From a virus, in the IMG/VR virus record IMGVR_UViG_3300029999_000001, positions 1-64,000 of that record: a DNA stretch of 64,000 bases. One strand, given 5' to 3'. Shown here one piece after another: positions 1 through 64,000 of the stretch (position 1 is the stretch's first letter; every line of letters starts with the position of its first letter). The notes beneath the pieces were generated by a model. The model was not told the origin of the DNA, did no database searches, and saw only the letters and a program-made list of their open reading frames with translations. The translations under genes and the position numbers were made by a program.

Positions 1-311
1 ACGTGGCCGCGGCGCCGGAGCGCTCCCGGGAGATCGACTCCGACATCGGTGACGACCTGGAACTGCTGGTCCAGGCGGCGGAGCTGATCGTCAGCACCCA
101 GTTTGGCTCCACCTCGATGCTGCAGCGCAAACTGCGGGTCGGGTTCGCGAAGGCGGGCCGGCTGATGGACCTCATGGAAGCACGCGGCGTCGTCGGCCCG
201 TCCGAGGGCTCCAAGGCCCGCGATGTGCTCGTCAAGCCCGACGAACTGGAAGAGACCCTGGCCAGCATCCGTGCGGCCAGCAGTGAATTACATCCGAAAG
301 GACAGCAATGA
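1..311 (+). CDS. FtsK/SpoIIIE-type DNA translocase, C-terminal end (partial)
   Basis: The reading frame is open from the left edge, so only the C-terminus is present. It carries a typical FtsK gamma (winged-helix) domain: an [10 protein letters not shown] helix, then [20 protein letters not shown] and a [15 protein letters not shown] strand. In the family this domain reads short DNA motifs and directs the translocase. The stop overlaps the start of the next gene (ATGA). Related translocases occur in chromosomes, integrative conjugative elements and some actinophages; the phage-like downstream genes favour an element-borne copy. The motor domain lies outside the window. Confidence 0.85.
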
Positions 312-601
312 ACGCTCAATGTTCCACGGAGGCCGTGTCCGACGTTCTCGCTAACGCGGGTCTCCTGCGAGGCATCGAAGTGCGCTATCCAGTGCGTGAT
401 CTGCCGTATCCGGTGGTGGCCGTCGTCTGTGAGCCAATGTTCCCGTTTGGACTGCAAGAAAAGGTTGCCGTCGCCCTCCGCTCAGCCGGCCACAAGGTGG
501 CGCGTGGCGAGGAGTTCGGCGAGGAGTTCTTGTTCGCCTATGACGACGCCGATGTTCTCGACATGATGCGCGCCTTGGGCGTCCAGATCAGTGACACGTG
601 A
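308..601 (+). CDS. hypothetical protein, 97 aa
   Basis: Starts at an ATG overlapping the FtsK stop, so it is probably translationally coupled. The product is acidic at its C-terminus and has no recognisable domain, signal peptide or membrane segment. Its stop overlaps a GTG that opens a 26-codon frame repeating the end of the FtsK gene. Function unknown. Confidence 0.6.
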
Positions 602-678
602 CGCGCCTGTCAGCCCCAGACGAGCTAGAGGAAACCCTGGCCGGCCTGCGGGCGGCCAGCAACCCCGAGGAGAAATGA
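598..678 (+). CDS. 26-aa micropeptide repeating the FtsK C-terminal tail
   Basis: A GTG overlapping the previous stop opens a frame whose product ends [20 protein letters not shown]. This closely matches the last part of the FtsK fragment ([18 protein letters not shown]). It ends one base before the next ATG. Either a coupled micropeptide or a leftover of a duplicated FtsK 3' end; the sequence similarity is clear, expression is not. Confidence 0.4.
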   Translation: MTRLSAPDELEETLAGLRAASNPEEK

Positions 679-987
679 ATGCCGTCGAAAACCGTCCGTG
701 ACCACCTCGCAAGCAACCCCGCCACGCCCGCTCCGCCGTCTGGCGCGACTCACATTCTGTGCTGGGAGCCGCATCCATCCCGAGCGGCACGCTGGGAACT
801 GGTGACGCTTGACGCCCGCCCGGATTTCGACGCTATCCCGTCGGACTTCTCTTTCGAGCTGACCGTCCCGCAACTCGCCGTGTTCGCGTCCGCGCAACTC
901 GGCGGCCCGGTGACGCTATCTTCCCGGTTCGAGGTGCAGGACGAGGGCGGGGACACGGCGGTCGGCTACTACGTCATCCCGGAGTGA
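679..987 (+). CDS. hypothetical protein, 102 aa
   Basis: The ATG is immediately after the FtsK-tail repeat, which also supplies the GAGGAGAA ribosome-binding sequence. Soluble, mixed composition, with a THILCWEPHP segment and no known motif. The stop overlaps the next GTG. Function unknown. Confidence 0.6.
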   Translation: MPSKTVRDHLASNPATPAPPSGATHILCWEPHPSRAARWELVTLDARPDFDAIPSDFSFELTVPQLAVFASAQLGGPVTLSSRFEVQDEGGDTAVGYYVIPE

Positions 988-1214
988 CCACCATGCCCCT
1001 TTCTTATGGACCAGTAACCGGCCACACCTACCAGCTCGCCTACGAATGCGGGGACCTCGACATCGGGACCGGAAGCGGCAGATTCGTCTACCTGGGCGTC
1101 GCGGACGAGGAAAACCACGAGTTCGCAGCGGACTGGGGGAAGCACGCTTTCAAGCCGCTGCCCGACGGCCCGGCAATCTACCTGTTCGAAGACGAGATCA
1201 CAGACCTGCACTGA
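984..1214 (+). CDS. hypothetical protein, 76 aa
   Basis: GTG start overlapping the upstream stop; an in-frame ATG at 993 is an alternative. The frame stops at 1214 but stays open downstream and encodes another copy of the LRAASNPEEK-like tail, so this gene may once have ended with that tail. No domain recognised. Confidence 0.55.
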   Translation: MTTMPLSYGPVTGHTYQLAYECGDLDIGTGSGRFVYLGVADEENHEFAADWGKHAFKPLPDGPAIYLFEDEITDLH

Positions 1215-1262
1215 ATTGACCTGGCCAGCCTTCAGGCGGCCAGCAACCCCGAGGAGAAGTAA
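1215..1262 (+). pseudogene. FtsK-tail-like remnant (LASLQAASNPEEK)
   Basis: Directly in frame after the stop of the 984-1214 gene, codons read DLASLQAASNPEEK and then stop. This is the third appearance of the tail motif. It looks like a residue of gene insertion or of a C-terminus cut off by a nonsense change, and its GAGGAGAA stretch now serves as the ribosome-binding site of the next gene. Confidence 0.5.
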
Positions 1263-1266
1263 CCAC

Positions 1267-1695
1267 ATGGCCGGCACCGCGACTAACGCCACCATCCCCC
1301 CTGAGGGGATGCAGATCCTGATTGATGATCCGCTGCGCGAAAGATTCCTGGCGGCGCTAGACGCGCTGCTTGCCAACGCCAACCCCGAAAGCGTTCAGTC
1401 GGAGCGTCACGGCGATTGCGTTAACCGGTGGGTCGGCGTGCGGGGTCCTGACCACCTCATCGACCTATCCCGCGCGGATTACCTGAACGGCACCCGCCAC
1501 GGCTGGTTCCAGGTCAAGCGGCTGCCCGGCGATGGCATGGCATGGTTCACCGCACTGGAAGACGGCCGGATCGAATACGCCAACAGCATCACCGACGAGA
1601 TCCCCGACCAAGCCGCGCTCGTCGGGGAGATCGAGAAACTCGCGGGCCGGGTCGACGCCGACCTCCGGGCGGCCAGCAACCCCGAGGAAAAGTAA
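1267..1695 (+). CDS. hypothetical protein ending in FtsK-like tail, 142 aa
   Basis: The ATG is placed just after the GAGGAGAA sequence. The protein is soluble and acidic, with no recognised domain. Its last residues (DLRAASNPEEK) repeat the tail seen after the FtsK gene, here as a real C-terminus. Its stop overlaps the next ATG. Confidence 0.6.
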   Translation: MAGTATNATIPPEGMQILIDDPLRERFLAALDALLANANPESVQSERHGDCVNRWVGVRGPDHLIDLSRADYLNGTRHGWFQVKRLPGDGMAWFTALEDGRIEYANSITDEIPDQAALVGEIEKLAGRVDADLRAASNPEEK

Positions 1696-1820
1696 TGACC
1701 GACCTTCTAGCCAAACTGCGGGAAAGGTACGCGGGACGCCGCTGCTGGGGATGTGATCATGCCCCGCATCCCGATGAGTGCCCTGTTGATGGATGCCTTT
1801 GCTGCGGGGAGGACCAATGA
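1695..1820 (+). CDS. small cysteine-rich (zinc-knuckle-like) protein, 41 aa
   Basis: ATG overlaps the upstream TAA and its own stop overlaps the next ATG, which supports coupled translation. It has CWGC and later CPVDGCLCC clusters with two histidines between, compatible with metal binding. A small zinc-binding protein of unknown role. Confidence 0.55.
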   Translation: MTDLLAKLRERYAGRRCWGCDHAPHPDECPVDGCLCCGEDQ

Positions 1821-2230
1821 CCGTCATGGAGCGCCTCGCTGGTGCCGACGTTGAACCGGAGGGGACCTCAATGCCGACCCCGGGGAGCCTCCCGGCCGTA
1901 CCGGGCACGTCCGCTATCCCATGGTGGACCGGCGTGCCCGGTCTCGACCCGGACGTCCGCTGGGAAAGCTGGAAGTACAAGGCCGAATGCGCCGCCATCG
2001 CCTGCGCGGTGCACGTCCTCGGCCTTGACGCGGGGCGGGCGGACTGGCTGCGCGGGCAGATGAAAGCCCCCGTCAAGAAGTGGGTGGAATGGCTCGCCGG
2101 TGGCGGCGAGGCGGAACTGCCGAAGCGGACAATGACGCTCCGGCTCGTCTGCGAACGCAGCGCCGTGATCCACCCGGATCAAATCCTGGACATCGCGCAG
2201 GAACTCTGCAAGGCCGGGACGCTGAGGTAG
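1817..2230 (+). CDS. hypothetical protein, 137 aa
   Basis: ATGA overlap sets the start. The first 35 residues are rich in proline and glycine; the rest looks helical, with aromatic residues (WWTG, WESWKYKAE). No domain recognised. It directly precedes the exported transglycosylase-like gene. Confidence 0.55.
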   Translation: MTVMERLAGADVEPEGTSMPTPGSLPAVPGTSAIPWWTGVPGLDPDVRWESWKYKAECAAIACAVHVLGLDAGRADWLRGQMKAPVKKWVEWLAGGGEAELPKRTMTLRLVCERSAVIHPDQILDIAQELCKAGTLR

Positions 2231-2236
2231 CTTGCC

Positions 2237-2692
2237 GTGAAGCCCAAGCTGGTTTTCCTCGCTGCCGCTGCCGGGACCGTGCTGTACGTGTACGCCGGCA
2301 GCCAGCATGCCGGGACGGCCACCACTACAACCGCTGCCAGCCCCGGCAGCGTGCCGTCTGGGGCGCTGTCCTGCTCTGGCCTGGAGTCCTTGTGGGAGCA
2401 GGCAGGCGGGTCACCGAGCGCGGCGTTCATGGCCGCTGAGATCGCCACCGCCGAATCATCCGGGAACCCGGGCGCCACCGATGATGACGGGAACGGCACC
2501 GTTGACCGGGGCCTCTGGCAGATCAACAGCATCTGGCCCGGGTCGACGTATGACGAGCTCAGGAACGCCCAAGCCGCAGTCCAGATCAGCCATGACGGGA
2601 CTGACTGGTTGCCGTGGGTCACCTATAGCTCGGGTGCGTACGAGGGTAAATGCCGACCAAGGAGAACGCATGACATCCAAAGGACCGTTTGA
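2237..2692 (+). CDS. exported lysozyme-like lytic transglycosylase
   Basis: GTG start. Residues 1-22 form a signal peptide or membrane anchor, followed by a threonine/alanine-rich linker. The rest resembles a compact SLT/lysozyme-like fold: the AESSGNPGA segment with probable catalytic Glu about 73, and GLWQIN at about 92-97. Such enzymes cut peptidoglycan glycan strands outside the membrane. It lies apart from the lysis genes and near the FtsK-type translocase, a pairing also found in actinobacterial conjugative elements. It could serve DNA transfer or entry rather than lysis. Confidence 0.7.
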   Translation: MKPKLVFLAAAAGTVLYVYAGSQHAGTATTTTAASPGSVPSGALSCSGLESLWEQAGGSPSAAFMAAEIATAESSGNPGATDDDGNGTVDRGLWQINSIWPGSTYDELRNAQAAVQISHDGTDWLPWVTYSSGAYEGKCRPRRTHDIQRTV

Positions 2693-2957
2693 GACCGGGC
2701 AGGAAGCCCGCGCCGCCGCCCATGAGATCATCCCGCCCGGACAGGGCCATGCCCTGTCCGCAGCCCAATGCCGGCAGCTCATCGCACAGACATGCGCGGA
2801 GCATGGCGTCGTGCTGGGGTCGTATGACCATCAGGTCCTCGTGGAGTGGATGAGCCAGTGGGGGACAGCCGTGTGTGAGATCGTCGCGGATGCTGTGATC
2901 CGCGCCCACGAGGCTGGCCAGCGATCCACCCGGCAGGAGGATGAGTCCAGTGACTGA
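2670..2957 (+). CDS. hypothetical protein, 95 aa
   Basis: ATG at 2670 lies 6 bases after a GGAGAA site and overlaps the end of the transglycosylase gene by 23 bases. Mostly helical, soluble; no recognised domain. Confidence 0.6.
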   Translation: MTSKGPFETGQEARAAAHEIIPPGQGHALSAAQCRQLIAQTCAEHGVVLGSYDHQVLVEWMSQWGTAVCEIVADAVIRAHEAGQRSTRQEDESSD

Positions 2958-3123
2958 CATGGACGAGGACATCGTATTCATCCGCACGATGACAGAAGAC
3001 GAGAAGCACGAGGCGCTCATTTTCCTGTCGGGTTTCAGCCCCGATGGGTTCGCAGCCATCAGGGGCCGCGTTCTCCAGGAGCGCGAACGCCGGGCACAGC
3101 AGGAGGGGGAAACCGATGCCTGA
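2950..3123 (+). CDS. hypothetical acidic protein, 57 aa
   Basis: GTG at 2950 overlaps the upstream stop and sits 9 bases after AGGAGG; ATG at 2941 is an alternative in the same frame. Short charged protein with a possible C-terminal helix (RVLQERERRAQQE). Function unknown. Confidence 0.55.
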   Translation: MTDMDEDIVFIRTMTEDEKHEALIFLSGFSPDGFAAIRGRVLQERERRAQQEGETDA

Positions 3124-3463
3124 TGATGGTGTGGCCGCACTGCGCGAAAACCTCGCCCGGTCCCTTCAGGGTGGCCCGTGGGGTGAGGCCGCCGCTGTCG
3201 CGGTCCTGCTGGACTTCAAGCCGATCGCGGGAAACCCCAGGTTCGCTCAGCACGTGAGCAGAAACGGCGCCGGCTGGCATGCGCTGACCGGTGACCTCAC
3301 CTGGTCCACGGCGGAGCGGTTCCTGATCGCAACCGCTGCTGGCTTGTGGGGCGGGCAGGCGTACGGCGCGGACGTGTACTGGGTGCGATTTCTGCCCGAG
3401 GATTTTTATGCGGTGTGGCAGGCGATGATCACAGCGTCCCGTACCGGTGTGCTGCCGGGCTGA
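3116..3463 (+). CDS. hypothetical protein, 115 aa
   Basis: ATG at 3116 follows AGGAGGGGG and overlaps the preceding gene. Soluble, alanine- and tryptophan-containing (GLWGGQAYGADVYWV). The composition is that of a real gene but no family is recognised. Confidence 0.6.
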   Translation: MPDDGVAALRENLARSLQGGPWGEAAAVAVLLDFKPIAGNPRFAQHVSRNGAGWHALTGDLTWSTAERFLIATAAGLWGGQAYGADVYWVRFLPEDFYAVWQAMITASRTGVLPG

Positions 3464-3510
3464 GCGCGTTCTGTTGGCACCGTCCTGCCCGTTCCGCCAT
3501 CATCACAGCC

Positions 3511-4290
3511 ATGCCCACCGTCGAGCCGTGCCCCGGCAGTTGCAACGCCCGTTACCGGGAAGCCCGCGAAGCCTTCAAGCAGGCCCTCGCCGCCTACGAA
3601 CGGGAAGGCATCCTCGACCCCAATCAGACCCGCCCCGAACCACCATCCATACAGCCCATACTGGGCGACCCCGTATGGTGCGGCCGGTGCGCGTCCCGTA
3701 TCCGCAGCAGCCTCGCCGATCTCGATGAGCTCGCCGCGATGCTCGGCTGGGTCGCTGACGGGCACGCCACCTCCGCTGGCAGCGACGCCGGCCGCGTGTC
3801 CGGCACCGCCGAAATCATGTCCCCATCCGATGCGGCCGATGAACTGGCCGACCTGATGAACGTCCTGTCCGAGCATGAGAACGCCTACCGGGAACAGGTA
3901 CTCGCGATCGGCACCCCACCGCGGCGCGGATACCTCGCCGCCACCTCCACCCAGTGCATCGCCTGGCTCGGCCACCACCTCGATGACATCCTCACCTCCG
4001 GGATCGCCGAAGGGTTCGGTGCTGACGTGCTCGCCTGGCACAAGGTATGGAAACGCCAGGCCAAGGCGGGGGCCCGGAAGCTGACGAAGCCGATGCGCTG
4101 CCCCTCCTGCCAGCTGCTGATGCTCGTCTGGCAGGAGGGTGAGAACCGGGTGGACTGCGCGAACCCTTCTTGCGGGCGGATCCTGTCCTACGCCGACTAC
4201 GACGCCGAGGTGGCGGCGCAGGCTGAAGCGATCACGCCGGGGAAAGGCAGCGAACCACTGACATCGTTAGTCCCGCGAGTCGCTGCCTGA
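3511..4290 (+). CDS. zinc-ribbon phage protein, 259 aa
   Basis: Two cysteine clusters bracket the protein: CPGSCNA near residue 7 with CGRC near 51, and CPSCQ/CANPSCGR near residues 195-221. The middle is helical. Proteins of this build occur just upstream of terminase genes in actinophages, but their role is not established. ATG chosen because the upstream extension has a different composition. A strong terminator follows. Confidence 0.7.
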   Translation: MPTVEPCPGSCNARYREAREAFKQALAAYEREGILDPNQTRPEPPSIQPILGDPVWCGRCASRIRSSLADLDELAAMLGWVADGHATSAGSDAGRVSGTAEIMSPSDAADELADLMNVLSEHENAYREQVLAIGTPPRRGYLAATSTQCIAWLGHHLDDILTSGIAEGFGADVLAWHKVWKRQAKAGARKLTKPMRCPSCQLLMLVWQEGENRVDCANPSCGRILSYADYDAEVAAQAEAITPGKGSEPLTSLVPRVAA

Positions 4291-4337
4291 CCAGGTACTG
4301 CTCCTGTGTAGTATTCGTGGTGGATTTCCATACCCAG

Positions 4338-4365
4338 AGCCGCCCCCTAACCGGGCGGCTTTTTT
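4338..4365 (+). terminator. rho-independent terminator
   Basis: Perfect 8-bp stem AGCCGCCC/GGGCGGCT with a short loop, followed by a run of six T. It closes the transcript of the 259-aa zinc-ribbon gene. Confidence 0.85.
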
Positions 4366-4384
4366 GCGTGCGCGGGAGGCTTGT

Positions 4385-4654
4385 GTGGATGAGGCAGTGC
4401 TGAACGTCAACGCCCTGCTCACGGCCACCGAAGCTGCCACCTGCGCCGGGGTAACCGTCGCTGCGATCTGCAACTGGCGCGCCCGGGGCTGGCTCCCCGT
4501 GGCCACCGATGAGCAGGGCCGGGAAATCCGGGACCGCCGCGGCCGGCCGAAGTACCGGCTGCTTGATGTGGCCAAGGCGGAGAAGGCGACAAAGGAGCGC
4601 GCCGAGAAGATGGCTCAGGGCCTGGGGCGGCGTGCGTTTCCCGCAGCAGCGTGA
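4385..4654 (+). CDS. MerR/excisionase-like HTH protein, 89 aa
   Basis: GTG at 4385 follows GGGAGG by 6 bases. The segment LLTATEAATCAGVTVAAICN then WRARGWLP is a winged helix-turn-helix of the MerR/AlpA/excisionase type, followed by a basic stretch (RDRRGRPKYR). Probably a DNA-binding regulator, or a terminase-associated protein given the location. It is the first gene after a terminator. Confidence 0.65.
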   Translation: MDEAVLNVNALLTATEAATCAGVTVAAICNWRARGWLPVATDEQGREIRDRRGRPKYRLLDVAKAEKATKERAEKMAQGLGRRAFPAAA

Positions 4655-4713
4655 CCGATAGGCTTTGACGTGGGCAATTCGCCCCCTCCAAGCCTCGCCC
4701 GATCGGTTCCGCC

Positions 4714-4881
4714 ATGCTTCACGCTGCCCTCATCGCTGCCTGCTTTCTCATGTTCCCCGTCTTCACCGCCGCTGTGCTCCTGCTGACGGCATCCCACGAG
4801 AGCGAACCCGGGCGTGAGAGCGAACCTGAGCGTGATGAGGTTCCGGTCGCGGCCGTGCCGGCTTTCCCACTGAGATCCTGA
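4714..4881 (+). CDS. putative small membrane protein, 55 aa
   Basis: The frame has one strong hydrophobic segment (AALIAACFLMFPVFTAAVLL) followed by a charged tail with a repeated ESEP unit. No clear ribosome-binding site is visible, which lowers confidence. Confidence 0.4.
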   Translation: MLHAALIAACFLMFPVFTAAVLLLTASHESEPGRESEPERDEVPVAAVPAFPLRS

Positions 4882-4927
4882 CTCCGGCCCCGGGGTTCAG
4901 GCCAGCCCCGCCCGGAAGGATCCTGCA

Positions 4928-5248
4928 ATGACCAGCCCCACGCCTGTCTCGCCGACGCTCTCACTGTCCACCGACGCCCCCGTGTACAACGTCGGTGACA
5001 CGCTGACCCTCACCGCGGACTACAGTGACGCCTCGTCCGCGCCGCTGACGCTGACGATCAGCGCGACCGCGACCGACGCGAACGGGGTGTCGGTATCCGC
5101 CACCACCACCGCGACGGTAAACACCGGCGTCCAGCTGCCGATGACCGTCGTCCCGTCCGACAGCTTCTCCGACACCTACGCCGAGGTGCCGAGCGCGGCC
5201 GGGACCGCAGTGTTCACCACCACGATCCAGGCCCCGCCCGCGTCGTGA
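4928..5248 (+). CDS. Ig-like beta-sandwich protein, 106 aa
   Basis: ATG follows GGAAGGATCC. Serine/threonine-rich with alternating hydrophobics (LTLTISATATDANGVSVSAT), as in Ig-like domains of virion surface proteins. The stop overlaps a GTG that opens a second frame with a similar strand pattern, so the two may form one split protein. Confidence 0.6.
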   Translation: MTSPTPVSPTLSLSTDAPVYNVGDTLTLTADYSDASSAPLTLTISATATDANGVSVSATTTATVNTGVQLPMTVVPSDSFSDTYAEVPSAAGTAVFTTTIQAPPAS

Positions 5249-5370
5249 GCGCGCTGCTCATCACGGCGACTGTGACGGATGCGTTCGGGCAGGAAGCTAC
5301 CGCATCGGTCACCGTCGATGTCCTCACGGACCCGGCCAGCGAGCCGCCCGCGCCCGCCCAGGGCCTGTAA
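5245..5370 (+). CDS. short Ig-like fragment, 41 aa
   Basis: GTG overlaps the previous stop (GTGA) in the -1 frame. The product LLITATVTDAFGQEATASVT resembles the ISATATDANGVSVSATTT part of the upstream gene. It could be a coupled small protein, a domain remnant or the end of a frameshifted product. Confidence 0.45.
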   Translation: MSALLITATVTDAFGQEATASVTVDVLTDPASEPPAPAQGL

Positions 5371-5380
5371 GCCGCCGCGT

Positions 5381-5432
5381 TCCTGGCGCTCGCACGTCCT
5401 CACCCATGTGCTCAGGCGCAGCAGCGCCAGGA
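5381..5432. other. 10-bp perfect inverted repeat
   Basis: TCCTGGCGCT at 5381-5390 and AGCGCCAGGA at 5423-5432 can pair around a 32-base loop. It lies between the Ig-like fragment and the next ribosome-binding site. No T-run, so either a factor-dependent terminator or a regulatory RNA fold. Confidence 0.4.
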
Positions 5433-5476
5433 ACAGCGGCATCCCAGCAGCCGAGTTGCGAGAGGAGGTGAAAGCC

Positions 5477-5635
5477 ATGGGTAATGTCACTGTCGGCCGG
5501 TACGATGACCCCGCCAGTGCCGGCTACCAGGGATGGATTGAGCCAGACGACAGGACGTGGATCATGTTCGTCGCCAATGACGGGCATCCGGTCGCGTTCC
5601 TGAACCGTGACCCGGAAACCGGCGCGGTGCTGTGA
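5477..5635 (+). CDS. hypothetical protein, 52 aa
   Basis: ATG with a strong AGAGGAGG site 8 bases upstream. Compact sequence with YQGWIEPDDRTWIMFV and HPVAFLNRD segments suggesting a small beta fold. Its stop overlaps a GTG. Confidence 0.6.
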   Translation: MGNVTVGRYDDPASAGYQGWIEPDDRTWIMFVANDGHPVAFLNRDPETGAVL

Positions 5636-5706
5636 CCGGCTGGCCGCTGCGGGATGAGCAGCGCGCCAGGGTCCTGGCCTTCACCTTGGCCGCGAGGAGC
5701 ACCTGA
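5632..5706 (+). CDS. possible 24-aa coupled micropeptide
   Basis: GTG overlaps the upstream stop and the frame ends on the ATG of the next gene, bridging both by 4-base or 1-base overlaps. Helical composition, no known family. Bridging frames of this kind may simply carry ribosomes to the next gene. Confidence 0.3.
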   Translation: MTGWPLRDEQRARVLAFTLAARST

Positions 5707-5990
5707 TGGCCAGCGGCGAACTACCGGTCTGCGCCCACGGCGTGCTCATCAGCGCCATGTACTGCGAGGCCTGTTACGGCCTTGGCCATGGCTCATGGAC
5801 GCCGGGAACGGCTCCGTACTCCACGTCCGCGCCCGTGTTCCCGACGCACGTAGTGGCCGAAGCATTGCAGGGCTGGGAATGCCCGAAGTGCCGCCACGTC
5901 TTCGCCCCGTTCATGGTGGCCTGCACCTACTGCCCCGGCGATCAGGTGTTCACGAACACCAGCACGGGAACCGCGCCGCAGGCAGGCTGA
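5706..5990 (+). CDS. double zinc-ribbon protein, 94 aa
   Basis: Two cysteine sets are visible: CAHG...CEAC at about residues 9-23 and CPKC...CTYC at about 59-76. The segments between are aromatic. Metal-binding protein of unknown role just upstream of the terminase genes. Confidence 0.65.
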   Translation: MASGELPVCAHGVLISAMYCEACYGLGHGSWTPGTAPYSTSAPVFPTHVVAEALQGWECPKCRHVFAPFMVACTYCPGDQVFTNTSTGTAPQAG

Positions 5991-6157
5991 CGGGAGGCGT
6001 GATGCCTCTCCAGCCCGGCGGCGATTGACCTCAGGCGGCGGCCCGGCATGGAGCCGGTGAGTATCTGACCAAGATCGTTCTTACGCAAAGATGCAGGCCG
6101 CATTCGCCAGACATGGACAAACCGGACATCTGAACCTCATGGATACACAGGCTGGCG

Positions 6158-6778
6158 GTGACCCTCATGAACACCGGCAAGGAAAAGTGCACTGGCACCG
6201 CCAAGCAGACCGGCAAGCGCTGCAAGCGTAAGCCGGCGATCGGCCTGGACAAGTGCGCCATCCACTGCGGGCTGTCCAAGGCTGAGCGTGACCGGATCGC
6301 CGCCGGGCACCTCGCCGAGCAGGAAGCCCGCAAGGCGGTCATCACCTTTGGCCTGCCGCGGGACATCTCAGCGACGGACGCCTTGATGGAAGAGGTCCGC
6401 TACACCGCCGGTCATGTCGTGTGGCTCCGTGAGCAGGTACAGGCGATCACCCCGGCCGACCTGGTGTGGGGCATGACAGAGCAGGCCGAGAAGAATGCCA
6501 CGGAGTTCAGCGGCACAGACACGACCTATGCGGCGAAACCGAACATTTGGCTGGAGCTCTACTACCGGGAACGCAAGCACCTGCTGGATGTGACCAAGGC
6601 TGCTGTCGCCGCGGGGATCGAGGAGCGGCGGGTCCGGCTGGAAGAGTCCAAGGGCCAGCTTGTCGCGGAGATCATCAAGCGGATCACCGGGCGCCTGGAC
6701 TTGTCCGCGGCGCAGGCGGCTTTGCTGCCGAGGGTGGCGAGCGAGGAACTGCGCCGCGCCGCGTCCGCCATGAACTGA
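6158..6778 (+). CDS. terminase small subunit-like protein
   Basis: The N-terminus has the CTGTAKQTGKRCKRK ... CAIHCG motif that opens many actinophage small terminase candidates. A long helical region (DALMEEVRYTAGHVVWLREQ) follows. It lies directly before the large terminase, the position expected of the subunit that recognises phage DNA. GTG at 6158 and ATG at 6167 are both possible. The 167 bases upstream contain no gene that can be supported. Confidence 0.7.
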   Translation: MTLMNTGKEKCTGTAKQTGKRCKRKPAIGLDKCAIHCGLSKAERDRIAAGHLAEQEARKAVITFGLPRDISATDALMEEVRYTAGHVVWLREQVQAITPADLVWGMTEQAEKNATEFSGTDTTYAAKPNIWLELYYRERKHLLDVTKAAVAAGIEERRVRLEESKGQLVAEIIKRITGRLDLSAAQAALLPRVASEELRRAASAMN

Positions 6779-6791
6779 CCTGGGAGCGGCC

Positions 6792-8324
6792 GTGGCGGTG
6801 ACGTGGCTTGAGGCTGCCGCGGCAGAGTTCGAGCCCCCGCCAGATGACGTGTTCGAGAAGCTGGGCTTTACTCCCAACCCTGGCCCGCAGACCCGGTTCC
6901 TGTCGCTGCCGGACGAGAACATCGATGTCCTCTACGGCGGCGCGGCCGGTGGGTCGAAGAGCACGAGCCTTCTCCTGTACGCGCTGCGCGCCTGTGCCCG
7001 GTTCCCGGGCCTGCAGGCGTTCTGGTTCCGGCGCTCCTTCCCTGAGCTGCGGCAGTCGGTGCTGCGGCTGCTGGCCCGCTACCAGCACGCCCGCGCGCTC
7101 GGGGCCCGCTGGAACGAAGGCAACTTTGAGCTCCGGTTCTCCAACGGGTCGATCCTGACGTTCAGCCACGCCAAGAACATGATCGAAGCGTCCGCGTTCC
7201 TGTCAGCGGAGATCAATCTCCTGCTGATCGATGAGCGGACCACGATCCCGCCCGGTGTCGTGGACATGCTGTACAGCCGTGTCCGGTCCGGCGCGGCGGG
7301 GGTGCCGTGCCTGGGGATCCGCTCCGCGACGAACCCCGGGAACATCGGCCACGGCCGGGTCAAGGCCGAGTACGTGAAGGCCACCGAGCACGGCGCACGT
7401 GAGGTCATCGACCGGTACAAGCGGCGCCGCCAGTTCATTCAGGCCCGCGTCACGGACACGCCCCAGCTGGGCGAGGAGTACCGGCTGAACCTCGCGGGTC
7501 TTGATGAGAAGCTCCGCAAGGCCATGGAGGAAGGCGACTGGGAAACCTTCGAAGGCCAGGTCTTCCCCGAGTTGTCCTGGGACCGGCACGTGGTGCAGCC
7601 GATCGAGCTGCCTGCCTCCTGGCGCCGCTATGTGGGTGTGGACTGGGGCTACACGGCCCCGTGGGCGACCGGATGGTTCGCGCTGGACGAGGATGGCCGG
7701 GTCTGGATCTACCGGGAGATTTACGAAACCCAGGTCGGTGAGGCTGATCAGGCGAAGCGTATCCTCGCGGCCGAGGACGACGGGGAGCAGATCAGCGTCC
7801 GCTATGCGGATGACGCGATGTGGGCGACCCGCGGGGACGCGAAGCCGATCGCTGACGTGTATGCGGAGAACGGCTGCGCCCTCACCCCCGCAGGGAAGGG
7901 CCCCGGGTCGCGGGTGGCCGGCTGGCAGCGTCTGCACAGCTACCTGAAGGACGCGCCGGCGTGCCCGCATCACCGGGCGCTCGGCTGGGATATGTGCCCG
8001 AAACTGCACGTCTTCTCAACCTGCCCGAAGTGGTTCGATGAACTGTCCGAGCTGCCGCACGCGACCACAGGCGACCCTGAGGACTCCGATCCGAAGGCCC
8101 CCGACCACCTCGCGGACCTGACCCGGTACGTGCTGCTGAATCTCGACGGCGGCCCGGCGTTCCCCATCTTCGGTGACGACAAGCCCAGCCCCATCGCCGA
8201 GTTCGCTGAGCCCCTGCAGCCCCTGCACCAGTTCGCGTACCGGCCGATGGCTGATGAGCCCTCATGGTTCACCGACGACGAGGACACCGCCCGGCGGACC
8301 GTAAGGGTCGTGGATCCTGGATGA
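6792..8324 (+). CDS. terminase large subunit (packaging ATPase/nuclease)
   Basis: 510 aa, normal for the family. Visible are the Walker A GGAAGGSKS (49-57), Walker B LLLIDE (143-148), the SATNPG coupling motif (178-183) and the RNase H-like nuclease start VGVDWG with Asp about 284. It would power DNA translocation into the prohead and cut the concatemer, acting at the portal. Gap of 13 bases from the small subunit and 12 from the portal gene. Confidence 0.93.
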   Translation: MAVTWLEAAAAEFEPPPDDVFEKLGFTPNPGPQTRFLSLPDENIDVLYGGAAGGSKSTSLLLYALRACARFPGLQAFWFRRSFPELRQSVLRLLARYQHARALGARWNEGNFELRFSNGSILTFSHAKNMIEASAFLSAEINLLLIDERTTIPPGVVDMLYSRVRSGAAGVPCLGIRSATNPGNIGHGRVKAEYVKATEHGAREVIDRYKRRRQFIQARVTDTPQLGEEYRLNLAGLDEKLRKAMEEGDWETFEGQVFPELSWDRHVVQPIELPASWRRYVGVDWGYTAPWATGWFALDEDGRVWIYREIYETQVGEADQAKRILAAEDDGEQISVRYADDAMWATRGDAKPIADVYAENGCALTPAGKGPGSRVAGWQRLHSYLKDAPACPHHRALGWDMCPKLHVFSTCPKWFDELSELPHATTGDPEDSDPKAPDHLADLTRYVLLNLDGGPAFPIFGDDKPSPIAEFAEPLQPLHQFAYRPMADEPSWFTDDEDTARRTVRVVDPG

Positions 8325-8336
8325 CGGGGAGGTCTC

Positions 8337-10259
8337 GTGGCCTTCCGTGACTGGTTCCGGCGTGGCGGCGGCGAGATCGAAGAGGCGGCCACCAAGGCGC
8401 TGACCCCGGGCCAGGTTCCGGAGCGCGCCGGGTATTCATACGGCATCCCACGTGGCGGCCTCAACGAGGTCAACTCCAGCATGGGCGGGGCGACCGGAAC
8501 CGACCGCCGCTCCCAGCTCGAACAGCTCTACGAGTCGTACCTGTCCTGCCCGTGGGCGTGGGCCTGTGTGAACGCCATCGCCCGCACCATCACCGCCGGC
8601 GGCCTGGTGATGGACTGGAACTCCGACACCGGGGAAGGCGACGAGAAACCCCCGGACAAGCCGGAGAACGTCCTCGCGCTCGAGCGGCTGATCTCCTGGT
8701 GCAACGCCCGGCAGAACATCCGGCAGCTGATGCGGAACGTCGTCATCGACATGCTCGTCTTCGGTGATGCGTTCATCGAGGTGACCTGGTGGGGTGAGCT
8801 CCCGGTCGCCTTGTACAACCTGGATAACCCGACCACAACCCCGCTGGCTGATGAGCACGGCAACATCACCGGGTACGTGCAGGTCACCGAATCCGGGCAG
8901 CGCGCCGAGTTCGAGCCCCGCGACGTCATCCACCTCTCCCTGGATGCGCCCCGCTCCGGGGTGTTCGGGGTGTCCCCGACGCAGGCGGCGAGCCTGCCGA
9001 TCACCGCATGGCTGTTCGCCGCGGCGTGCGGGAAGGAAATGGCCCGCAAAGGCCTCCCGCCGAACGTGCACGTCGACTTCCCGGCGGGGATGCAGCCGGG
9101 TGAGATGAACCGGTGGCGGGCCCAGTACCAGGCGCAGAACGTCGGCCCCCGCAACATTGGTGTCCCGGTGATGACCAAGGGCGGCGCCCGCATCGCCGAA
9201 CTGCAGGCGGGGAAACTGCCGGACGTCCTGGCGTTTCTGGACCAGAAGCGCGACGAGATAATAGCCACCTATGGCGTCCCCCCGTCGAAGGCGTCGATCA
9301 TCGAGTCCGGGAACCTGGGTGGCGGCACAGGTGAAGAGCAGGACATTTCGTACAAAGTCGACCTCTGCGCCCCGATCGGTGAGCTGATCCTGGAAGCGTT
9401 CAACTTCTCGGTCAGCAGCCAGGGTTTCGGGATCGAGAACTGGCGAGCGAAGTTCCGCGAGGTCGACTACCGGGCCTCAACGGTGGTTGAGACCATCCGG
9501 GACATGCGGCTCCGCAATGGCGCCTGGGTGCTGAACCGGTACAAGGCGGAGATCGGCGAGCCCTCGGTCGACGGGGGCGACGACGCCGTGCTGGTCGACC
9601 GGCAGAACCTCGTTCTCTGGTCGGACATGTCCGCGATGAGCAAGGCGATGATCGCCAGCAAGGGCGCCCCGGCTGTCGCGGCCGGGGAGACACCACCGGG
9701 CGGTGAGCCGATGGCCCCGGGCGCCCCGGATGCACCCGGCGGGCAGGACGGCGAGGACGGCAAGCCGCAGGAGTCGCTGCTGGCCACGCAGATCGCCCGC
9801 TACCGGGCCCGTGTCGCCGAGGCCCTGGCCGTCACGCCCATCACCGAAGCCTCGGGCGGCACGGCAGCCGATGTCTATGACCAGCTCAGCGTTAATTTCC
9901 CCGCGTCGGCTATCGCCTGGGTGAAACCGGCGAAGTGGTCCGGCCCCCGGAAGGTGCTGGTCAAGGACGTCGACACGTCCGGCCGGGACAGCTGGGACGC
10001 CTCCCACCAGCCCGGCGAAGTCGCGGTGTTCACCAGCAAGCTCCGCAAACGGCAGCGCAAGGACCGGGAACTGAAACCGGTCGTGCTGGTGAAGCGGCCC
10101 GGTGCCGGGAAGCTCCTGATCGCGGACGGGCATCACCGGTTCCTCGCCTATGAGAAGGACGGGCAGGCGTACGTATGGGCGTACATCGGCACGGTGGGCA
10201 GCGAGCACGGGAAATGGGACGAGCTGGCCCTGTCGCAGAAGCGGGACAAGGCGGCATGA
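8337..10259 (+). CDS. portal protein with C-terminal ParB-like domain
   Basis: Residues 1 to about 430 fit a phage portal: SCPWAWACVNAIARTI near the N-terminus, DMLVFGDAFIEV, and GVPPSKASI in the stem region. After a proline/glycine linker (about 440-490) comes a separate domain ending LLIADGHHRFLAYEK (about 594-608), the signature of ParB/sulfiredoxin-like nucleotide-binding or nuclease domains. Total 640 aa, longer than simple portals. The ParB-like part may act on DNA ends or on assembly, or may be a fused cargo enzyme. The next gene overlaps its stop. Confidence 0.88.
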   Translation: MAFRDWFRRGGGEIEEAATKALTPGQVPERAGYSYGIPRGGLNEVNSSMGGATGTDRRSQLEQLYESYLSCPWAWACVNAIARTITAGGLVMDWNSDTGEGDEKPPDKPENVLALERLISWCNARQNIRQLMRNVVIDMLVFGDAFIEVTWWGELPVALYNLDNPTTTPLADEHGNITGYVQVTESGQRAEFEPRDVIHLSLDAPRSGVFGVSPTQAASLPITAWLFAAACGKEMARKGLPPNVHVDFPAGMQPGEMNRWRAQYQAQNVGPRNIGVPVMTKGGARIAELQAGKLPDVLAFLDQKRDEIIATYGVPPSKASIIESGNLGGGTGEEQDISYKVDLCAPIGELILEAFNFSVSSQGFGIENWRAKFREVDYRASTVVETIRDMRLRNGAWVLNRYKAEIGEPSVDGGDDAVLVDRQNLVLWSDMSAMSKAMIASKGAPAVAAGETPPGGEPMAPGAPDAPGGQDGEDGKPQESLLATQIARYRARVAEALAVTPITEASGGTAADVYDQLSVNFPASAIAWVKPAKWSGPRKVLVKDVDTSGRDSWDASHQPGEVAVFTSKLRKRQRKDRELKPVVLVKRPGAGKLLIADGHHRFLAYEKDGQAYVWAYIGTVGSEHGKWDELALSQKRDKAA

Positions 10260-10555
10260 CTGAGCACCAGAGGTCGCGCCTGATGCCCGAGGTTGGCCTC
10301 CCTCCCGGCTTCGTCCCCCCATCGGCTGCGCTGGCACCGCCAGGGGCAGCCCGCCGCGACCCGGCTGCCCTTCTCGCCGCTGTCGCCGAGGCCCTGAACG
10401 CTGCGGAACGGGCCGGCCTGATCATCGCCAGCCTGGACCATGGGGCGATCAAAACCCGCGCTGGCTATGTCGTCCCGTTCGGCACAGCCCAGCTCGGCTG
10501 CCGGTGGGTGGCCCGCTCCCGCATCCCCTACGACCCGGAAGGCGGCGAGGGGTGA
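10256..10555 (+). CDS. hypothetical protein, 99 aa
   Basis: ATGA overlap with the portal gene. Proline-rich N-terminus, then a helical segment and GYVVPFGTAQLGCRW. No family recognised; likely co-translated with the portal. Confidence 0.55.
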   Translation: MTEHQRSRLMPEVGLPPGFVPPSAALAPPGAARRDPAALLAAVAEALNAAERAGLIIASLDHGAIKTRAGYVVPFGTAQLGCRWVARSRIPYDPEGGEG

Positions 10556-10562
10556 CGGCGGT

Positions 10563-11009
10563 TCAGCCGCCGAGTACGCCTGCCTTCACTGCTGCCTCAC
10601 GGTCCACGGGTGGCGCCCGCACGTAAACCTCCAGGATCACGACGGCCATCTGCCAGTCAGCCGACTCGGGCACCTCGTGCACATTCTCCGGGTCAAGGAT
10701 TCCGCCCGTCACATAGCGGACTGTCTCATGCGGCAGTGTGACCGGCACGAATCCCTGACGGGTGACCAGTTCAAGCAAGTCGTTGCGCATGCGCTGCCGC
10801 AGGTACTCGCGGAAGCGGTCCGCCTCCCATTGCTCCCGGGGAACGGCCTGCCCGACGTAGGTGATCTGGTCCCAGTAGGAGTTCGCCGCGTCGGCCAGCG
10901 CCCGCGCCTGGCTGTCGCTCATGTGGACGGTAACTCTCCAGTCCCGTGCGGCGTTCATGACTGCCTCGGCTGCGCTCCGGACATTCCGCCTGTCGTTGAG
11001 CATGGTCAC
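10563..11009 (-). CDS. minus-strand hypothetical protein, 148 aa
   Basis: Convergent to the portal operon, ending 8 bases from it. Start GTG 11009 or ATG 11003. The product has balanced composition and helices (SDSQARALADAANSYWDQ, WEADRFREYLRQRMRND), unlike the overlapping plus frame. No domain recognised. It is one of several opposite-strand insertions in the late region. Confidence 0.55.
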   Translation of the reverse strand: MTMLNDRRNVRSAAEAVMNAARDWRVTVHMSDSQARALADAANSYWDQITYVGQAVPREQWEADRFREYLRQRMRNDLLELVTRQGFVPVTLPHETVRYVTGGILDPENVHEVPESADWQMAVVILEVYVRAPPVDREAAVKAGVLGG

Positions 11010-11043
11010 ACCATAGAGCGGCAGCGAAGGGCGGTGAGCGCCA

Positions 11044-11262
11044 GTGAGCGGTGATGTCCTACGCGATTACATCGCGATCCGTGACGCCGATGACCCGGAC
11101 CTAGCTCGCGCGCTGATCGAGAACCGGCGGCTGAGGGCGGAGAACAGCGCACAGGGCACGCAGGTCCGCCAGCTGACGGCACAGAACCGCGCTCAGGCCG
11201 CAGAGATCAGGGCGCAGGCCAACGAGATCGGGCGGTTGCGGGGAGCGGGCGGCAATGCCTGA
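11044..11262 (+). CDS. coiled-coil protein, 72 aa
   Basis: GTG start. From residue 25 on, the sequence is heptad-like with repeated glutamine/alanine/arginine units (RQLTAQNRAQAAEIRAQANE), a typical coiled coil. First of a set of small overlapping genes. Confidence 0.6.
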   Translation: MSGDVLRDYIAIRDADDPDLARALIENRRLRAENSAQGTQVRQLTAQNRAQAAEIRAQANEIGRLRGAGGNA

Positions 11263-11383
11263 CGAGCCGCACCTGGACGGCGACACGGACGCGCCTGTCG
11301 TCGCGCTTGAGCCCGACACCCTGCCGAACCGGCCGCTGACGGCCGAGGAGGCCTCGCCCTTCCTCGAAAAGGAGATCGGATAG
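11255..11383 (+). CDS. hypothetical acidic protein, 42 aa
   Basis: ATG overlaps the end of the coiled-coil gene; its stop shares a base with the next GTG. Acidic and probably unstructured (EPHLDGDTDAP). Short but flanked by overlaps that support translation. Confidence 0.5.
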   Translation: MPDEPHLDGDTDAPVVALEPDTLPNRPLTAEEASPFLEKEIG

Positions 11384-11553
11384 TGGCCGAGATGGCCCCC
11401 GTCGTTGTGCCCATTGAAGCCGACCCCGGCAAGCTCATCCAGGTCGCCCGCATCCTCCAGAAGCATTTCGGGGCGCTGGCCGATGACCTTGAGGGCCTCC
11501 GCAGTGGCGAGCCTGCCGAGCCGCAGGCCGAGATCAGGGAGAGCGTGCTGTGA
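11383..11553 (+). CDS. hypothetical protein, 56 aa
   Basis: GTG sharing the last base of the preceding TAG. Contains a helix (LIQVARILQKHFGALADDLE) and an acidic tail. Its stop overlaps the next GTG. Function unknown. Confidence 0.5.
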   Translation: MAEMAPVVVPIEADPGKLIQVARILQKHFGALADDLEGLRSGEPAEPQAEIRESVL

Positions 11554-11849
11554 AGCCAAGCGTTGGGTGCGGCGTCCACTACGTTAGCTACGGGACACCC
11601 GCAGGCGAGTACAAGAGCGAGTGCCGCGCCGCTGTGGTCACGGAGGTTGGTGCGGTGTGGGTACCGGCCGGCGAGGAGGTCCCGCCGGGGACGCCCGTCA
11701 GCCTCGCCGTGCTGAATCCGGAGGGGATGTTCTTCAACCGAGGCGTCATGCAGCATGACGGCGACGTTGGCCACGACCACGCGGGAGACGAGATTCCGGC
11801 CAGGTCATACCCGGGTGGCACCTGGCATTGGCCGGAACGGGTGGAGTAG
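11550..11849 (+). CDS. conserved actinophage-type protein, 99 aa
   Basis: GTGA overlap start. The VHYVSYGTPAGEY ... LNPEGMFFN ... GGTWHWPE pattern is familiar from hypothetical proteins in the portal-to-capsid interval of actinophages. It looks like a small beta protein. Function not established. Confidence 0.65.
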   Translation: MKPSVGCGVHYVSYGTPAGEYKSECRAAVVTEVGAVWVPAGEEVPPGTPVSLAVLNPEGMFFNRGVMQHDGDVGHDHAGDEIPARSYPGGTWHWPERVE

Positions 11850-11950
11850 TGAAGCACTGCCCGGTGACTGGTGAACTGGTCGCCACCTGCGGCTGCGGGG
11901 CCTGCGACGAAGACGACCAGGACGGGCCCGAGCTGGACGAGGACCGCTGA
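11849..11950 (+). CDS. small cysteine-rich acidic protein, 33 aa
   Basis: GTG overlaps the previous stop and the stop overlaps the next ATG. Four cysteines (HCPVTGELVATCGCGAC) precede an acidic tail. Possibly a metal-binding micropeptide. Confidence 0.45.
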   Translation: MKHCPVTGELVATCGCGACDEDDQDGPELDEDR

Positions 11951-12177
11951 TGCTCGCCAAGATCATTGCCCTGGTCGCTCACGAGATCGTGACCGAGTAC
12001 CGGAAGCTCGACGCCCCGCCTGCTGTACCCGCCGAGCCGCCGGCAGCACCGCAGGCCGATGAGATGCCCCGCTACGACACGTCATCAACGCTCAGCGCAT
12101 CCACCGAGCGTGCCGGGGCCTGGGACCACGACACCAAGCCGCCAGTGCGCGCGTTCGGGTTCGGGAAGGCAGACTAG
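11950..12177 (+). CDS. hypothetical protein, 75 aa
   Basis: ATGA overlap. A helical N-terminus (MLAKIIALVAHEIVTEYRK) is followed by a proline/alanine-rich linker. It might peripherally attach to membranes, but no family is recognised. Confidence 0.5.
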   Translation: MLAKIIALVAHEIVTEYRKLDAPPAVPAEPPAAPQADEMPRYDTSSTLSASTERAGAWDHDTKPPVRAFGFGKAD

Positions 12178-12186
12178 GCTCGGGTC

Positions 12187-12600
12187 ATGAGTCATGCTGG
12201 GCAGATCATCGAGGACTACTTCCAGCGCAAGGGCCAGCCGCGCGACTCGGCGCTGGACGCGGCCTACCAGTTCGAGATGACCATGCTGCGGGACATGCTC
12301 TCACGGCTGGAAGTCATCCTTGACGACGAGGGCGTCGGCCCGGATACCCGCGAGCGGGTGATCCGCTGCATGCTGTACGGCTCCCCGTCACCCGCCGCGG
12401 CCGAAATGAGGATGCGGCAGGAGCAGGAGATGGTGGATCTGCTCAACCGCACGTCGCTGACAGTCCACGTTGACGGCATCCATGACGGGGAGTTCGGCCA
12501 GCTTCTGGCCGAGACGAAGCGCGCAAGGCGCAGCGCGAAGCCTGCCGGTCTCAGGCCAGGTCCGATCGCCAGCATGTTCTTGCCGGATGGCGGCAAGTGA
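12187..12600 (+). CDS. hypothetical helical protein, 137 aa
   Basis: ATG start. Mainly helical, with charged segments (AAEMRMRQEQEMVDLLNRTS) and a basic C-terminal part. The next gene overlaps its stop by GTGA. Unrecognised. Confidence 0.55.
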   Translation: MSHAGQIIEDYFQRKGQPRDSALDAAYQFEMTMLRDMLSRLEVILDDEGVGPDTRERVIRCMLYGSPSPAAAEMRMRQEQEMVDLLNRTSLTVHVDGIHDGEFGQLLAETKRARRSAKPAGLRPGPIASMFLPDGGK

Positions 12601-12851
12601 GCTATCCCTACGACCCCGGGCCCGCCTGTCATCCGTCCGGCGAACCGTTCAGGAACATCTTCCCGCGGCGTCCCAATTGCCGGTGCTCGCTGACACCAGC
12701 AGACGAACCTGCCGACGCGCTCTACGCCATCCTCCTGTGCGGATGCAGGATCCGCATCAGTGCCGAGATAGCGAACGAGCCGGTACTGCGCTGCCTCTAT
12801 CGTCATGGCGGCATAGCTGTCCCGTTCGTAGTGGAGACCGAACCGCAGTAG
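12597..12851 (+). CDS. cysteine-containing hypothetical protein, 84 aa
   Basis: GTG overlap start. Four to six cysteines (NCRCS, LLCGCRI, RCLYRHG) suggest a metal-binding or disulfide-bearing fold. Function unknown. Confidence 0.5.
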   Translation: MSYPYDPGPACHPSGEPFRNIFPRRPNCRCSLTPADEPADALYAILLCGCRIRISAEIANEPVLRCLYRHGGIAVPFVVETEPQ

Positions 12852-12876
12852 CCGCGCTGGCAGCGCCGTGATCGCT

Positions 12877-13119
12877 TTAAGCGCGCTGGATCTCCGGCAG
12901 GTACCTGAGCGTCTCCCGGTCGAAGATCCGCATCGTCCCCCGTGTGATCCCGAGTGACGTCTTCACAGGCGCCCCGGCGAAGTTGGCTGGCTGGCCGATC
13001 TCCGCCCAGTCCGCCGGATGCAGGAACACTTCCGGGTCAGGCGGGTAGTACCGCGTCCAGACTTCTTCCCAGGTGAAGTTCATCGTCCGCCACAGCGGGT
13101 GGCTCGTGTCGGGCACCAT
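12877..13119 (-). CDS. minus-strand hypothetical protein, 80 aa
   Basis: ATG at 13119 preferred over upstream in-frame starts. Aromatic-rich (LWRTMNFTWEEVWTRYYPPD) with a basic C-terminus. Protein-like composition, convergent to the 12597-12851 gene. No family recognised. Confidence 0.5.
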   Translation of the reverse strand: MVPDTSHPLWRTMNFTWEEVWTRYYPPDPEVFLHPADWAEIGQPANFAGAPVKTSLGITRGTMRIFDRETLRYLPEIQRA

Positions 13120-13145
13120 ACGCTCAGGATGCCAGCGGAGGGCAG

Positions 13146-13433
13146 GTGAGCGTGACCCCGTGCCCGTCGCTCCCAACGGCCTATTGCGCGCCCGGTCAGC
13201 GGGTCTACGCCGGGATCATCCTCGCGCTCAAAGGCGAGCAGGTCGCAGACATCGTGGAGCATCCGTGGCTGGACGGCCGGACGGATGTCCTAATCGTCAA
13301 TCCGGCCGTGTTTGACCTGCCCAAATTCGAGCCGGGCGACTTCCGGGTGACCGAGGGCAGGTGGCCGTGGCCTCGCCCCCTCACCTGTTCTGCGACATCG
13401 ACGGCGTGCTGGCCTTCCAGCCCGAGGGCCTGA
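13146..13433 (+). CDS. hypothetical protein, 95 aa
   Basis: GTG start 3 bases after AGGGCAG. Residues 1-72 look like a beta-rich fold (VYAGIILALKGEQVADIVE). The last 24 codons overlap the HAD gene and have shadow-like composition. So the C-terminus may be an extension, or the true length shorter. Confidence 0.5.
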   Translation: MSVTPCPSLPTAYCAPGQRVYAGIILALKGEQVADIVEHPWLDGRTDVLIVNPAVFDLPKFEPGDFRVTEGRWPWPRPLTCSATSTACWPSSPRA

Positions 13434-13933
13434 TCCTCGCGATCAACGCCCGCTTCGGAACCTCCCATCTCGTCCCCGAGGCGACGACCTACCCGTTCTA
13501 TGCCACCCTCCCGCCACGGCAGCAGGTGTGGGCGCAGGCGAACCGGGCCCTGATCGCCGCGAACCTGGCCCCGGACACGATCGCTGTCCGCGCTATCCAG
13601 AAGGCGGCCAAGGCCGGTATCCCGGTCACCATCTGCACGGAACGCCCCCCGGTCATGGAAGCGCTGACCCGCGCTTGGCTGGCTTACTGGGGCGTTCCCG
13701 GCGCCGATGACGCGCAAGTGGCCGGGCCGGGCGGCAAAGAGGTGCTTCTGGAGCCGTACGGGGACACCGCGCCCGCCGTGCTGATTGATGACAAACCCGG
13801 CAACGAGGCGCTCGCCCGGCCCGGCGTGCAGGTGTGGGTGCCCTCCCGGCCATGGACGCCGGACGGTGACCCGCCAGCCGGTGTATGGCGGTTCACCGAC
13901 TGGCGGGACGTTAAGAAGAAGCTCAAGCTCTAG
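13361..13933 (+). CDS. HAD-superfamily phosphatase-like protein, 190 aa
   Basis: HAD motifs are visible: CDIDGVLAF with Asp 12 and Asp 14 (motif I), VTICTER near 89-95 (motif II), a lysine near 126 (motif III) and IDDKPGN at 142-148 (motif IV). Such enzymes remove phosphate from nucleotides, sugars or nucleic-acid ends using Mg2+. Cytosolic. Substrate not predictable. GTG 13361 or 13367 may be the start. Confidence 0.75.
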   Translation: MAVASPPHLFCDIDGVLAFQPEGLILAINARFGTSHLVPEATTYPFYATLPPRQQVWAQANRALIAANLAPDTIAVRAIQKAAKAGIPVTICTERPPVMEALTRAWLAYWGVPGADDAQVAGPGGKEVLLEPYGDTAPAVLIDDKPGNEALARPGVQVWVPSRPWTPDGDPPAGVWRFTDWRDVKKKLKL

Positions 13934-14109
13934 CGTGATCGGCGCCTCCGCCGCTGGCCCACCGGGCCGCCCACACTGAGCCAGCCACGCCGGCCCACCC
14001 GCCTACCCGCCGACACCCACGGGCGGCCACGGCCATTCAACGGCACACTGCCCCGGATGCGAATGCCGCCGACCCTGAACGAGTCGCTGATCCTGAGTCC
14101 CATTACCGG
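13934..14109. other. 176-base gap between convergent genes
   Basis: GC-rich, no supported reading frame and no clear T-run terminator. It separates the HAD gene from the minus-strand RHH cassette. Confidence 0.4.
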
Positions 14110-14274
14110 TCACCTTTTCCTGATGCCTTCTATGTGCTCGCGGTATCTCGCGAGCGCCTCGTCAAGAACCACCTTGAGGGAAACGCCGCGATGTTCGGCC
14201 TCTGCCCGCGCCCACGCCGAAAGCTCGGCGGGCGGATGCCAGCCGAGCATCGGGGTCTTGTGCTTGTTCGGCAT
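14110..14274 (-). CDS. ribbon-helix-helix (Arc/CopG-like) regulator, 54 aa
   Basis: ATG overlaps the upstream stop (ATGA on the minus strand). The pattern TPMLGWHPPAELSAWARAEA then GVSLKVVLDEALARYREH fits a short strand followed by two helices, the RHH DNA-binding fold. Such proteins dimerise and repress their own promoter, and some are antitoxins. It is the second gene of a two-gene cassette with a palindromic operator upstream. Confidence 0.65.
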   Translation of the reverse strand: MPNKHKTPMLGWHPPAELSAWARAEAEHRGVSLKVVLDEALARYREHIEGIRKR

Positions 14275-14450
14275 CAGCGCTCGTCGGGGATGAGGTCGCG
14301 CGTCGCGATCGTGGTGCGGTTGCCGTATGGCTTGTCCCAGCGCACGTCGACCACGAGGCCGAATCCGCCATTGTCCGGCAGGTATGGCCCGGCCACGATG
14401 GTGCCGCTGCGGTTGATCAAGGTGTTGTAGACGCGCTGCCCGACCTTCAT
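14274..14450 (-). CDS. small beta-barrel-like protein, 58 aa
   Basis: ATG 10 bases after GAGGGAG (minus strand). The sequence MKVGQRVYNTLINRSGTIVA, with later VVDVRWDKP, resembles small SH3/KOW-like folds. First gene downstream of the promoter-operator at 14467-14508. It pairs with the RHH protein; a toxin role is possible but not shown. Confidence 0.6.
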   Translation of the reverse strand: MKVGQRVYNTLINRSGTIVAGPYLPDNGGFGLVVDVRWDKPYGNRTTIATRDLIPDER

Positions 14451-14466
14451 TCCGTCTCCCTCGCTA

Positions 14467-14508
14467 GGTGGTAAGCACCACTCTAGCCAAGGTGCTAACC
14501 ACCGTCAA
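14467..14508 (-). promoter_or_regulatory. promoter with overlapping palindromic operator
   Basis: On the minus strand TTGACG (14503-14508) and TAGAGT (14480-14485) are separated by exactly 17 bases. Two inverted 13-base arms, GGTGGTTAGCACC and GGTGCTTACCACC (12 of 13 matching), lie across the spacer and just after the -10. This is the layout of an autorepressed promoter; the RHH protein encoded downstream is the obvious ligand. Confidence 0.75.
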
Positions 14509-14528
14509 GCGACACACGGAGGTCAGCG

Positions 14529-15662
14529 TTGCCGACCCTCCGGGATGCCGCCGCTGAAGCATTCGCTGCCGGCTGGGTCCTGTCGTTCGCCCCCCTCGCC
14601 AGCGACTACAAGCCCCGCGCCCTCGCCGCCATCGAACTCGCCTGCGAACGGCCCGACGACCCGGCCATCCTCGAAGCCACCCTCCAGCTAGGGCACCTCG
14701 AAGGCATCTGGAAGACGGTCTACGACCGCCGCGACCGCCTCGTGGCCACCCACCTGAAGCGGATCACCGCCGCATGGAACGCGATCGTCTCCGGCCTGGA
14801 CATCGGCCAGCTCGTCACCCGGTTCCGTTCCGCCGCCTACCTCACCGATGATGCGGCCGAATCGGAACTGGACGCGCTCACCGCGCACCTCGCCGAAGGC
14901 CGCCCGATCGGCGCCTGGCAGCCCCGCCATATCCCCGGTGCCGTCATGGCCGCGATCAGTGAGGACCTCACCAAGAACCTCACGATCACGGAGTCGGTGA
15001 ACCCGCACCGCCAGTTCTGGCGGGACACCGCCATCACGGCCGCCCTGGCCTGGCTGCGGCAGGTGTACACCGCAGACGGCTATAACGAGCTGGTCACCGC
15101 GGTTGAGGACGCGATCCGGGCCGGGATGGCTGAAGGGGAAGCCGGGGCCCTCGCTCTCGCCGCCAGCAAGCAGGGCAAGACGGGGTTTGACATCGCCGCC
15201 GCGTTCAAGGCCGCTTACGCGAAGGCCGGGAAAGGCTTCCGCATCCCCAGCCAGGCCCAGGATGTGGTGACCCGGATCATCGACGGGGCAGGCGGGGACG
15301 CAGGCCGGAAACTCGCCTCCCTCGCCGGAAACGGCGCGAGCAAGGCGGACATGGCGGATGCCGCCAGCGATGTCGTGAGCGGCCCGGATGTGCCGTCCGT
15401 GACTACCTGGACGGACTGGGGAATCTGGGCAGCGATGGGGGCGGGGGCACTAGACCTCTACGCATCCGCTGACGCCCAGACCGTCCAATGGATAACCGCC
15501 GGGGATGCGAACGTCTGCGAAAGCTGCCAGGACAACGAGGACAACAGCCCGTACCCGGTCGGCGAGGTGCCCTCGTATCCCGATCACCCTCGCTGCCGCT
15601 GTTATCTCGACTCGGACGATCCCGGGCTGTCGGCTCAGCTCATGGCCTATTACTTCGGGTGA
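14529..15662 (+). CDS. MuF-like head morphogenesis / minor head protein
   Basis: TTG start with GGAGG 6 bases upstream. The N-terminus is helical and residues about 325-360 carry CESCQDNED ... YPVGEVPSYPDHPRCRC, the cysteine/histidine C-terminal signature of Mu gpF/SPP1 gp7-type proteins. These are injected or minor head proteins that act at the portal during head assembly. 377 aa is within range. Confidence 0.82.
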   Translation: MPTLRDAAAEAFAAGWVLSFAPLASDYKPRALAAIELACERPDDPAILEATLQLGHLEGIWKTVYDRRDRLVATHLKRITAAWNAIVSGLDIGQLVTRFRSAAYLTDDAAESELDALTAHLAEGRPIGAWQPRHIPGAVMAAISEDLTKNLTITESVNPHRQFWRDTAITAALAWLRQVYTADGYNELVTAVEDAIRAGMAEGEAGALALAASKQGKTGFDIAAAFKAAYAKAGKGFRIPSQAQDVVTRIIDGAGGDAGRKLASLAGNGASKADMADAASDVVSGPDVPSVTTWTDWGIWAAMGAGALDLYASADAQTVQWITAGDANVCESCQDNEDNSPYPVGEVPSYPDHPRCRCYLDSDDPGLSAQLMAYYFG

Positions 15663-15937
15663 GGCTGACTGCGGGGCCTGCCTCCGCCAGCACCTTGGCC
15701 GGGCAGCGACTTCCGCCACTCCCGGATCTCTTCGAGGCGCCCGGGGAGCCAGCCGGGAATGGCGCGCTCGTCTTCCTCGCCGTCCCCGATCCACGCATCC
15801 GGCTGGGGGAACGGTGTGGGTGAGTTGCGGTAGCGGTTGCGCCACGTCGCGACTTGATGGCGGCTGACGCCGAGTCTGCGGCCGATGGCGGCTTGCCCGA
15901 GGTAGCGGGCTGGCTCGCTCAGCACCGGTTGCACCAT
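15650..15937 (-). CDS. HTH DNA-binding protein, 95 aa
   Basis: Minus strand, overlapping the MuF gene end by 13 bases. The segment AAIGRRLGVSRHQVATWRNR is a clear helix-turn-helix, followed by a tryptophan- and proline-rich part and a basic tail. Last gene of a three-gene minus-strand cassette. Likely a regulator. Confidence 0.65.
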   Translation of the reverse strand: MVQPVLSEPARYLGQAAIGRRLGVSRHQVATWRNRYRNSPTPFPQPDAWIGDGEEDERAIPGWLPGRLEEIREWRKSLPGQGAGGGRPRSQPHPK

Positions 15938-16263
15938 GAGTCGCGCGTGTCGTTGTGCTCGCCGCGCTCGTGGGCCTGAAGCCGCTCAAGATCGCGCTGG
16001 GCGTGGCCCGCAGCCACATACGCGCGGCAGCTGCGAAGGTTCCCGCCCATGCTCACCATGATGCGGCTGGCCTTGTGGATGATCAGCCAAGGCGTACCGG
16101 ACGAGTCTTCGCGGTCGAACGCCCACACGCCGTCCGCCGTCTCGGCACCCCAGCACTCGGCCTTCTCGGTGACCGCTGTTCCGCGGCGGATGAACCGCTT
16201 GTGCATCCGGGTCTTGATGATCGGGGCGAGCGGAGTGCTGGTCTTGGTAGCCATGGTGGTCAC
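15919..16263 (-). CDS. hypothetical protein, 114 aa
   Basis: GTG overlapping the upstream stop; ATG 16254 is an alternative. Basic N-terminus (KTRMHKRFIRRG), then a beta-like segment and CNRC at the C-terminus. No family recognised; middle gene of the cassette. Confidence 0.55.
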   Translation of the reverse strand: MTTMATKTSTPLAPIIKTRMHKRFIRRGTAVTEKAECWGAETADGVWAFDREDSSGTPWLIIHKASRIMVSMGGNLRSCRAYVAAGHAQRDLERLQAHERGEHNDTRDSWCNRC

Positions 16264-16514
16264 CGTCCTGCGATGAGGCCGGGGATGCCGGGGCCGGCGA
16301 GGTGAGTGAAGGTGGTCAGGGCGTCGTCGCCGTCCTCGGTGCTGACGGCCCAGGTGTTGGGGCCGGTGGTGTCGACGCCGGCGGGGCGGCTGGTGCGGGG
16401 GGCGGGCTGCGGCTTGGCGGCCTGCATGGCGCGGAACTTGGCGCGGGCGGCCTGCTCGGCGTCGCTGATCTGGCCGTTCACCAGGTTCGTGATCCAGGCC
16501 TCGTAGCTCTCCAC
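16260..16514 (-). CDS. hypothetical protein, 84 aa
   Basis: Upstream AAGGAGGCGGC gives a strong ribosome-binding site. N-terminal helix (YEAWITNLVNGQISDAEQAA), proline-rich centre, and a beta-like end. First gene after the 16549-16595 regulatory region. Confidence 0.6.
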   Translation of the reverse strand: MESYEAWITNLVNGQISDAEQAARAKFRAMQAAKPQPAPRTSRPAGVDTTGPNTWAVSTEDGDDALTTFTHLAGPGIPGLIAGR

Positions 16515-16548
16515 TGCCGCCTCCTTACCTCGTTTGCTTATGTCTCAA

Positions 16549-16595
16549 GGTTAACGCCGGGCACGAAACCTTGTCAACACTTGTCATGAGGTTTC
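16549..16595 (-). promoter_or_regulatory. promoter/operator of the 16514-15650 cassette
   Basis: The minus strand has TTGACA at 16572-16577 with TAACCT 18 bases downstream. The -35 lies in a direct repeat CTTGTCA (16570-16576 and 16580-16586) nested in inverted arms GAAACCT/AGGTTTC (16565-16571, 16589-16595). The arrangement suggests a regulated promoter; the HTH protein of the cassette is a candidate regulator. Confidence 0.6.
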
Positions 16596-16643
16596 CCGTG
16601 TCCTTCCTTTCCTGACCGCTGACCGACGAAAGGGAGGCTGATT

Positions 16644-17072
16644 GTGGGCCAGGTCGCTGACCGCGCAACCCTCATCTGGAGCCTCACCAACTCCGGTATC
16701 GGCACGACCATCACCACCAGCGGGAACAGCGGTGGCTACTCGTCCGCCACCCCGAACGCCCGCACAGCCGTGGATCTCCGCTACGGGTGGGCCGATGACG
16801 TAGAGATCATGGTCTACGTGGCCGGCAAGACCTCCACGCCGACGCTGATGGTCGGTCTCGGTGTCTACGACGACCAGGGGAACCTGTACCAGCCGACCGC
16901 GCTTCAGCTCACACCGATACTCACGAGCGTTCCGATCGGGTCACTGCTCGCGGCCGGCCGGCACGCCGGGACGGCTGGCACCTACATCTCGCTCCCGGAA
17001 TGGGGGCAGATCTACTGGACCTGCTCCGGCGGGACCTGTACTGGCGTCGAGATCGCGCTGTACGGACGGTGA
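16644..17072 (+). CDS. hypothetical beta-rich protein, 142 aa (putative virion protein)
   Basis: GTG with AAGGGAGG upstream. Serine/threonine/glycine-rich with alternating hydrophobics (VEIMVYVAGKTSTPTLMVGL), the composition of phage head-decoration or fibre proteins. Location between MuF and protease genes fits a head role. No specific family. Confidence 0.55.
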   Translation: MGQVADRATLIWSLTNSGIGTTITTSGNSGGYSSATPNARTAVDLRYGWADDVEIMVYVAGKTSTPTLMVGLGVYDDQGNLYQPTALQLTPILTSVPIGSLLAAGRHAGTAGTYISLPEWGQIYWTCSGGTCTGVEIALYGR

Positions 17073-17076
17073 CGGG

Positions 17077-17616
17077 CTACGCTGCCGCGTGGTCCAGGCG
17101 GCAGCGGTCACCGTCACGCTTGGAGTTGTTGCGCGGCTGGCAGAGCGTCTGGTAGCCCTCGGGGAATCCGCTCCTGATCAGCCAGTTGTACATGCCTGAG
17201 CCGCCCTTGGTGCCGAGTTCCCGGCGGTGGGCCTCTCCGCCGCCATTGACGTGATCGATTGCGGGGGCATCGGCGGTACCGCAGCAGGCACAGGACCAGC
17301 CGTAATGATCGAACACGGCCGCCCGGTTCTTTTGATTCCGCTCCCGGTCTACCTCGCGACAGCGCTCAAGGTTCTCATCCCGCCACTGACGGCTGGCCTC
17401 GCGCTGGCGCTCAGGGTTCTCCTGCCGCCATCGGCGGGTGGCCTCGTTCGTGCGTGCCCGGTTCGCCTGCCTGTGGTGGCGAGAAGCCTCGGTGTGACAA
17501 GCGCGGCACCAGCTGTCGATCCCGTCGCGGTTCCTGGCCGCCCGCGGAAACTGATCTAGCGGCTTAGTCTCGCCGCATTTGGTGCAGGTCTTCTGCTGGG
17601 CCATAGGCTCAGTCAT
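17077..17616 (-). CDS. HNH endonuclease (recombination endonuclease VII-like)
   Basis: Begins with a zinc-type CTKCGETKPLDQFP ... CRACH module, then arginine/glutamate-rich repeats, then the HNH core CACCG ... IDHVNGGG ... LCQPRNNSK. Family members cut DNA during packaging or act as homing nucleases. The usual second cysteine of the last zinc pair is arginine (CQPR where CxxC is expected), so the structural zinc site may be damaged. Minus-strand insertion between two plus-strand head genes; ATG follows AGGGGAT. Confidence 0.85.
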   Translation of the reverse strand: MTEPMAQQKTCTKCGETKPLDQFPRAARNRDGIDSWCRACHTEASRHHRQANRARTNEATRRWRQENPERQREASRQWRDENLERCREVDRERNQKNRAAVFDHYGWSCACCGTADAPAIDHVNGGGEAHRRELGTKGGSGMYNWLIRSGFPEGYQTLCQPRNNSKRDGDRCRLDHAAA

Positions 17617-17649
17617 TAGGTCATCCCCTGGTTGCTCAGGTGGTGGCTA

Positions 17650-17691
17650 GGCCCGCCCGGTGTTTCCGCACTAGGCGGGCCGTTTGCTTTT
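17650..17691 (+). terminator. rho-independent terminator
   Basis: Perfect 8-bp stem GGCCCGCC/GGCGGGCC with a 16-base loop, followed by GTTTGCTTTT. It sits upstream of the small beta-protein genes and insulates them. Confidence 0.7.
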
Positions 17692-17750
17692 GATCTTACC
17701 AAACGTGCAGGTCAGTATGCTGACCGACACCATTGAGAGGCTGCGCGACT

Positions 17751-18062
17751 ATGAGCTACAGCGTCTTCCTCACGGGCCCCCTGAGTCAGGGCGCCTCCGT
17801 ACCGGGATCTCCTTGGAGTAACGGCAACACCTTTGTAAACACCACCTGGACCTTTGAGTGGAGCGACCCCACTGACTCTTCGGCAACGGCCATTCTGTAT
17901 GGATCTACCGACGGCGGGTCGACTTGGTTTGTGCTCGGCTCTGTCGTTAGCGGTTCGCCGAGTCCGCAGTTCTTCACTGGCAAGCCGATCAATCAGGTCA
18001 AGGTGATGGTTCTAGCGGCGGCGTCCGGCAACACCCTCACATCGCAGATCGCCGGCCTGTAG
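17751..18062 (+). CDS. small beta-sandwich protein, 103 aa
   Basis: ATG at 17751. Alternating serine/threonine and aromatic residues (TTWTFEWSDPTDSSATAILY, GSTDGGSTWF) resemble a fibronectin- or Ig-like fold. Possible head decoration protein; related in style but not clearly homologous to the next two genes. Confidence 0.6.
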   Translation: MSYSVFLTGPLSQGASVPGSPWSNGNTFVNTTWTFEWSDPTDSSATAILYGSTDGGSTWFVLGSVVSGSPSPQFFTGKPINQVKVMVLAAASGNTLTSQIAGL

Positions 18063-18136
18063 TCACAGGATCAGCCTGTACGGCCGCTGAGGGCCGCCTC
18101 TTCCGCATCTACCAAGCCCGAAAGGGGCGCTTTGCA

Positions 18137-18469
18137 GTGGCTAAGGATTGGATCATCACGCCGTATGACGACAACGGATACTGCTCCGTCGCCCGGCTGA
18201 CGAACACACTCACCTACACCGGCGGCGTTGTCAGCGCCAGCGCTGGACGCCTGCTCAAGGTCACCGTCACCACCGCGTTCGTGGGTGCCAGCGGCGTCCT
18301 CACCTTCTACGACAACGCGGGTGCCGCATCCGGCACTCCGCTGCTGGCCATCCCCGTCGCCCAGGGCGTCTCCGGCGCGGTCTTCACCATCGATCTGCCT
18401 GTCGTGAACGGCATCTTCGCCGGCAACGCGAGCCTCACGGCCGGCGGCGTCACCGTCGGCTACGCCTGA
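18137..18469 (+). CDS. putative head decoration/fibre protein A, 110 aa
   Basis: GTG after AAAGGGGCG. The MAKDWIITPYDDNGY start, LLKVTVTT, VLTFYDNAG, LPVVNGI and VTVGYA end align with the following gene, so the two are tandem paralogues. The fold is predicted all-beta. Position before the protease-capsid genes suggests a virion surface role. Confidence 0.65.
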   Translation: MAKDWIITPYDDNGYCSVARLTNTLTYTGGVVSASAGRLLKVTVTTAFVGASGVLTFYDNAGAASGTPLLAIPVAQGVSGAVFTIDLPVVNGIFAGNASLTAGGVTVGYA

Positions 18470-18535
18470 TCGTCCCTGGCCGCTGAGGCCACATCAGACC
18501 GGACCCGCGACAAGCCCGAGAGGGGCACTTCCGTC

Positions 18536-18850
18536 ATGGCCAAGAACCAGCTTGCCACCGAGTACGACGACGCTGGATTCCCCGCGTCAGCCACGTTCAC
18601 CTACCCGATCTCGGCCGCAGGCACTTTCACGGTCAAGGCCGGCCCCGGGCGGCTTGTGAAGGTGTCCGTCACCGCAAGCAGCACGGGTGCGGTCACCATC
18701 TACGACAACGCCTCTGCGGGTTCCGGCACGATCCTCTGGTCTGGCACGAGCCCCGTCGTCGGCGTGTACGACGTGAACCTGCCCGCCGTCAACGGGATCA
18801 CCGTTGTGGCCGCCGCATCGCCGTCCACGGTGACTCTCGGCTACGCCTGA
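18536..18850 (+). CDS. putative head decoration/fibre protein B, 104 aa
   Basis: ATG after GAGAGGGGC. Paralogue of the preceding gene (LVKVSVTA, VTIYDNAS, LPAVNGI, VTLGYA). The leader regions of both genes also match (GCCGCTGAGG..., AAGCCCGARAGGGGC), so the whole gene with its leader was duplicated. Confidence 0.65.
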   Translation: MAKNQLATEYDDAGFPASATFTYPISAAGTFTVKAGPGRLVKVSVTASSTGAVTIYDNASAGSGTILWSGTSPVVGVYDVNLPAVNGITVVAAASPSTVTLGYA

Positions 18851-18853
18851 GCC

Positions 18854-19093
18854 ATGGCCGCATCCCGTGGCCTGCAGCGGCAGGCGCAAGCCAACGCTGA
18901 GGCTGAGCGGCGCACAGAGTTCGTTGCCCGGCTGCTGCTGGCCATGGAAGACCCGGAAGTCGCTCAGGCTGTCGCGGACGCCCTCCGCGTCGTACAGGCC
19001 CGGAAAGCGCGCCGTACTGGCTCGTCCGTCACGTCCGCGGGGGCCGCGAGGGACCTGAAAGCACAGCGGCTCGCGGCACGAGGGAGGCGCTGA
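18854..19093 (+). CDS. hypothetical basic helical protein, 79 aa
   Basis: ATG 4 bases after the previous stop; the stop overlaps the next ATG. Alanine/arginine-rich and helical, with a basic C-terminus. Role unknown. Confidence 0.55.
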   Translation: MAASRGLQRQAQANAEAERRTEFVARLLLAMEDPEVAQAVADALRVVQARKARRTGSSVTSAGAARDLKAQRLAARGRR

Positions 19094-19572
19094 TGGACGG
19101 CGAACGCACGATGACACAGACCGCGCCGTTCCCCAGTGCGCTGGCCTACCTGGTGAAGTGCTTCCGGTACCGGCCCGGATGGAAATTTCACCTGGCCGAC
19201 ATGGACCGCGGGCAGGGCAGCGCGGGCCTGACGCTCGACATCATCACTCTCGGGTACGACAGCTACCACCCGGATCGTGGCGAGAACTACCGGGTCCACC
19301 ACTACATGATCGTGCCGGCCGCCTCCTACGGCTACGAGTCGTGGCAACGGTGGCTGTTCGATCAGTGCCTTGAGGTTGAGCGGCACGAGGCGATGGAGTT
19401 CTTCGCCGTCAGCGACAGCCCTGGCAGTGAGCATTTCGTGCGGCCGTTCGCGCCGAACCATGGCCACGGTGAGAACCCGTACGTCGTTCATGACCTGACT
19501 ACCGGCGAGGCCAGGCGCACGTCGTTCCGGAATGTGGTCGACGATGACGGCACCGGGCGCAGCAAGTCATGA
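19093..19572 (+). CDS. conserved phage-type hypothetical protein, 159 aa
   Basis: ATG overlap start. The pattern LAYLVKCFRYRPGWKFHL ... VHHYMIVPAASYG ... RWLFDQCLEVERHEAMEFF matches an uncharacterised type of actinophage protein. Soluble. No function established. Confidence 0.65.
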   Translation: MDGERTMTQTAPFPSALAYLVKCFRYRPGWKFHLADMDRGQGSAGLTLDIITLGYDSYHPDRGENYRVHHYMIVPAASYGYESWQRWLFDQCLEVERHEAMEFFAVSDSPGSEHFVRPFAPNHGHGENPYVVHDLTTGEARRTSFRNVVDDDGTGRSKS

Positions 19573-19584
19573 TCGGCAGGTCTG

Positions 19585-21522
19585 ATGGCTAAGACGATCG
19601 CGACCGTCTCCGGTGTCGCTCTCGCACCCGGCGTGTCCAGGAACGGCCGGCTCTACACCCGCGAGGCCATCGCCAAAGCGATCGTGCGGGCACAGGGCCG
19701 TCTCGCCGATGGCGAAACAGTCGACTTGACCTATCGCGATGAGCCGATGACTCAGCTGACCCATCACGCGGCCGAGGATGACAGTTCGCGGATCGTCGGG
19801 CGGATCACCTCCCTGAGCCTCGGTGAAGACGGGAAGGCCCACTATTCGGCCGCCATTGCGGACACGCCGCACGGGCACACCATCGCGAACTTGCTGGACA
19901 CCAGCGACGGCCAGCCGCCGTTCCTCAAGGGTGTCTCGATCCGCGGTGCATGGCTAGGCAAGGTCCGCCGCATAAAGGGCCCGGACGGCTCAGCCGTAGA
20001 AACCGCCGATGACCTGGAACTCGATGGCCTGGACTACACCCGCAAGCCGGGTGTCCCTGGCGCGGGCGTTGAGACCTTCGCCTGGGCCAGGGACGGAGCC
20101 AATGAGACCACCGAGCGCGTGCTCATCACTGAAAGCGCGGAGGCGTGCGTGACAACCCTCACCGAAGAGACCGCGCCGGTAAGCGAGGTCATGCCCGCAG
20201 ACGTGCGGGAGGCGACGCGGGAACTGCTGCCGCTGGAGCGCCCGCACCTGCTCGCCAACGGCCTGTGCGAGACCTGCACGGAGATCGGCGAGGCCGCCAC
20301 GGTCGCCCTGTCGAAACGCAGCGCCGGACTGCAGGGCAAGAGCGGCACCACCTACGCGGACCCCGGCTACCAGCCGGACAAGAAGCAGCGGTATGAGCTG
20401 GACACCAAAGCTCACGTCAGGGCCGCCTGGTCGTTCATCAGCCAGGCGAGCAACGCCAAGCTGTACACCCCCGCGCAGCTCAAGCGGATCAAGGGCCGGA
20501 TCAAGGCCGCAGCCGGGAAGTTCGGCATCACGATCGCGACGGAAGGCTGGACGATCGACCCGGCTCTCCAGCTCACTGAGGCCGTGACCGAGTTCTACGG
20601 CGGTGACCCGGAAACCGCGGGCTCCTACACCCTCACCGCCTCCAACGGGCCGACCACGGTCACCGTGTGCTCCTACGGCCTTGACCCCGCCGACCTCGCC
20701 GTGATCCTGCAGAAGGCCTGCGATGGTGCCGGAAGCGCGCTGGCGTCCCTGGACCCGGACATGGACGGCGACATTGACGTGCCCGGTGCGGACGCTGAGG
20801 ACACCGACGGTGACATGAACGGTGACGGGATCGATGACCTCGCCACCCGGCTCGCCGCCGCATTCAAGGGCGAGTCCGGCGAGGATCCGAAGACGGTTCT
20901 CGCCGAGGCCTTCGCCAATCCCCCCGCGGCCGAGGCCGCACCCGCTGAACCCCCGGCGCCGGACGCCGGACCGCACACAGAAACGGAGGATCCCGCCATG
21001 GGCGAGACCACCACGCAGGAGGCGGTCGTGCAGGCCCCGGCCGCCGCACCCGCTGTCAGTGTCCCCGAGGATCTGGTCGCCAGGTACCAGAAGAAGCTGG
21101 CGAAGAAGGAAGCGAAGAAGCGGCTCGCCGCGGCCAAGCCGGCCGAGTCCGCCCCGGCCGCACCCGTCGCCGAGACCACCACCGAGACCGCCGATGAGCG
21201 GATCGCCCGCCTCGTTGAGGAGAAGGTCACCGCGAAGCTCGCGGAGACGGCCGTCACCGAGACCGAGGACCAGCGCATCGAGCGGCTCGTCAGCGAACGG
21301 CTCGTGGCGGAGAAGCAGGGCGCTGTCGCTGGCGGTGGCGGCCCGGGACGCAAGGGCCTGGTCACCGAGCACACGGCTGCCCGCACGGGCGGTGAGATCC
21401 CCGAGGGCTACCCGATGAAAGACGGCGTGATGAAGCCGATGGAGCAGTGGACCGAGGATGAGCGCCGCGTCGCCGGCGCGGTCCTGCAGCAGCACGTCCT
21501 CGGCGACCGCGCCGTCTACTGA
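19585..21522 (+). CDS. capsid maturation protease fused to scaffold
   Basis: Residues 1-170 resemble prohead protease domains (GVALAPGVSRNGRLYTREAI, then LKGVSIRGAW). Residues about 250-315 hold a DUF6582-type segment (GYQPDKKQRYELDTKAHVRA ... IKGRIKAAAGKFGI). From about 430 the protein is alanine/proline/glutamate-rich with helices (VARYQKKLAKKEAKKRLA) as in scaffolding proteins. The protease would cleave scaffold inside the prohead before the capsid expands. An internal start at 20998 probably yields free scaffold. Confidence 0.8.
   Translation: MAKTIATVSGVALAPGVSRNGRLYTREAIAKAIVRAQGRLADGETVDLTYRDEPMTQLTHHAAEDDSSRIVGRITSLSLGEDGKAHYSAAIADTPHGHTIANLLDTSDGQPPFLKGVSIRGAWLGKVRRIKGPDGSAVETADDLELDGLDYTRKPGVPGAGVETFAWARDGANETTERVLITESAEACVTTLTEETAPVSEVMPADVREATRELLPLERPHLLANGLCETCTEIGEAATVALSKRSAGLQGKSGTTYADPGYQPDKKQRYELDTKAHVRAAWSFISQASNAKLYTPAQLKRIKGRIKAAAGKFGITIATEGWTIDPALQLTEAVTEFYGGDPETAGSYTLTASNGPTTVTVCSYGLDPADLAVILQKACDGAGSALASLDPDMDGDIDVPGADAEDTDGDMNGDGIDDLATRLAAAFKGESGEDPKTVLAEAFANPPAAEAAPAEPPAPDAGPHTETEDPAMGETTTQEAVVQAPAAAPAVSVPEDLVARYQKKLAKKEAKKRLAAAKPAESAPAAPVAETTTETADERIARLVEEKVTAKLAETAVTETEDQRIERLVSERLVAEKQGAVAGGGGPGRKGLVTEHTAARTGGEIPEGYPMKDGVMKPMEQWTEDERRVAGAVLQQHVLGDRAVY
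20998..21522 (+). CDS. internal-start scaffold product, 174 aa
   Basis: In-frame ATG (codon 472 of the fused gene) preceded by GGAGG at 20985-20989, an ideal 8-base spacing. The product would start MGETTTQEAVV and comprise only the helical scaffold part. Nested protease/scaffold genes of this kind are known in lambda (C/Nu3). Inferred from the site, not proven. Confidence 0.55.
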   Translation: MGETTTQEAVVQAPAAAPAVSVPEDLVARYQKKLAKKEAKKRLAAAKPAESAPAAPVAETTTETADERIARLVEEKVTAKLAETAVTETEDQRIERLVSERLVAEKQGAVAGGGGPGRKGLVTEHTAARTGGEIPEGYPMKDGVMKPMEQWTEDERRVAGAVLQQHVLGDRAVY

Positions 21523-21626
21523 CGGCCCCGGCCCGGTGACGGGCCGCCCCTAGCTGTACTGACCGCCAGCCTTCCGGGCTGGTGCCGCTGGTGACGGCGG
21601 ACGGCAGAAATGGTCGGTCGACCCCT

Positions 21627-21655
21627 GGCCCCGTGCCTGACGCGCGGGGCCTTTC
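21627..21655 (+). terminator. terminator-like hairpin before the capsid gene
   Basis: Stem GGCCCCG/CGGGGCC with an 11-base loop and a short CTTTC tail. It is followed by CATGCCCAG, a string also seen after other terminators here. It may set the capsid/protease ratio. Confidence 0.55.
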
Positions 21656-21696
21656 GCATGCCCAGACCACATTTCCCCAGCCCGGAAGGCACAGCC

Positions 21697-23079
21697 ATGC
21701 CTAGTGAACTGAGGGAGGCGCTGACCGCCGCTGGCGCGTCCGCCCTCATCCCCAAGATCATCGACCCGCAGCTCCTGGAGTACATGCGGCGCTTCTCACC
21801 CATGGTGCGGGCGATCCCCATGACCAAATGGGACGCGGACGTCTATTACTTCAACCAGCGCACCACCCTCGCGACCGGCGGGTTCGTGTCCGACGGCGGC
21901 GCAGTCCCCGTCTCCACCAGCACGTACGTGCAGAACAACTTCCAGATGAAGCACCTGCAGGTCGTCGGCGCGGTCACCGGCTACGCGCAGCAGGTCACCC
22001 GGCAGGTCATCGACGACCTGAGGCAGACTGAAATCGAGGGGGCCATTCAGGGTCTCCTGTGGGACATCGAAACCGGCATCGACTGGGGCAACTCCGCGTC
22101 CACGATCAACGGCGCCCGCCCCCAGTTCGACGGCTTGGACACCCTGGTGTCCACCTTCTCCGGGGCGACGCAGAACGCGCAGGACAAGGGCGGCAACACG
22201 CTCACCACGGCCATGTTCGATGAGGTCATCGACATGGTGCAGCAGAACGTGGCCATGCCGATCCTCGGCTCCAACTGGATGTTCGTCGCATCGTCCACCG
22301 CGCAGAGCAAGATCTCGCAGTTGCTGCAGAACCAGCAGCGGTTCAACGACAAGGTGGAGGTCGCGCCGGGTCTCATGGTCGACTCGTACCGCAACATCCC
22401 GATCGTGCTGACGTCGTTCCTGTCGCCGCGGTCCTACCAGATGGGCACCGTGACCCCCGGCACCTCCAGCGCCGGGACGTGGGGCGGCTCGTACACGCTG
22501 AACGCCACCTACCGGTACGTCATCAGCCCGGTCATCGCCCGCCAGGGTGAGATCCTGCCGGCCGTTGAGGTTTCGCAGGCGGTCACGACCGGCAACGCGC
22601 TGACTCTGACGTTCTCGACGCCGAGCGGCTCGGACGGCGGCCAGCCGATCTCCTACAAGGTCTACCGGACCGCAGCCGGCGGCGCGGCAGGCTCGGAGAC
22701 GTTCCTCGGCTACGTCGATGGCACGGTCGGTCTCGCGGCTGACATGGTGACCCCGATCCTGACGACCGGGATCGCGGACACCGGCACAGCCCTGGTTCCC
22801 TACAACGGGTCCACGGTGCCCGGCACCCTGCCGACGGCGTACTACGGCACCAACACCGGCCTGTATCCGCTCGCGGCGGGCCTGGAGAACATCTACCTGA
22901 TCTCCAGGGACCGGAACTTCGTGATCCGCCCGTACGTGCGTGAGTGCACTCCGCTCGATGTCTACCCGACCACGAGCAGCCCGGATACACTTCCTTTCGC
23001 TCTAGTCGATGACACCTGCCTGGCTGTCCGGGGCCCGAAGTACCTTGGCAGGCTGGCCCGGGTCGCGACTAGCGTCTGA
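21697..23079 (+). CDS. HK97-fold major capsid protein with inserted beta domain
   Basis: 460 aa. The N-terminal arm, the MTKWDADVYYFNQRTTLATG segment and the helix around TRQVIDDLRQTEIEGAIQGL fit actinophage HK97-type capsid proteins. Residues about 262-375 form a threonine/glycine-rich, Ig/FN3-like stretch (YTLNATYRYVISPV ... PISYKVYRTAAGG), probably an inserted surface domain. ATG at 21697 follows GGAAGG; an upstream in-frame ATG lies next to the hairpin. A strong hairpin follows the gene. Confidence 0.88.
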   Translation: MPSELREALTAAGASALIPKIIDPQLLEYMRRFSPMVRAIPMTKWDADVYYFNQRTTLATGGFVSDGGAVPVSTSTYVQNNFQMKHLQVVGAVTGYAQQVTRQVIDDLRQTEIEGAIQGLLWDIETGIDWGNSASTINGARPQFDGLDTLVSTFSGATQNAQDKGGNTLTTAMFDEVIDMVQQNVAMPILGSNWMFVASSTAQSKISQLLQNQQRFNDKVEVAPGLMVDSYRNIPIVLTSFLSPRSYQMGTVTPGTSSAGTWGGSYTLNATYRYVISPVIARQGEILPAVEVSQAVTTGNALTLTFSTPSGSDGGQPISYKVYRTAAGGAAGSETFLGYVDGTVGLAADMVTPILTTGIADTGTALVPYNGSTVPGTLPTAYYGTNTGLYPLAAGLENIYLISRDRNFVIRPYVRECTPLDVYPTTSSPDTLPFALVDDTCLAVRGPKYLGRLARVATSV

Positions 23080-23100
23080 CCTGCGGTTTTAGCGGTTCCG

Positions 23101-23141
23101 GGTGTCCCTCGCAGTGGCTACTCCGCATTGCGAGGGACACC
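23101..23141 (+). terminator. 13-bp hairpin after the capsid gene
   Basis: GGTGTCCCTCGCA (23101-23113) and TGCGAGGGACACC (23129-23141) pair perfectly around 15 bases. No long T-run follows, as is common in actinobacterial terminators. It probably attenuates the abundant capsid transcript. Confidence 0.7.
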
Positions 23142-23166
23142 TCATTCCCCCTGAAGGAGGCCGCTG

Positions 23167-23385
23167 ATGTGGCTCAGCAAGCACGAGGTCGGCGGCGGCT
23201 GCGCGGTCGGCCCGCATGAGTGGAAGAACGACGGCGACGTGACAGAGGTCCCCGACGACCTCGGTAACGACCTGCTGCGCCTCGGCGGGTACCAGGTCGC
23301 GGAAGCACCAAAACCAGCCAGCAAGGGGCGCGGCAAGGCGGTCAGCGACGAGGGAGACGGCAAGAAGGACGACGTGAGCAGCTAG
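23167..23385 (+). CDS. small connector-region protein, 72 aa
   Basis: ATG after GAAGGAGG. Short N-terminal beta part (VAVGPHEW-like, VTEVPDDLGNDLLRLGG) and a charged lysine/glutamate tail. Similar small genes follow the capsid gene in many actinophages. Role not established. Confidence 0.6.
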   Translation: MWLSKHEVGGGCAVGPHEWKNDGDVTEVPDDLGNDLLRLGGYQVAEAPKPASKGRGKAVSDEGDGKKDDVSS

Positions 23386-23699
23386 TCCTGCGGGTAGTCC
23401 GGGTGGTCGCTGTAGACGGCGGCATCGGTGGTCAGTACTTCCTCTAGCGCCTCGCGCTTAGCGAACTCGAACTCGGTTTCATCGATGTGGGTGAAGTTCA
23501 CCGCGAATGTCTCCCACATGCGGATGTGTGCCCGCTTGGCCTCGACCTCGCGGAGCACGCGGGCCGGGTAGCCGCAGTCGCACGGGAACTCAATCCGGCC
23601 ATGAGTGGGCAGTGATTCGCAGGTCCGGGCATGGATCTCGCACCGGTCGCGATCGTCCTCGTCTAGCCGGGCAGCAATAAAGCCGGCAAGATCCGTCAT
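23382..23699 (-). CDS. DUF6221-like protein, 105 aa
   Basis: Minus strand. The outline LAGFIAARLDEDD ... HPARVLREVEAKR (here YPARVLREVEAKRAHI) matches an actinobacterial family annotated as DUF6221. Usually a cytosolic protein of accessory regions. It overlaps the end of the connector gene by 4 bases and follows an HTH gene with an ATGA overlap. Accessory cassette inside the head operon. Confidence 0.7.
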   Translation of the reverse strand: MTDLAGFIAARLDEDDRDRCEIHARTCESLPTHGRIEFPCDCGYPARVLREVEAKRAHIRMWETFAVNFTHIDETEFEFAKREALEEVLTTDAAVYSDHPDYPQD

Positions 23700-23830
23700 G
23701 CAGCAATCTCCTTCAAGACGGCCTGCACTGTCGACAGGTTACGGCTGACTTCCTTCGCGATCTTGCGGTGCGACAAGCCGTCCCGGCGTAGGGCGACAAT
23801 TGCCGCCCGCTCGTCGGCCGCTGTCGTCAC
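23696..23830 (-). CDS. small HTH protein, 44 aa
   Basis: GTG at 23830 has GGAAGG 8 bases upstream; a longer frame to 23884 would overlap the divergent connector gene. AAIVALRRDGLSHRKIAKEV followed by SRNLSTVQAVL is a resolvase/homeodomain-like HTH. Likely regulator of the two-gene cassette. Confidence 0.6.
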   Translation of the reverse strand: MTTAADERAAIVALRRDGLSHRKIAKEVSRNLSTVQAVLKEIAA

Positions 23831-23865
23831 GCCGCTAGCCTTCCACACCTGGCCGGGGGTGAGCC

Positions 23866-24531
23866 GTGGCCGACAGTGTGACACCTCTCTGCTCGGCCGC
23901 TCAGTTCACCGAAGGCGCGTTCGGTGACCTCGTGAAGGACTACAGCACTCAGGCTCTCAGCGACCTTCTGGTGGAGGCCACCCGGGAGTGCGAGTCGGAG
24001 ACCGGCCGCCGCCTGGCTCCGTTCACGGGCCTGACGGAAACACACCGCGCCTCAGCCGTGGACCCCGACGAGTACACCGACTCAACGAACGTCCCCATGG
24101 ACATTTACGGGACGCTCGGCCAGTCCTATGCCGCCAGCCTGGCCGTGACCAGCCTGGTGCGGCATTGCTGGCTGAACGAGTACGCGGTCCGCTACCCGGA
24201 CCTGTGGCAGTACACCAGCGTCGACCAGCTCACGATCGTCCGGTCGTTCGGCGGGACCGAGAACCTGTCATCGTTCCAGTACCAGGGCCCCGAACTCGAC
24301 TCGGGGCATGTGTGGTTCAACCTGGGCATGTTCATCCCGATCGGCTCCCTGATCCGGGTCACCTACTCGGGTGGCTACACCATCGCGACCCCGGCGGATC
24401 TGGTGCGCGCCAACAAGCTGATGGCGGCGTGGCTGGTGGTGCGGGAACTGGACCCGGAAGCCACCAACCACGACCCGGACCAGCTGCACACCGACGCGCT
24501 GATGATCTTGAGCAACTACGACCGGGCCTGA
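23866..24531 (+). CDS. head-tail connector (adaptor) protein, 221 aa
   Basis: GTG start. Helical N-terminus with SDLLVEATRECESETGRRL, then a beta region and final helices (LVRANKLMAAWLVVREL). Size and position after the capsid gene fit the gp6/gp15-type adaptor that binds under the portal. Confidence 0.7.
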   Translation: MADSVTPLCSAAQFTEGAFGDLVKDYSTQALSDLLVEATRECESETGRRLAPFTGLTETHRASAVDPDEYTDSTNVPMDIYGTLGQSYAASLAVTSLVRHCWLNEYAVRYPDLWQYTSVDQLTIVRSFGGTENLSSFQYQGPELDSGHVWFNLGMFIPIGSLIRVTYSGGYTIATPADLVRANKLMAAWLVVRELDPEATNHDPDQLHTDALMILSNYDRA

Positions 24532-24533
24532 CC

Positions 24534-25019
24534 GTGGCGACCGGCTGGAAACCACGCAAGTCAGCCCGGCGCCGGACTCACTCGTCGCGGGTGTGGGCGC
24601 ACCGGGGCAGCAGGTCCAGCACAACGTTCATGGCGCACCGGGGCCGCAGCCAGTCAGTGTTCAGCGCGCACGGCTCCCGCGCCCTGACACCGATCACCGC
24701 GGCGTCCCTGGCCCGCGCCTCGGTAGCCGCGGCCAAGACGACGGCCAGCAGCAGCTACAAGATGTCCGCGGCGTCGAAAGCGAAACTGCGCGCCGAACTC
24801 CGCGCGGACGTCAAGGCGAAGATCGACAAGAAACTCAAGGGCAAGCACTACAAGGCCAGGCACTACAAGATGTCCGCGGCGTCCAAGGCGAAGATCCGCG
24901 CGGAGGTCAAGGCAGACATCAGCAGGAAGCTCAAGGGTCACCACCTGTCGGCCGCAGCGAGAGCGAGCATCCGGGCGAAGATCCGGGCGGACATGAAGAA
25001 GAAGTACGGCTACTACTGA
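24534..25019 (+). CDS. highly basic repeat protein, 161 aa
   Basis: GTG 3 bases after the adaptor stop. The C-terminal 90 residues contain three imperfect repeats of the type MSAASKAKLRAELRADVKAK ... KLKG. Lysine/arginine/alanine-rich like histone H1-type or bacterial HU-tail proteins. It may bind DNA or the negatively charged inner head; its position is that of a head-tail joining protein. No family assignment. Confidence 0.6.
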   Translation: MATGWKPRKSARRRTHSSRVWAHRGSRSSTTFMAHRGRSQSVFSAHGSRALTPITAASLARASVAAAKTTASSSYKMSAASKAKLRAELRADVKAKIDKKLKGKHYKARHYKMSAASKAKIRAEVKADISRKLKGHHLSAAARASIRAKIRADMKKKYGYY

Positions 25020-25237
25020 CCGGGCTCCCGGTGGCGGCGTTTCCACCGCCACACCTCAAGCCGGCTCATCGGATACCAGCCGCCTGCGCGTATCAGGCTG
25101 ACAGGGCAGCGCTTCCAGAGGGCACTGCAGCCACCGCATCGCCAGATACTCCCGATGGGCCCCTTAGCAGTCCACGTCTCGCACATGTGGCGCTCTGGCG
25201 CGGCGTAAGCAGTGCTGCCGCTCTCGTTGTCGTTCAC
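25013..25237 (-). CDS. minus-strand tryptophan/cysteine-rich protein, 74 aa
   Basis: GTG start; overlaps the end of the basic-repeat gene by 7 bases. Contains HMCETW, WRCGGCSALW and RLEVWRWKRRH, a pattern of small accessory zinc-binding proteins in actinobacteria and their phages. Function unknown. Confidence 0.6.
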   Translation of the reverse strand: MNDNESGSTAYAAPERHMCETWTAKGPIGSIWRCGGCSALWKRCPVSLIRAGGWYPMSRLEVWRWKRRHREPGQ

Positions 25238-25270
25238 GCAGCCAAGAATGCCAGCGTGAGGCGGTGACCC

Positions 25271-25771
25271 GTGGCCTACACCGGCATCAGCACCGTAGAG
25301 ACCCGCGAAGCGGCCTGGCTGTGCGTCTCAACGGACTCGCTTCCGTCGCTGCTGACCGCCAGCGGCGGCCCGTGGGACGTGATCCAGGCCTTCTGGACGA
25401 GGACCCCGGCGACGCAGAAGACGCAGGTCTACGTCATGTCACTGGACCTCCAGGACGTCCGGTCGGCGAACATCCGGATCATGCCGCACTACGAGATCAC
25501 CCTCGAACTGCACTGGCCGGTCCGGCAAACGTCCAGCCCGGTCGCGGAGCAGGAACAGCAGGCGTTCAGGAACGCTATCGACCTGCTGATCCAGCGGATC
25601 AGGGGCCCGCTCGGGGATAAGACGCACGGCGGGTTCCTGTCCGTCGGCGAGGATCCGCGCTCCCCGGGCGTGCGTGTGGTGATCGAGCCGCCGTGGACGA
25701 CGATCCCGGCCGGCAAGGAACTCCGCGCGCTCATCACGTACTACGCAGACGACTTGGAGATCAACGACTGA
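25271..25771 (+). CDS. putative tail terminator/tail completion protein, 166 aa
   Basis: GTG start. Mixed alpha/beta with EITLELHWPVRQ and a long helix (EQQAFRNAIDLLIQRIRGPL), resembling tail terminator proteins that cap the tube. It is the last gene before the tail tube cluster. Confidence 0.6.
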   Translation: MAYTGISTVETREAAWLCVSTDSLPSLLTASGGPWDVIQAFWTRTPATQKTQVYVMSLDLQDVRSANIRIMPHYEITLELHWPVRQTSSPVAEQEQQAFRNAIDLLIQRIRGPLGDKTHGGFLSVGEDPRSPGVRVVIEPPWTTIPAGKELRALITYYADDLEIND

Positions 25772-25924
25772 CCCGCCGTTCCGGCGCCGGATCGTAGCGG
25801 GTGCCAGCTCCCCGGCACCGGCCGGAACGACGTGGCCGGCGGCAGGCGTGACTCTGACCGCCGCCCTTGCACCGGCACACGGCCACGCGAATGGCCGGCC
25901 CGATCGACCTTACAAGGAGATCCC
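25772..25924. other. 153-base gap with short inverted repeats
   Basis: Contains GGTGCC/GGCACC and GCCGG/CCGGC inverted pairs but no supported gene or T-run. It separates the connector genes from the tail cluster. Confidence 0.35.
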
Positions 25925-26128
25925 GTGCCTGACGTGCTCGACGTGTCGGTGCCGCTCTCGCAAACCACCAACGGCTCCGCAACCACCGTCACCTGGACCG
26001 TCATCTATGGCCCGGATGATCCGCCGACTGCTGCGGTGCCTGCCCGGCCCGGGCCGCCCCGCCCATTCTTTCCGCCTATCGAGGAGGCCGCATGCCCCGA
26101 CAGCGAAACGACACCGGCAGCGTGCTAG
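25925..26128 (+). CDS. hypothetical proline-rich protein, 67 aa
   Basis: GTG after AAGGAG. Beta-type N-terminus (VLDVSVPLSQTTNGSATTVT) and proline-rich tail, overlapping the next gene by 37 bases. Possibly a small virion protein. Confidence 0.5.
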   Translation: MPDVLDVSVPLSQTTNGSATTVTWTVIYGPDDPPTAAVPARPGPPRPFFPPIEEAACPDSETTPAAC

Positions 26129-26310
26129 TGGCCTTCGACCTGGACGGCGAGGCACGGAACATCGGACCGGGTGATGAGTTCGACTGCTCTCTCCCAGTGC
26201 CCGGCTGCACACCCGTGGACCCCCCCGGGGCGCGGGTACCGCCGGTCATCCGGCCTTCCGTCCCGGCCACTAAAGTGCACGACGACCCGGAGACGGGGGA
26301 CCCGCGATGA
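26092..26310 (+). CDS. hypothetical protein, 72 aa
   Basis: ATG after GAGGAGG. SVLVAFDLDGEARNIGPGDE suggests a small beta fold; proline-rich C-terminus overlaps the tail tube gene start (ATGA). Role unknown. Confidence 0.55.
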   Translation: MPRQRNDTGSVLVAFDLDGEARNIGPGDEFDCSLPVPGCTPVDPPGARVPPVIRPSVPATKVHDDPETGDPR

Positions 26311-27467
26311 CCTATCTGTCCCGGCTCGCCAAGCTCGGCGGCGCCAAGGAAGGCACCCAGTACCAGTACACGGCGCCTGCCTTCAGCGTCCCGTTCACCA
26401 GCGCAAAGTTCAACGACAACATCGTCCCCATCCGGGACGAGTCGATGCGGGCGAACGATGTGAAGCTCCAGGGCATCAACCAGGGCCCGTGGACAACCTC
26501 ATGGGAGATCGAGGCGAACGGCTACCCGGACCTGCTCGGGTATTTCCTCCGCGCCATCATCGGCCCCGACACGGTGACCGCTGGTGTGTCAACCACGCTG
26601 GCCTCAAACTGCGTGGCCGGGGCGACGTCGCTGTCGATGACCGCGAACCCGGGCAGCAACAGCATCATCCAGATCAATGATGCGACCGGCATCAACCTGG
26701 AATGGGTGCAGCTCGGCACCGTCACCGGAACCGGCCCCTACACCTGCCCCGTGGCCACGCCGGCCACAGGCACACGGTTCGCGCACACCGCCGCCGGCGG
26801 GGCTGTGCTGTCCCAGAGCACGCATGTGTTCACCCAGAACCGGACCTTCACCACGGTCTGGCCGACCTACAGCTTCACCACCGATGACGGTCAGGATCAG
26901 CTCGGCTGGCCCGGCTGTGTCATGTCCGAACTCGGCATCAAGATCGACCCGAAGGGGTTCATCACCTGCTCCCCGAAGTACATGGGGTTCCCGTCGATCA
27001 CCGAGGCGACGTTCTCGTATGCGGCGTCGGCGGTGCAGCCGGTCGTCGGCTGGGGCTGGACCGTGAGCAACCCGGGTGCCTCAACGCGCGGGCTGACGAT
27101 GGACATCACCCTCAAACGGGAGATCGAGGCCATCCAATCGTCGGATGGGACGCAGGCACCGCGGGAGATCTTCCCCGGCCCGCTGGAGCTGGACGGCTCC
27201 TACAAGGCGGTTTACGACAACGCCAACGACATGGCCAACTTCAGGCAGTACCTGCAGACCGGGACGACGCATCTGCTGACGCAGCCGGTCACCTCGGGCG
27301 GGCAGTCGCTGCAGATCGAGATGGCCAAGTCCGGCTACACCACCGGTGAGGCGGATCTGGGCTCGCTGTACGTGTCGCTGTCGCAGGCCGTCTCGGCGAT
27401 CGGGAACACGAGTGACGGCGGCCTGACCACCGTGACCCTGAAGAACTACGTCAGCACCTCCTACTAG
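26307..27467 (+). CDS. major tail (tube) protein, 386 aa
   Basis: The N-terminal KEGTQYQYTAPAFSVPFTSA and later EIEANGYPDLLGYFLRAIIG, with C-terminal beta strands, fit actinophage tube proteins. A serine/threonine-rich insertion at about 94-170 probably decorates the tube outside. Placed right before the chaperone genes, as expected. Confidence 0.8.
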   Translation: MTYLSRLAKLGGAKEGTQYQYTAPAFSVPFTSAKFNDNIVPIRDESMRANDVKLQGINQGPWTTSWEIEANGYPDLLGYFLRAIIGPDTVTAGVSTTLASNCVAGATSLSMTANPGSNSIIQINDATGINLEWVQLGTVTGTGPYTCPVATPATGTRFAHTAAGGAVLSQSTHVFTQNRTFTTVWPTYSFTTDDGQDQLGWPGCVMSELGIKIDPKGFITCSPKYMGFPSITEATFSYAASAVQPVVGWGWTVSNPGASTRGLTMDITLKREIEAIQSSDGTQAPREIFPGPLELDGSYKAVYDNANDMANFRQYLQTGTTHLLTQPVTSGGQSLQIEMAKSGYTTGEADLGSLYVSLSQAVSAIGNTSDGGLTTVTLKNYVSTSY

Positions 27468-27485
27468 CAGGAAGTTTTCCTTACC

Positions 27486-27914
27486 GTGGCATACGCCAAC
27501 CGCGTCATCACGAAGCACTTCACTGAGCTTGTGGAGCCCGGCGATGACATCTGGGTGACCATCCGCAACCCGCAGCTCATGTCCCCCGGCGAGTTCACGT
27601 CCAGCGAGGCAGACCTGGAGACCGGGCCGGACGGGCAGCCGGTCGCGAACGAGGCGAACAAGCGGGCCGTGAACCGGCTCGGCGCCAAGCTGATCATCGG
27701 GATGCGGGTGTATGACCCGACCGCCCCGATCGAACTGGACGACCACGGCAACCCGCTGCCCACCGCAGAACCGGTGCTGCTGCCGGCCAAGCCGGCAGCC
27801 GAGGACGTCGCGAAGTTGCCGATGGGAATCATCAACTGGCTGGCTCAGGAGCTGGCCAGGGTAAACCCTCAGCAGACCCCGGAGAGCCCGGGGGCTACTG
27901 GGAATCCGTCCTAG
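27486..27914 (+). CDS. tail assembly chaperone, short form (G-like)
   Basis: GTG start, 142 aa in frame 0. Located between tube and tape measure. The end of the gene carries a -1 slippery heptamer, so most ribosomes make this form and a few the G-T fusion. Chaperones of this class coat the tape measure during tail assembly. Confidence 0.8.
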   Translation: MAYANRVITKHFTELVEPGDDIWVTIRNPQLMSPGEFTSSEADLETGPDGQPVANEANKRAVNRLGAKLIIGMRVYDPTAPIELDDHGNPLPTAEPVLLPAKPAAEDVAKLPMGIINWLAQELARVNPQQTPESPGATGNPS

Positions 27915-28123
27915 CACCCGCCGAGTCGATTTACGACGGGACGTGGGCGCAGGACTGGATACCGGCGGAGGTCCGCGACTTCGAGCTGATGGGCGGCCTG
28001 CGGATCGCCTGGTCCTGGTCGGAGCTGCAGGAGACCCCGGTGTATGTGCGGCGGTTCTGCTGGGACCTCAAGCAGATCAAGCAGCGGTGCATCAACCAGC
28101 GGACGGAGCGCGGCCGTGGTTAA
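27486..28123 (+). CDS. tail assembly chaperone, frameshifted G-T fusion, 212 aa
   Basis: The -1 frame after 27893 continues GYWESVLAPAESIYDGTWAQ and ends at TAA 28121-28123, with no start codon of its own in good context. In frame 0 the heptamer is C CCG GGG (27887-27893). Tail chaperone frameshifting is conserved in long-tailed phages; the C-terminal part here is the T-like domain. Confidence 0.85.
27887..27893 (+). promoter_or_regulatory. programmed -1 ribosomal frameshift site (CCCGGGG)
   Basis: The heptamer fits X XXY YYZ with codons CCG GGG in frame 0 and CCC GGG after the slip. It sits 21 bases before the frame-0 stop. Confidence 0.85.
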
Positions 28124-28613
28124 CAACGCTGCTGCGGAGGTGGCCGCGAACCTGCGGGCCATCCAGGCGCGCGCCCAGTCCGACGCCCCTATCGCCGCGG
28201 TGAAAGCGCTGACGGCAGCCGCTGAGACGACGGTGAAACTGGCGCTCACCGCCCGGTCCCACGCCAAGGGCGTGGGCATCCGGACAAACTCGCCGCCGGG
28301 CGCCCCGCCCGCGAAGGTGTCCGGGGACCTGGTGAAAGGCATCCACCGGACCCCGGCGGAGGCCATGGGGGCGGGCATGGCCTCCCAGGTGCTCGGTTCC
28401 ACGACGGCCTACGGGGCTGTGCACGAGTTCGGGCCGGTCACGATCCGGGCGAAGAACTTTCCCCAGCTCGGCAACCCGGAGGTGGGGTTTTTCGGCCCGG
28501 TCGTGAAGATCCCGAAACGGCCATGGATGAAGCCGTCCGTGGAACTGCTGATCACCTCCGGGGCGGGCTCGAAAGCCTGCATGACCGCCTGGGCAGCCGC
28601 CATCTTCGCTTAG
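28116..28613 (+). CDS. HK97 gp10-like neck/tail completion protein, 165 aa
   Basis: GTG overlapping the chaperone fusion stop. PGAPPAKVSGDLVKGI, YGAVHEFG and RPWMKPS correspond to the pattern of HK97 gp10-family proteins. These join head and tail. Placement after the chaperones rather than before the tube is less usual. Confidence 0.65.
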   Translation: MVNNAAAEVAANLRAIQARAQSDAPIAAVKALTAAAETTVKLALTARSHAKGVGIRTNSPPGAPPAKVSGDLVKGIHRTPAEAMGAGMASQVLGSTTAYGAVHEFGPVTIRAKNFPQLGNPEVGFFGPVVKIPKRPWMKPSVELLITSGAGSKACMTAWAAAIFA

Positions 28614-28626
28614 CTTCCCGGGGGCG

Positions 28627-31383
28627 GTGGGCGTCATCCCGAGTCTCCCCCCGGTCGAGCAGGTCTTCACAGTCTCCGCCGGCGAGTTCATGGCCGGCAT
28701 CAGCGAGATGCTGGAAGGGGTCGAAAAGCTAGCCGCCGGGATCGATGAGGTGGCAGCTGCGGCGGACCGGCTGAGCGCGGCCGCGGATGTGGCCGGGGAG
28801 GCTGACGACCGGCTCGCGGCGGGGATCGATGAAGTCGCCGCGTCCGCTGACCGGCTGGCCGTGGCCGCGGACATCGCCGCCGATGCTGACGAGCGGCTGT
28901 CGGCGGCGGAGCAGCTCGCGGCGATCGACGCGGAACGCCAGGCCGCCGCGGTTGACGCGCTGGTCGCCTCGTGTGAGGAGACCGTCGCCGCAGTCGATGA
29001 GGCCACGGTTGCGATCGACCGGGAAACGGTCGCGCTGGAAGAATCCGGCGACGCCGCCAAAGACACCGGGGCGGAAGGCCTGGCCTTCGGCGGCATGATG
29101 AAGACTGCGCTGCTCGGGGTCGCTATCGCGGCCGGGATCGGGATCGAGCAGGCCGGGAAGTTCCAGCAGGGAATCACGCAGCTCCACACCCAGGCGGGGG
29201 TTGCCACCAGCCAGCTGGGCACCCTCAGCCAAGGGGTACTGAAGCTGGCGGGGGCGGTCGGGCAGGGCCCGGAGTCGCTGACCGAATCCCTGTACCACGT
29301 CGAAAGCAACATGGCGTCGCTGGGGATCTCCAGCGCGAAGGCCCTGAACATGGTTCAGGTCGCGGCCGAAGGCGCCGATGTGGGCCGCGCGTCCCTGGTC
29401 GACGTCACCAACGCCCTCACCGCCGCCGTCGCGTCCGGCATCCCCGGCGTACAGAATTACCAGCAGGCAATGGGCGCCCTGAATGCCACCGTCGGTGCCG
29501 GTGACATGCAAATGCAAGACCTGGCCGACGCGATGGGCACTGGAATGCTCGCCGTCGTGAAAGGCTACGGCCTTTCATTGACCGATGTTGGCGCCGCGCT
29601 GGCGACATTTGGCGACAATAACATTAGAGGGGCTAAGGCAGGCACCGATTTGCGGATGTCTGTGCAGGCCCTGGCTGTGCCGATGGCAACCGCAGGAGCG
29701 CAGCTCAGCGCACTGGGCATGAACAGCAAAACGCTCTCCACTGACATGGAGAACGGCGGGCTCATGAAAGCCCTAGACGACCTTACCAACCGGTTCCATA
29801 AAGCGGGAATAACCGCTAAAACCGAAGGTGAGGTAATCACCACCCTCTTTGGCAAGAAGGCCGGGGCGGGTGTGTCGATCCTGCTGGAGCAGATGAGCCG
29901 TCTCCAGTCCAAATACCCGCAGATCGAAAAGGCCGCTGGTGATTTCGGGAACGCCTGGCAGGGCCAGCAGAAGACTCTTTCCCAGCAGTGGGCCGACCTC
30001 AAAAACGGGGTGGACGCGCTTGCGATCTCGTTCGGGGAGAAGCTTCTGCCTGTGGCCACGAAGGTGGTCGGCGCGCTGGCTAAGTTTGCGAACTTCCTGG
30101 AGAAGAATCCGGCACTGGCTGCGTTCGCGGGGGCGCTCCTCGCGGTCGCAGCCGCGTTCAAACTCGTTGCTACCGCTGAGGCACTGTTCGACGCAGTCAC
30201 CGATGCGAACCCGGTGATGCTGGTCCTCATGGCCGTGATCCTGCTTGCGGCCGGCCTGTACGAGCTGTACAAGCATTGCAAGCTGGTCCGGGATGCCGTG
30301 GCCGACGTCGGGAAGTTCTTCAAAGCCGCTGGCCACGACATAGCAGACGCCACCGATGCTGTCCGGGAAACGGCCATACGGGCCGGTCACGACATAGAAG
30401 CAGCCTGGCATGACATAAAAAACGGCGTTGATGCTGTCCGGGAAACCTTCATCCGGGCCGGTCACGATATAGAGGCGGCCCTCAATGCGGTAGCGAAATG
30501 GATTTCCGGTCACTGGAAGGAAATCCTCGCCTGGCTGGTCGATCCGGTCGGCATGGCGGTCTTCGAAATCCGGACCCACACGCACGAAATCGCGCAGGCG
30601 TTCGATAAAATGCGTCATGATGTCGCCGCAATTCTTGACGACGCGCGCCACGACGTTTCCGCCGCATTCGATGATGTGCGCCATGATATCGCGGCATTCG
30701 CTGACTGGGTGCCGCGGGAAATAGAGGACGCCTGGGATACAGCCCGCCACGACACCATGTCATTCCTCGATGGGCTGCGCCACGACATTTCCGCCGCGTT
30801 CGACTGGCTGGGCAGCACAACACGCTCGGTGATATCCGACGTGGTCGGCTTCTTTTCGAAGCTGCCGGGGGAGGCGCTACGTGAGCTGGAGGCCCTTCCC
30901 GGGCAGATGCTCACGGCCGGGAAGAACATTATCAACGGGCTGATTAATGGGATAAAGAACGCTGCGGCGGCCATTCCGGGCATTATGAAGGGCCTGGCGT
31001 CCGACGTGGAGAGCTACTTCACCGACCCGCTGAAGATGTTCTCCCCGTCGCGGGTGTTCTTCCAGCACGGCGTCAACACCCTCCAGGGGTACATCAACGG
31101 GCTGCGGTCGATGACCCCGCAGGTGCTTGCCGCGATGCACGAGATCGGCGGCCATGTCGCCAGCGGCGGGATCGGTGCTGCGGGCCTGGCCGTCGCCGGC
31201 GGCACTGCGGCCGGCGGGGGGACCGGGGGCGGGACGTCGATCGGGCCGATCACTCTGACCGTCAACGGGTTCGTCGGCAACCAGCAGGAACTGATGCAGC
31301 AGCTCTACTACCAGTTCCAGCAGATCGTGCTTCAGCAAAATCGGCGCAATAGCGTCAACGGCCTGTCCCTCACGCACCCGTAA
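28627..31383 (+). CDS. tape measure protein, 918 aa
   Basis: GTG start. The N-terminus carries tandem repeats of about 28 residues (AAGIDEVAAAADRLSAAAD and copies). Hydrophobic segments near 155-175, 500-522 and 528-548 could enter the host membrane. The region about 570-720 has repeated GHDIE/RHDI units. The C-terminus holds a phage tail domain (MFSPSRVFFQHG). By family knowledge its length sets the tail length (about 0.15 nm per residue gives roughly 140 nm). Parts (29.5-29.7 and 30.4-31.0 kb) are visibly richer in A/T than neighbours. Confidence 0.88.
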   Translation: MGVIPSLPPVEQVFTVSAGEFMAGISEMLEGVEKLAAGIDEVAAAADRLSAAADVAGEADDRLAAGIDEVAASADRLAVAADIAADADERLSAAEQLAAIDAERQAAAVDALVASCEETVAAVDEATVAIDRETVALEESGDAAKDTGAEGLAFGGMMKTALLGVAIAAGIGIEQAGKFQQGITQLHTQAGVATSQLGTLSQGVLKLAGAVGQGPESLTESLYHVESNMASLGISSAKALNMVQVAAEGADVGRASLVDVTNALTAAVASGIPGVQNYQQAMGALNATVGAGDMQMQDLADAMGTGMLAVVKGYGLSLTDVGAALATFGDNNIRGAKAGTDLRMSVQALAVPMATAGAQLSALGMNSKTLSTDMENGGLMKALDDLTNRFHKAGITAKTEGEVITTLFGKKAGAGVSILLEQMSRLQSKYPQIEKAAGDFGNAWQGQQKTLSQQWADLKNGVDALAISFGEKLLPVATKVVGALAKFANFLEKNPALAAFAGALLAVAAAFKLVATAEALFDAVTDANPVMLVLMAVILLAAGLYELYKHCKLVRDAVADVGKFFKAAGHDIADATDAVRETAIRAGHDIEAAWHDIKNGVDAVRETFIRAGHDIEAALNAVAKWISGHWKEILAWLVDPVGMAVFEIRTHTHEIAQAFDKMRHDVAAILDDARHDVSAAFDDVRHDIAAFADWVPREIEDAWDTARHDTMSFLDGLRHDISAAFDWLGSTTRSVISDVVGFFSKLPGEALRELEALPGQMLTAGKNIINGLINGIKNAAAAIPGIMKGLASDVESYFTDPLKMFSPSRVFFQHGVNTLQGYINGLRSMTPQVLAAMHEIGGHVASGGIGAAGLAVAGGTAAGGGTGGGTSIGPITLTVNGFVGNQQELMQQLYYQFQQIVLQQNRRNSVNGLSLTHP

Positions 31384-31407
31384 CCAGGCAGAGGGGGCGG
31401 GGCCGCC

Positions 31408-34400
31408 GTGACGTCTGTGATCAGCCAGTGGACTGGCGGGTTCTCCTACCTGTCCGGCTATTTCACCCCGGAGCCGGCTGGCCAGTCCGTTGACGTGCCG
31501 GTAAGCAACACAGGCGACAGTGACAACTGGCTGTTCGCGGTGTGCGCGTGGCAGACCCCCGCCACGTTCGGGTCCACCGTCGCGGTCGGCGACGACGCGC
31601 ACAACTGGTGGGAACCATTGGGTGCACCCACCGGGACGAGTCCGGATGATGGGATCACCCGCTGCTCGGTGTGGGCGGCCCCGAACCCATCCGTGGCCGG
31701 GAACGTCTTCGTAAGCCCCAACGGGTACTGCCAGGCCCTCATCGCGTTCGTGTTCGAGGTTCAGGGCATGAGCCCGTGGCTGGACGTGCCCGGCGTGGTC
31801 ACCGCGTACGCGAACGATGCCACCGCGCTGTCCGGGCTGGCGCTGGCCGCCCCGGGGTCGCAGGCGCTGGTGCTGTCGGTGTGCGCGACGGACAAGACCA
31901 CCGCGACCGTCACCGGGCCGGGCGCCGGGTGGACGGCGCTGCCTGCACAGTCGTGGAGCAACGGTGTTGACCACACCTCCGACATCACCATCGCCACCAG
32001 CTATCAGGTCACGTCCGCTGCGACCGCCGCAGCGTACACAACAAGCGGGACCGCGGACCTGGCCGGCCTGATGGCCGCGGTGCTGATCAGCCCGGCGGCA
32101 CCGTTCGCCCCGTCCCAGACCTGGCCGCACATTCAGTTCCAGCTCGGCTTCGGGGCCGGGGTGCAGACCCCATGGGATCAGGTCACCTGGACGGATGTAA
32201 CCGGCCGGTTCCGGGGCATGACCACCCAGCGCGGCAAGCAGTACGAGCTCGATTCGGTGCAGGCGGGGACGGTCAACATGACCCTCTCCAACAATGACGC
32301 TGCGCTGACCCCCGAAAACAGTGCGTCCCCGTACTGCCCGGATGTCACCGTCTACACGCCGGTCCGGGTGCTGGCGACCTGGCCGCCGCCCCCGGCCGCC
32401 GGCGCGAAAACCTATGTGGTGTTCCGCGGGTTCATGGAACGCTGGCCCCTCGCCCTGACCAGCAGCCGGTATCAGAACACGGCCGGGGTCGCCACCGACG
32501 TGTGGGCGCTGATGACGCCGCTGCTGAACACGATCACCCGCGCGGAGATCCTCCTCGATCAGCCGTTCGCCTACTGGACGATGAGCGACGCCGCCGGGGC
32601 ACCGTACGCGGCGAACCTGGCCCCCGGCAACATGAACCCGCTGCAGGTCATCCAGTCCAAGTACGGGATCGGGTCAAGCACTGTCAGCTTCGGGAACGAC
32701 CCATCGGATCTGATCATCGGTGACCCGTCCGGCACCGTGTGGGCCCAGTCGGGGCTGACCAGCGGGCAGGGAAGCGACGGGTACGCCCTCGTCTACAGCG
32801 ACTCCGGGCTCCCGTCCCTCGCTGGCGGGGTGACGGCCGAAGGCTGGTTCCAGGTCTCGAACTCCAACCCGGCAGTGGTCGGGTGGACGCTGATCATCCT
32901 GAAGAACACCGCCACCCCCATGTTCAAGGTGTGGGTCCGGGCATCCGACGGCGCGATGATGGTCACCGCCTGGGACAAAACCACCCACGTGAGCACGAAC
33001 ACTGTCGTCAACAGCGCCCAGTCGTGGGCGGACAGCACCTTCACGCATGTTGCGCTGCTGCTGACGCAGACGACATGGCAGGTCATCCTCGACGGGGGGG
33101 CGTTCCCCGGCGCGTCCGGGTCCTGCAACCTGGGCAGCACCTGGGCGTTCACCGACTTCGGTGGTGAAGCTGACCGGCTGTTCAGCGGGAACATGTTCAA
33201 CGGGCAGGTCGCGCATCTGGCGATCTTCCCCCGGCTGCTGCCGAACGCCCGGATCGTCTCCCACTTCTACGGGACCACCGCCGGGTTCGGCAGCGGGCAG
33301 GAACTCGCCGGGGCGCGGATCGAGCGGATCCTCGCTGACTCCGGATGCTTGCAGCCGCGCAGCATCGGGGTGACCGTTGACGCGGTGCAAGGCGCCCTTG
33401 ACATTCAGGGGCAGGCCACCGGGCAGAACGTCACCAACATCGCCGAGTCGGAGAGCGGGCTGCTGTACGCGGACGCGGCCGGGTACCTGTGCTACACACC
33501 CCGCCGCGCCGGATACAACCTCGGGTCGTTGTGGACTGCTGGGGAGATGGCCGGGCAGCCGTTCAACCTCAACCCAACGTTCGCGGGCCTGCTCGCGCCG
33601 TGGACCGCCTACCAGGGGACGATCACGCTGACGCAGGCGCAGGTGTACGGCGCCCCCTACTCGGCGCTGCTCACCCCCAGCCCCAGCGTCACGTTCTGCG
33701 AGATCCTCGACGCGCCGGTGCTGGTCACCGCCGGGGAGGAATACACCGCCTCCGCATGGGTGTACTCGCCGGCAGGGTGGGGAAGCGTCCAGATCGGTTT
33801 CGACTGGCAGGCCGCCGGCGGCGGGTACCTGTCCACCTCAACGGAACTGTTCCCGGTGCAGGCCGGGCAATGGACATACCTGACCACCACCCAGACCGCC
33901 CCAGCCGGGGCGGTGAGCGGGGAAATCCGGGTCGGGGAAGCGGGCAGCCCGGCACCAGCGAACATCCTGTACGTGTCACAGGCGGCCATGACGGCCGCGT
34001 TCCAGACCGAAGCGCCGTACCAGGCTGACATCCAGTTCGACTACGACCCCAGCCAGGTTTACAACGACATCACGCTGACCCAGTTCGGGGCGCCGCAGGA
34101 GATCGGCGGGGCGGACATCTCCACCGTCACCGCGATCACATCCCCCGCCTCGATCAGCGCCTACGGTGACCAGACGCTGCAGGAAACGATCTACCTGTTC
34201 AGCGCGGCCACCCAAGGGGACCTCGCGAACTGGATCCTGGGCACCAGCGACCAGCCGTACATCCGGGTGTCGCAAATGACGTTTGACCCGAGCGCGAACC
34301 CGGCGTTGTGGCCGATCGTGCTGTCCGCTGAGGTCGGGCAGGTGATCACCGTCAACCGGCGGCTCGGCGGGACCCTCACCGAGATCAGCGGCCAGTTCCA

Positions 34401-34539
34401 GATCCTCAACGTCGCCCACTCGACCGCACCCGGGCGGTGGACGACCCGGATCATGGCGGTCGCCTACCTGAGCAACGTCCTAACCTGCGATGACCCGGAC
34501 CGGGGTCAGCTTTCGGGCTCCAACGTCCTAGGTTTCTGA
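31408..34539 (+). CDS. large minor tail/baseplate protein with LamG-like domain, 1043 aa
   Basis: GTG start. The first 230 residues form a beta domain (SDNWLFAVCAWQ, VAVGDDAHNWW). About 240-360 resembles a baseplate hub part (DVTGRFRGMTTQRGKQYEL). Residues about 385-620 are LamG/concanavalin-like (PFAYWTMSDAAG ... VAHLAIFPRLL). A further hub-like C-terminus ends with GRWTTRIMAVAYLS. Fusion of distal tail and sugar-binding functions suggests initial host contact. Confidence 0.75.
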   Translation: MTSVISQWTGGFSYLSGYFTPEPAGQSVDVPVSNTGDSDNWLFAVCAWQTPATFGSTVAVGDDAHNWWEPLGAPTGTSPDDGITRCSVWAAPNPSVAGNVFVSPNGYCQALIAFVFEVQGMSPWLDVPGVVTAYANDATALSGLALAAPGSQALVLSVCATDKTTATVTGPGAGWTALPAQSWSNGVDHTSDITIATSYQVTSAATAAAYTTSGTADLAGLMAAVLISPAAPFAPSQTWPHIQFQLGFGAGVQTPWDQVTWTDVTGRFRGMTTQRGKQYELDSVQAGTVNMTLSNNDAALTPENSASPYCPDVTVYTPVRVLATWPPPPAAGAKTYVVFRGFMERWPLALTSSRYQNTAGVATDVWALMTPLLNTITRAEILLDQPFAYWTMSDAAGAPYAANLAPGNMNPLQVIQSKYGIGSSTVSFGNDPSDLIIGDPSGTVWAQSGLTSGQGSDGYALVYSDSGLPSLAGGVTAEGWFQVSNSNPAVVGWTLIILKNTATPMFKVWVRASDGAMMVTAWDKTTHVSTNTVVNSAQSWADSTFTHVALLLTQTTWQVILDGGAFPGASGSCNLGSTWAFTDFGGEADRLFSGNMFNGQVAHLAIFPRLLPNARIVSHFYGTTAGFGSGQELAGARIERILADSGCLQPRSIGVTVDAVQGALDIQGQATGQNVTNIAESESGLLYADAAGYLCYTPRRAGYNLGSLWTAGEMAGQPFNLNPTFAGLLAPWTAYQGTITLTQAQVYGAPYSALLTPSPSVTFCEILDAPVLVTAGEEYTASAWVYSPAGWGSVQIGFDWQAAGGGYLSTSTELFPVQAGQWTYLTTTQTAPAGAVSGEIRVGEAGSPAPANILYVSQAAMTAAFQTEAPYQADIQFDYDPSQVYNDITLTQFGAPQEIGGADISTVTAITSPASISAYGDQTLQETIYLFSAATQGDLANWILGTSDQPYIRVSQMTFDPSANPALWPIVLSAEVGQVITVNRRLGGTLTEISGQFQILNVAHSTAPGRWTTRIMAVAYLSNVLTCDDPDRGQLSGSNVLGF

Positions 34540-34661
34540 GCTGGCAAGTGGCTCACTGAGTGCCACTTGCCAGCAGATCTCTGTGCCGTCGTCTGCACTC
34601 GCGCGTTCCCGATCTTCGCGCCCTCGGGGAGCCTTTCGCGGAACACCTCCACGTAGCCCAT
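34506..34661 (-). CDS. small minus-strand protein, 51 aa
   Basis: ATG at 34661, product begins MGYVEVFRERLPEGAKIGNA and stays protein-like to its stop, overlapping the end of the baseplate gene by 34 bases. The start lies in a repeated bidirectional element (34659-34701). Function unknown. Confidence 0.55.
   Translation of the reverse strand: MGYVEVFRERLPEGAKIGNARVQTTAQRSAGKWHSVSHLPAQKPRTLEPES
34541..34573 (+). terminator. 12-bp hairpin after the baseplate gene
   Basis: CTGGCAAGTGGC (34541-34552) pairs perfectly with GCCACTTGCCAG (34562-34573) around 9 bases. No T-run. It also lies inside the small minus-strand gene. Confidence 0.6.
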
Positions 34662-34701
34662 CCCGTCATTCTCTCACCGCGGCCGGGGGTGATGCGGGAT
34701 G
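34659..34701. repeat. bidirectional start element, copy 1
   Basis: CATCCCGTCAT, CTCTCAC and CCGGGGGTGAT blocks run from the ATG of the minus gene to the ATG of the plus tail gene. The same blocks, in the same order and spacing, occur at 36545-36588. Confidence 0.65.
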
Positions 34702-35856
34702 CCGATTCCCCCGTACCCGGTCATCCCGAACCCGCGCACCTGGGGGCTGAATGGCCCGGAACCCGTGCTCGTGCCCGAGCTCCGCAGCGACGTAACCAAC
34801 GCGGTCACCCTGCTGGAAAACCCGCCGCTAGTGATGCTCGGGCAAGGCGGCACCGGCCAGAACATCACCAACATCACCGAAACCGCTGTCGCGATGACAG
34901 AAGAACTGACCGACCCGTGGGGGATGCACAACGGGGCGACCACCGCCCAGGTGTACCCGCCGCTGCCCGGCTGGTACCTAGTGTCCTCAGCGGTCCCGAC
35001 CAGCGACATGACCGCCGGCGGTATCCAGGTCGCCGGGATCGTGGCTGTCCAGGGCGGCGGGGCCGCCACCTATTTCGACGGCGGCAAAACCCAAATGGAG
35101 ACCGGGTTCTCAGCGCACCCGACCGCCAGCAAACTCGTCAAGATCACCGACCTGGGCACGGATTATTTCGCGGCCTCCACCTACCAGTCGTCCGGGTCAG
35201 CGCAAGTCCTTGAAATCACCACAACGAAGTTCCCGATGCTGCACGCCCAGTGGGTCGCCGCGGTCACCGGGACGACCGGGCTGCCGGTGCCGGACCCGTC
35301 AGCGTGGCCCGTGCCCCCGGCGTACGTGACCAGCTCGTTCCTGAACACGAACATCCGGGACACGATCAGATTCCTGAGCTACCCGCCGATCGTGGAGGTC
35401 TCCAGCGCCGGCAGCCAGGCGATCCCGAACGGGGGGATCGGCGTGACCGGGACCGCGCTGACGATCCTCACCAGTGAGCTGATCGACAACTACAGTGCCT
35501 TCGCCGCCAGCACGTTCACAGCCCCGGTCGCGGGCTTGTACTGGATGTACGGGCAGGTCTGTTTCGCTGAGGCGGGGGTGACGACGGGGATCAGCCGCGG
35601 TGCTGGCCTGACGGTCACCAGCTCGAACTATGGCGGGTCCGCGGTCACCCTGTGGGGATCATCGGAGACCCCGTCAACAGGGTCGAATGCGGCGATGAAC
35701 CTGGGTCATACGTCGATCGTCCGCCGGTATCTGCGGCTCAACGCCGGGGACACGGTGCAGCTCGCCGCGTACAGCAACGATTCCGGCGGGTCCCGGACGG
35801 CTGGCACATCAGGGAACTCGGTGTGCCGGTTCATCGCGGTGTGGAGGGGTGCCTGA
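34699..35856 (+). CDS. minor tail protein, 385 aa
   Basis: ATG at the end of the bidirectional element. Mostly beta with a GLYWMYGQVCF segment and a YLRLNAGDTVQLAAYSND C-terminal module typical of jelly-roll (C1q/TNF-like) receptor-binding tips. A serine-rich middle. Likely part of the tail tip. Confidence 0.65.
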   Translation: MPIPPYPVIPNPRTWGLNGPEPVLVPELRSDVTNAVTLLENPPLVMLGQGGTGQNITNITETAVAMTEELTDPWGMHNGATTAQVYPPLPGWYLVSSAVPTSDMTAGGIQVAGIVAVQGGGAATYFDGGKTQMETGFSAHPTASKLVKITDLGTDYFAASTYQSSGSAQVLEITTTKFPMLHAQWVAAVTGTTGLPVPDPSAWPVPPAYVTSSFLNTNIRDTIRFLSYPPIVEVSSAGSQAIPNGGIGVTGTALTILTSELIDNYSAFAASTFTAPVAGLYWMYGQVCFAEAGVTTGISRGAGLTVTSSNYGGSAVTLWGSSETPSTGSNAAMNLGHTSIVRRYLRLNAGDTVQLAAYSNDSGGSRTAGTSGNSVCRFIAVWRGA

Positions 35857-36395
35857 TGGCCGCGCCGCCCGGCCCGCCGTCGTTTGTGGCCGGGTCCGGG
35901 CCCGAACCGCCTGACTTCAATAATCTGATCCAGGCGCCCTTGCTGTTCTGCACCGCGAAAACGGTGCTGCGGGTCGCCCAGCCGACCGGGGGGCAGTCCG
36001 TTTCCGGGGGCGGTTACACATCCCCGGTCCAGTTCACGCAGGTGCTGGAAGACCCGTACAGCGGCTGGTCGGCGGTGGCCACGGGCAGTCAGCCTGCGTA
36101 CTCCTACCTTGTGCCGTACGACGGCTGGTACGACATCACCCTTGTGATTGCCTGCGGTAATGTCACCGGGCACCTGGAACCGGCGATCGAGATCAGTAAC
36201 ACCACGACGTTTGAGCTGGCTGCTGTGGCTGTGGGCGGGTCAACACCACCGATCTCTACCGGGAGTGTCAAGGCTGGGCTGATCGGTGGCCTGGATTATG
36301 TGACGGCCCGGATCGCGTCGTCGGTGGCTGCTACCACCTCCGGATCAGCCCCCGGCCGTAACTGTGCGATGGAGATCGTCTACACCGGGGAATGA
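35856..36395 (+). CDS. minor tail protein, 179 aa
   Basis: ATG shares its A with the previous stop. Beta-rich with YLVPYDGWYDITLVIACGN, resembling the C-terminal jelly-roll module of the preceding gene. Probably a second tip protein. Confidence 0.6.
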   Translation: MAAPPGPPSFVAGSGPEPPDFNNLIQAPLLFCTAKTVLRVAQPTGGQSVSGGGYTSPVQFTQVLEDPYSGWSAVATGSQPAYSYLVPYDGWYDITLVIACGNVTGHLEPAIEISNTTTFELAAVAVGGSTPPISTGSVKAGLIGGLDYVTARIASSVAATTSGSAPGRNCAMEIVYTGE

Positions 36396-36547
36396 CGCGG
36401 CCGGAAGCCGTGGTCGTGGCAGCACCACCAGCAGTAGGTCTCGTAGACAGGGCCGGATGCTGTAGTGCCTTGATCCGCTTCCCGGATCATGAGGGCGCTT
36501 CCGCACAGATAGCAGTGCCCCCAGAGGTTGCCGGTCTCGCCGCTCAT
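36380..36547 (-). CDS. small minus-strand zinc-ribbon protein, 55 aa
   Basis: ATG at 36547 within the second bidirectional element. HCYLCG and YCWWCCHDHG form a cysteine/histidine set compatible with zinc binding. Overlaps the preceding tail gene by 16 bases. Function unknown. Confidence 0.6.
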   Translation of the reverse strand: MSGETGNLWGHCYLCGSALMIREADQGTTASGPVYETYCWWCCHDHGFRPRHSPV

Positions 36548-36588
36548 CCCGTCATCCTCTCACTGCCACCCGGGGGTGATCCGGGATG
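36545..36588. repeat. bidirectional start element, copy 2
   Basis: Same blocks as at 34659-34701 (CATCCCGTCAT, CTCTCAC, CCGGGGGTGAT, CGGGATG), again joining a small minus gene to a plus-strand tail gene. Confidence 0.65.
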
Positions 36589-38355
36589 GCGATACCAGCG
36601 GACAGCCCGGGAGGGGCATCAAGCGCCTCCCAGTTCGCCGCGCTGCTCGCACAGAAACCCGGCAGCAGCTACCAGGCGTTCGACCCGGCTCAATGGCGGC
36701 TGGCCCGCTTCTCGGCGCCGGGCCCAGCATCCGGCACCGCATCAGTCACCAACACCTACCCGGCCACCTATGAGGCCACCTACGGGACAACCGTTGACGT
36801 CCCCTCCGACACGGAGGCCTTCTGGGAGACGGTGGCCATGACCCGAAGCGCCTACCTCGACGGCGACGTCGAAATCAGCGGGAACCTCCAGGTCGACGGG
36901 ACCAGCAACATCCCCGGGACGACCGACTGGACGGTGGTCGAGCCGTCAGGAGACACGACCGGGGCGACGGACACGGCATCGATCCAGGCGGCGATCAACG
37001 CGGCCCCCGGCGGCGGGACAGTGTACCTGGAAACCGGGATCTTCTACACGAACGCACCGATCGTGTTCGGGGCGAAAGTCGTGCTGCAAGGCTCGGACTC
37101 CTCATTCAACTGGGGGTCCTACAACGGCGGGTACGGGAACAGCGCGACCGCGCCGACCGGCTTCCAGTCCACACCACCGACCCCGCCGTCCGGTGCGGTG
37201 ATCAGGCCAGTCGCGGGCTGGGCGCAGGGGGCTGCGGTCGCCGCGGCGGTGCTGCTGTTCACCGCGCCGACCCACTACATCACTGAAGGCCCGGTCCTCC
37301 GCAACATCTGCGTCGACGGGGTCAGCCTGGTCGCGACCGCTGACGGGATTCAGGGGTACGGCGCGGTCGCCGACGTGATGATGACCAACGTCTACGTCAT
37401 GCGGTGCACCGGGTGGGGCATCAACACCGCCGCCGACCCGTCCGCGCCGGCCGGGTACTCGATCAACACGCCGGGGACGTGGAAAGTTCACCATTCCGAG
37501 GTGTGGAAATGCGCCGCGGGCGGCATCAACCTGAACTTCGTCTCCGACTCCGACTGGATCGATGTCCTTGTCGAAGGATGCAACGGCAACGGCTGGTCGA
37601 TCACCTCCTGCGACAACTCCCACTGGATCGGCTGCCGTGCTGAATGGTCCAACGGGCACGGTTTCCACCTGACCGGCACCTGGCTGTCCGCCGCAGGGTA
37701 CGGGGTCCTGCAATGCGTGTTCAGCGGGTGCACGACGGATGCGAACTTTGAGCACGGGTTCTTCATTGACGCGAGCACGGGCACGGCGGTTGTCGTGCTG
37801 GCGGGATGCTCGTTCCACCGGGACGGCAACAACGCGACCCCGGCGAGCTGGGCTGGGCTGGCGATCAGCCAGGCGGCGGCCGGGAACCTGCACTTCCAGG
37901 TGATCGTGCGGGGCCTGGTGACCTCCGCGACGACGGGCCAGGCTGGTGTCGGCCCCGCCTACGGGCTGTCCCTGGCCGGGACCGGTGTGTGGCTCGACAT
38001 CGACGGCGCGAGGCTGATCGGCAACACGGGTGCCGTCCTGCTGTCCGGGACGCCCGCCCGCCTCCAGGTCGGCCCCGGCATGAGCTACGCGACCGGCGAC
38101 TCGAGCGGGCCGGCGGTGGCAACCCCCGCGAACTGGAAGTCCGGCACGGCCACCCTCGCGGCGGGGACGGTCACCGTGGCGAACACGTGCGTGACCGCAG
38201 CGTCGCGGATCTGGCTGTCCGTGCTGACTCCGGGCGGAACGCCGGGAGCGCCGTACGTCTCGGCGGTCACCGCAGGAACGAGTTTCACGATCAAATCGAC
38301 GGCGGGTGCCTCCGATACGTCCGTGATCGCTTACCGGATGGATGAGCCGGGATGA
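36586..38355 (+). CDS. beta-helix tail spike (pectate-lyase superfamily), 589 aa
   Basis: The N-terminal 130 residues form a virion-binding part. The TTGATDTASIQAAINAAPGG then GTVYLETGIFY pattern opens a Pectate_lyase_3-type right-handed beta-helix, with repeated short strands to about 500. The C-terminal TSVIAYRMDEPG module is a short cap. Such spikes bind and often cleave host surface polysaccharide; no catalytic site can be named here. Confidence 0.75.
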   Translation: MAIPADSPGGASSASQFAALLAQKPGSSYQAFDPAQWRLARFSAPGPASGTASVTNTYPATYEATYGTTVDVPSDTEAFWETVAMTRSAYLDGDVEISGNLQVDGTSNIPGTTDWTVVEPSGDTTGATDTASIQAAINAAPGGGTVYLETGIFYTNAPIVFGAKVVLQGSDSSFNWGSYNGGYGNSATAPTGFQSTPPTPPSGAVIRPVAGWAQGAAVAAAVLLFTAPTHYITEGPVLRNICVDGVSLVATADGIQGYGAVADVMMTNVYVMRCTGWGINTAADPSAPAGYSINTPGTWKVHHSEVWKCAAGGINLNFVSDSDWIDVLVEGCNGNGWSITSCDNSHWIGCRAEWSNGHGFHLTGTWLSAAGYGVLQCVFSGCTTDANFEHGFFIDASTGTAVVVLAGCSFHRDGNNATPASWAGLAISQAAAGNLHFQVIVRGLVTSATTGQAGVGPAYGLSLAGTGVWLDIDGARLIGNTGAVLLSGTPARLQVGPGMSYATGDSSGPAVATPANWKSGTATLAAGTVTVANTCVTAASRIWLSVLTPGGTPGAPYVSAVTAGTSFTIKSTAGASDTSVIAYRMDEPG

Positions 38356-39938
38356 CGCTGAAGGCTTTCACACTCCCGCCGGACACGCGCTACACCGACG
38401 GCCCGAGCCCGGCTGAGGACATGAACGGCGTGGTCGACACGGCCAACGCACTGGGCGCGGGCGTCAGCGTGCTGAACACGGCGTTCGCCGGCGGCGCTGA
38501 CGCGTCCGGTGCCACCGACTCGGCCACCGCGTTCCAGGGCGCCGTGACCGCGGGCGCGGGCGGCCCCGTCTACGTGCCGCCCGGCACGTACAAGATCGGC
38601 AGCACGGTGACCAGCACCACGCCGGGCACGCTGATCGTGTGCGCGCCCGGCGTGGTCATCAACTACACCGGCTCCGGTCCCTGCATCCGCATGTACTCCA
38701 CGGCCTCGTACACCAGCGGCTGGGGCGGCGGGATCATCGGCCGCCCCATCATCGACGGCACCAGCGCCAGCGCCGGGGCGTGCGGCGTGCACGCCGGGGA
38801 CATCTACCAGCTGCAATGGGACGTCGCGGTGCGCAACTTCCAGGGCACCGGCTCCAAGGGTGTCTGGCTCGACAACCAGTACAGCTACACAGAGGACATG
38901 AACGGTCACATCTGGGCTGAGGAGAACACGCAGAACGTCGTCTTCGACAACTCCGCGAACCCCGGCGGCGGCGCGACCACCAGCTTCGCCCGGGCGCTGC
39001 TGGACATCGTGCTCGACTGCAAGGGCGCCGGCGACGGGGTGACCCTGCTGAACGGGGCCACCGTCTACGACTCCCGGCTGACCATCGTCGGCAACATGGA
39101 CTATGGGGCGGCGCAGCATTACGCGGTGAACCTCACCGGGGCCCCCAGCTACTCATTCACCGCCACGAACGCCTCACCGTGCGTGTTCACCGCGACCGGC
39201 TCCTACTACTACGACGGCGCCACCGTCACCATCTCCGGCGGCTCCCTGCCCACCGGGTTCACCGCGGGCACCTACTACGTCGTCAACGCCTCCGGCGCCA
39301 CATTCGAGCTGGCCGCCACCTCCGGCGGGACGGCGATCAACTCGACGTCGACCGGCTCCGGGACGGTGCAGGGAGGCTTCAGCCAGATCAAAAACAGCTT
39401 CCTGATGATCGGCATGGAATGCAACGCCACGAGCAGCACCTATCAGCCGATCACGATCAACTTCGGCACGGCGGGCAGCAACCAGATCCGCGACTGCGGC
39501 GGCATCATCGACTTCAGTGCCGCCAGCGCGTTCGCCAGCGCGGTCAACTGGAATGGCTCGTTCCAGTTCGACGGCATCTGCATCGGCGACTCCGACCTGT
39601 TCCGGTCCGTTGGCACCGGCCAGGGCGCCTACTCCAACGGGGCGATCAGCAACGGGGCGTTCATCACAACCCGGTACAACAACCTGGCGACCGCAGCGCC
39701 CACCTCGAACGTGACCGGGGTGATCCTGGGCACCAACGACCCCGGCACGGGCGGGAGCAGCGGCAGCCACTGGTCCAACACGACGTTCACCCTGGTCAAC
39801 GATGGCACCGGCAGCATCACGTTCGCGGCCCTGGCCACGTCGCATGTTTCCACCGGGACCGCCTGCGTGATTCCCGCGGGCGAGGCCATGACGTTCGTGT
39901 GGATCTCGAACAGCAGCACCTGGTACCCGGTGGCTTAA
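38352..39938 (+). CDS. second beta-helix tail spike, 528 aa
   Basis: ATGA overlap with the previous spike. ASGATDSATAFQGAVTAGAG and GPVYVPPGTYKIG again open a beta-helix. Residues about 260-340 hold a small inserted domain (VFTATGSYYYDGATVTISGG). The C-terminus ends AFVWIS-like (TFVWISNSSTWYPVA). Receptor binding or depolymerase role inferred. Confidence 0.72.
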   Translation: MTLKAFTLPPDTRYTDGPSPAEDMNGVVDTANALGAGVSVLNTAFAGGADASGATDSATAFQGAVTAGAGGPVYVPPGTYKIGSTVTSTTPGTLIVCAPGVVINYTGSGPCIRMYSTASYTSGWGGGIIGRPIIDGTSASAGACGVHAGDIYQLQWDVAVRNFQGTGSKGVWLDNQYSYTEDMNGHIWAEENTQNVVFDNSANPGGGATTSFARALLDIVLDCKGAGDGVTLLNGATVYDSRLTIVGNMDYGAAQHYAVNLTGAPSYSFTATNASPCVFTATGSYYYDGATVTISGGSLPTGFTAGTYYVVNASGATFELAATSGGTAINSTSTGSGTVQGGFSQIKNSFLMIGMECNATSSTYQPITINFGTAGSNQIRDCGGIIDFSAASAFASAVNWNGSFQFDGICIGDSDLFRSVGTGQGAYSNGAISNGAFITTRYNNLATAAPTSNVTGVILGTNDPGTGGSSGSHWSNTTFTLVNDGTGSITFAALATSHVSTGTACVIPAGEAMTFVWISNSSTWYPVA

Positions 39939-39958
39939 CCGCACCCACCCGCTGTGAC

Positions 39959-40001
39959 GTTCTGCTGCCAGCACCGGCCGCCCTGGTGCTGGCAGCAGAA
40001 C
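39959..40001 (+). terminator. 17-bp perfect hairpin
   Basis: GTTCTGCTGCCAGCACC pairs perfectly with GGTGCTGGCAGCAGAAC around 9 bases. It is the strongest hairpin seen here and has no T-run; probably the terminator of the spike genes. Confidence 0.75.
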
Positions 40002-40018
40002 AGGGCGGGAATCCGAGC

Positions 40019-40051
40019 ATGATCGCCTACCGGGCAAACGAGCCAGAGTGA
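40019..40051 (+). pseudogene. remnant of a spike C-terminus
   Basis: MIAYRANEPE followed by a stop repeats the last residues of the 36586-38355 spike (VIAYRMDEPG). No gene is attached. It marks a recombination or deletion of a former spike gene. Confidence 0.5.
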
Positions 40052-40076
40052 CCCGCTCACAGGCAGGGGGCAGGCG

Positions 40077-41615
40077 ATGACATCGCTCAGCTATGTCCAG
40101 ATCACGGGCACGTTCGAAGATGGCACCGGCAGCCCGCTTACCGGGACGGTGACGTTCACCCCCTCGGCGACGGTGTACGCGGGCGGGGTGCCGGTCCTGG
40201 CCCCCGACGTCCCGATCCGCGCGCTGATCAACGCGGGGCAGCTCGGGAACCTGGCCGGCGGGACGCTGCAGCTGCTTGCCACCAATAATGCGGGCCTGAC
40301 GATCGAGGGGCTGACCGGGTTCTGGTTCTGGACTGTGCAGGTCACCCTCGGCGGGCAAATCCAGGACCCGTGGTCGTTTTTCCTGCCATCATCCCCATCC
40401 ACGGTTGACCTTTACAGCCTGGCGGACACTGCCGCCAGCGGTGGCGGAACCTCGGTCAACGGGCTGACCGGTGGCACGATCACCAGCTCCGTGGCGGTGA
40501 CGGGGTCGCTGGGCACGACCCCGGTGACACTGACGGACGCGCCCACGATCACCGTCAACGCCGCGCTGTCCAATGTGCAGCGGGTCACGCTCGGCGGGAA
40601 CCGCACGCTGGCCAGCCCCACGAAGCCCGCGGACGGGCAGCCGCTCACTTTCGAGGTGATCCAGCCGGCCTCAGGAGGCCCGTACACCCTGTCCTACGGC
40701 GCCGCGTATTCGTTCACGGCCAGCACGCCGCAGCCGTCCCTGTCCACTGCGGCCGGGGACCGGGACCTGATCTCGTTCCTGTACGACGCTGGCACAGCGC
40801 TATGGATCTGCACGGGCTACGTCCTGGCGCAAAACGGCGTGCTGGTGATGATCGCGCAGGGCGGCACCGGGGCGACCACCCAGCAGGGCGCGATCAACGC
40901 GCTGACCGGTGTGCAGACCGCCGGGCAGTACCTGCGGTCGAACGGCACGAACGCGGGGCTGAGCGCGCTCCTGGCGGCTGACCTGCCGTACGACACAACC
41001 GCCGCGCACATCCTCGGCGAAGGCACCCAGACCGCGGGCGGCAACGCTCAGCCCGCCGACTCCGGGCACATCCACCCGGCGAGCAGCATCGTGCCGTCTG
41101 ATCATGGCCTGCTGGCCTGGTCGATGGACCTTGACTCGGCAGTCAGCGGGACGACGCTGATCGCGGGAACCGTGTACCTCGTCAAGGTCCCGATCCGGTA
41201 CGCGCTGACCGCCACATACCTATGGTTCTCTCTCACCGTCGCCGGGGTCGGCACCTCGACGGGCAGCTACGTCGGCCTGTACTCAAGCGCCGGGTCTCTG
41301 CTGACCGGCTCGGCCGACCTGGGTACGGCTATCGCCATCGGTAACCATCAGGTCGCGCTAACGACGCCACAGGCCCTGACCGCCGGATCGTTCGTGTGGG
41401 CCGCGATGGTCACGAACCAGTCGAGCAGCCAGCCCGCGGTACGGTCCCCGTTCAACTTCACCAGCCCCGCGTCGCCGAACATCGGCCTGACCGCCGCGAC
41501 GTACCGGATAGCGGTTCCCGCTGGGGGCACTACTCAGACCGCCCTGCCCGGGTCGTTCACGCCCTCATCGAATACGAATACCGGCGCCGCGCAGCTCTGG
41601 TTCGGGATCTCCTGA
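40077..41615 (+). CDS. modular tail fibre, 512 aa
   Basis: ATG after GGGGGCAGGCG. Residues 1-115 are an adaptor domain (VQITGTFEDGTGSPLTGTVT ...) also found in two later fibres. The centre has glycine-rich repeats; from about 340 a C-terminal beta domain (YLWFSLTVAGVGTSTGSYVG) is shared with the 48823-50940 spike. Likely a receptor-binding fibre. Confidence 0.68.
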   Translation: MTSLSYVQITGTFEDGTGSPLTGTVTFTPSATVYAGGVPVLAPDVPIRALINAGQLGNLAGGTLQLLATNNAGLTIEGLTGFWFWTVQVTLGGQIQDPWSFFLPSSPSTVDLYSLADTAASGGGTSVNGLTGGTITSSVAVTGSLGTTPVTLTDAPTITVNAALSNVQRVTLGGNRTLASPTKPADGQPLTFEVIQPASGGPYTLSYGAAYSFTASTPQPSLSTAAGDRDLISFLYDAGTALWICTGYVLAQNGVLVMIAQGGTGATTQQGAINALTGVQTAGQYLRSNGTNAGLSALLAADLPYDTTAAHILGEGTQTAGGNAQPADSGHIHPASSIVPSDHGLLAWSMDLDSAVSGTTLIAGTVYLVKVPIRYALTATYLWFSLTVAGVGTSTGSYVGLYSSAGSLLTGSADLGTAIAIGNHQVALTTPQALTAGSFVWAAMVTNQSSSQPAVRSPFNFTSPASPNIGLTAATYRIAVPAGGTTQTALPGSFTPSSNTNTGAAQLWFGIS

Positions 41616-43624
41616 TGGCGATCGACACGCAGCCGGTCCTGGCCAACAGCTTCGCGGGCGAGACGAACGGGGCGACGGTGGCCGCGTCGGCGTCGCCCGG
41701 GTATCAGTCGCTGGGGACCGCGGACGGGATGCTGTTCGACCTGGTGACGATATCCAGCGGCCAGGCGATGACGATTGATACCACAACCGCGCCTATCCCG
41801 ATGGCGAAGATCGTCACGACTGCCACGACCACTTGCTATGGCGCCTGGCTGAACAGCGGCCTGCTGGTCAACGCCGCCGCCCAGCAGTGGTTTGAGCTGT
41901 TCCTGTACCAGACGGCGAACCCGTCCGCCGTGCACCAGGTGTTTGCGTTCGTGGTCTCCGGCACCCGCGCCGCGGACGTGGTGATCAACGCGAACGGCAC
42001 GCTGAGCGTACGGAACACCAGCGGCAGCGTCATCGTGACCACGACGAACACGGTCCCGCTGAACCAGCTCTTCCGCATCGAGGGCTACGTCACATCGAGC
42101 GCCACTGTCGGCCAGGTGGAGCTGAAGCTGTTTAGCAGCCCCTGGTCGGCCACGCCCACCGAGACACAGACGTCCGGGGCGAATCAGAACACGCTCGGCG
42201 GCGTGCTGAATGCCGCCCGGTTCGGTGCGGCGACCGGCGCCGTGTCCGGGCTCACATTCTGGCTCGGGCGCCCCGCGGTGTCGGTGTCCGGGTACATCGG
42301 CCCCGGCGCGATCGTGCAGCAGATGGTCTGCGGTGCCCCGACCCCGTCCGGCTTCACGGTGATCAGCAAGCCGACCGGCGGGACTAGCCTGCGGCTGAAG
42401 CTGGCCACCAACTCAGGCATGACGCAGAACGTCTCCTACGTCGCGGCGCAGGCCCCGGACTCCTACGGCTACGTCAAGCATGTTGTGACCGGGCTCAGCC
42501 CGTTCACCCGCTACTGGTGCCAGCTCGCCGACACCCCGCCCGGCGGCACGGAGATGCTCGTCGGCAACGTGGGCACATGCAAGACGCTGGCCACGCCCGG
42601 CACCCCGCAGAGCTTCACGTTCGCCGTCGCCAGCTGCGTCAACACCGCCGACGAGACGCCGGGCCCGGACACCGCCCTGAACGACTGGATCGCCTGGGGC
42701 GCCGACCTGAACATCTTCACGGGGGACTACAGCTACCAGAACCCCGCCTTCACCGACCAGCCCAGCCAGATCGGCACCTGGGAGTACCAGACCTGGTTCT
42801 ACGGCATGGAGCCGATCACCCGGCAGGCGTGGGGCTACTACCTCCGCTCCAACCACGACAGCACGTCGGACACCTACTACTGCGACAGCGACAACACCTG
42901 GACCGCGGCGAACCTGGTGGCCGCGCAGGAGATCTTCCCCCAGGGGACGCTGGGCGACACGGTGAACAGCCCCGTGCACGGCCTGTTCCAGACCTGGGTG
43001 ACCGGCCGGGTCCGGTTCATCATGCTCGACATCCGCAACATAGACCGGTCCCCGGGAACGAACACCGACAACAGCTCCAAGACGATGCTCGGGCCGGCCC
43101 AGCTCGCATGGCTGCAGGCGCAGCTCATCCAGCCGGAACCACTGAAGATCATCGTGACGGACACGCAATGGCTCGGCTCGACGGTCCCGTCGCTTGGCGT
43201 AGACGACGAGCTGGGCAAATGGTGGAGCTACCAGACCGAGCGGGCCTCGATCGTCAGCTACATGATCGAGTCGTGGTCCCGGATGCGGAACGTCGCCCTG
43301 ATCCACGGCGACTTCCACGGTGTCGCTGTCGCCTACGCCTCCGAAAACGCGGCCTGGGGCGGGTTCCCGGTCTACGGTGCCGCCCCGATGCGGCAGACCG
43401 GCGCCTCAACCAACAACCCGAACACGTTCACCCGGTATTACAACAACAGCGGCGGGGAGTGCCGCCAGTACGGGCGGGTCACCGTCACGGACTCCGGCTC
43501 GGCGATCACCGTGAACTTCCAGGGCTGGGATGCGGTCAACCAGGTCGCGCAAGTCAGCCAGACCGACGTGTTCAGCGTCGCCGCCGGGAACGTGCCCGCC
43601 CGCGGCCTGATGGGAGCCTTGTGA
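41615..43624 (+). CDS. tail protein with PhoD-like metallophosphatase domain, 669 aa
   Basis: ATG at 41615 shares its A with the previous stop. Residues 1-235 form a LamG-like beta domain, 240-330 an FN3/PhoD N-terminal-like part, and 332-580 a metallophosphatase: FAVASCVN (336-343), FTGDYSY with Asp 371, SNHD (412-415) where DDHE is usual, VTDTQW (515-519) and IHGDFHG with Asp 566/His 568. PhoD proteins use Fe/Ca to cut phosphodiesters, including wall teichoic acid. In the tail it may attack phosphate-bearing cell-wall polymers. Confidence 0.8.
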   Translation: MAIDTQPVLANSFAGETNGATVAASASPGYQSLGTADGMLFDLVTISSGQAMTIDTTTAPIPMAKIVTTATTTCYGAWLNSGLLVNAAAQQWFELFLYQTANPSAVHQVFAFVVSGTRAADVVINANGTLSVRNTSGSVIVTTTNTVPLNQLFRIEGYVTSSATVGQVELKLFSSPWSATPTETQTSGANQNTLGGVLNAARFGAATGAVSGLTFWLGRPAVSVSGYIGPGAIVQQMVCGAPTPSGFTVISKPTGGTSLRLKLATNSGMTQNVSYVAAQAPDSYGYVKHVVTGLSPFTRYWCQLADTPPGGTEMLVGNVGTCKTLATPGTPQSFTFAVASCVNTADETPGPDTALNDWIAWGADLNIFTGDYSYQNPAFTDQPSQIGTWEYQTWFYGMEPITRQAWGYYLRSNHDSTSDTYYCDSDNTWTAANLVAAQEIFPQGTLGDTVNSPVHGLFQTWVTGRVRFIMLDIRNIDRSPGTNTDNSSKTMLGPAQLAWLQAQLIQPEPLKIIVTDTQWLGSTVPSLGVDDELGKWWSYQTERASIVSYMIESWSRMRNVALIHGDFHGVAVAYASENAAWGGFPVYGAAPMRQTGASTNNPNTFTRYYNNSGGECRQYGRVTVTDSGSAITVNFQGWDAVNQVAQVSQTDVFSVAAGNVPARGLMGAL

Positions 43625-44034
43625 ACCCGGAGTGGGTCGCCGCGCTCACCGCCTTCACTGTCGCTGTCGTCACCGGTATGGCATGGGGGACCCGGCGGGC
43701 GTGGCACGCCACCCGCTGGCTGTGGCACATCGGCCGCCGCACCAGCCGCTTCCTCGACGACTACTTCGGTGAACCGGCACGCGACGGTCTCCCAGCCAGG
43801 CCCGGCATCATGGGCCGCCTCAAATCCGTCGAGGATGCAGTTGGCCATGTCGCCAGCGAAATAGCCAAGGTCGCCGTAGAGACCATGCCGAACGACGGCA
43901 CGTCAATGCATGACGTCCTGGCCCGCACTGAGCAGTCCGTGGACGAGATCAGGAGTGAGCAGGTGAAGATGCGGGCCCGGATGGAACTGTTCGAGACCCA
44001 GCGCGGCGAACGCGAGGACGAAGAGAGCCCGTGA
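43621..44034 (+). CDS. membrane-anchored protein, holin-region (DUF2746-like), 137 aa
   Basis: GTGA overlap. One N-terminal transmembrane helix (WVAALTAFTVAVVTGMAWG), then a cytosolic helical tail with coiled-coil character (VDEIRSEQVKMRARMELFE). Genes of this build flank lysins in actinophages and are holin or lysis-regulator candidates. Confidence 0.65.
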   Translation: MNPEWVAALTAFTVAVVTGMAWGTRRAWHATRWLWHIGRRTSRFLDDYFGEPARDGLPARPGIMGRLKSVEDAVGHVASEIAKVAVETMPNDGTSMHDVLARTEQSVDEIRSEQVKMRARMELFETQRGEREDEESP

Positions 44035-44468
44035 GCGCCAGGCTGGCCCGCCCGGCGATCTTCGGTTTGGCCGACGGCATGATGAGCCTGCTCGGCGTGG
44101 TGCTGTACCTGCTCGGCCACGAGGCCCTGATCTTCCCGGCCGCGCTGTCCGGCGGCATCTCAAGCGCGCTGTCCATGGCCGGCGGGGAATGGCTGTCCGA
44201 CAGCGACAACGGTCTCGGCGCGTCCTGCGTGATGGGTGCGGCGACCGGGGTCGGTGCGATCCTCCCCGCCATCCCGTACGCCGTCACGAGCGGCACAACA
44301 GCGCTCGCCTGCTCCATCGTGATATGCGTCCTCATCGCCGCGGTCGTGGCCCTGATGCGGCCCATGCGCAGCCAGACGCTGGCCTTCGCCGAGACATACG
44401 CGATCCTCGGTGCGATCTTCCTCGTCGTCCTGGCCTGCGGGCTGTTTTTGCCAGGAAGCGCAGCCTGA
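44031..44468 (+). CDS. VIT1/CCC1-like membrane protein, 145 aa
   Basis: ATG or GTG near 44031 overlapping the upstream stop. Four or five hydrophobic helices; LADGMMSLLGVV and SMAGGEWLSDS match the helix 1 and helix 2 motifs of the VIT1/CCC1 iron/manganese transporter family. Shorter than full transporters. In this lysis cluster it may act as a holin rather than a transporter. Confidence 0.65.
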   Translation: MSARLARPAIFGLADGMMSLLGVVLYLLGHEALIFPAALSGGISSALSMAGGEWLSDSDNGLGASCVMGAATGVGAILPAIPYAVTSGTTALACSIVICVLIAAVVALMRPMRSQTLAFAETYAILGAIFLVVLACGLFLPGSAA

Positions 44469-44800
44469 TGTGGTGGTGGCACTGCTGGCTTCCGTTCCAG
44501 CACTGGCTCGCCATCCACACCGGCACCGACAACGAGGCCGCCGACTTCTACGGGTTCTTCTCGGGATTCGGCAGCGACATCGGTGAGGTCACGATCGTCG
44601 GCGGCCTGCTCGCCATCTACAAGAAGCACACCTGTCATCAGCGCTGGTGCTGGCGTTTCGGCCACTACGACTTCACCGACGAGGCGACGGGGCTCACCTA
44701 CCGCCTGTGCCGCAAGTGTCATCCCGGGCATCCGGGCCGCCATCTTACGGGGCAGCACATCGCCCGGATCCACGCCAGTAATCGCGGGAAGGAAACGTGA
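44468..44800 (+). CDS. lysis-cluster protein with cysteine/histidine tail, 110 aa
   Basis: ATG overlap start. Tryptophan-rich N-terminus, a hydrophobic segment (EVTIVGGLLAIY) and a tail HTCHQRWCWRFGHY ... CRKCHPGHPG that could bind metal. Known in actinophage lysis clusters but without assigned function. Confidence 0.6.
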   Translation: MWWWHCWLPFQHWLAIHTGTDNEAADFYGFFSGFGSDIGEVTIVGGLLAIYKKHTCHQRWCWRFGHYDFTDEATGLTYRLCRKCHPGHPGRHLTGQHIARIHASNRGKET

Positions 44801-44804
44801 TCGA

Positions 44805-45749
44805 GTGACTCGTATGTTCCGCGCCGGCGGCCTTAATCGTGGCCCGGCCAGCGTCGGGGTCGTCTCCGCCGGGCCGGAAGTGCTCCTCGCGGACATCAGC
44901 GAGTATCAGGCCGACATCAACGATGCCCTCTACCTGCATTGGTCGCAGGCGGTGGTCATCCGCGCGCTGTTCGGTGACGCCCATGATGATGCCGCCTGGT
45001 ACGGGGGCGCGCGGCGGACTGCGCTGCACGAGGGTGGCGCCCAGTTCCTCGGGATCTACCAGTACCTTGTGGCCGGGCAGGACGGGGCGGCGCAAGCCCA
45101 GGCGTTCCATCAGCTCGTCGGCGCCATCGAGGCCGGCGAGGTGTTCATCGCGGACTTCGAGGAAGGCGATCACGCGATGCTGACCGCCTGGTACAACGAG
45201 ATGCTCTCGCTGCATGGGGAGGGGATCGGCCCGTACCTGTGGACCTACACCGGCCTGGACTTCGGGGAAGCCCTGGGGTTCCTGCCGGTCCAGTGGCTGG
45301 CCGGCTACACCGCCGACGAACCAGCCTCACCGCACACGCTGTGGCAGTTCACGAACTCGTATCAGGTGCCCGGCGTGGGCGTGGCTGACTGCTCGGTCTT
45401 CCACGGGACCATCAGCGAGCTGGCGGCGCTCGCCTACGCCGTGCCGAAGGGCTGGACGTTCCCGGCCCCCGGTGGCCTGCATCTGGTGAGGCAGACCCGC
45501 GAGGGCTACTCGTTCGCATGGGACGCGGTGACCGGCCCGGCCGGGCAGAAGCCGTCCGGGTACAGCGCCTTCACCTACAACGAGGCCGGGGACCTGGCGA
45601 ACCATCAGGTTGTGACCGGCCTGAGCGCATCCGAGTACGGGCCCGCCGGGAAAGGCCTGCCCGCAGGGACGTACCGGACCAACGTGTGGGCCAACGGCGG
45701 CGAAGTTGGGCCAAGCCATGCCACCTTGACCGTCACCCTGACCCGCTAG
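44805..45749 (+). CDS. GH25-type lysin (muramidase) with C-terminal beta domain
   Basis: GTG 44805 (GGAAGG upstream); ATG 44814 is an alternative. ADISEYQ with Asp about 30 and FIADFEE with the DxE pair at about 117/119 match GH25 lysozymes, which cut the MurNAc-GlcNAc bond. LWQFTNS near 200 closes the barrel. Residues about 225-314 form an FN3-like wall-binding domain. It follows three membrane proteins and would be the main endolysin. Confidence 0.87.
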   Translation: MTRMFRAGGLNRGPASVGVVSAGPEVLLADISEYQADINDALYLHWSQAVVIRALFGDAHDDAAWYGGARRTALHEGGAQFLGIYQYLVAGQDGAAQAQAFHQLVGAIEAGEVFIADFEEGDHAMLTAWYNEMLSLHGEGIGPYLWTYTGLDFGEALGFLPVQWLAGYTADEPASPHTLWQFTNSYQVPGVGVADCSVFHGTISELAALAYAVPKGWTFPAPGGLHLVRQTREGYSFAWDAVTGPAGQKPSGYSAFTYNEAGDLANHQVVTGLSASEYGPAGKGLPAGTYRTNVWANGGEVGPSHATLTVTLTR

Positions 45750-46083
45750 CGCCCCGGATTACCCAGGCGTACTCGCGCTCATGGCCGAACGGAGTCCCCT
45801 GGCGCTCCTCGTGCTGCTTCGGATGATCCCAGGCTGAGGCGATGGTCACATCATGGCCCAGGATGCCGGACAGCTTCTCTGTCATGTCCGGCATCTCCAG
45901 TTCGTCGCTGATGCCGTCCAGGTCTTTGCTCAGGAACGCGACCGCGCGAATCCTGCCGCCGCTCAGCCTTACCGGCACGACCTCGGCGAAGAAATCGAGC
46001 GCCGCGGCGGCGTTGATAAACCGCTCGATCACCCGTTCATCGTCGTACAGGAGCCCCGTGATGTGCATGTGGCGGTCGCTCAT
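45733..46083 (-). CDS. minus-strand hypothetical protein, 116 aa
   Basis: ATG at 46083, next to a CATCCCGTCA string like that of the bidirectional elements. Alpha/beta composition (DERVIERFINAAAALDFFAE, LSGILGHDVTIASAW). Overlaps the lysin end by 17 bases. Unrecognised. Confidence 0.6.
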   Translation of the reverse strand: MSDRHMHITGLLYDDERVIERFINAAAALDFFAEVVPVRLSGGRIRAVAFLSKDLDGISDELEMPDMTEKLSGILGHDVTIASAWDHPKQHEERQGTPFGHEREYAWVIRGASGSG

Positions 46084-46312
46084 CCCGTCAGCTTAATGAC
46101 TTCATCCCTGCAGGCCCCGGTGCAGGCCGAGGACATTTACCGGCGTTTCGGGTACACGACGACGCTCGGGTCCGCGATCTGCACGTGGGCGCTCATCGCC
46201 GGGCTCGGCAGCCAGGGGGCTCCCGCAGCCCTGACCAGGCCGTTCTGTCCCTTTTCCCTCCGTCCCCTTCGCCGCCCGGCGCGGGGGCTTTTTCATGCCG
46301 GGAGGCAACCAG
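46084..46312. other. 229-base gap with degraded coding trace and terminator
   Basis: From ATG 46097 about 45 codons look protein-like (AEDIYRRFGYTTTLGSAICT) and then decay, so a broken gene is possible. At 46263-46293 an imperfect GC-rich hairpin is followed by TTTTT, and then CATGCCGGGAGGCAA, similar to the sequence after the terminator at 50957. Confidence 0.45.
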
Positions 46313-46792
46313 ATGGCAATAAGCGACCTTTTCGTGGCCGACTCGGGGATGGTGTCACTCGGGACCAGCACCCAGACCGGCCTGATCGCGTTCAACACCC
46401 CGTCAACGAAGCGGATCTGGGTCGTCGGTGTCCGTCTCGCTGTCGGGGTGACCTCGGCGGCGGCGGGGAACTGCGTGCAGTTCACCCTCGCCCGGGTCGC
46501 CAACACCCCGTCCACGACCAACACGGTGAACATCCGCGCGCAGGACGCTTCCGCCCCCGCCTCGCTGATCGGCACCACGGCCATGATCGACCCCTGGACG
46601 ACCACGGCCCCGACGCTCGGGAACATTCTCGGTGAGTGGGAACTGCCGCAGGTCACCGGCAGCGCATGGGAGGAGTTCCCGCCGCTGGGATACGAGTTCG
46701 GTATCGCCGTGTCCTCGGGCGTGGGCATCTTCGTGACGCCCTCGGTGAACACCACGACGCTACTGCAGGCACAGATCATCTGGTCCGAGTAA
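46313..46792 (+). CDS. putative virion beta protein, 159 aa
   Basis: ATG after GGGAGGC. Jelly-roll-like composition (IWVVGVRLAVGVTSAAAG, FGIAVSSGVGIFVTPS). It starts a second fibre cluster downstream of the lysin. Probably a small fibre or tip protein. Confidence 0.6.
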   Translation: MAISDLFVADSGMVSLGTSTQTGLIAFNTPSTKRIWVVGVRLAVGVTSAAAGNCVQFTLARVANTPSTTNTVNIRAQDASAPASLIGTTAMIDPWTTTAPTLGNILGEWELPQVTGSAWEEFPPLGYEFGIAVSSGVGIFVTPSVNTTTLLQAQIIWSE

Positions 46793-46819
46793 CCGCACCG
46801 CCCGCCAGCCCCAGGAGGA

Positions 46820-46856
46820 TGCACCCGGGCCCGTGATCACTGCGGGCCCGGGTGCA
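46820..46856 (+). terminator. 14-bp perfect hairpin
   Basis: TGCACCCGGGCCCG and CGGGCCCGGGTGCA pair around 9 bases, with no T-run. Ends the 46313 transcript. Confidence 0.7.
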
Positions 46857-46902
46857 CGACCACGGCTAACGCACTGACGGCCGGGGCGGACGGAGGTGTC
46901 CG

Positions 46903-48810
46903 GTGGGCTTCGGGACGCCGTACCTGATCGGCCACAGCACAGCCGGGTCAGGTCAGACGCAGACCATCACCGCCGGCACGGCCACCAGCCCCGGCGACGC
47001 GATCATCGTCGCGCATTCGAGCTCGTCGACGAGCGGCGCGACGATCAGCAGCATGTCCGATTCGGCGGGCAACTCCTACAGCCGGATCATCCCCGCCGCG
47101 AACACGACCAACGAGTTCGGGGACCTGTGGGCGGCGCTGCCGCAGAACAACGGCGGCACCACCGCCGCGCTGACCACCAGTAACACGATCACCGTCAACT
47201 GGTCGACGTCGACCGGGGAGAAGCTCAGCGTCGCCGCCGGCGTCCCCGGCGTCAACGTCACCTCGGCGGTGGACCAGGACCCGGCCCCAGGGCACGGCAC
47301 CAGCACGTCGCCGACGGTCAGCACCAGCACGCTCGCCCAGTCCACTGAGATGGCGATCGGTGTCCTGAACAACCCGGACACCGATGCGCCGAGCAGTGTC
47401 AACCTGACCCAGCTGACACAGCAGCAGTCCGCCACCAGCCCTTATGTGACGATCTGCTACGAGCAGACCAGCTCCACCACTGCGGTGACGTTCGGCGGTA
47501 CGCTTCCCGCGAGCCTGAACTGGTGCGCGATGCTGGTCACACTGCTGCCCGCCGCGCCTGCCGTGACAGCGGCGGCACCTGCGCAGGTGCCGCCCCCGCG
47601 GCCGCGGGGCTCGAGCCGGGCGGTCATCCGCGGTCTCACTGTCGCCCCGCTCATCGCCGCTGCGCTGACCGGCGGCCACGCCTATCAGCGGGCCAGCCCG
47701 CCGCATCGCCTGGTGTGGCACGGCACGACCGTGACGACGGTCAACGTGAGCGGGCCGTCGGGGACGGTCCAGCCCCGCGCCACGATCCCTGTCCCGCGCC
47801 GGGCCGCGGCACGGGCGGTGTGGGCGCGGGAGACCGGGCCGGGGAACGCGCACGGCCCGTCAGGCATCCCGCCGCTCCCGCATCCTCAGCCACGCCGGCA
47901 GCCGGCGCGGGCAGTATGGCGGGGGACCGTCACCCGGGGCAGTAACGCCACCACGATCGGCACGCCTGCACTGGTGTTCCCGCGGCAGCAGCCGCGGCGG
48001 CAGCCATCCCGGGCGGTGTGGCACGGCACCATCACCGCGGGCAGTAACGCTGCGGCGATCGGCACGCCTGCGGTGATACGGCCACCTGCCCCGCTGCGGC
48101 GGCAGCCGGCGCGGGCCCTGTGGCGGGGGATGACCGCTGCCGTACAGCACGGGGTTCCCGGCACCGGGAAGCTGCCGGCGGCCCGGCGCATCCCGGGCCG
48201 GGCGGTCTGGCGGGGGACGCTCACCCCCGGCACGGTCGCACCGGGCCCCGCACCGCGGCAGCGGCCACCCATCCCGCGCCGCACCCCCGTACGGGCTGTG
48301 TGGACCGGTATCCGTACGGCCACGGTCAACGCCCTGCCGGTTGCTGTCCCGCCACCAGCCCAGCGGCCCGCCATCCCGCGCCGCACCACTGCGCGGGCTG
48401 TGTGGGCGGGGACGATCACGCCGGGCACGCTGCGGGCGCCCGGGATAACCACGATCACCGTCACCGGCACCTGCCTGGACTACCGGGGTGCCCCACTGCC
48501 AGGGCCGGTGGTGTTCGACCCGGGCGGGGTGATCATCGACGCGGCCGGCCGGGTGATCCTGGGAGGCCCGGTCACCGTGCCCCTCTCCACGGCGGGAACG
48601 TTTTCGGTGGTCCTGCCATGCACCGACAACGCTGGTCTCAGCCCGGCCGGATGGCAGTACACGGTCAGCATCACGCTCACCGTCCCAGCAGCGGCCTGGA
48701 CCCCGGCGACGCTGGTCCAGGACCTGCCGGTTCCCGTGCCGCCCGCCTCGTTCCGGACCGGGCTGCCGTCCGCCCTCGGCCCGGCCACCGACCTCAGCGC
48801 ACTCGTCTAA
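46903..48810 (+). CDS. tail fibre with Arg/Trp tandem repeats, 635 aa
   Basis: GTG start. Residues 1-220 are a beta domain related in style to the start of the 31408 protein. Residues about 235-520 hold nine spaced copies of a R-A-V-W-x-G-T-x-T motif separated by proline/arginine linkers (for example RRQPARAVWRGTVTRGSNA). The last 110 residues are the adaptor domain (ITVTGTCLDYRGAPLPGPVV) found at the N-terminus of the next spike. Very basic repeat region may bind anionic wall polymers. Confidence 0.7.
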   Translation: MGFGTPYLIGHSTAGSGQTQTITAGTATSPGDAIIVAHSSSSTSGATISSMSDSAGNSYSRIIPAANTTNEFGDLWAALPQNNGGTTAALTTSNTITVNWSTSTGEKLSVAAGVPGVNVTSAVDQDPAPGHGTSTSPTVSTSTLAQSTEMAIGVLNNPDTDAPSSVNLTQLTQQQSATSPYVTICYEQTSSTTAVTFGGTLPASLNWCAMLVTLLPAAPAVTAAAPAQVPPPRPRGSSRAVIRGLTVAPLIAAALTGGHAYQRASPPHRLVWHGTTVTTVNVSGPSGTVQPRATIPVPRRAAARAVWARETGPGNAHGPSGIPPLPHPQPRRQPARAVWRGTVTRGSNATTIGTPALVFPRQQPRRQPSRAVWHGTITAGSNAAAIGTPAVIRPPAPLRRQPARALWRGMTAAVQHGVPGTGKLPAARRIPGRAVWRGTLTPGTVAPGPAPRQRPPIPRRTPVRAVWTGIRTATVNALPVAVPPPAQRPAIPRRTTARAVWAGTITPGTLRAPGITTITVTGTCLDYRGAPLPGPVVFDPGGVIIDAAGRVILGGPVTVPLSTAGTFSVVLPCTDNAGLSPAGWQYTVSITLTVPAAAWTPATLVQDLPVPVPPASFRTGLPSALGPATDLSALV

Positions 48811-48822
48811 GGGAGGCCGGTC

Positions 48823-50940
48823 ATGCCGCTGCCCGGCGACCTGAACCTGATCACCGTCACCGGCACCTACCTGGACATGCAAGGCAACCCGCTGTCCGGG
48901 TCGGTCACCTTCACCCCGTCAACCGCGCCGCTCGCCGACACGACAGGGGAGGTGACTCTCGCCGGGATCCCGGTCGCCGCCAGTCTGACGGCTGAAGGCA
49001 CGATCAGCGTCGTACTGCCGTGCACCGACCAGATGCCCGCCGCCGGCTACTGGGTGTGGCAGGTCACCGAAAACATCACCGGCAGCCCGGCCCGCACCTA
49101 CGGCATCGCCCTCCCGCATTCGCTCGGCTCCACCGTGGACCTGTCCACGCTGGCGCCTGTGACCCCGCCGGCCGCGTTCGCGTCACCGAACGTCTGGGCA
49201 GCCACCCAGACGTTCGGCGGGACCCCTGCGATCGTCGTGCCCGCAGGCGCCGGAAACGGGTACATCTGGACGTCCGACGCTGACGGCAACGGCTCCTGGC
49301 AGCCAGCAGCCCCGCTGGCATGGGTCAACGTCAAATCCTATGGGGCCACCGGGAACGGGGTCACCGACGACTCAGCCGCGATCCAGGACGCCATCAACGC
49401 AGCCAGCGCCGTCAGCGGGACGGTTTACTTCCCGGCCGGAACCTACTACTCGGCGGGCACCGCCCTGACGGTCACCGCGCCGATCCGGCTCACCGGCACC
49501 TCCGCCTCAGTGCTCTTGTTCGCCAGCTCCGGCGGCATCAACTTCAGTAACACCTACATTTCCGCCGGCAGTTTCAACAACGGCGGCACGGTGGGCCTGG
49601 AAATCGATCACCTGGTGTTCGACGTGACCGGCGGGGACATCTTCTACAACTGCAACTGGAACAACTTCAGCCTGCATGACCTGCGGCTGATCCAGCGCAG
49701 CGCCGGGCATGCGGTGTGGTCCTGCTCGGGCAGCGTCAGCCTGCTCGCCGGGCTCGTGTCCAACGTTGTCTCCAACGTCGCCGGGACAGGCCGGACGGTC
49801 CCCGGCTGGAACCTGGTCTCGTCCATCGGCGGCGGCATCGCCCTGCTGACCTTCCTCAACTGCCACTTCGGGAACCTCAGCCACGACAATGCCCAGCCTG
49901 CCGTGTGGATCGAATGCAACGGCACCCACAACTACACCGCGAGCATCAAATGGGTGGGCTGCACGTGGGACTCGGCTTACGGCGGGGCGGTGCACGCCCT
50001 GTCGGCCAAATACTGGTCGTTCGACACATGCGAGATCATCGACACCAGCACGTACACCGTCGCGGCGAGCATGTTCTACCTCGGGGCCAGCACCGGCGGC
50101 TCCCAGTGGCCATCCGATCACGTCACCTTCCGGGACTGCTCCCGTGACCTGCAAGGACCCAACGGCTCGTCCTACTGGGACATCTACTGCGAATCCACCT
50201 GCGACACCATCACCGTCGCCAGCTACGGTGTCCGCGACATTCCCGGCGTGTCAATCTTCTACCCGTACTTCAACTTCAGCGGCTGCACGAACGTTCTCAT
50301 CGAGAACTGCCCGGGCGCCGTGGTCACCAGCGCTCCCAGCTCGGGGGTGACGCTCGGGCCGGGCGGGAACATCTCCTACACCGGGACGCTGGCCGGTGCG
50401 GCATTCCCGGACACGACTCTCCCGGGCGACCTCGGGTTCCAGGCGTGGACGTCCGACCCAGCCGAAGCATCCGGTGGCGGCACGCTCGCGGTGGGCGGCA
50501 CGGTCTACCTCGCCGCCATATACACGCGCGGCAGCATCACCATCAACTACCTGTACTTCTCGCTGACCAACGCCGCTTCCGGTGCGGTCTCCGGGGAGAA
50601 CTACATCGGGATCTACAGCTCATCAGGCACCCTGCTCGGCTCGGTGGAGGTGACGTCGGCTCTCGGGACCACCGACAAGATGATCAAGGCGACGCTCTCG
50701 TCGTCTCTGACCCTCAGCGCGGGCTACTACTGGGTCGCTGTCGTGTTCAACGCCTCCACCACCGAGCCGCAGCTCATGCGCGCGAACAACACCAACTTCG
50801 GTGTCTACAACGGTGAGCTCGGAACCTCATCCCTCCGGTACACGTCGAACGGGACCGGTCAGACCTCGCTGCCGTCATCGATCACCCCGTCGGGCAACAG
50901 CACGACCACCGGCATCCCGTTCTGGGCAGCGGCCGGCTAG
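48823..50940 (+). CDS. beta-helix tail spike with shared end modules, 705 aa
   Basis: ATG after GGGAGG. Residues 1-105: adaptor (LITVTGTYLDMQGNPLSGSV). About 165-500: Pectate_lyase_3-like beta-helix (VKSYGATGNGVTDDSAAIQD opens it). About 530-705: C-terminal domain shared with the 40077 fibre (YLYFSLTNAASG ... YIGIYSSSG). Likely polysaccharide-binding or -cleaving spike. Confidence 0.75.
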   Translation: MPLPGDLNLITVTGTYLDMQGNPLSGSVTFTPSTAPLADTTGEVTLAGIPVAASLTAEGTISVVLPCTDQMPAAGYWVWQVTENITGSPARTYGIALPHSLGSTVDLSTLAPVTPPAAFASPNVWAATQTFGGTPAIVVPAGAGNGYIWTSDADGNGSWQPAAPLAWVNVKSYGATGNGVTDDSAAIQDAINAASAVSGTVYFPAGTYYSAGTALTVTAPIRLTGTSASVLLFASSGGINFSNTYISAGSFNNGGTVGLEIDHLVFDVTGGDIFYNCNWNNFSLHDLRLIQRSAGHAVWSCSGSVSLLAGLVSNVVSNVAGTGRTVPGWNLVSSIGGGIALLTFLNCHFGNLSHDNAQPAVWIECNGTHNYTASIKWVGCTWDSAYGGAVHALSAKYWSFDTCEIIDTSTYTVAASMFYLGASTGGSQWPSDHVTFRDCSRDLQGPNGSSYWDIYCESTCDTITVASYGVRDIPGVSIFYPYFNFSGCTNVLIENCPGAVVTSAPSSGVTLGPGGNISYTGTLAGAAFPDTTLPGDLGFQAWTSDPAEASGGGTLAVGGTVYLAAIYTRGSITINYLYFSLTNAASGAVSGENYIGIYSSSGTLLGSVEVTSALGTTDKMIKATLSSSLTLSAGYYWVAVVFNASTTEPQLMRANNTNFGVYNGELGTSSLRYTSNGTGQTSLPSSITPSGNSTTTGIPFWAAAG

Positions 50941-50956
50941 ACCCCCGTCCAGCCCT

Positions 50957-50980
50957 GCCCGCCAGCGTGCGGGCTTTTTT
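50957..50980 (+). terminator. rho-independent terminator
   Basis: Stem GCCCGC/GCGGGC with a 6-base loop, then six T. Followed by CATGCCCAGGAGGCAA, which supplies the ribosome-binding site of the next gene. Confidence 0.8.
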
Positions 50981-50998
50981 CATGCCCAGGAGGCAAAT

Positions 50999-51856
50999 GT
51001 GACCAGTCCCGTTCGCGTCGCGGGGAAGCTTGGCGCCCGTCCTGCCGTCTTCCCGGCCGGCCTGCGTGACCTCACCCACTACGTCGCCGGGTCGCTGCCG
51101 AAGGCGCCGGCGAGCGTGCCCATCCCCGACGTGAGCGACTGGGAGATGCTCGGGAATGACACATATGGCGACTGTGGCGTTGCGGGCTGTGAGCATCTGT
51201 TCATGGCCGACGCTGCCGACGCCAAGGAAACCGAGTCGTTCCCCAGCGACAAGCAGGCCGTCGCCTATTACCTGAAATACACGGGCGGCCAGGACAGCGG
51301 CGTCGTCCTGAGCCAGTACCTGACCTACGTCCGCGCCCACGGCTACTACGGCCACTCGGTGAAGGCATTCGCGCCCGTCTCCGTGCACGACGTGCCGGTC
51401 CTCCAGTCTGCGATTTACCTGTACGACGCCGTCTACACCGGCATCGCGGTCACGCAGGCCATGATGGACGCCTTCGGGCAGGGTGAGCCGTGGACGCTGG
51501 AAATGGCGCAGGGCGAGCCGATCGGCGGGCACTGCATCCCGCTGGTGGCCTTCGATTCCAAGACGCTCACGGCGGTGACGTGGGGCGGCACGCAGCAGAT
51601 CGAGTACGCCGCCTGGCACGCCATGAGCTCCGAAGCGTGGGCTGTCATCCCCGGCGAGCTAGCCGCTGGTGACGGGCACGGCGTGAACCTCGCTGCGCTT
51701 GAGGCCGACCTGGACCGGCTCGACGTCCCGGCGCCCGCGCCGGCCGCGCACAAGGGCCTGCTTGAGGAGTTCGCCGACGTCGTGCGCACCGTGGCCGCCT
51801 CAGCCGACCGGGACATCAGCGAGGCCGTTGCCTGGCTGGCCAGCCACGGGCTGTAG
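50999..51856 (+). CDS. papain-like (C39-type) cysteine peptidase-like protein, 285 aa
   Basis: GTG 50999 after AGGAGG; the ATG at 50997 runs straight into a stop. GNDTYGDCGVAGCEH with Cys about 59 and EPIGGHCIPLVAF with His about 178, then TWGG, suggest a papain-like site. Such proteins are found near actinophage lysis genes. It may cut wall peptides or a host surface protein. C-terminal 60 residues are helical. Confidence 0.65.
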   Translation: MTSPVRVAGKLGARPAVFPAGLRDLTHYVAGSLPKAPASVPIPDVSDWEMLGNDTYGDCGVAGCEHLFMADAADAKETESFPSDKQAVAYYLKYTGGQDSGVVLSQYLTYVRAHGYYGHSVKAFAPVSVHDVPVLQSAIYLYDAVYTGIAVTQAMMDAFGQGEPWTLEMAQGEPIGGHCIPLVAFDSKTLTAVTWGGTQQIEYAAWHAMSSEAWAVIPGELAAGDGHGVNLAALEADLDRLDVPAPAPAAHKGLLEEFADVVRTVAASADRDISEAVAWLASHGL

Positions 51857-51865
51857 GAGGCCACC

Positions 51866-52081
51866 ATGCCCGCATCGAAGCTCGTCTACGCCTTCGGCCT
51901 GCTCCAGGCGGTCGTCGTCGCGGTCGGCGCCTACCTGTCCCAGCCGGACGACCCAACGGGACGGCCACTGGTGATCGCGCTGATCGGGGTCGCGGTGTCA
52001 GCGGCGGTCAGTTTCCTGGCCGGCCGGAAGGTCAACACTGCGGTCGCCCGGGAAGTCAAGAAGGCGCAGGTGTTCCCGTGA
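51866..52081 (+). CDS. holin-like protein, 71 aa
   Basis: ATG after TAGGAGG. Two hydrophobic helices (LVYAFGLLQAVVVAVGAYL and VIALIGVAVSAAVSFLAG) separated by a short polar turn and ending in a basic tail: class II holin topology. Downstream of the peptidase-like gene. Confidence 0.7.
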   Translation: MPASKLVYAFGLLQAVVVAVGAYLSQPDDPTGRPLVIALIGVAVSAAVSFLAGRKVNTAVAREVKKAQVFP

Positions 52082-52218
52082 GTGGCCCCGGCCAGTACCG
52101 GCCTCCGGGGCGGCTGCGGCTCCTGGTCATGTTCCTCGGCGAGCAGGTGTATGAGTTCCTGACCGCGCTCGGATGGCAGCCGAAGGAACAGCGCGACGAG
52201 GAGAAGCCGCCCGGCTGA
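52078..52218 (+). CDS. small protein, 46 aa
   Basis: GTGA overlap with the holin gene. Basic/proline N-terminus, a hydrophobic helix (LRLLVMFLGEQVYEFLTALG) and a charged tail. Possible lysis accessory. Confidence 0.55.
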   Translation: MSGPGQYRPPGRLRLLVMFLGEQVYEFLTALGWQPKEQRDEEKPPG

Positions 52219-52328
52219 CCCTCGCCGTCAGCCTCGTCTGGGCCATCGCTGCCGTGGCCATCACGGTCACCGTGTGCGCCACGGTCATCGTCACGGCACG
52301 GATGCGGGAGCGTCATTACGTGAACTGA
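52173..52328 (+). CDS. nested small membrane protein, 51 aa
   Basis: ATG inside the preceding gene in another frame, overlapping it by 46 bases. One strong transmembrane segment (LTLAVSLVWAIAAVAITVTV...) and a basic end. No clear ribosome-binding site, but the hydrophobic pattern is better than chance. Antiholin or lysis accessory possible. Confidence 0.4.
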   Translation: MAAEGTARRGEAARLTLAVSLVWAIAAVAITVTVCATVIVTARMRERHYVN

Positions 52329-52345
52329 GCGCAGGTAAACGAAAC

Positions 52346-52394
52346 GCCCGTCCGGCTCTGGTCCTTCGGGACCGGGCCGGGCGGGCGTCTTTCG
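52346..52394 (+). terminator. terminator of the late region
   Basis: Long GC-rich stem with a TTCG tetraloop (GGTCC TTCG GGACC core), extended by near-perfect pairing to GCCCG/CGGGC and followed by GTCTTTC. Ends rightward late transcription before the convergent GT2 gene. Confidence 0.8.
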
Positions 52395-52481
52395 CATGCC
52401 CAGGTTTCGCGGTCTCGCCGCTGCGGGTATCACCTATGTGACCGGGGCTGAGCGCTGGCCTTGGGGAAGGTAACTCCGGGC

Positions 52482-52495
52482 ACACCGATCGGTGT
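52482..52495. other. 14-bp perfect palindrome between convergent genes
   Basis: ACACCGATCGGTGT lies 6 bases past the end of the GT2 gene. Could be a protein-binding site or part of a leftward terminator. Confidence 0.4.
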
Positions 52496-52500
52496 CACTC

Positions 52501-54372
52501 TCAGAGATTACCCTCCAGGGCACCGAGAGAGTCAATCTCCCGGTCGAGTTCTTCAGTAAGCCACTGAACGGCATTCTCCTGTTCCCGTGTATCACGGGAC
52601 AGTTTTCCTGATATGACGCTGACGTAATGCACGGCTATCGGGGAACCGGCGATAAGACCCGTGATGGACGCCCACACCAGGAGTCCCGCCCAGGTGGAGG
52701 CAAGCCCCGCAAAAGCCAGGGCAAGTACCGCCACACTCCATACCACCCAGATCAGGTGGGAACGGAATGTGCGGAGACTGTCCGGGCTGGCAAGATCACC
52801 TTTCGGGGTGACCTTGTACACCAGTTTCCGGCCGGACAGGCTCGCTGCCGCCGCTGACACATACACGGGAATTGTCATCAGCATGAGCGCCATTCCCGGC
52901 ATTCCCCATTCGCGTCGCTCATGGTCTGCGAGGTTGAATTTCCGCAGCCACATGAACAGTGCGAGACTGAACACCATGGAACTCGCCCACAGTGGCGCCC
53001 AGTAAGAGATAGGCAGTTCCAGGGACACCCGGGACACCATGTACAGGGATGTCAGGGCAATCGACAGCATCCAGGACAGCGCGGTCAGCGGGTAAAACGA
53101 CTGGATCAGCGCGTACGCGAACTTGTGGGACAGTTTCGTTCTCGGCAGCACACGCGGGGAATCATGCAGGACAATCTCCCAGATGCCGTACGCCCATCGT
53201 TTCTGCTGAATGAACCAGTCAGTGAACGATGTCGGGCCCGTCCCGAGAGCTACCACGTCAGGGGTGTACACACCCTTCCACCGGTTCCCGGTGCGGGGGT
53301 TGAACTGGGTGTACATCTCCATCGCGGTGAGGTGGTCTTCCACGATGGCGTCCTGGTAGCCGCCCATCTGCTCCCAGCAGGAAACCCGGCACAGGTGGTT
53401 CGTGCCGATGAGCAGCGGTGCGTCCAGCCCGTTGAGACCATGCTGCACGGACCCGTGGAACACGTATGCGAGCTGCGCTGAGGCGCGGGCAATCCAGGAT
53501 TCTTCCACGTTCCCGTACACCTGAGGGGCAACGACGAACCCGGTGTCAGGGTCGTTGAAATATCCCAGGGTCCGGGTCAGGAAATCGGGGAACGGAACAT
53601 GGTCCGGGTCCATCTGCGCCACAATGTCGTAGTCTTCACCATGCTGGTCGTGCCACGAATTGTGGTTCCCGGCCTTGCTTTTCGTCCGGAACGGCCCGCT
53701 GGGCTGATGGTATCGTTCGATACCGTTCCGGCTGAAATGGTTCACGCCGATCCGGGCGCACATTTCCCGGACCTCAGGTGAGTTCCCCTCATCCAGCAGC
53801 CACACATCAAACGTGCCGTGCATGGCCCTCATTGCCCGGAGAGTATTTTCCACCATTCCGGTAGGTTCTTTCCCCGGCACGATGGTGGTCATCACTGCGA
53901 CCCGCAGCCCCAGTGACTTGTCGGCCCGCAAGGGGATGGGAACCCGCGCCCTGGTGGTGAAGACAGCCAGGGAAACAGAACCCACGAAGCGGGTGGCTTC
54001 CAGTGCGACCATCAGCACAAGCAGCGACACAGCAGCTGCCCCGCTGAGGGTGGCCGCTGCGACAAGCCATGCCATGAGCGCCAGGCCGGCGGCGGTGACA
54101 GTCCCCGCGAGAGCGGCAAGAATGAGGCTCTGGCCCCGGGACAGCAGTGGCCGGTAAAGCACCTTGTTCCCGCTGGTGAGGGGACCGGTGTTTGTGCTGG
54201 TCCCCTTGTACTGGTGGTCTGGGGGAAGAAAATGGTTTACTTCCCTGGGTTTGCTCTGGGCCTGCTGGATCAGGTCGAGGAACATGGCGGAGGTATCTTC
54301 CCCGACCGTGTTCCTGTCCAGCACAGACCGCGCTGACCTGCCCAGGCCCGTAGCGCTGTGGCGGCCCGTCAT
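52501..54372 (-). CDS. BcsA-like processive GT2 glycosyltransferase, 623 aa
   Basis: Membrane protein: two helices at about 80-140, a cytosolic GT2 domain at 150-400, then helices at about 420-450, 457-478, 490-512 and 540-585. GT2 signatures are complete: LLDEGN (Asp 194), MDPDH (Asp 255/257), TNHLCR, VEDH (346 region) and QQKRW (389-393). This set marks cellulose/hyaluronan/curdlan-type synthases that polymerise a UDP-sugar and export the chain. No PilZ domain seen. ATGA overlap with the GH16 gene; last gene of a five-gene leftward operon. Confidence 0.88.
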   Translation of the reverse strand: MTGRHSATGLGRSARSVLDRNTVGEDTSAMFLDLIQQAQSKPREVNHFLPPDHQYKGTSTNTGPLTSGNKVLYRPLLSRGQSLILAALAGTVTAAGLALMAWLVAAATLSGAAAVSLLVLMVALEATRFVGSVSLAVFTTRARVPIPLRADKSLGLRVAVMTTIVPGKEPTGMVENTLRAMRAMHGTFDVWLLDEGNSPEVREMCARIGVNHFSRNGIERYHQPSGPFRTKSKAGNHNSWHDQHGEDYDIVAQMDPDHVPFPDFLTRTLGYFNDPDTGFVVAPQVYGNVEESWIARASAQLAYVFHGSVQHGLNGLDAPLLIGTNHLCRVSCWEQMGGYQDAIVEDHLTAMEMYTQFNPRTGNRWKGVYTPDVVALGTGPTSFTDWFIQQKRWAYGIWEIVLHDSPRVLPRTKLSHKFAYALIQSFYPLTALSWMLSIALTSLYMVSRVSLELPISYWAPLWASSMVFSLALFMWLRKFNLADHERREWGMPGMALMLMTIPVYVSAAAASLSGRKLVYKVTPKGDLASPDSLRTFRSHLIWVVWSVAVLALAFAGLASTWAGLLVWASITGLIAGSPIAVHYVSVISGKLSRDTREQENAVQWLTEELDREIDSLGALEGNL

Positions 54373-55409
54373 GCGACGTACGGTCCGGCAGGGCTGTACA
54401 CCCGCACCCAGTCAACCGCCATGACCTCGTGCGGCAGTGAACCAGCAGCCGGGGTGCTGCCCACGACGCTCTGATTGACTGCGCAGTTCATGACAATGCA
54501 CAGTCCCTCGCCGGGCTGGTTGTAGGGCCATTCCTGCCCGCCGAACTGGGCGCTGATTCCCGTCTGCGCCCCGAATGCGGCATTCACCTGCGCCTGCGTG
54601 ATCGTGTACTGGAGCACGCCGTCGATGTATGCGTTCAGGTGATCGGTGAAGTAGTCCAGCCGGTAGGTGTGGTAGTTCCCGTCACCCAGATTGAATGGGG
54701 TCCGGGCGGCGCCGACCTTGGTGCTCAGGTTCTGCTGTGCGGTTGCGCCCGGCCCCCATGCGGTGTTCTGGGTGAGCGCCGGGTTGCCGTCGAAAATCCC
54801 GGATTCCATCAGGTCGAACTCGTAGTAGTCGGCGGGGTATGCGCCGCCGACGGCACCGGGGCTGGTGAACCACAGGGACGGCCACAGCCCCTCCAGCGGC
54901 ATGGTTTTCGCGGAGAACTCCACCGACTGCCCTGGGAGCACGGCGACCTTGGGAGTCTTCCCGTGCGTGATGAACACCCCGTCATCGAACTGCCCGGGGC
55001 TAGCGAACGTGTCCACCCTGGGGGCGGGCCAGTATCCTGCCTGCGCGCCGAGACTGCCCGGCGCGCCGACCGTGAAGATCAGGTTCGTGTCACCGTCCTG
55101 CGCGACCAGTGCCGGGTTCGCAAGGTACTGCTCCTGGTCCCCATTTCCGAACGCTTCCGGGTTCTGCGGGCCGGATGTCGTGTTGATGACGTTCCAGTTC
55201 GCCGAGTTGGGCAGGCTCCCGGCCGGGGCAGTGAAATCATCGAAGAAGACAGTGGTCGACATCCCGGACGGGGGTGGCGTCACGGGTGGCGGGACTACCG
55301 GGGGATCCACGGTGATGGGGCCGTCGGATGTGACAGTGACGGTCATACCGTCGCTCGTTGACACCGTGACGGTCGATGCGGTGGCGGTTCCCGCAGTGGG
55401 CTGGGACAT
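54369..55409 (-). CDS. GH16 family beta-glucanase-like protein, 346 aa
   Basis: ATG after GAAGGAG. Residues 1-35 are serine/threonine-rich, 36-48 a proline linker, then a GH16 domain: GLWPSLWF (174-181) and YYEFDLMES with Glu 197, Asp 199, Glu 202, the ExDxxE catalytic set that cuts beta-1,3/1,4-glucans or related galactans. No signal peptide is visible, so it would need lysis, a holin-like route or virion attachment to reach outside. Stop overlaps the GT2 start, suggesting synthesis and trimming of the same polymer. Confidence 0.88.
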   Translation of the reverse strand: MSQPTAGTATASTVTVSTSDGMTVTVTSDGPITVDPPVVPPPVTPPPSGMSTTVFFDDFTAPAGSLPNSANWNVINTTSGPQNPEAFGNGDQEQYLANPALVAQDGDTNLIFTVGAPGSLGAQAGYWPAPRVDTFASPGQFDDGVFITHGKTPKVAVLPGQSVEFSAKTMPLEGLWPSLWFTSPGAVGGAYPADYYEFDLMESGIFDGNPALTQNTAWGPGATAQQNLSTKVGAARTPFNLGDGNYHTYRLDYFTDHLNAYIDGVLQYTITQAQVNAAFGAQTGISAQFGGQEWPYNQPGEGLCIVMNCAVNQSVVGSTPAAGSLPHEVMAVDWVRVYSPAGPYVA

Positions 55410-55411
55410 TC

Positions 55412-55597
55412 TTAACTGGCTCCTTCAGGTGGGGAACTTCTCTCATCGCGCCGGGAACGGATCCGGTGCATGACGGTGACCACGCCATTGATGGCCGCGT
55501 AAACGAGCAGGGAGGCGCCCGCCCAGAGAATGACAACGGCAACAGCGAAGACACCCAGCGCGGCGAAGGCGGCGATCACGGCGAGAACACCGGTCAC
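55412..55597 (-). CDS. small membrane protein, 61 aa
   Basis: Two adjacent hydrophobic segments (VLAVIAAFAALGVFAVAVVI and ASLLVYAAINGVVTV) and a basic tail. Start overlaps the upstream gene; the ribosome-binding site of GH16 lies in its last codons. Possible partner of the GT2 synthase or an export helper; not recognised. Confidence 0.65.
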   Translation of the reverse strand: MTGVLAVIAAFAALGVFAVAVVILWAGASLLVYAAINGVVTVMHRIRSRRDERSSPPEGAS

Positions 55598-56130
55598 GGC
55601 TGCCCGGCCTCTCCGGGGGCCGCGGGCTCATGTGTCTCGGCGAACACATCAGGGCGGCACGGGTAGAACTCGTTCCGGATGCCCTTGATGATCCAGTCGC
55701 CGTCGTATACGCGAACCCAGGTGCTGTGCAGCTTGTCCAGGACCGCAGCGGTCTGGTCAGGATCTTCGCCGCGGTCTTCCGGGTCAACGGCGTAAAAGTG
55801 CCCCGTCCCCGTCAGCTCCTGAACCTCCCGGAGGTTCGCGCCGGTCCACTGGACAGCCTTTATGACCACGGGCTTCTTGCGGTAGCGCCCGGGTTCTGCG
55901 GTCGCGTCCGATTCCCCTTCCGCGTCCCCGGTGATGGCCTCACACTGGCGGGTGATCTCCGCATCCTTCGCCTCAAGCACCGGGCCGACCACGGTCATGA
56001 CCGCGGAAATCAGATCGGGGTTGATCAGAACGGGGTCATCTGCGGTGAAGCCACGCTTGAGGAACTCGCGGCAGATGCCCTGCTCAACCTCGGCGGGAGA
56101 AGCAGCGAGGAGAGGGTCCGGGCCGGTCAT
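55594..56130 (-). CDS. conserved phage protein with RKKPVVIKAVQW motif, 178 aa
   Basis: The stretch YRKKPVVIKAVQWTGANLRE and the ending DGDWIIKGIRNEFYPCRPDVF are typical of a widespread uncharacterised phage protein type. The N-terminal part is helical. ATGA overlaps on both sides place it in the operon with the HTH gene and the GH16/GT2 genes. Confidence 0.7.
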   Translation of the reverse strand: MTGPDPLLAASPAEVEQGICREFLKRGFTADDPVLINPDLISAVMTVVGPVLEAKDAEITRQCEAITGDAEGESDATAEPGRYRKKPVVIKAVQWTGANLREVQELTGTGHFYAVDPEDRGEDPDQTAAVLDKLHSTWVRVYDGDWIIKGIRNEFYPCRPDVFAETHEPAAPGEAGQP

Positions 56131-56396
56131 GCGGCATCGCCATGGCTGGTCTCAGGGAACGGCTCGCCGGTCACGGTGAGGCCGAGCTCGTGCATCAGGT
56201 CAGCCTTGCGTACCCGGTAGAACCGGCCGATCCGCATCACCCGGCACGGGAACTCCCCGGCGCGGGCCATCTCGTGGGCCTTGGTGCGCCCGAGACCGAA
56301 CGCCCGGCCCGCAGCCGGCAAGTCCATCGTCACCGGCAGGCCGAGCAGTTCCTCCAGGCTCATCCGCAGTGACTGCGGTTCCTGATCTTTCGCCAT
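56127..56396 (-). CDS. excisionase/Cro-like winged HTH protein, 89 aa
   Basis: ATG 56396 preferred because the longer frame would run into the operator repeats. LPAAGRAFGLGRTKAHEMAR then EFPCRVMRIGRFYRVRKADL is an AlpA/Xis-type HTH. Divergent from the repressor. It may be the excisionase, a Cro-like switch protein or both; it heads the leftward operon. Confidence 0.7.
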   Translation of the reverse strand: MAKDQEPQSLRMSLEELLGLPVTMDLPAAGRAFGLGRTKAHEMARAGEFPCRVMRIGRFYRVRKADLMHELGLTVTGEPFPETSHGDAA

Positions 56397-56415
56397 CACA
56401 TCTACCCCACGCCAG

Positions 56416-56533
56416 GTCGGCACTGAACCCGGAAAGTCGGCACTGATGCCGTCCCGGGTGGCTGGGCCCTAGATTGCCCCACCCGTACCGCGCTGTCAAG
56501 CCTCATGCCGATCCGTCTGGACTCATGCCGACC
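56416..56533. promoter_or_regulatory. divergent operator region with four GTCGGCA sites
   Basis: GTCGGCACTGA occurs at 56416 and 56436; its inverted form TCATGCCGAY occurs at 56503 and 56523. Both pairs are spaced exactly 20 bases. They face each other between the HTH/operon start and the repressor start. Likely sites of the repressor, acting on both promoters. Confidence 0.7.
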
Positions 56534-56553
56534 CGTGCGGCTAAGCTCGCGGT

Positions 56554-57162
56554 GTGGACAACGAAAACGGCAGGCCGCCAGACGCTGACCAGCTACCCGT
56601 GCGGCGCATCTCGATCAATCAGGTCGTCGCCTGGAACATGGCCTACTTCCGCCGGATAGCGGACATCACCCAGGAAGGACTCGGCGAGCTGATCGGCGGC
56701 AGGCCCAAGACCGCCGTCTCCGCCGATGAGCGCTCATGGGACGGGAAACGGACCCGCGAGTTCGACGCCCACAGCATCACGCTCATCGCCGAGGCGCTCG
56801 GTGTGCCGATCATCGCCCTGTTCCTGCCGCCCGAAGACGACGGCCTCAGCGAGCAGTACGTCTACGACGCCGGCACCGGGCAGGGCTTCATGACCGACCT
56901 GATGCAGGCCGTACTCCCCAACACCGGAGACCGGACACCTGTCATGGACGCCTACCGGAAACGATTTCAGAACGCCGTCACCTACTATGCGGACCCGACG
57001 TTCGGTGAGCAGGTCGCCCGGTTCCTGCGGGACGCCACCGACGACGAGCTGCGCGCCGACCGCGCTTCGCGGATCCGCCAGCGGCAAGCCGACCTTGAGG
57101 GAGTGGCCGCCGAGCTCGGGGAGATCGCGGAAGCACTGGAGAACCCGGAGGCTGGCCAGTGA
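56554..57162 (+). CDS. XRE-family repressor-like protein, 202 aa
   Basis: GTG start. Residues 20-95 hold an XRE helix-turn-helix (QVVAWNMAYFRRIADITQEG, then AHSITLIAEALGVPIIALF). The C-terminal half is helical and acidic, perhaps for multimerisation. It is directly upstream of and overlapping the integrase gene, as for immunity repressors of actinobacterial temperate phages and integrative elements. Confidence 0.75.
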   Translation: MDNENGRPPDADQLPVRRISINQVVAWNMAYFRRIADITQEGLGELIGGRPKTAVSADERSWDGKRTREFDAHSITLIAEALGVPIIALFLPPEDDGLSEQYVYDAGTGQGFMTDLMQAVLPNTGDRTPVMDAYRKRFQNAVTYYADPTFGEQVARFLRDATDDELRADRASRIRQRQADLEGVAAELGEIAEALENPEAGQ

Positions 57163-58547
57163 GCGAACCGGTCTACAAGCGCTGCAAATGCCGCGACGCT
57201 GACGGCAAGGACATCGGCGTGTCCTGCCCGAAGCTGAAACGGGCCGACGGGTCATGGAATCCGAAGCACGGGACGTGGTACTTCGCGCTCGAGCTGCCGC
57301 CCGGCCCCGGCGGCAAGCGGCGGCCGAGGCTGCGCCGCGGTGGGTACGAAACACGCGAGGCGGCGGCGGATGCCCGGGATCAGGCCAGGGCCACGCTCCG
57401 CAGGGGCGTTGACCCGTCCGTCAAGACGATGACCGGCAAGTACCTCACCACCTGGCTCGCTGGCCGCCGCGACCTCAAGCCGACCACCCGGCACAACTAC
57501 GAGGTCAGCATCAGCACCTACCTGGTCCCGCTGCTGGGGCACATTGAGCTGAGCAGGCTTCAGCCGGAGCACATCGCGGACGCCTTCGCCACGATCAGGG
57601 AATGGAACGACCTGCTTCTCTCGGGGCAGCCGGTCCGCAAGTACCAGCGGCACGTCGGGCCCGCAGCGATGCAGCGGATCCGCAACGTCCTTCAGTCCGC
57701 GCTGCGGGATGCGATCAAGGCACGGATGATCGAGTTCAACGCCGCGAAGCTCGTCAGCATGGACCCGGTAACGTCCCAGAAGCCGATGATGTGGACGGCT
57801 GAGCGGGCACGGAAGTTCTGGGCCGGCTACGAGGAAGCACTCGAAGCCTCTCCGCTGACCCGCGGGGACAGGGCTTTCCTGGTGTGGCGGTCCGTCGCGC
57901 TGCGGCCCTTCCCGGTGATGGTGTGGAATCTGAGCGACCTCGGGGCCTTCCTCGACTACGCCGCTGGGCATCGCCTCTCCCCCGTGTTCGAGCTTGCCGC
58001 CGGCACGGGGATGCGCCGCGGTGAGCTGTGCGGGCTGCGCTGGACGGATGTGGACCTGGATCAGAGCATCCTCTACATCACGCCGGGCGGGGTGCGTGTC
58101 CAGGCCGGATGGGAAGTCTTCGAAGGCGGCCCGAAGACAGAAGCGGGCGGCCGGGAGGTCCCGCTCATCGACCAGGACACCGGGACGCTCCGGGCGTGGA
58201 AGCGGCAGCAGAACCGGGAGCGGCTCTCCTGGGGCAGCGACTGGCAGGACAGCGGCCTTGTCTTCACCCATGAGGACGGGTCGGCATGGCACCCGGAGGC
58301 TGTGACTGATGCTTTCGAGCGGCTCGCGTTCGCCGCGCATCTCCCGCCGGTCCGGCTGCATGACATCCGGCACGCGCACATCTCCCAGTTGCTTGCCGCC
58401 GGGGTCGATGTCCGGATCGTTTCGGAGCGGGTCGGTCACTCCGGGAGCAAGATGACCCGCGACTACGCGGCGGTGGCGGCTGAGGTCTCCCGGCAGGCCG
58501 CCGCGACGATTGTCGGGATGATCCCGAGGAAAGCAGGTGGGCAATGA
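57159..58547 (+). CDS. int: tyrosine recombinase (phage integrase), 462 aa
   Basis: GTGA overlap. An N-terminal cysteine-bearing arm-binding part (YKRCKCRDADG ... CPKLKRADGSW), a core-binding domain, then the catalytic domain with Arg 286 (TGMRRGEL), Lys 326 (PKTEAGGR), His 401/Arg 404 (HDIRH), His 427 (VGHSG) and Tyr 436 (TRDYA). All catalytic residues are present. It would recombine attP at 58859-58909 with a host tRNA-Thr gene. Confidence 0.92.
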   Translation: MSEPVYKRCKCRDADGKDIGVSCPKLKRADGSWNPKHGTWYFALELPPGPGGKRRPRLRRGGYETREAAADARDQARATLRRGVDPSVKTMTGKYLTTWLAGRRDLKPTTRHNYEVSISTYLVPLLGHIELSRLQPEHIADAFATIREWNDLLLSGQPVRKYQRHVGPAAMQRIRNVLQSALRDAIKARMIEFNAAKLVSMDPVTSQKPMMWTAERARKFWAGYEEALEASPLTRGDRAFLVWRSVALRPFPVMVWNLSDLGAFLDYAAGHRLSPVFELAAGTGMRRGELCGLRWTDVDLDQSILYITPGGVRVQAGWEVFEGGPKTEAGGREVPLIDQDTGTLRAWKRQQNRERLSWGSDWQDSGLVFTHEDGSAWHPEAVTDAFERLAFAAHLPPVRLHDIRHAHISQLLAAGVDVRIVSERVGHSGSKMTRDYAAVAAEVSRQAAATIVGMIPRKAGGQ

Positions 58548-58756
58548 GCAACAGCCGCAGTTTCCGCCGCCGCCTGGAGGCGAGCCGCAATGACCGGCGG
58601 TCACGGCGCGGCCTGGCGATGACCTCCACGCCATCGCTTAGCACCACGCGCCGATGGCTGAAGGCGGCTGAAGCCGAAGGCGTCGTGAGGCGCGCGGAGG
58701 ATCGGCGCACGGGGAAGCCCGGCCGGCCCGCGCATATGTGGGAGCTGGCGCAGTGA
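58544..58756 (+). CDS. small basic DNA-binding-like protein, 70 aa
   Basis: ATGA overlap with int. Arginine-rich N-terminus then a winged-helix-like part (LSTTRRWLKAAEAEGVVRRA ... KPGRPAHMW). Position between int and attP suggests a recombination directionality or accessory role. Confidence 0.6.
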   Translation: MSNSRSFRRRLEASRNDRRSRRGLAMTSTPSLSTTRRWLKAAEAEGVVRRAEDRRTGKPGRPAHMWELAQ

Positions 58757-58771
58757 TTGGCGTGATTCCGG

Positions 58772-59053
58772 GCGGACTCCAAATGGACTCCCCCGCACCG
58801 CTCCGGGTGGGGGGCCGGAAAACGGCAGATGCGCGGCCGCATGCCCAGGGCCTATGGGTGGGAGCCGGTGAGCGGATTCGAACCGCTGACCTGCCGTTTA
58901 CAAGACGCCGGGAGTTCATGTCGCCCGAAATAGACTCATGTCGGGCACATGGAGTTCGCGCAGGTCAGGGGAGAGGCAGATCAGCTTTCCGGGTCATCTC
59001 GTATCGCCTCAAAAGGCCCAACTCCAGGCCGTGCGGACTCCAAATGGACTCCC
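58772..59053. other. attP: putative attP with arm repeats
   Basis: The core at 58859-58909 (minus strand) is the 3' half of a tRNA-Thr: anticodon loop CTTGTAA, T-arm GGTTCGAATCC and acceptor end. No 5' half exists on either side. A perfect 21-base direct repeat, itself two GGACTCC units (GGACTCCAAATGGACTCC), lies on both flanks at 58772-58792 and 59033-59053. A pair of TCATGTCG units 20 bases apart (58916, 58936) lies between. These fit integrase arm sites and accessory sites. Confidence 0.72.
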
Positions 59054-59081
59054 AGAGCGCAGAAATCAGAAGGGGGGAGTC

Positions 59082-59294
59082 GTGACCGGGAAAGTGATCA
59101 CCGAGGGGACTCCTGTCGTCATCACGGACGCCTTCGGGAAAGAATGGCCGACGACCGCACTCAGCGGCGTCGAAATCAAGGGCCACAGCTTCCCGGTGAT
59201 ATGGGTCAAGCGCCCGCTGACGGCAGGCGGCTGGGACAAGGCTCCATGGCCGGCCGAATCGGTCCGGCTGGCCCGGCCTAGTGAGACCCGGTGA
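59082..59294 (+). CDS. hypothetical protein, 70 aa
   Basis: GTG 59082 with AGGGGGGAG upstream. Beta-type sequence (VITEGTPVVITDAFGKEW, EIKGHSFPVIWV), similar in feel to small SH3-like folds. Only plus-strand gene right of attP; its stop touches the branched RNA structure. Confidence 0.6.
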   Translation: MTGKVITEGTPVVITDAFGKEWPTTALSGVEIKGHSFPVIWVKRPLTAGGWDKAPWPAESVRLARPSETR

Positions 59295-59369
59295 GGCAGC
59301 GGCCCGCGGTCACGTCAGCGTGACCAGCTCGCATGAGCTAGGCGTCTTGCGTACCGGGGCCGCTGCCTC
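59293..59369 (+). ncRNA. branched RNA-like structure
   Basis: A 13-bp perfect closing stem (59293-59305 with 59357-59369) encloses two adjacent perfect hairpins: GGTCACG/CGTGACC with a TCAG loop (59308-59325) and AGCTC/GAGCT with a GCAT loop (59326-59339), then a 17-base single strand. This three-way junction is unlikely as a mere terminator. Family unknown; expression unproven. Confidence 0.5.
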
Positions 59370-59600
59370 TTCTGGTGGCGGGGAGACAGGGACCAGCCTT
59401 CCGGGCCGCTGGCGCCCGCCGGCACTGGCCGCTTACGCGGGGGCCGGGCAATCCCATCCCTGAACGTCTCCCCAAACGGGAATTCTGTGAGTGCCGGGTG
59501 AGGCTGCCGCCCGGGCCATTTGTGTCGGACACTCCAGCCGTGCACTGCCTCGGCGTCCAGCTACCGCACTGCGAAGTGCGTGCACCTTCCCGGCACTACG
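59370..59600. other. 231-base stretch without supported gene
   Basis: Short frames on both strands have shadow-like arginine/proline composition and no ribosome-binding sites. It may contain the promoter of the upstream structure or the trailer of the tRNA. Confidence 0.4.
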
Positions 59601-59674
59601 TGGCGGAGACGTGATTTGAACACGCGACCTCTGAGTTATGAGCCCAGCGAGCTACCGAACTGCTCCACTCCGCT
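59601..59674 (-). tRNA. tRNA-Met (CAT), initiator-like
   Basis: Full cloverleaf on the minus strand, 74 nt: acceptor GCGGAG/CTCCGC, D-arm GGAGCAG...GTAGCTC, anticodon loop CTCATAA, T-loop TTCAAAT. The first position is unpaired with position 72 (A and C), the mark of initiator tRNAs. The anticodon stem has CTGGG/CTCAG, i.e. two of the three G-C pairs plus one G-U. CCA is not encoded. Not similar to the attP tRNA-Thr. Confidence 0.88.
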
Positions 59675-59683
59675 GTGATCATC

Positions 59684-60079
59684 TTACCGATGCCGTCTCC
59701 GCTTCGCCCGCAATGACGGCTTGACGTGCAGCGCCGGGCCGGAGTTCGCGCACGGGTTGCAGGTGGCGCAGCGGATGTGAGCGCTGGGGTTGCTGGCCGC
59801 GTGATAGTCGTGGGCGGCGAAAAGGGGCTGCAGCGTCGCCGCCATCCGCTGAAAGCCCCGCATGAGCGAGGTTACTTCCGGGATGACGATCACGTTGTAG
59901 TAGTAGGTGCTGTGCCGCAGAACGCTCCACCGTTCCGGCCAGATTGCGCCGCCCCCGTCGCAGATGATCCGTCCGGCGTCCGGGTTCCACCGCATCGCGT
60001 CGCTGCTGGTCGTGGAGTCCTCAAGGGCGCCGTCGATCGCGGCGAGGACGCCGGGAGTGTCAGTGGTCACGGCTACCAT
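59684..60079 (-). CDS. hypothetical protein with C-terminal cysteine motif, 131 aa
   Basis: ATG 60079; GTG 60070 is an alternative. Alpha/beta sequence with STYYYNVIVIPEVTSLMRGF and near the end HIRCATCNPCANSG then a basic tail, like minor zinc-binding early proteins. Function unknown. Ends 9 bases from the tRNA. Confidence 0.6.
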   Translation of the reverse strand: MVAVTTDTPGVLAAIDGALEDSTTSSDAMRWNPDAGRIICDGGGAIWPERWSVLRHSTYYYNVIVIPEVTSLMRGFQRMAATLQPLFAAHDYHAASNPSAHIRCATCNPCANSGPALHVKPSLRAKRRRHR

Positions 60080-60159
60080 TCTGCACGGCAACGGCCCGGA
60101 ACCAGCGCTCTGGGCGCGATCCCGGGCCGCTCAGGGCCGTGGTGGGCGCGGCCCTGGTC

Positions 60160-60381
60160 TCAGCCGGTTAAAACGAGGCGTTTGCCTAGCGCGCACTCAA
60201 GCGGGATGGTGTCCGGGGCCCTGGGGAGCAGGCCCGCGTAGGAGGCCAGGTCGTACGGAAGCCTGCTGAACTCTCCGGTGGTGATAATGAGCTCGGGGAC
60301 GCCCGCTTCTAGCCGGCGGTGATGCCGGAGCCGCACGTGAGTCTCGTTCTCGGTGACGTCCAGGCAGCCGATGCGTGTCAT
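60160..60381 (-). CDS. hypothetical protein, 73 aa
   Basis: ATG 60381, placed by the change in composition; upstream frame is shadow-like. TRIGCLDVTENETHVRLRHH and VPELIITTGEFSRLPYDLAS look like a small mixed fold. A 14-bp palindrome lies just upstream of the start. Confidence 0.55.
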   Translation of the reverse strand: MTRIGCLDVTENETHVRLRHHRRLEAGVPELIITTGEFSRLPYDLASYAGLLPRAPDTIPLECALGKRLVLTG

Positions 60382-60390
60382 CGCAGTGGC

Positions 60391-60404
60391 ATCGCCATGG
60401 CGAT
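60391..60404. promoter_or_regulatory. 14-bp palindrome upstream of a start
   Basis: ATCGCCATGGCGAT is perfectly symmetric and lies 10 bases before the ATG of the 60160-60381 gene. Possible operator; could also be chance in GC-rich DNA. Confidence 0.35.
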
Positions 60405-60546
60405 CCCACCGCCGACACTGCGCTGAAGGACACCGGCCGGGGGTGTGAGGATCTCTGGCTGCTCGATGCTGTTGGAGAAGCTGTTGCCGTACACAGGTCA
60501 CACTCCTGTCGTTGCGGGCGGTCAGCGGGTTGCGGATCCGCCATGC

Positions 60547-60735
60547 TCAGCCTTCGTAAACATAGTTGGGCTTGACGCCGTTGTGGAGGTAGGCACCATA
60601 GTGGGCCACGCCGCCGTACCGCAGCGCCACCACGACGGCGGCAGTCATGGCCAGGGCGATCAGGGCCAGCATGGCTAGGCGCATGGCGGGGGCTAGGCGC
60701 ATGGCGGGGATTGTGTGCAGGACTCCGGGCTTCAT
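60547..60735 (-). CDS. small membrane protein, 62 aa
   Basis: ATG 60735 with GAAGGAG 6 bases upstream. One transmembrane segment (MLALIALAMTAAVVVALRYG) after a short repeated MRLAPAMRLA unit. Early-region membrane protein; possible superinfection or host-interaction role, unproven. Confidence 0.65.
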   Translation of the reverse strand: MKPGVLHTIPAMRLAPAMRLAMLALIALAMTAAVVVALRYGGVAHYGAYLHNGVKPNYVYEG

Positions 60736-60772
60736 GGTTCTCCTTCGCGGGATGTCCCTTATGCCCGCAGGA

Positions 60773-61189
60773 TCACTTGTTCCCGGGATGTCCGGAAGCG
60801 GGAACATTCACGGGAACCACCGACAGGCCAATATGGGCGACCTGGCCGAGCTCGTTGTGGCAGTACGGGCAGCGTGCGAGAGAAGTTACCGTCAGCATTG
60901 GCCCGGCATCCTCCCCCGGGGGCAGTGGCGGCAGGTGCCGGGTGCCGGCCATCGCCTCGATAGCAGCATGAGCCTTGATGAACACGCCGCCCGCGGCGAG
61001 CTCACGGTCCATCACCTGCCAGAACCGCGCAGACCGGCGGGCACCGGTTTCCGCGTTCGCGATCGTGGTCCGCTTGAACGGGGTCCGTGCGGCGAGCTGG
61101 TCTTGTGTCAGCCCGGCGGCGTGGCGGCGGTCCGCGAGCTGGTGGCCGAGATCCGCGAGCGCGGCGTCAACCTCGGCGGGGGTGGCCAC
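60773..61189 (-). CDS. XRE-family HTH protein with zinc-type tail, 138 aa
   Basis: GTG start. LADRRHAAGLTQDQLAARTP then KRTTIANAETGARRSARFWQ is a standard XRE HTH at residues 15-60. The C-terminus has CPYCHNELG, a single zinc-like knuckle. Likely regulator of the leftward early genes. Confidence 0.72.
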   Translation of the reverse strand: MATPAEVDAALADLGHQLADRRHAAGLTQDQLAARTPFKRTTIANAETGARRSARFWQVMDRELAAGGVFIKAHAAIEAMAGTRHLPPLPPGEDAGPMLTVTSLARCPYCHNELGQVAHIGLSVVPVNVPASGHPGNK

Positions 61190-61275
61190 TGCGCTCTGTC
61201 TTGGTGCGTGGAAGCATGCGCATACGGGTGATGTCCCTTCCGGGGTCTACGCGGTTCCTGTGGGACTGATCCCTA

Positions 61276-61308
61276 GGCCGGGTCCGTGTTCGCTGCACGG
61301 GCCCGGCC
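61276..61308 (-). terminator. hairpin between early genes
   Basis: GGCCGGGTCCGTG and CACGGGCCCGGCC pair along 13 positions with one mismatch around 7 bases. No T-run on either side. Possibly terminates the leftward transcript before the XRE gene. Confidence 0.5.
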
Positions 61309-61317
61309 GCCTTCGGG

Positions 61318-61533
61318 TTATCCGGGTGGGGTGTCTGGAACGTCGGCCTCGGTGGCCGACTCGCCGTGGCTGCACCCGTCATCCCAGACCTGAGACAGCA
61401 CATCCGTCAGCCTGGCACGCTGCTGCGCGTCCAGGCCGCACGGAACAATGTCGCTGATACGGGTGTGGGCTCTGGCGATGCAGTCACCGCGGGCGTGCTT
61501 GCGCATGATCTCAGGGTCAGGCATGGGGCTCAT
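61318..61533 (-). CDS. hypothetical protein, 71 aa
   Basis: ATG overlapping the upstream stop. MRKHARGDCIARAHTRISDI and QQRARLTDVLSQVWDDG are helical. Unrecognised early protein. Confidence 0.55.
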   Translation of the reverse strand: MSPMPDPEIMRKHARGDCIARAHTRISDIVPCGLDAQQRARLTDVLSQVWDDGCSHGESATEADVPDTPPG

Positions 61534-61772
61534 TCTGAGTAGGGGTCTGGGATTCCACCAGGCAGCAACGTGATCAGAGCCATTATCTCGTCAGAGAGGT
61601 CGTCAATTGTCTGGCCGGGAACGAGAGCGGCCAAGCGACTATCCAGCAGGCGGACGATCGCGTCATGCAGATCGCTCGCGCCGACCCACTTGACGCCCTT
61701 CTCTGTCGTCATGCCGGCGCGTATCACGATCAGGAGATCATTCGGCTTCTGCTCGGGTTGGTCGTCACTCAT
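61530..61772 (-). CDS. hypothetical protein, 80 aa
   Basis: ATG 61772 with GAGAGGAG upstream, a site repeated before several genes of this run. LLIVIRAGMTTEKGVKWVGA and acidic ends. Function unknown. Confidence 0.58.
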   Translation of the reverse strand: MSDDQPEQKPNDLLIVIRAGMTTEKGVKWVGASDLHDAIVRLLDSRLAALVPGQTIDDLSDEIMALITLLPGGIPDPYSE

Positions 61773-61786
61773 TGCCGCTCCTCTCG

Positions 61787-61981
61787 CTAGAAGGGTGGTT
61801 CGTCGCTGTAGACCACGCCGGCAGTAGGCCACTCGGGCTGCGGGCAGTCGCATTTCTTGCCACCGTGCGCGTCGTCGCAGTGCTCCCAGTACTCCTCTTC
61901 AGCGCGTCTCTCCTCGTAGTCGCTGGGGTCAGGCTCATGGCCGTCGTAGGTGGGGTCGCTCCAGTCGTTGACGTCGGTCAC
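61787..61981 (-). CDS. acidic cysteine-containing protein, 64 aa
   Basis: Strongly acidic (DYEERRAEEEYWEHCDDAHG) with CDCPQPEW. Overlaps the upstream gene by 4 bases. Might mimic DNA by charge, but this is only a composition-based idea. Confidence 0.5.
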   Translation of the reverse strand: MTDVNDWSDPTYDGHEPDPSDYEERRAEEEYWEHCDDAHGGKKCDCPQPEWPTAGVVYSDEPPF

Positions 61982-62208
61982 GGCCTTCCCCCTGCCGTCA
62001 CGCCGCGCAGCACGGCGGGGACATCGGCTGGCTTAGGGGCCGGGTGAACCAGCTCAGCGAACTTGCCGACCTTATCCAGCACGGCGAGGATGAACTCGCG
62101 GTCATGCTCGTCAAGGTCAAGGCGTGCGTTGACGTGCAGCTCAACCCGGCCGTTACCGGATATCGGCAGCACGTAGGCCACGGACATCGATCCCGGCGCC
62201 TCGCTCAT
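61978..62208 (-). CDS. hypothetical protein, 76 aa
   Basis: ATGA overlaps on both sides. SVAYVLPISGNGRVELHVNA then EHDREFILAVLDKVGKFAEL suggests a small alpha/beta fold. Function unknown. Confidence 0.57.
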   Translation of the reverse strand: MSEAPGSMSVAYVLPISGNGRVELHVNARLDLDEHDREFILAVLDKVGKFAELVHPAPKPADVPAVLRGVTAGGRP

Positions 62209-62465
62209 CGCTGGTCCTCTCCCGCCTGTTCGATGCGGGCCACCACGTCACGCAGGGACGGCCCGCCGTTCGGCTGCGCCCGTTCCCGCTCGGAACGCTG
62301 CGCCTGATAGGCGTCGTGCCCACCTTCGCTGTAGCCCTGCTCAAAGCCTTCGGCGCGCTCCTTGGCGAGTACCCGGCGGACGATCATGCGGGTGTTGATG
62401 TCACCGGCCGGGTACCGCTCGAAGGCCCGGACGACCTCCTCGATGCGGCCGTTGAAGTCGCCCAT
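62205..62465 (-). CDS. hypothetical helical protein, 86 aa
   Basis: ATG 62465 with GAGAGGAG upstream. Charged and helical (RIEEVVRAFERYPAGDINTR, RSERERAQ), no family recognised. Confidence 0.57.
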   Translation of the reverse strand: MGDFNGRIEEVVRAFERYPAGDINTRMIVRRVLAKERAEGFEQGYSEGGHDAYQAQRSERERAQPNGGPSLRDVVARIEQAGEDQR

Positions 62466-62467
62466 GG

Positions 62468-62746
62468 CTACTCCTCTCCCGTCAGCGCCGGGAGCCCGCA
62501 CGCGGCGGCGCGCTCGGCATTGATCCGGTCCGCGTACTCCTCGTCGCCCTCGTCGGCGAGGGCGGTCGCGCAGCGCCCATCCCCGGGCGCGAACTCGATG
62601 TCACAACCGGTCCCGCACTGCATGCAGCAACGGCCCCGGCAGCCGGGAGCGTCGCAGCCGGTGTCATACAGGGGCTCACCACATCCCCCGCATTCGTCGG
62701 GGGCAATGGCGAAACCCTCGGCCTCGGTGTCGTAGTAAACGGCCAT
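62468..62746 (-). CDS. cysteine-rich zinc-binding protein, 92 aa
   Basis: ATG 62746 with GAGAGGA upstream. CGGCGEPLYDTGCDAPGCRG followed by CCMQCGTGC gives at least eight cysteines in paired order, as in zinc ribbons. Acidic C-terminus. Function unknown. Confidence 0.6.
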   Translation of the reverse strand: MAVYYDTEAEGFAIAPDECGGCGEPLYDTGCDAPGCRGRCCMQCGTGCDIEFAPGDGRCATALADEGDEEYADRINAERAAACGLPALTGEE

Positions 62747-62750
62747 TGGG

Positions 62751-63008
62751 TCAGTCCTCTCCCGCCTGTACGGCGCCGATGTCGTCCAGCTGCGCACGCA
62801 CCCATTCCGGGTTGCGGCGAATGAACTCCTGAACCTGCGGGGTTACGTCGTGGCGCTCGCTGGCGGCGAACGTGGCCGTCGTCCCGTCCTCGCTCTCACT
62901 CACGACCCGCCGCCTGGTGACGGCGAACACCTGCCCGCTGAAGTCAGCGAGGTAGAGGTTTATCGGGTAGTGGCGTCGGCAGTCTGGCTCCGTGCAGCAT
63001 CCGCTCAC
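62751..63008 (-). CDS. hypothetical protein, 85 aa
   Basis: GTG 63008 overlapping the upstream stop. Begins with CCTEPDCRRHYP, then beta strands (NLYLADFSGQVFAVTRRRVV) and a C-terminal helix. Possibly metal binding. Unrecognised. Confidence 0.57.
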   Translation of the reverse strand: MSGCCTEPDCRRHYPINLYLADFSGQVFAVTRRRVVSESEDGTTATFAASERHDVTPQVQEFIRRNPEWVRAQLDDIGAVQAGED

Positions 63009-63316
63009 CGCCCTGTCTCCTTCGGGAGGTAGATCAGGAAAGACGCACCGAGGAAAGCGGCGAACTCTTCCAGCCACCGCTCAGCCTCAGCCTTGAGCCG
63101 GTCCTGGGCATCGTCGTCCCAGCCGCCGTACCGCACCTGCTCCGTTGAGCCGGGGAACGTGGTGCAGAGCGCCCACTCATTGAAGCGGCGGCCCGTGATG
63201 TTGGCCACGGGGTGCAGGATCTGGAACAGGGCCGTCGTCACGGTGCCGACGTAGCCGAACCACTCGACGACGGTCCCGTCTACGTGGTGCCAGCGGATGC
63301 GCTTGACCTCGTTCAC
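63005..63316 (-). CDS. hypothetical protein, 103 aa
   Basis: ATGA overlap. N-terminal beta part (IRWHHVDGTVVEWFGYVGTV) and a long C-terminal helix (LKAEAERWLEEFAAFLG). No family recognised. Confidence 0.58.
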   Translation of the reverse strand: MNEVKRIRWHHVDGTVVEWFGYVGTVTTALFQILHPVANITGRRFNEWALCTTFPGSTEQVRYGGWDDDAQDRLKAEAERWLEEFAAFLGASFLIYLPKETGR

Positions 63317-63642
63317 TGCCCTGCCTCCCTTGCCATCTCCGCGTACCGGCGCTCCAGCTCGCCCCAGATCACCTCGTCATCGAACCCGGCCCGGGCCCAC
63401 GCCAGGCTCAGATGCCAGCCGTCGTAGCCGGACCCGGACGGGTAGCAGGGGCCTTCAAGAATGTCGCAGCGGTCCGGTTCGTCACCGTTATACAGGGGGC
63501 GGGGCGAGTGATACTCGACGCCGAGGGCATCGCCGTTGCGGCGCAGGGCGTGGTACTCGACCGCGCCAGCTGCACCCGCGACGATGTAGCGCCACTGGCG
63601 GTCATCGTCGCGGTGGATGCGGTGGATTGCGGTGGCGGTCAC
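63313..63642 (-). CDS. hypothetical protein, 109 aa
   Basis: GTG 63642 after GAGGAGCCAGGA. WRYIVAGAAGAVEYHALRRN and GYDGWHLSLAWARAG suggest a globular alpha/beta protein. Overlaps both neighbours by 4 bases. Unknown. Confidence 0.58.
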   Translation of the reverse strand: MTATAIHRIHRDDDRQWRYIVAGAAGAVEYHALRRNGDALGVEYHSPRPLYNGDEPDRCDILEGPCYPSGSGYDGWHLSLAWARAGFDDEVIWGELERRYAEMAREAGQ

Positions 63643-63767
63643 CGTCCTGGCTCCTCGTCGTCCTCGGGCTCGCTGCACGGGCAGTCAGGGCTGTTGCAGT
63701 CGCAGCCCCAGGCGTCATTGGGGTCACAGCCGCACTCGGGGCATGGCTTCGGGCGCCCGGGGGTCAC
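63639..63767 (-). CDS. small cysteine-rich protein, 42 aa
   Basis: GTG overlapping the upstream stop and stop overlapping the next GTG. CPECGCDPNDAWGCDCNSPD then CPCS gives eight cysteines in 25 residues, followed by an acidic tail. Metal-binding micropeptide. Confidence 0.55.
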   Translation of the reverse strand: MTPGRPKPCPECGCDPNDAWGCDCNSPDCPCSEPEDDEEPGR

Positions 63768-64000
63768 GAGAACTCCACGGGAACGAACCGGTTACCCGCC
63801 TCGTCACGGAAGTCACTGCCGTACGTGTCGTCCAGGCCGCCGCGCTGGGTCTCGATCAGCGCCAGCAGGTCAGCCAGCACGACATGCCGGCCGTACTCGT
63901 CAAAGACGCCGCCGAGGTCCAGCAGTTGCCGCCAGGAGGCGAAGTCGGTCACGGGCCACGTCACAGCAGGCGGGGCGGTGTCCGGATCCGGGTAGGCGCG
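63764..64000 (-). CDS. hypothetical protein (partial at right edge)
   Basis: Frame open to the window edge; in-frame GTG codons at 63949, 63961 and 63964 could also start it. LLDLGGVFDEYGRHVVLADL and GLDDTYGSDFRDEAGN suggest a soluble protein. Unknown. Confidence 0.5.
   Translation of the reverse strand, partial: RAYPDPDTAPPAVTWPVTDFASWRQLLDLGGVFDEYGRHVVLADLLALIETQRGGLDDTYGSDFRDEAGNRFVPVEFS

What the first reader, a model, noticed from the sequence alone, without database searches (positions are those of the whole stretch)
8337..10259. Portal protein fused to a ParB-like domain
After a portal of normal size comes a linker and a domain with LLIADGHHRFLAYEK, the ParB/sulfiredoxin signature. 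Such a domain on the portal ring would put up to twelve copies at the DNA entry point.
Basis: partly seen in the sequence, partly recalled or inferred. Interest (0 to 1): 0.5.

Follow-up and report, generated by a model that had tools for sequence, protein, structure and literature searches.

The report
Phage portal carrying a ParB-fold module
An uncultivated, probably temperate phage has welded a ParB/sulfiredoxin-fold (nucleotide-binding type) domain onto the ring through which its DNA enters and leaves the head, and phages with unrelated rings have done the same, often with the same small gene nearby, which suggests an accessory tool built into the virus particle.

Summary
The 640-aa product of 8337-10259 is an HK97-type portal (Pfam Phage_portal, E 2.8e-26), a linker, and a ~120-aa domain that models as a ParB/sulfiredoxin fold (VIA Z: sulfiredoxin 9.5, PadC 9.0, ParB 8.9, SerK 7.7). 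It belongs to a bounded family (47 distinct members; DGHH in 47 of 47, then R in 37, H in 10). 41 of 47 sit in portal polypeptides of several types whose cores mostly do not align by BLASTP. The domain is optional: of 80 portals with 58-100% identical cores, 25 carry it, 50 stop just before it, 5 are cut. A small unnamed gene (10256-10555, overlapping the portal stop) goes with it: 18 of 22 tailed loci, 0 of 49 tail-less; and 9 of 11 further contigs found through the small gene hold the domain. I read it as a head-borne accessory enzyme module with a partner, comparable to MuF toxins and polyvalent head proteins. A ParB-type CTP clamp is unlikely. Nucleotide binding, activity, location in the virion and the partner's role are inferred. 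The papers I searched, seen as listings or passages, showed no portal-ParB fusion.

The parts
8337..10259 (+). portal-ParB/Srx fusion gene, 640 aa, GTG start
8553..9434 (+). portal core, Pfam Phage_portal PF04860 match (aa 73-366)
   Evidence: E 2.8e-26; PHROG phrog_12 aa 1-481
9624..9797 (+). low-complexity Pro/Gly-rich linker (about aa 430-487; borders approximate)
   Evidence: sequence; low pLDDT in the full-length model, in which the whole portal part is low too
9798..9827 (+). helix RYRARVAEAL; many tail-less relatives end shortly after the corresponding YRxRLREAL: the fusion junction
9864..10229 (+). ParB/sulfiredoxin-fold domain (about aa 510-631) with a family-specific N-terminal part (VYxQLxxxFPxxAIxWV...WxGP)
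10119..10142 (+). IADGHHRF motif (putative phosphate-binding loop); DGHH in 47 of 47 family members
10256..10555 (+). small partner gene, 99 aa, ATG overlapping the portal stop (ATGA; assumed start, another ATG lies at 10283); no Pfam or PHROG match
13361..13933 (+). HAD-like gene (PHROG polynucleotide kinase/nucleotidase-like; only a weak Pfam match), in this set found beside ParB-tailed portals only (9 of 25 versus 0 of 50)
6792..8324 (+). terminase large subunit, directly upstream
   Evidence: (below cut-off)
14529..15662 (+). MuF-like head morphogenesis gene, about 4.2 kb downstream of the portal; within 343 nt of it in 26 of the 41 tail-less loci where it was found

Best explanation
The tail is an accessory, head-borne effector module: a small ParB/sulfiredoxin-fold, probably nucleotide-binding enzyme domain hung by a flexible linker on the C-terminus of the portal, so that about twelve copies would sit at the portal vertex, made together with a small partner protein from a coupled downstream gene. 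SHOWN: the fusion, the fold (by model), conservation of DGHH and purifying selection, that near relatives have the same portal without it, that several dissimilar portal families carry the same domain family, and that a small gene is linked to it in two of these carrier groups. INFERRED: it binds a nucleotide in the DGHH pocket and does SerK/Srx-like phosphotransfer or NTP hydrolysis rather than forming a CTP clamp; it lies inside the head; it acts on the DNA, nucleotides or host components at or after DNA ejection; the small protein inhibits (immunity-like) or assists it in the producing cell.
For: Fold. Family with a clear score gap (101-244 bits versus 42 or less; a later member, L300, scores 87); DGHH in 47 of 47. 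Optional on the same portal: 25 with, 50 without, 5 cut, of 80, at least 3 changes on the portal tree. Repeated use: portals of Phage_portal, Portal_Mu, Phage_portal_3, phrog_145 and phrog_2662 (some with MuF and NUDIX) types, whose cores mostly do not align by BLASTP at E 0.01 while the domains are 32-56% identical to the window's. Partner gene: 18 of 22 versus 0 of 49 (13 of 16 versus 0 of 31 clusters); of 22 contigs found with the small protein 20 hold the domain, 9 of the 11 not fetched before; a possible start within 20 nt of the carrier's stop in 13 of 26. Precedent: MuF toxins are followed by small ORFs (89.4% versus 25.5%; passages of PMC5576092); portals fused to PBECR and 2H domains, and ParB-fold DdrB in P1 heads (passages and section 15 of PMC5512222). 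Probably temperate: tyrosine integrase.
Against: No activity, ligand or virion data. Within the window's portal clade the tail is either short or ParB; no other added domain was seen (50 tails of 63-119 residues), unlike polymorphic toxins. No isolate phage matched the domain. 10 of 47 have DGHHH instead of DGHHR, so the superfamily's pocket arginine is not universal. Portal rings are thought to stay in the virion (general knowledge), so delivery would need cleavage or ejection, for which there is no evidence. Linkage counts are not phylogenetically independent; the small gene is missing by HMM in 4 of 22 tailed loci and was not found beside the Portal_Mu, Portal_3, phrog_145 and solo members; L299 has it without the domain in the locus.
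Confidence: 0.5

Rival explanations
1. Packaging or assembly factor: about twelve ParB-fold domains bind NTP and DNA at the portal and act as a gate, clamp or headful/retention sensor.
For: Fusion to the portal in 41 of 47 members and solo genes in a head module tie it to the head; purifying evolution; no other effector on the clade-A portal.
Against: 50 of 80 close portal relatives do without it; no HTH or GERR-type motif in the window protein, no ParA found; the company of NUDIX and HAD-type genes is not what a clamp needs.
Confidence: 0.2
2. Nucleotide- or DNA-end-processing enzyme working during replication and assembly: the ParB-fold kinase-like domain, with the HAD phosphatase-like gene and NUDIX domains, manages phosphates or nucleotides at the packaging site.
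For: SerK/SbnI-type DGHHR motif; HAD gene beside 5 of 7 tailed versus 0 of 22 tail-less portals with at least 6 kb downstream; portal-MuF-NUDIX-ParB fusions; weak ParB-like relatives fused to deoxyribonucleotidase-like HAD domains (L071, L075, L084).
Against: The HAD gene is absent from 2 of 6 tailed clusters and its family assignment is weak; the HAD link may be shared ancestry; no substrate known.
Confidence: 0.2
3. A non-catalytic domain: a binding or structural decoration on the portal that has kept the fold but not the chemistry.
For: Arginine of the motif replaced by histidine in 10 of 47; no activity is known for any member.
Against: DGHH kept in 47 of 47 members across carriers, which a mere scaffold would not need.
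Confidence: 0.1

Closest known systems
MuF polymorphic toxins of temperate phages (Jamet et al. 2017, PMC5576092; passages seen)
   Same: Head protein with an optional C-terminal domain and a small downstream ORF; packaging module; temperate phages.
   Different: Here the portal itself is the carrier (MuF is a separate gene in the window); one domain type; 'parb' has 0 occurrences in that paper's main text.
Polyvalent proteins, including DdrB-like ParB domains and portal-PBECR / portal-2H fusions (Iyer et al. 2017, PMC5512222; passages and section 15 seen)
   Same: Effector-type domains fused to portal or MuF; a ParB/Srx-fold domain carried in phage heads (P1 DdrB).
   Different: Section 15 does not describe a ParB domain on a portal; the window's protein and its tail gave no ParB-type Pfam match at E<=0.1.
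Free serine kinases SerK and SbnI
   Same: Best sequence-profile matches in the PDB through the DGHHR stretch (E 0.009-0.015); VIA Z 7.7 and 7.0.
   Different: The matched SerK and SbnI chains are 242-256 aa, the domain about 120; the best SerK alignment covers chain residues 13-90; no serine-related context looked for or seen.
Sulfiredoxin / ParB N-domain (PadC, ParB, Noc, KorB)
   Same: Fold: VIA Z 9.5 (sulfiredoxin), 9.0 (PadC), 8.9 (ParB), 8.8 (Noc), 7.4 (KorB).
   Different: About 12-19% identity over the aligned part, nothing after the domain in the window, different motif, no ParA found.

Membership tests
HK97-type phage portal | Phage_portal domain above curated cut-off, next to the terminase | tested here: met
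   92.9 bits, cut-off 39.1; TerL directly upstream
ParB/sulfiredoxin fold superfamily | Fold | tested here: met
   AF2 model, VIA Z up to 9.5, with known ParB/Srx-fold proteins in the first 31 rows; Foldseek prob 1.00 but best E only 2.1e-3
ParB CTPase clamp (ParABS) | GERR-type nucleotide motif (recalled) | tested here: not met
   DGHH[RH] in 47 of 47
ParB CTPase clamp (ParABS) | HTH and C-terminal dimerisation domains after the N-domain | tested here: not met
   the window protein ends within about 10 residues of the domain; no such Pfam match
ParB CTPase clamp (ParABS) | ParA partner | tested here: inconclusive
   No AAA_31 match in the 100,323-base record, which may be incomplete; other ParA models not tried
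Free serine kinase (SerK/SbnI) | DGHHR motif | tested here: met
   window aa 597-601
Free serine kinase (SerK/SbnI) | C-terminal part of the kinase and catalytic glutamate (E30 in SerK, from PDB entry titles) | tested here: inconclusive
   Domain is about 120 aa against about 240; some VIA rows reach chain residue 222; coordinates not available for residue mapping
DdrB-like ParB of polyvalent proteins | Match to that domain family | tested here: inconclusive
   No ParB-type Pfam match at E<=0.1 for the window; absence of an HMM match is not proof
MuF toxin system | MuF domain in the same polypeptide | tested here: not met
   Separate MuF-like gene in the window; met in L300, L301, L303, L306
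MuF toxin system | Small ORF downstream linked to the C-terminal domain | tested here: met
   18 of 22 versus 0 of 49
MuF toxin system | Toxicity and immunity | not testable with these tools
   needs an expression assay

The most novel reading that the evidence does not exclude
A portal-anchored effector cassette: a ParB/Srx-fold enzyme captured by at least four dissimilar portal types (and in portal-MuF-NUDIX-ParB giants), paired in two of these groups with a dedicated inhibitor or immunity protein, so that the DNA gate of the virion is itself an armed enzyme acting at the moment DNA leaves or enters.
Probability: 0.35. Interest if true: 0.8.

Novelty: new variant of a known kind. Interest (0 to 1): 0.6.

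Why it matters
Portal rings are usually discussed as conduits and motor adapters. A recurrent, optional enzyme-like domain on the portal, with a linked small gene and natural tail-less siblings, makes it testable whether phages arm the portal vertex. The family would probably be missed by a PF02195-based survey such as PMC12704722 (ParB_N gives no match to the window at E<=0.1, and only E 0.13 for L049); that paper's main text has 0 occurrences of 'portal' and of 'capsid'.

Tried and rejected
Ordinary portal crown: rejected, the tail models as ParB/Srx in isolation and also within the full-length run, although the portal part of that run is poor (mean pLDDT 43.2, 14 sequences) and says nothing about placement. 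Chance motif: rejected by the family. Assembly artefact of the fusion: rejected, the same architecture is in many contigs. Small ORF as a mere overlap with conserved portal DNA: checked by using only the part after the portal stop; it still separates the two classes. Isolate phages: six tblastn queries for the domain (window tail, L014, L044, L049, L042, L041) against 50,697 records at E<=0.01 gave none; the whole portal as query matched 10 records at E<=1e-5, all within residues 61-418, the portal core. Cellular genomes: one pattern-based scan gave one weak archaeal match (L030). Small-gene identity in Pfam or PHROGs: none reliable. The small protein's structure was not predicted (both jobs used).

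Limits and dropped rows. Near-identical domains were collapsed. The domain tree has 32 domains, before later ones were found. The portal tree leaves out 5 truncated loci and L217 (intein). One search kept the best 80 of 129 portal relatives. PHROG/Pfam typing of carriers used representatives: 20 ORFs, L014; L040 was typed by BLASTP, L305 and L058; the window group by a portal-core HMM. In one search the core of L039 was cut short by a slip in my script (first envelope row used). The 47 carriers: 25 Phage_portal type (24 by core HMM plus L012, a contig-cut portal C-terminus), 3 Phage_portal_3, 3 Portal_Mu, 2 phrog_145, 8 phrog_2662 type (L058 is contig-cut and placed by homology to L057), 5 not fused (L042, L048, L055, L056, L296), and L014 (adjacent, other frame). 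4 of 22 tailed loci lack the small gene by HMM (L196, L267, L281, L290; the first is nearly identical to L199, which is L267's contig). The 22 contigs include the sources of its query (6 sequences) and 3 copies of the window's virus; L301 and L302 are alike.

Full report
What is there. The ORF at 8337-10259 encodes 640 aa. Residues 73-366 match Pfam Phage_portal (92.9 bits, E 2.8e-26); residues 1-481 match PHROG portal phrog_12. TerL lies directly upstream (6792-8324). After a Pro/Gly-rich linker comes a helix RYRARVAEAL (aa 488-497) and then a domain with IADGHHRF at 595-602. The record is 100,323 bases long and has a tyrosine integrase domain at 57948-58481, so the phage is probably temperate.

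The fold. An 11-sequence alignment of the tail gave an AlphaFold2 model with pLDDT about 83-95 over residues 51-160 (mean 76.7). VIA-align matches: sulfiredoxin Z 9.5 (87 residues, 2.1 A), PadC 9.0, ParB 8.9, Noc 8.8, SerK 7.7, SbnI 7.0. The tool warns that best Z values of 7 to 8 are common without a clear relative; here the first 31 rows are all sulfiredoxin, ParB-type or serine-kinase chains of this superfamily (chains preselected by Foldseek). Foldseek alone was weaker (best E 2.1e-3; 0 of 89 matches at E<=0.001). By sequence the profile's only PDB matches are SerK (1vk1 and 5x0 entries) and SbnI at E 0.009-0.015, through the DGHHR stretch. Pfam ParB models do not reach the window's domain at E<=0.1. 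In the full-length run the portal part is unreliable, but the same domain folds with block pLDDT of about 73-90.

The family. Scans of IMG/VR with growing alignments found 70 loci in the widest one: 39 contigs with E<=4e-17 and 31 with E 7e-7 or worse that match only around the motif. A profile separates them (101-244 bits versus 42 or less; 14 of the strong members trained it). With later finds (lowest L300, 87 bits) there are 47 distinct domains; DGHH is in 47 of 47, followed by R in 37 and H in 10. Family-specific features are the N-terminal VYxQLxxxFPxxAIxWV and WxGP segments and a late Trp. Seven close pairs give omega 0.14-0.35 for the domain and 0.13-0.24 for the portal core.

Carriers. 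By PHROG and Pfam the domain sits behind Phage_portal (window group, L039, L054), Portal_Mu (L041, L046, L053), Phage_portal_3 (L044, L047; L040 by BLASTP), phrog_145 portals (L049, L052; L014 in another frame directly after one) and phrog_2662 portals (L057, L298, L300, L301, L303, L306; L305 and L058 by BLASTP). That is 41 of 47 in portal polypeptides, two of them (L012, L058) contig-cut pieces placed by homology. L300, L301, L303 and L306 are portal-MuF-NUDIX-ParB proteins with frames of 1225-1591 aa, some cut at the contig or locus start, and L298 is portal-ParB-NUDIX. Most of these cores do not align by BLASTP at E 0.01 (done before the giants were found). The solo gene of L042 lies between major capsid and tail-completion genes, and that of L055 next to a head-tail adaptor; L048 and L056 look alike but their neighbours were not scanned. 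L296 has the giant protein's ParB part as a separate ORF. In the domain tree members group largely by portal type: 8 groups need 7 changes, the minimum, so capture seems to have been rare and then stable.

A natural control. Scanning with the portal core only gave 80 loci (the best 80 of 129). 25 have the domain (one cut within it), 50 have a short tail of 63-119 residues, many ending near YRxRLREAL, and 5 are truncated. The label changes at least 3 times on the portal tree (74 rows; well-supported branches force 2). So these portals do without the domain, and the junction is just after that helix.

A linked small gene. The ORF 10256-10555 starts with an ATG that overlaps the portal stop (ATGA; another ATG lies 27 nt further). 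Its family (about 60-70 aa conserved) has no reliable Pfam or PHROG match. It is present in 18 of 22 tailed loci with at least 300 nt downstream and in 0 of 49 tail-less ones; after clustering at 95% portal identity 13 of 16 versus 0 of 31. It also follows the dissimilar L057 and L058 portals. A scan with the small protein found 22 contigs, 20 with the ParB domain in the same locus; 11 of the 22 had not been fetched before, and 9 of these 11 have the domain. L299 has the small gene without the domain, among ORFs that look like tail genes to the eye; L304 begins 2 kb before it. A possible start codon lies within 20 nt of the carrier's stop in 13 of 26 distinct loci (in L233 the conserved part begins only 167 nt later); in others the gene is up to 2.3 kb away. 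It was not detected beside Portal_Mu, Portal_3, phrog_145 or solo members. A HAD-like gene (window 13361-13933) is in 5 of 7 tailed and 0 of 22 tail-less loci with at least 6 kb downstream (4 of 6 versus 0 of 18 clusters). The p-values ignore shared ancestry.

Interpretation. An optional, repeatedly captured, selectively maintained domain on a head protein with a coupled small gene is the pattern described for MuF toxins (small ORF after 89.4% of toxin versus 25.5% of short MuF genes; passages of PMC5576092) and for polyvalent head proteins, where portals carry PBECR and 2H domains and P1 DdrB carries a ParB/Srx domain (passages and section 15 of PMC5512222). I therefore favour a head-borne accessory enzyme module with a partner protein (0.5). 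Against a toxin reading in the strict sense: no other effector was seen on this portal. A CTP clamp is disfavoured by the motif, the missing HTH and dimer domains and the absence of a detected ParA.

Novelty. Full-text searches for portal with ParB and fusion terms and for head-borne effectors showed no portal-ParB fusion in what I saw, which was listings plus passages or single sections of PMC5512222, PMC3482391, PMC12704722 and PMC5576092 (and passages of the SerK paper PMC5120207), not whole texts. The 2025 survey of the ParB fold (PMC12704722; outline, abstract and passages) stresses domain fusions in phages and diverse NTP binding, but has 0 occurrences of 'portal' or 'capsid' in its main text. 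The kind (effector-type domain on a head protein) is known; this combination of carrier, domain and small gene appears to be a new variant.

Noticed in passing
L007 3601-6552 (same contig: L026, L035, L097, L217, L284, L294): The portal-ParB gene of this relative contains an intein-like insert with a LAGLIDADG-type domain (983-984-aa frame; LAGLIDADG_3 E 1.4e-5, Hint_2 only E 0.097).
   Followed up: partly
L014 4316-6384: A phrog_145 portal is followed by the ParB domain in another frame with no ATG, GTG or TTG before the conserved region: a frameshift, programmed or a sequence error.
   Followed up: partly
L047 3523-6951; L298, L300, L301, L303, L306: NUDIX hydrolase domains in the same polypeptide as portal (in four of them MuF too) and ParB domain.
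   Followed up: partly
L071 5047-6600, L075 34-1452, L084 4906-6468, L059 4273-6408: More distant ParB-like domains fused to deoxyribonucleotidase-like HAD (first three) or cytidylyltransferase (L059) domains.
   Followed up: no
L042 3-1142: Alt-like ADP-ribosyltransferase match in the same head module as a solo ParB-family gene.
   Followed up: no
window 10563-13176: Reverse-strand ORFs between the small gene and the HAD gene; beyond copies of the same virus, three of the four tested have hits, in four tailed relatives in all (L023, L232, L234, L281; E 1e-15 to 1e-6) and in no tail-less one.
   Followed up: no
L296 3123-4502: Two reverse-strand ORFs lie where the giant portal-MuF-NUDIX-ParB protein of relatives is split into two ORFs.
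   Followed up: no
L234 11892-12677: An extra ORF, HNH-like to the eye, between the portal-ParB gene and the small gene.
   Followed up: no
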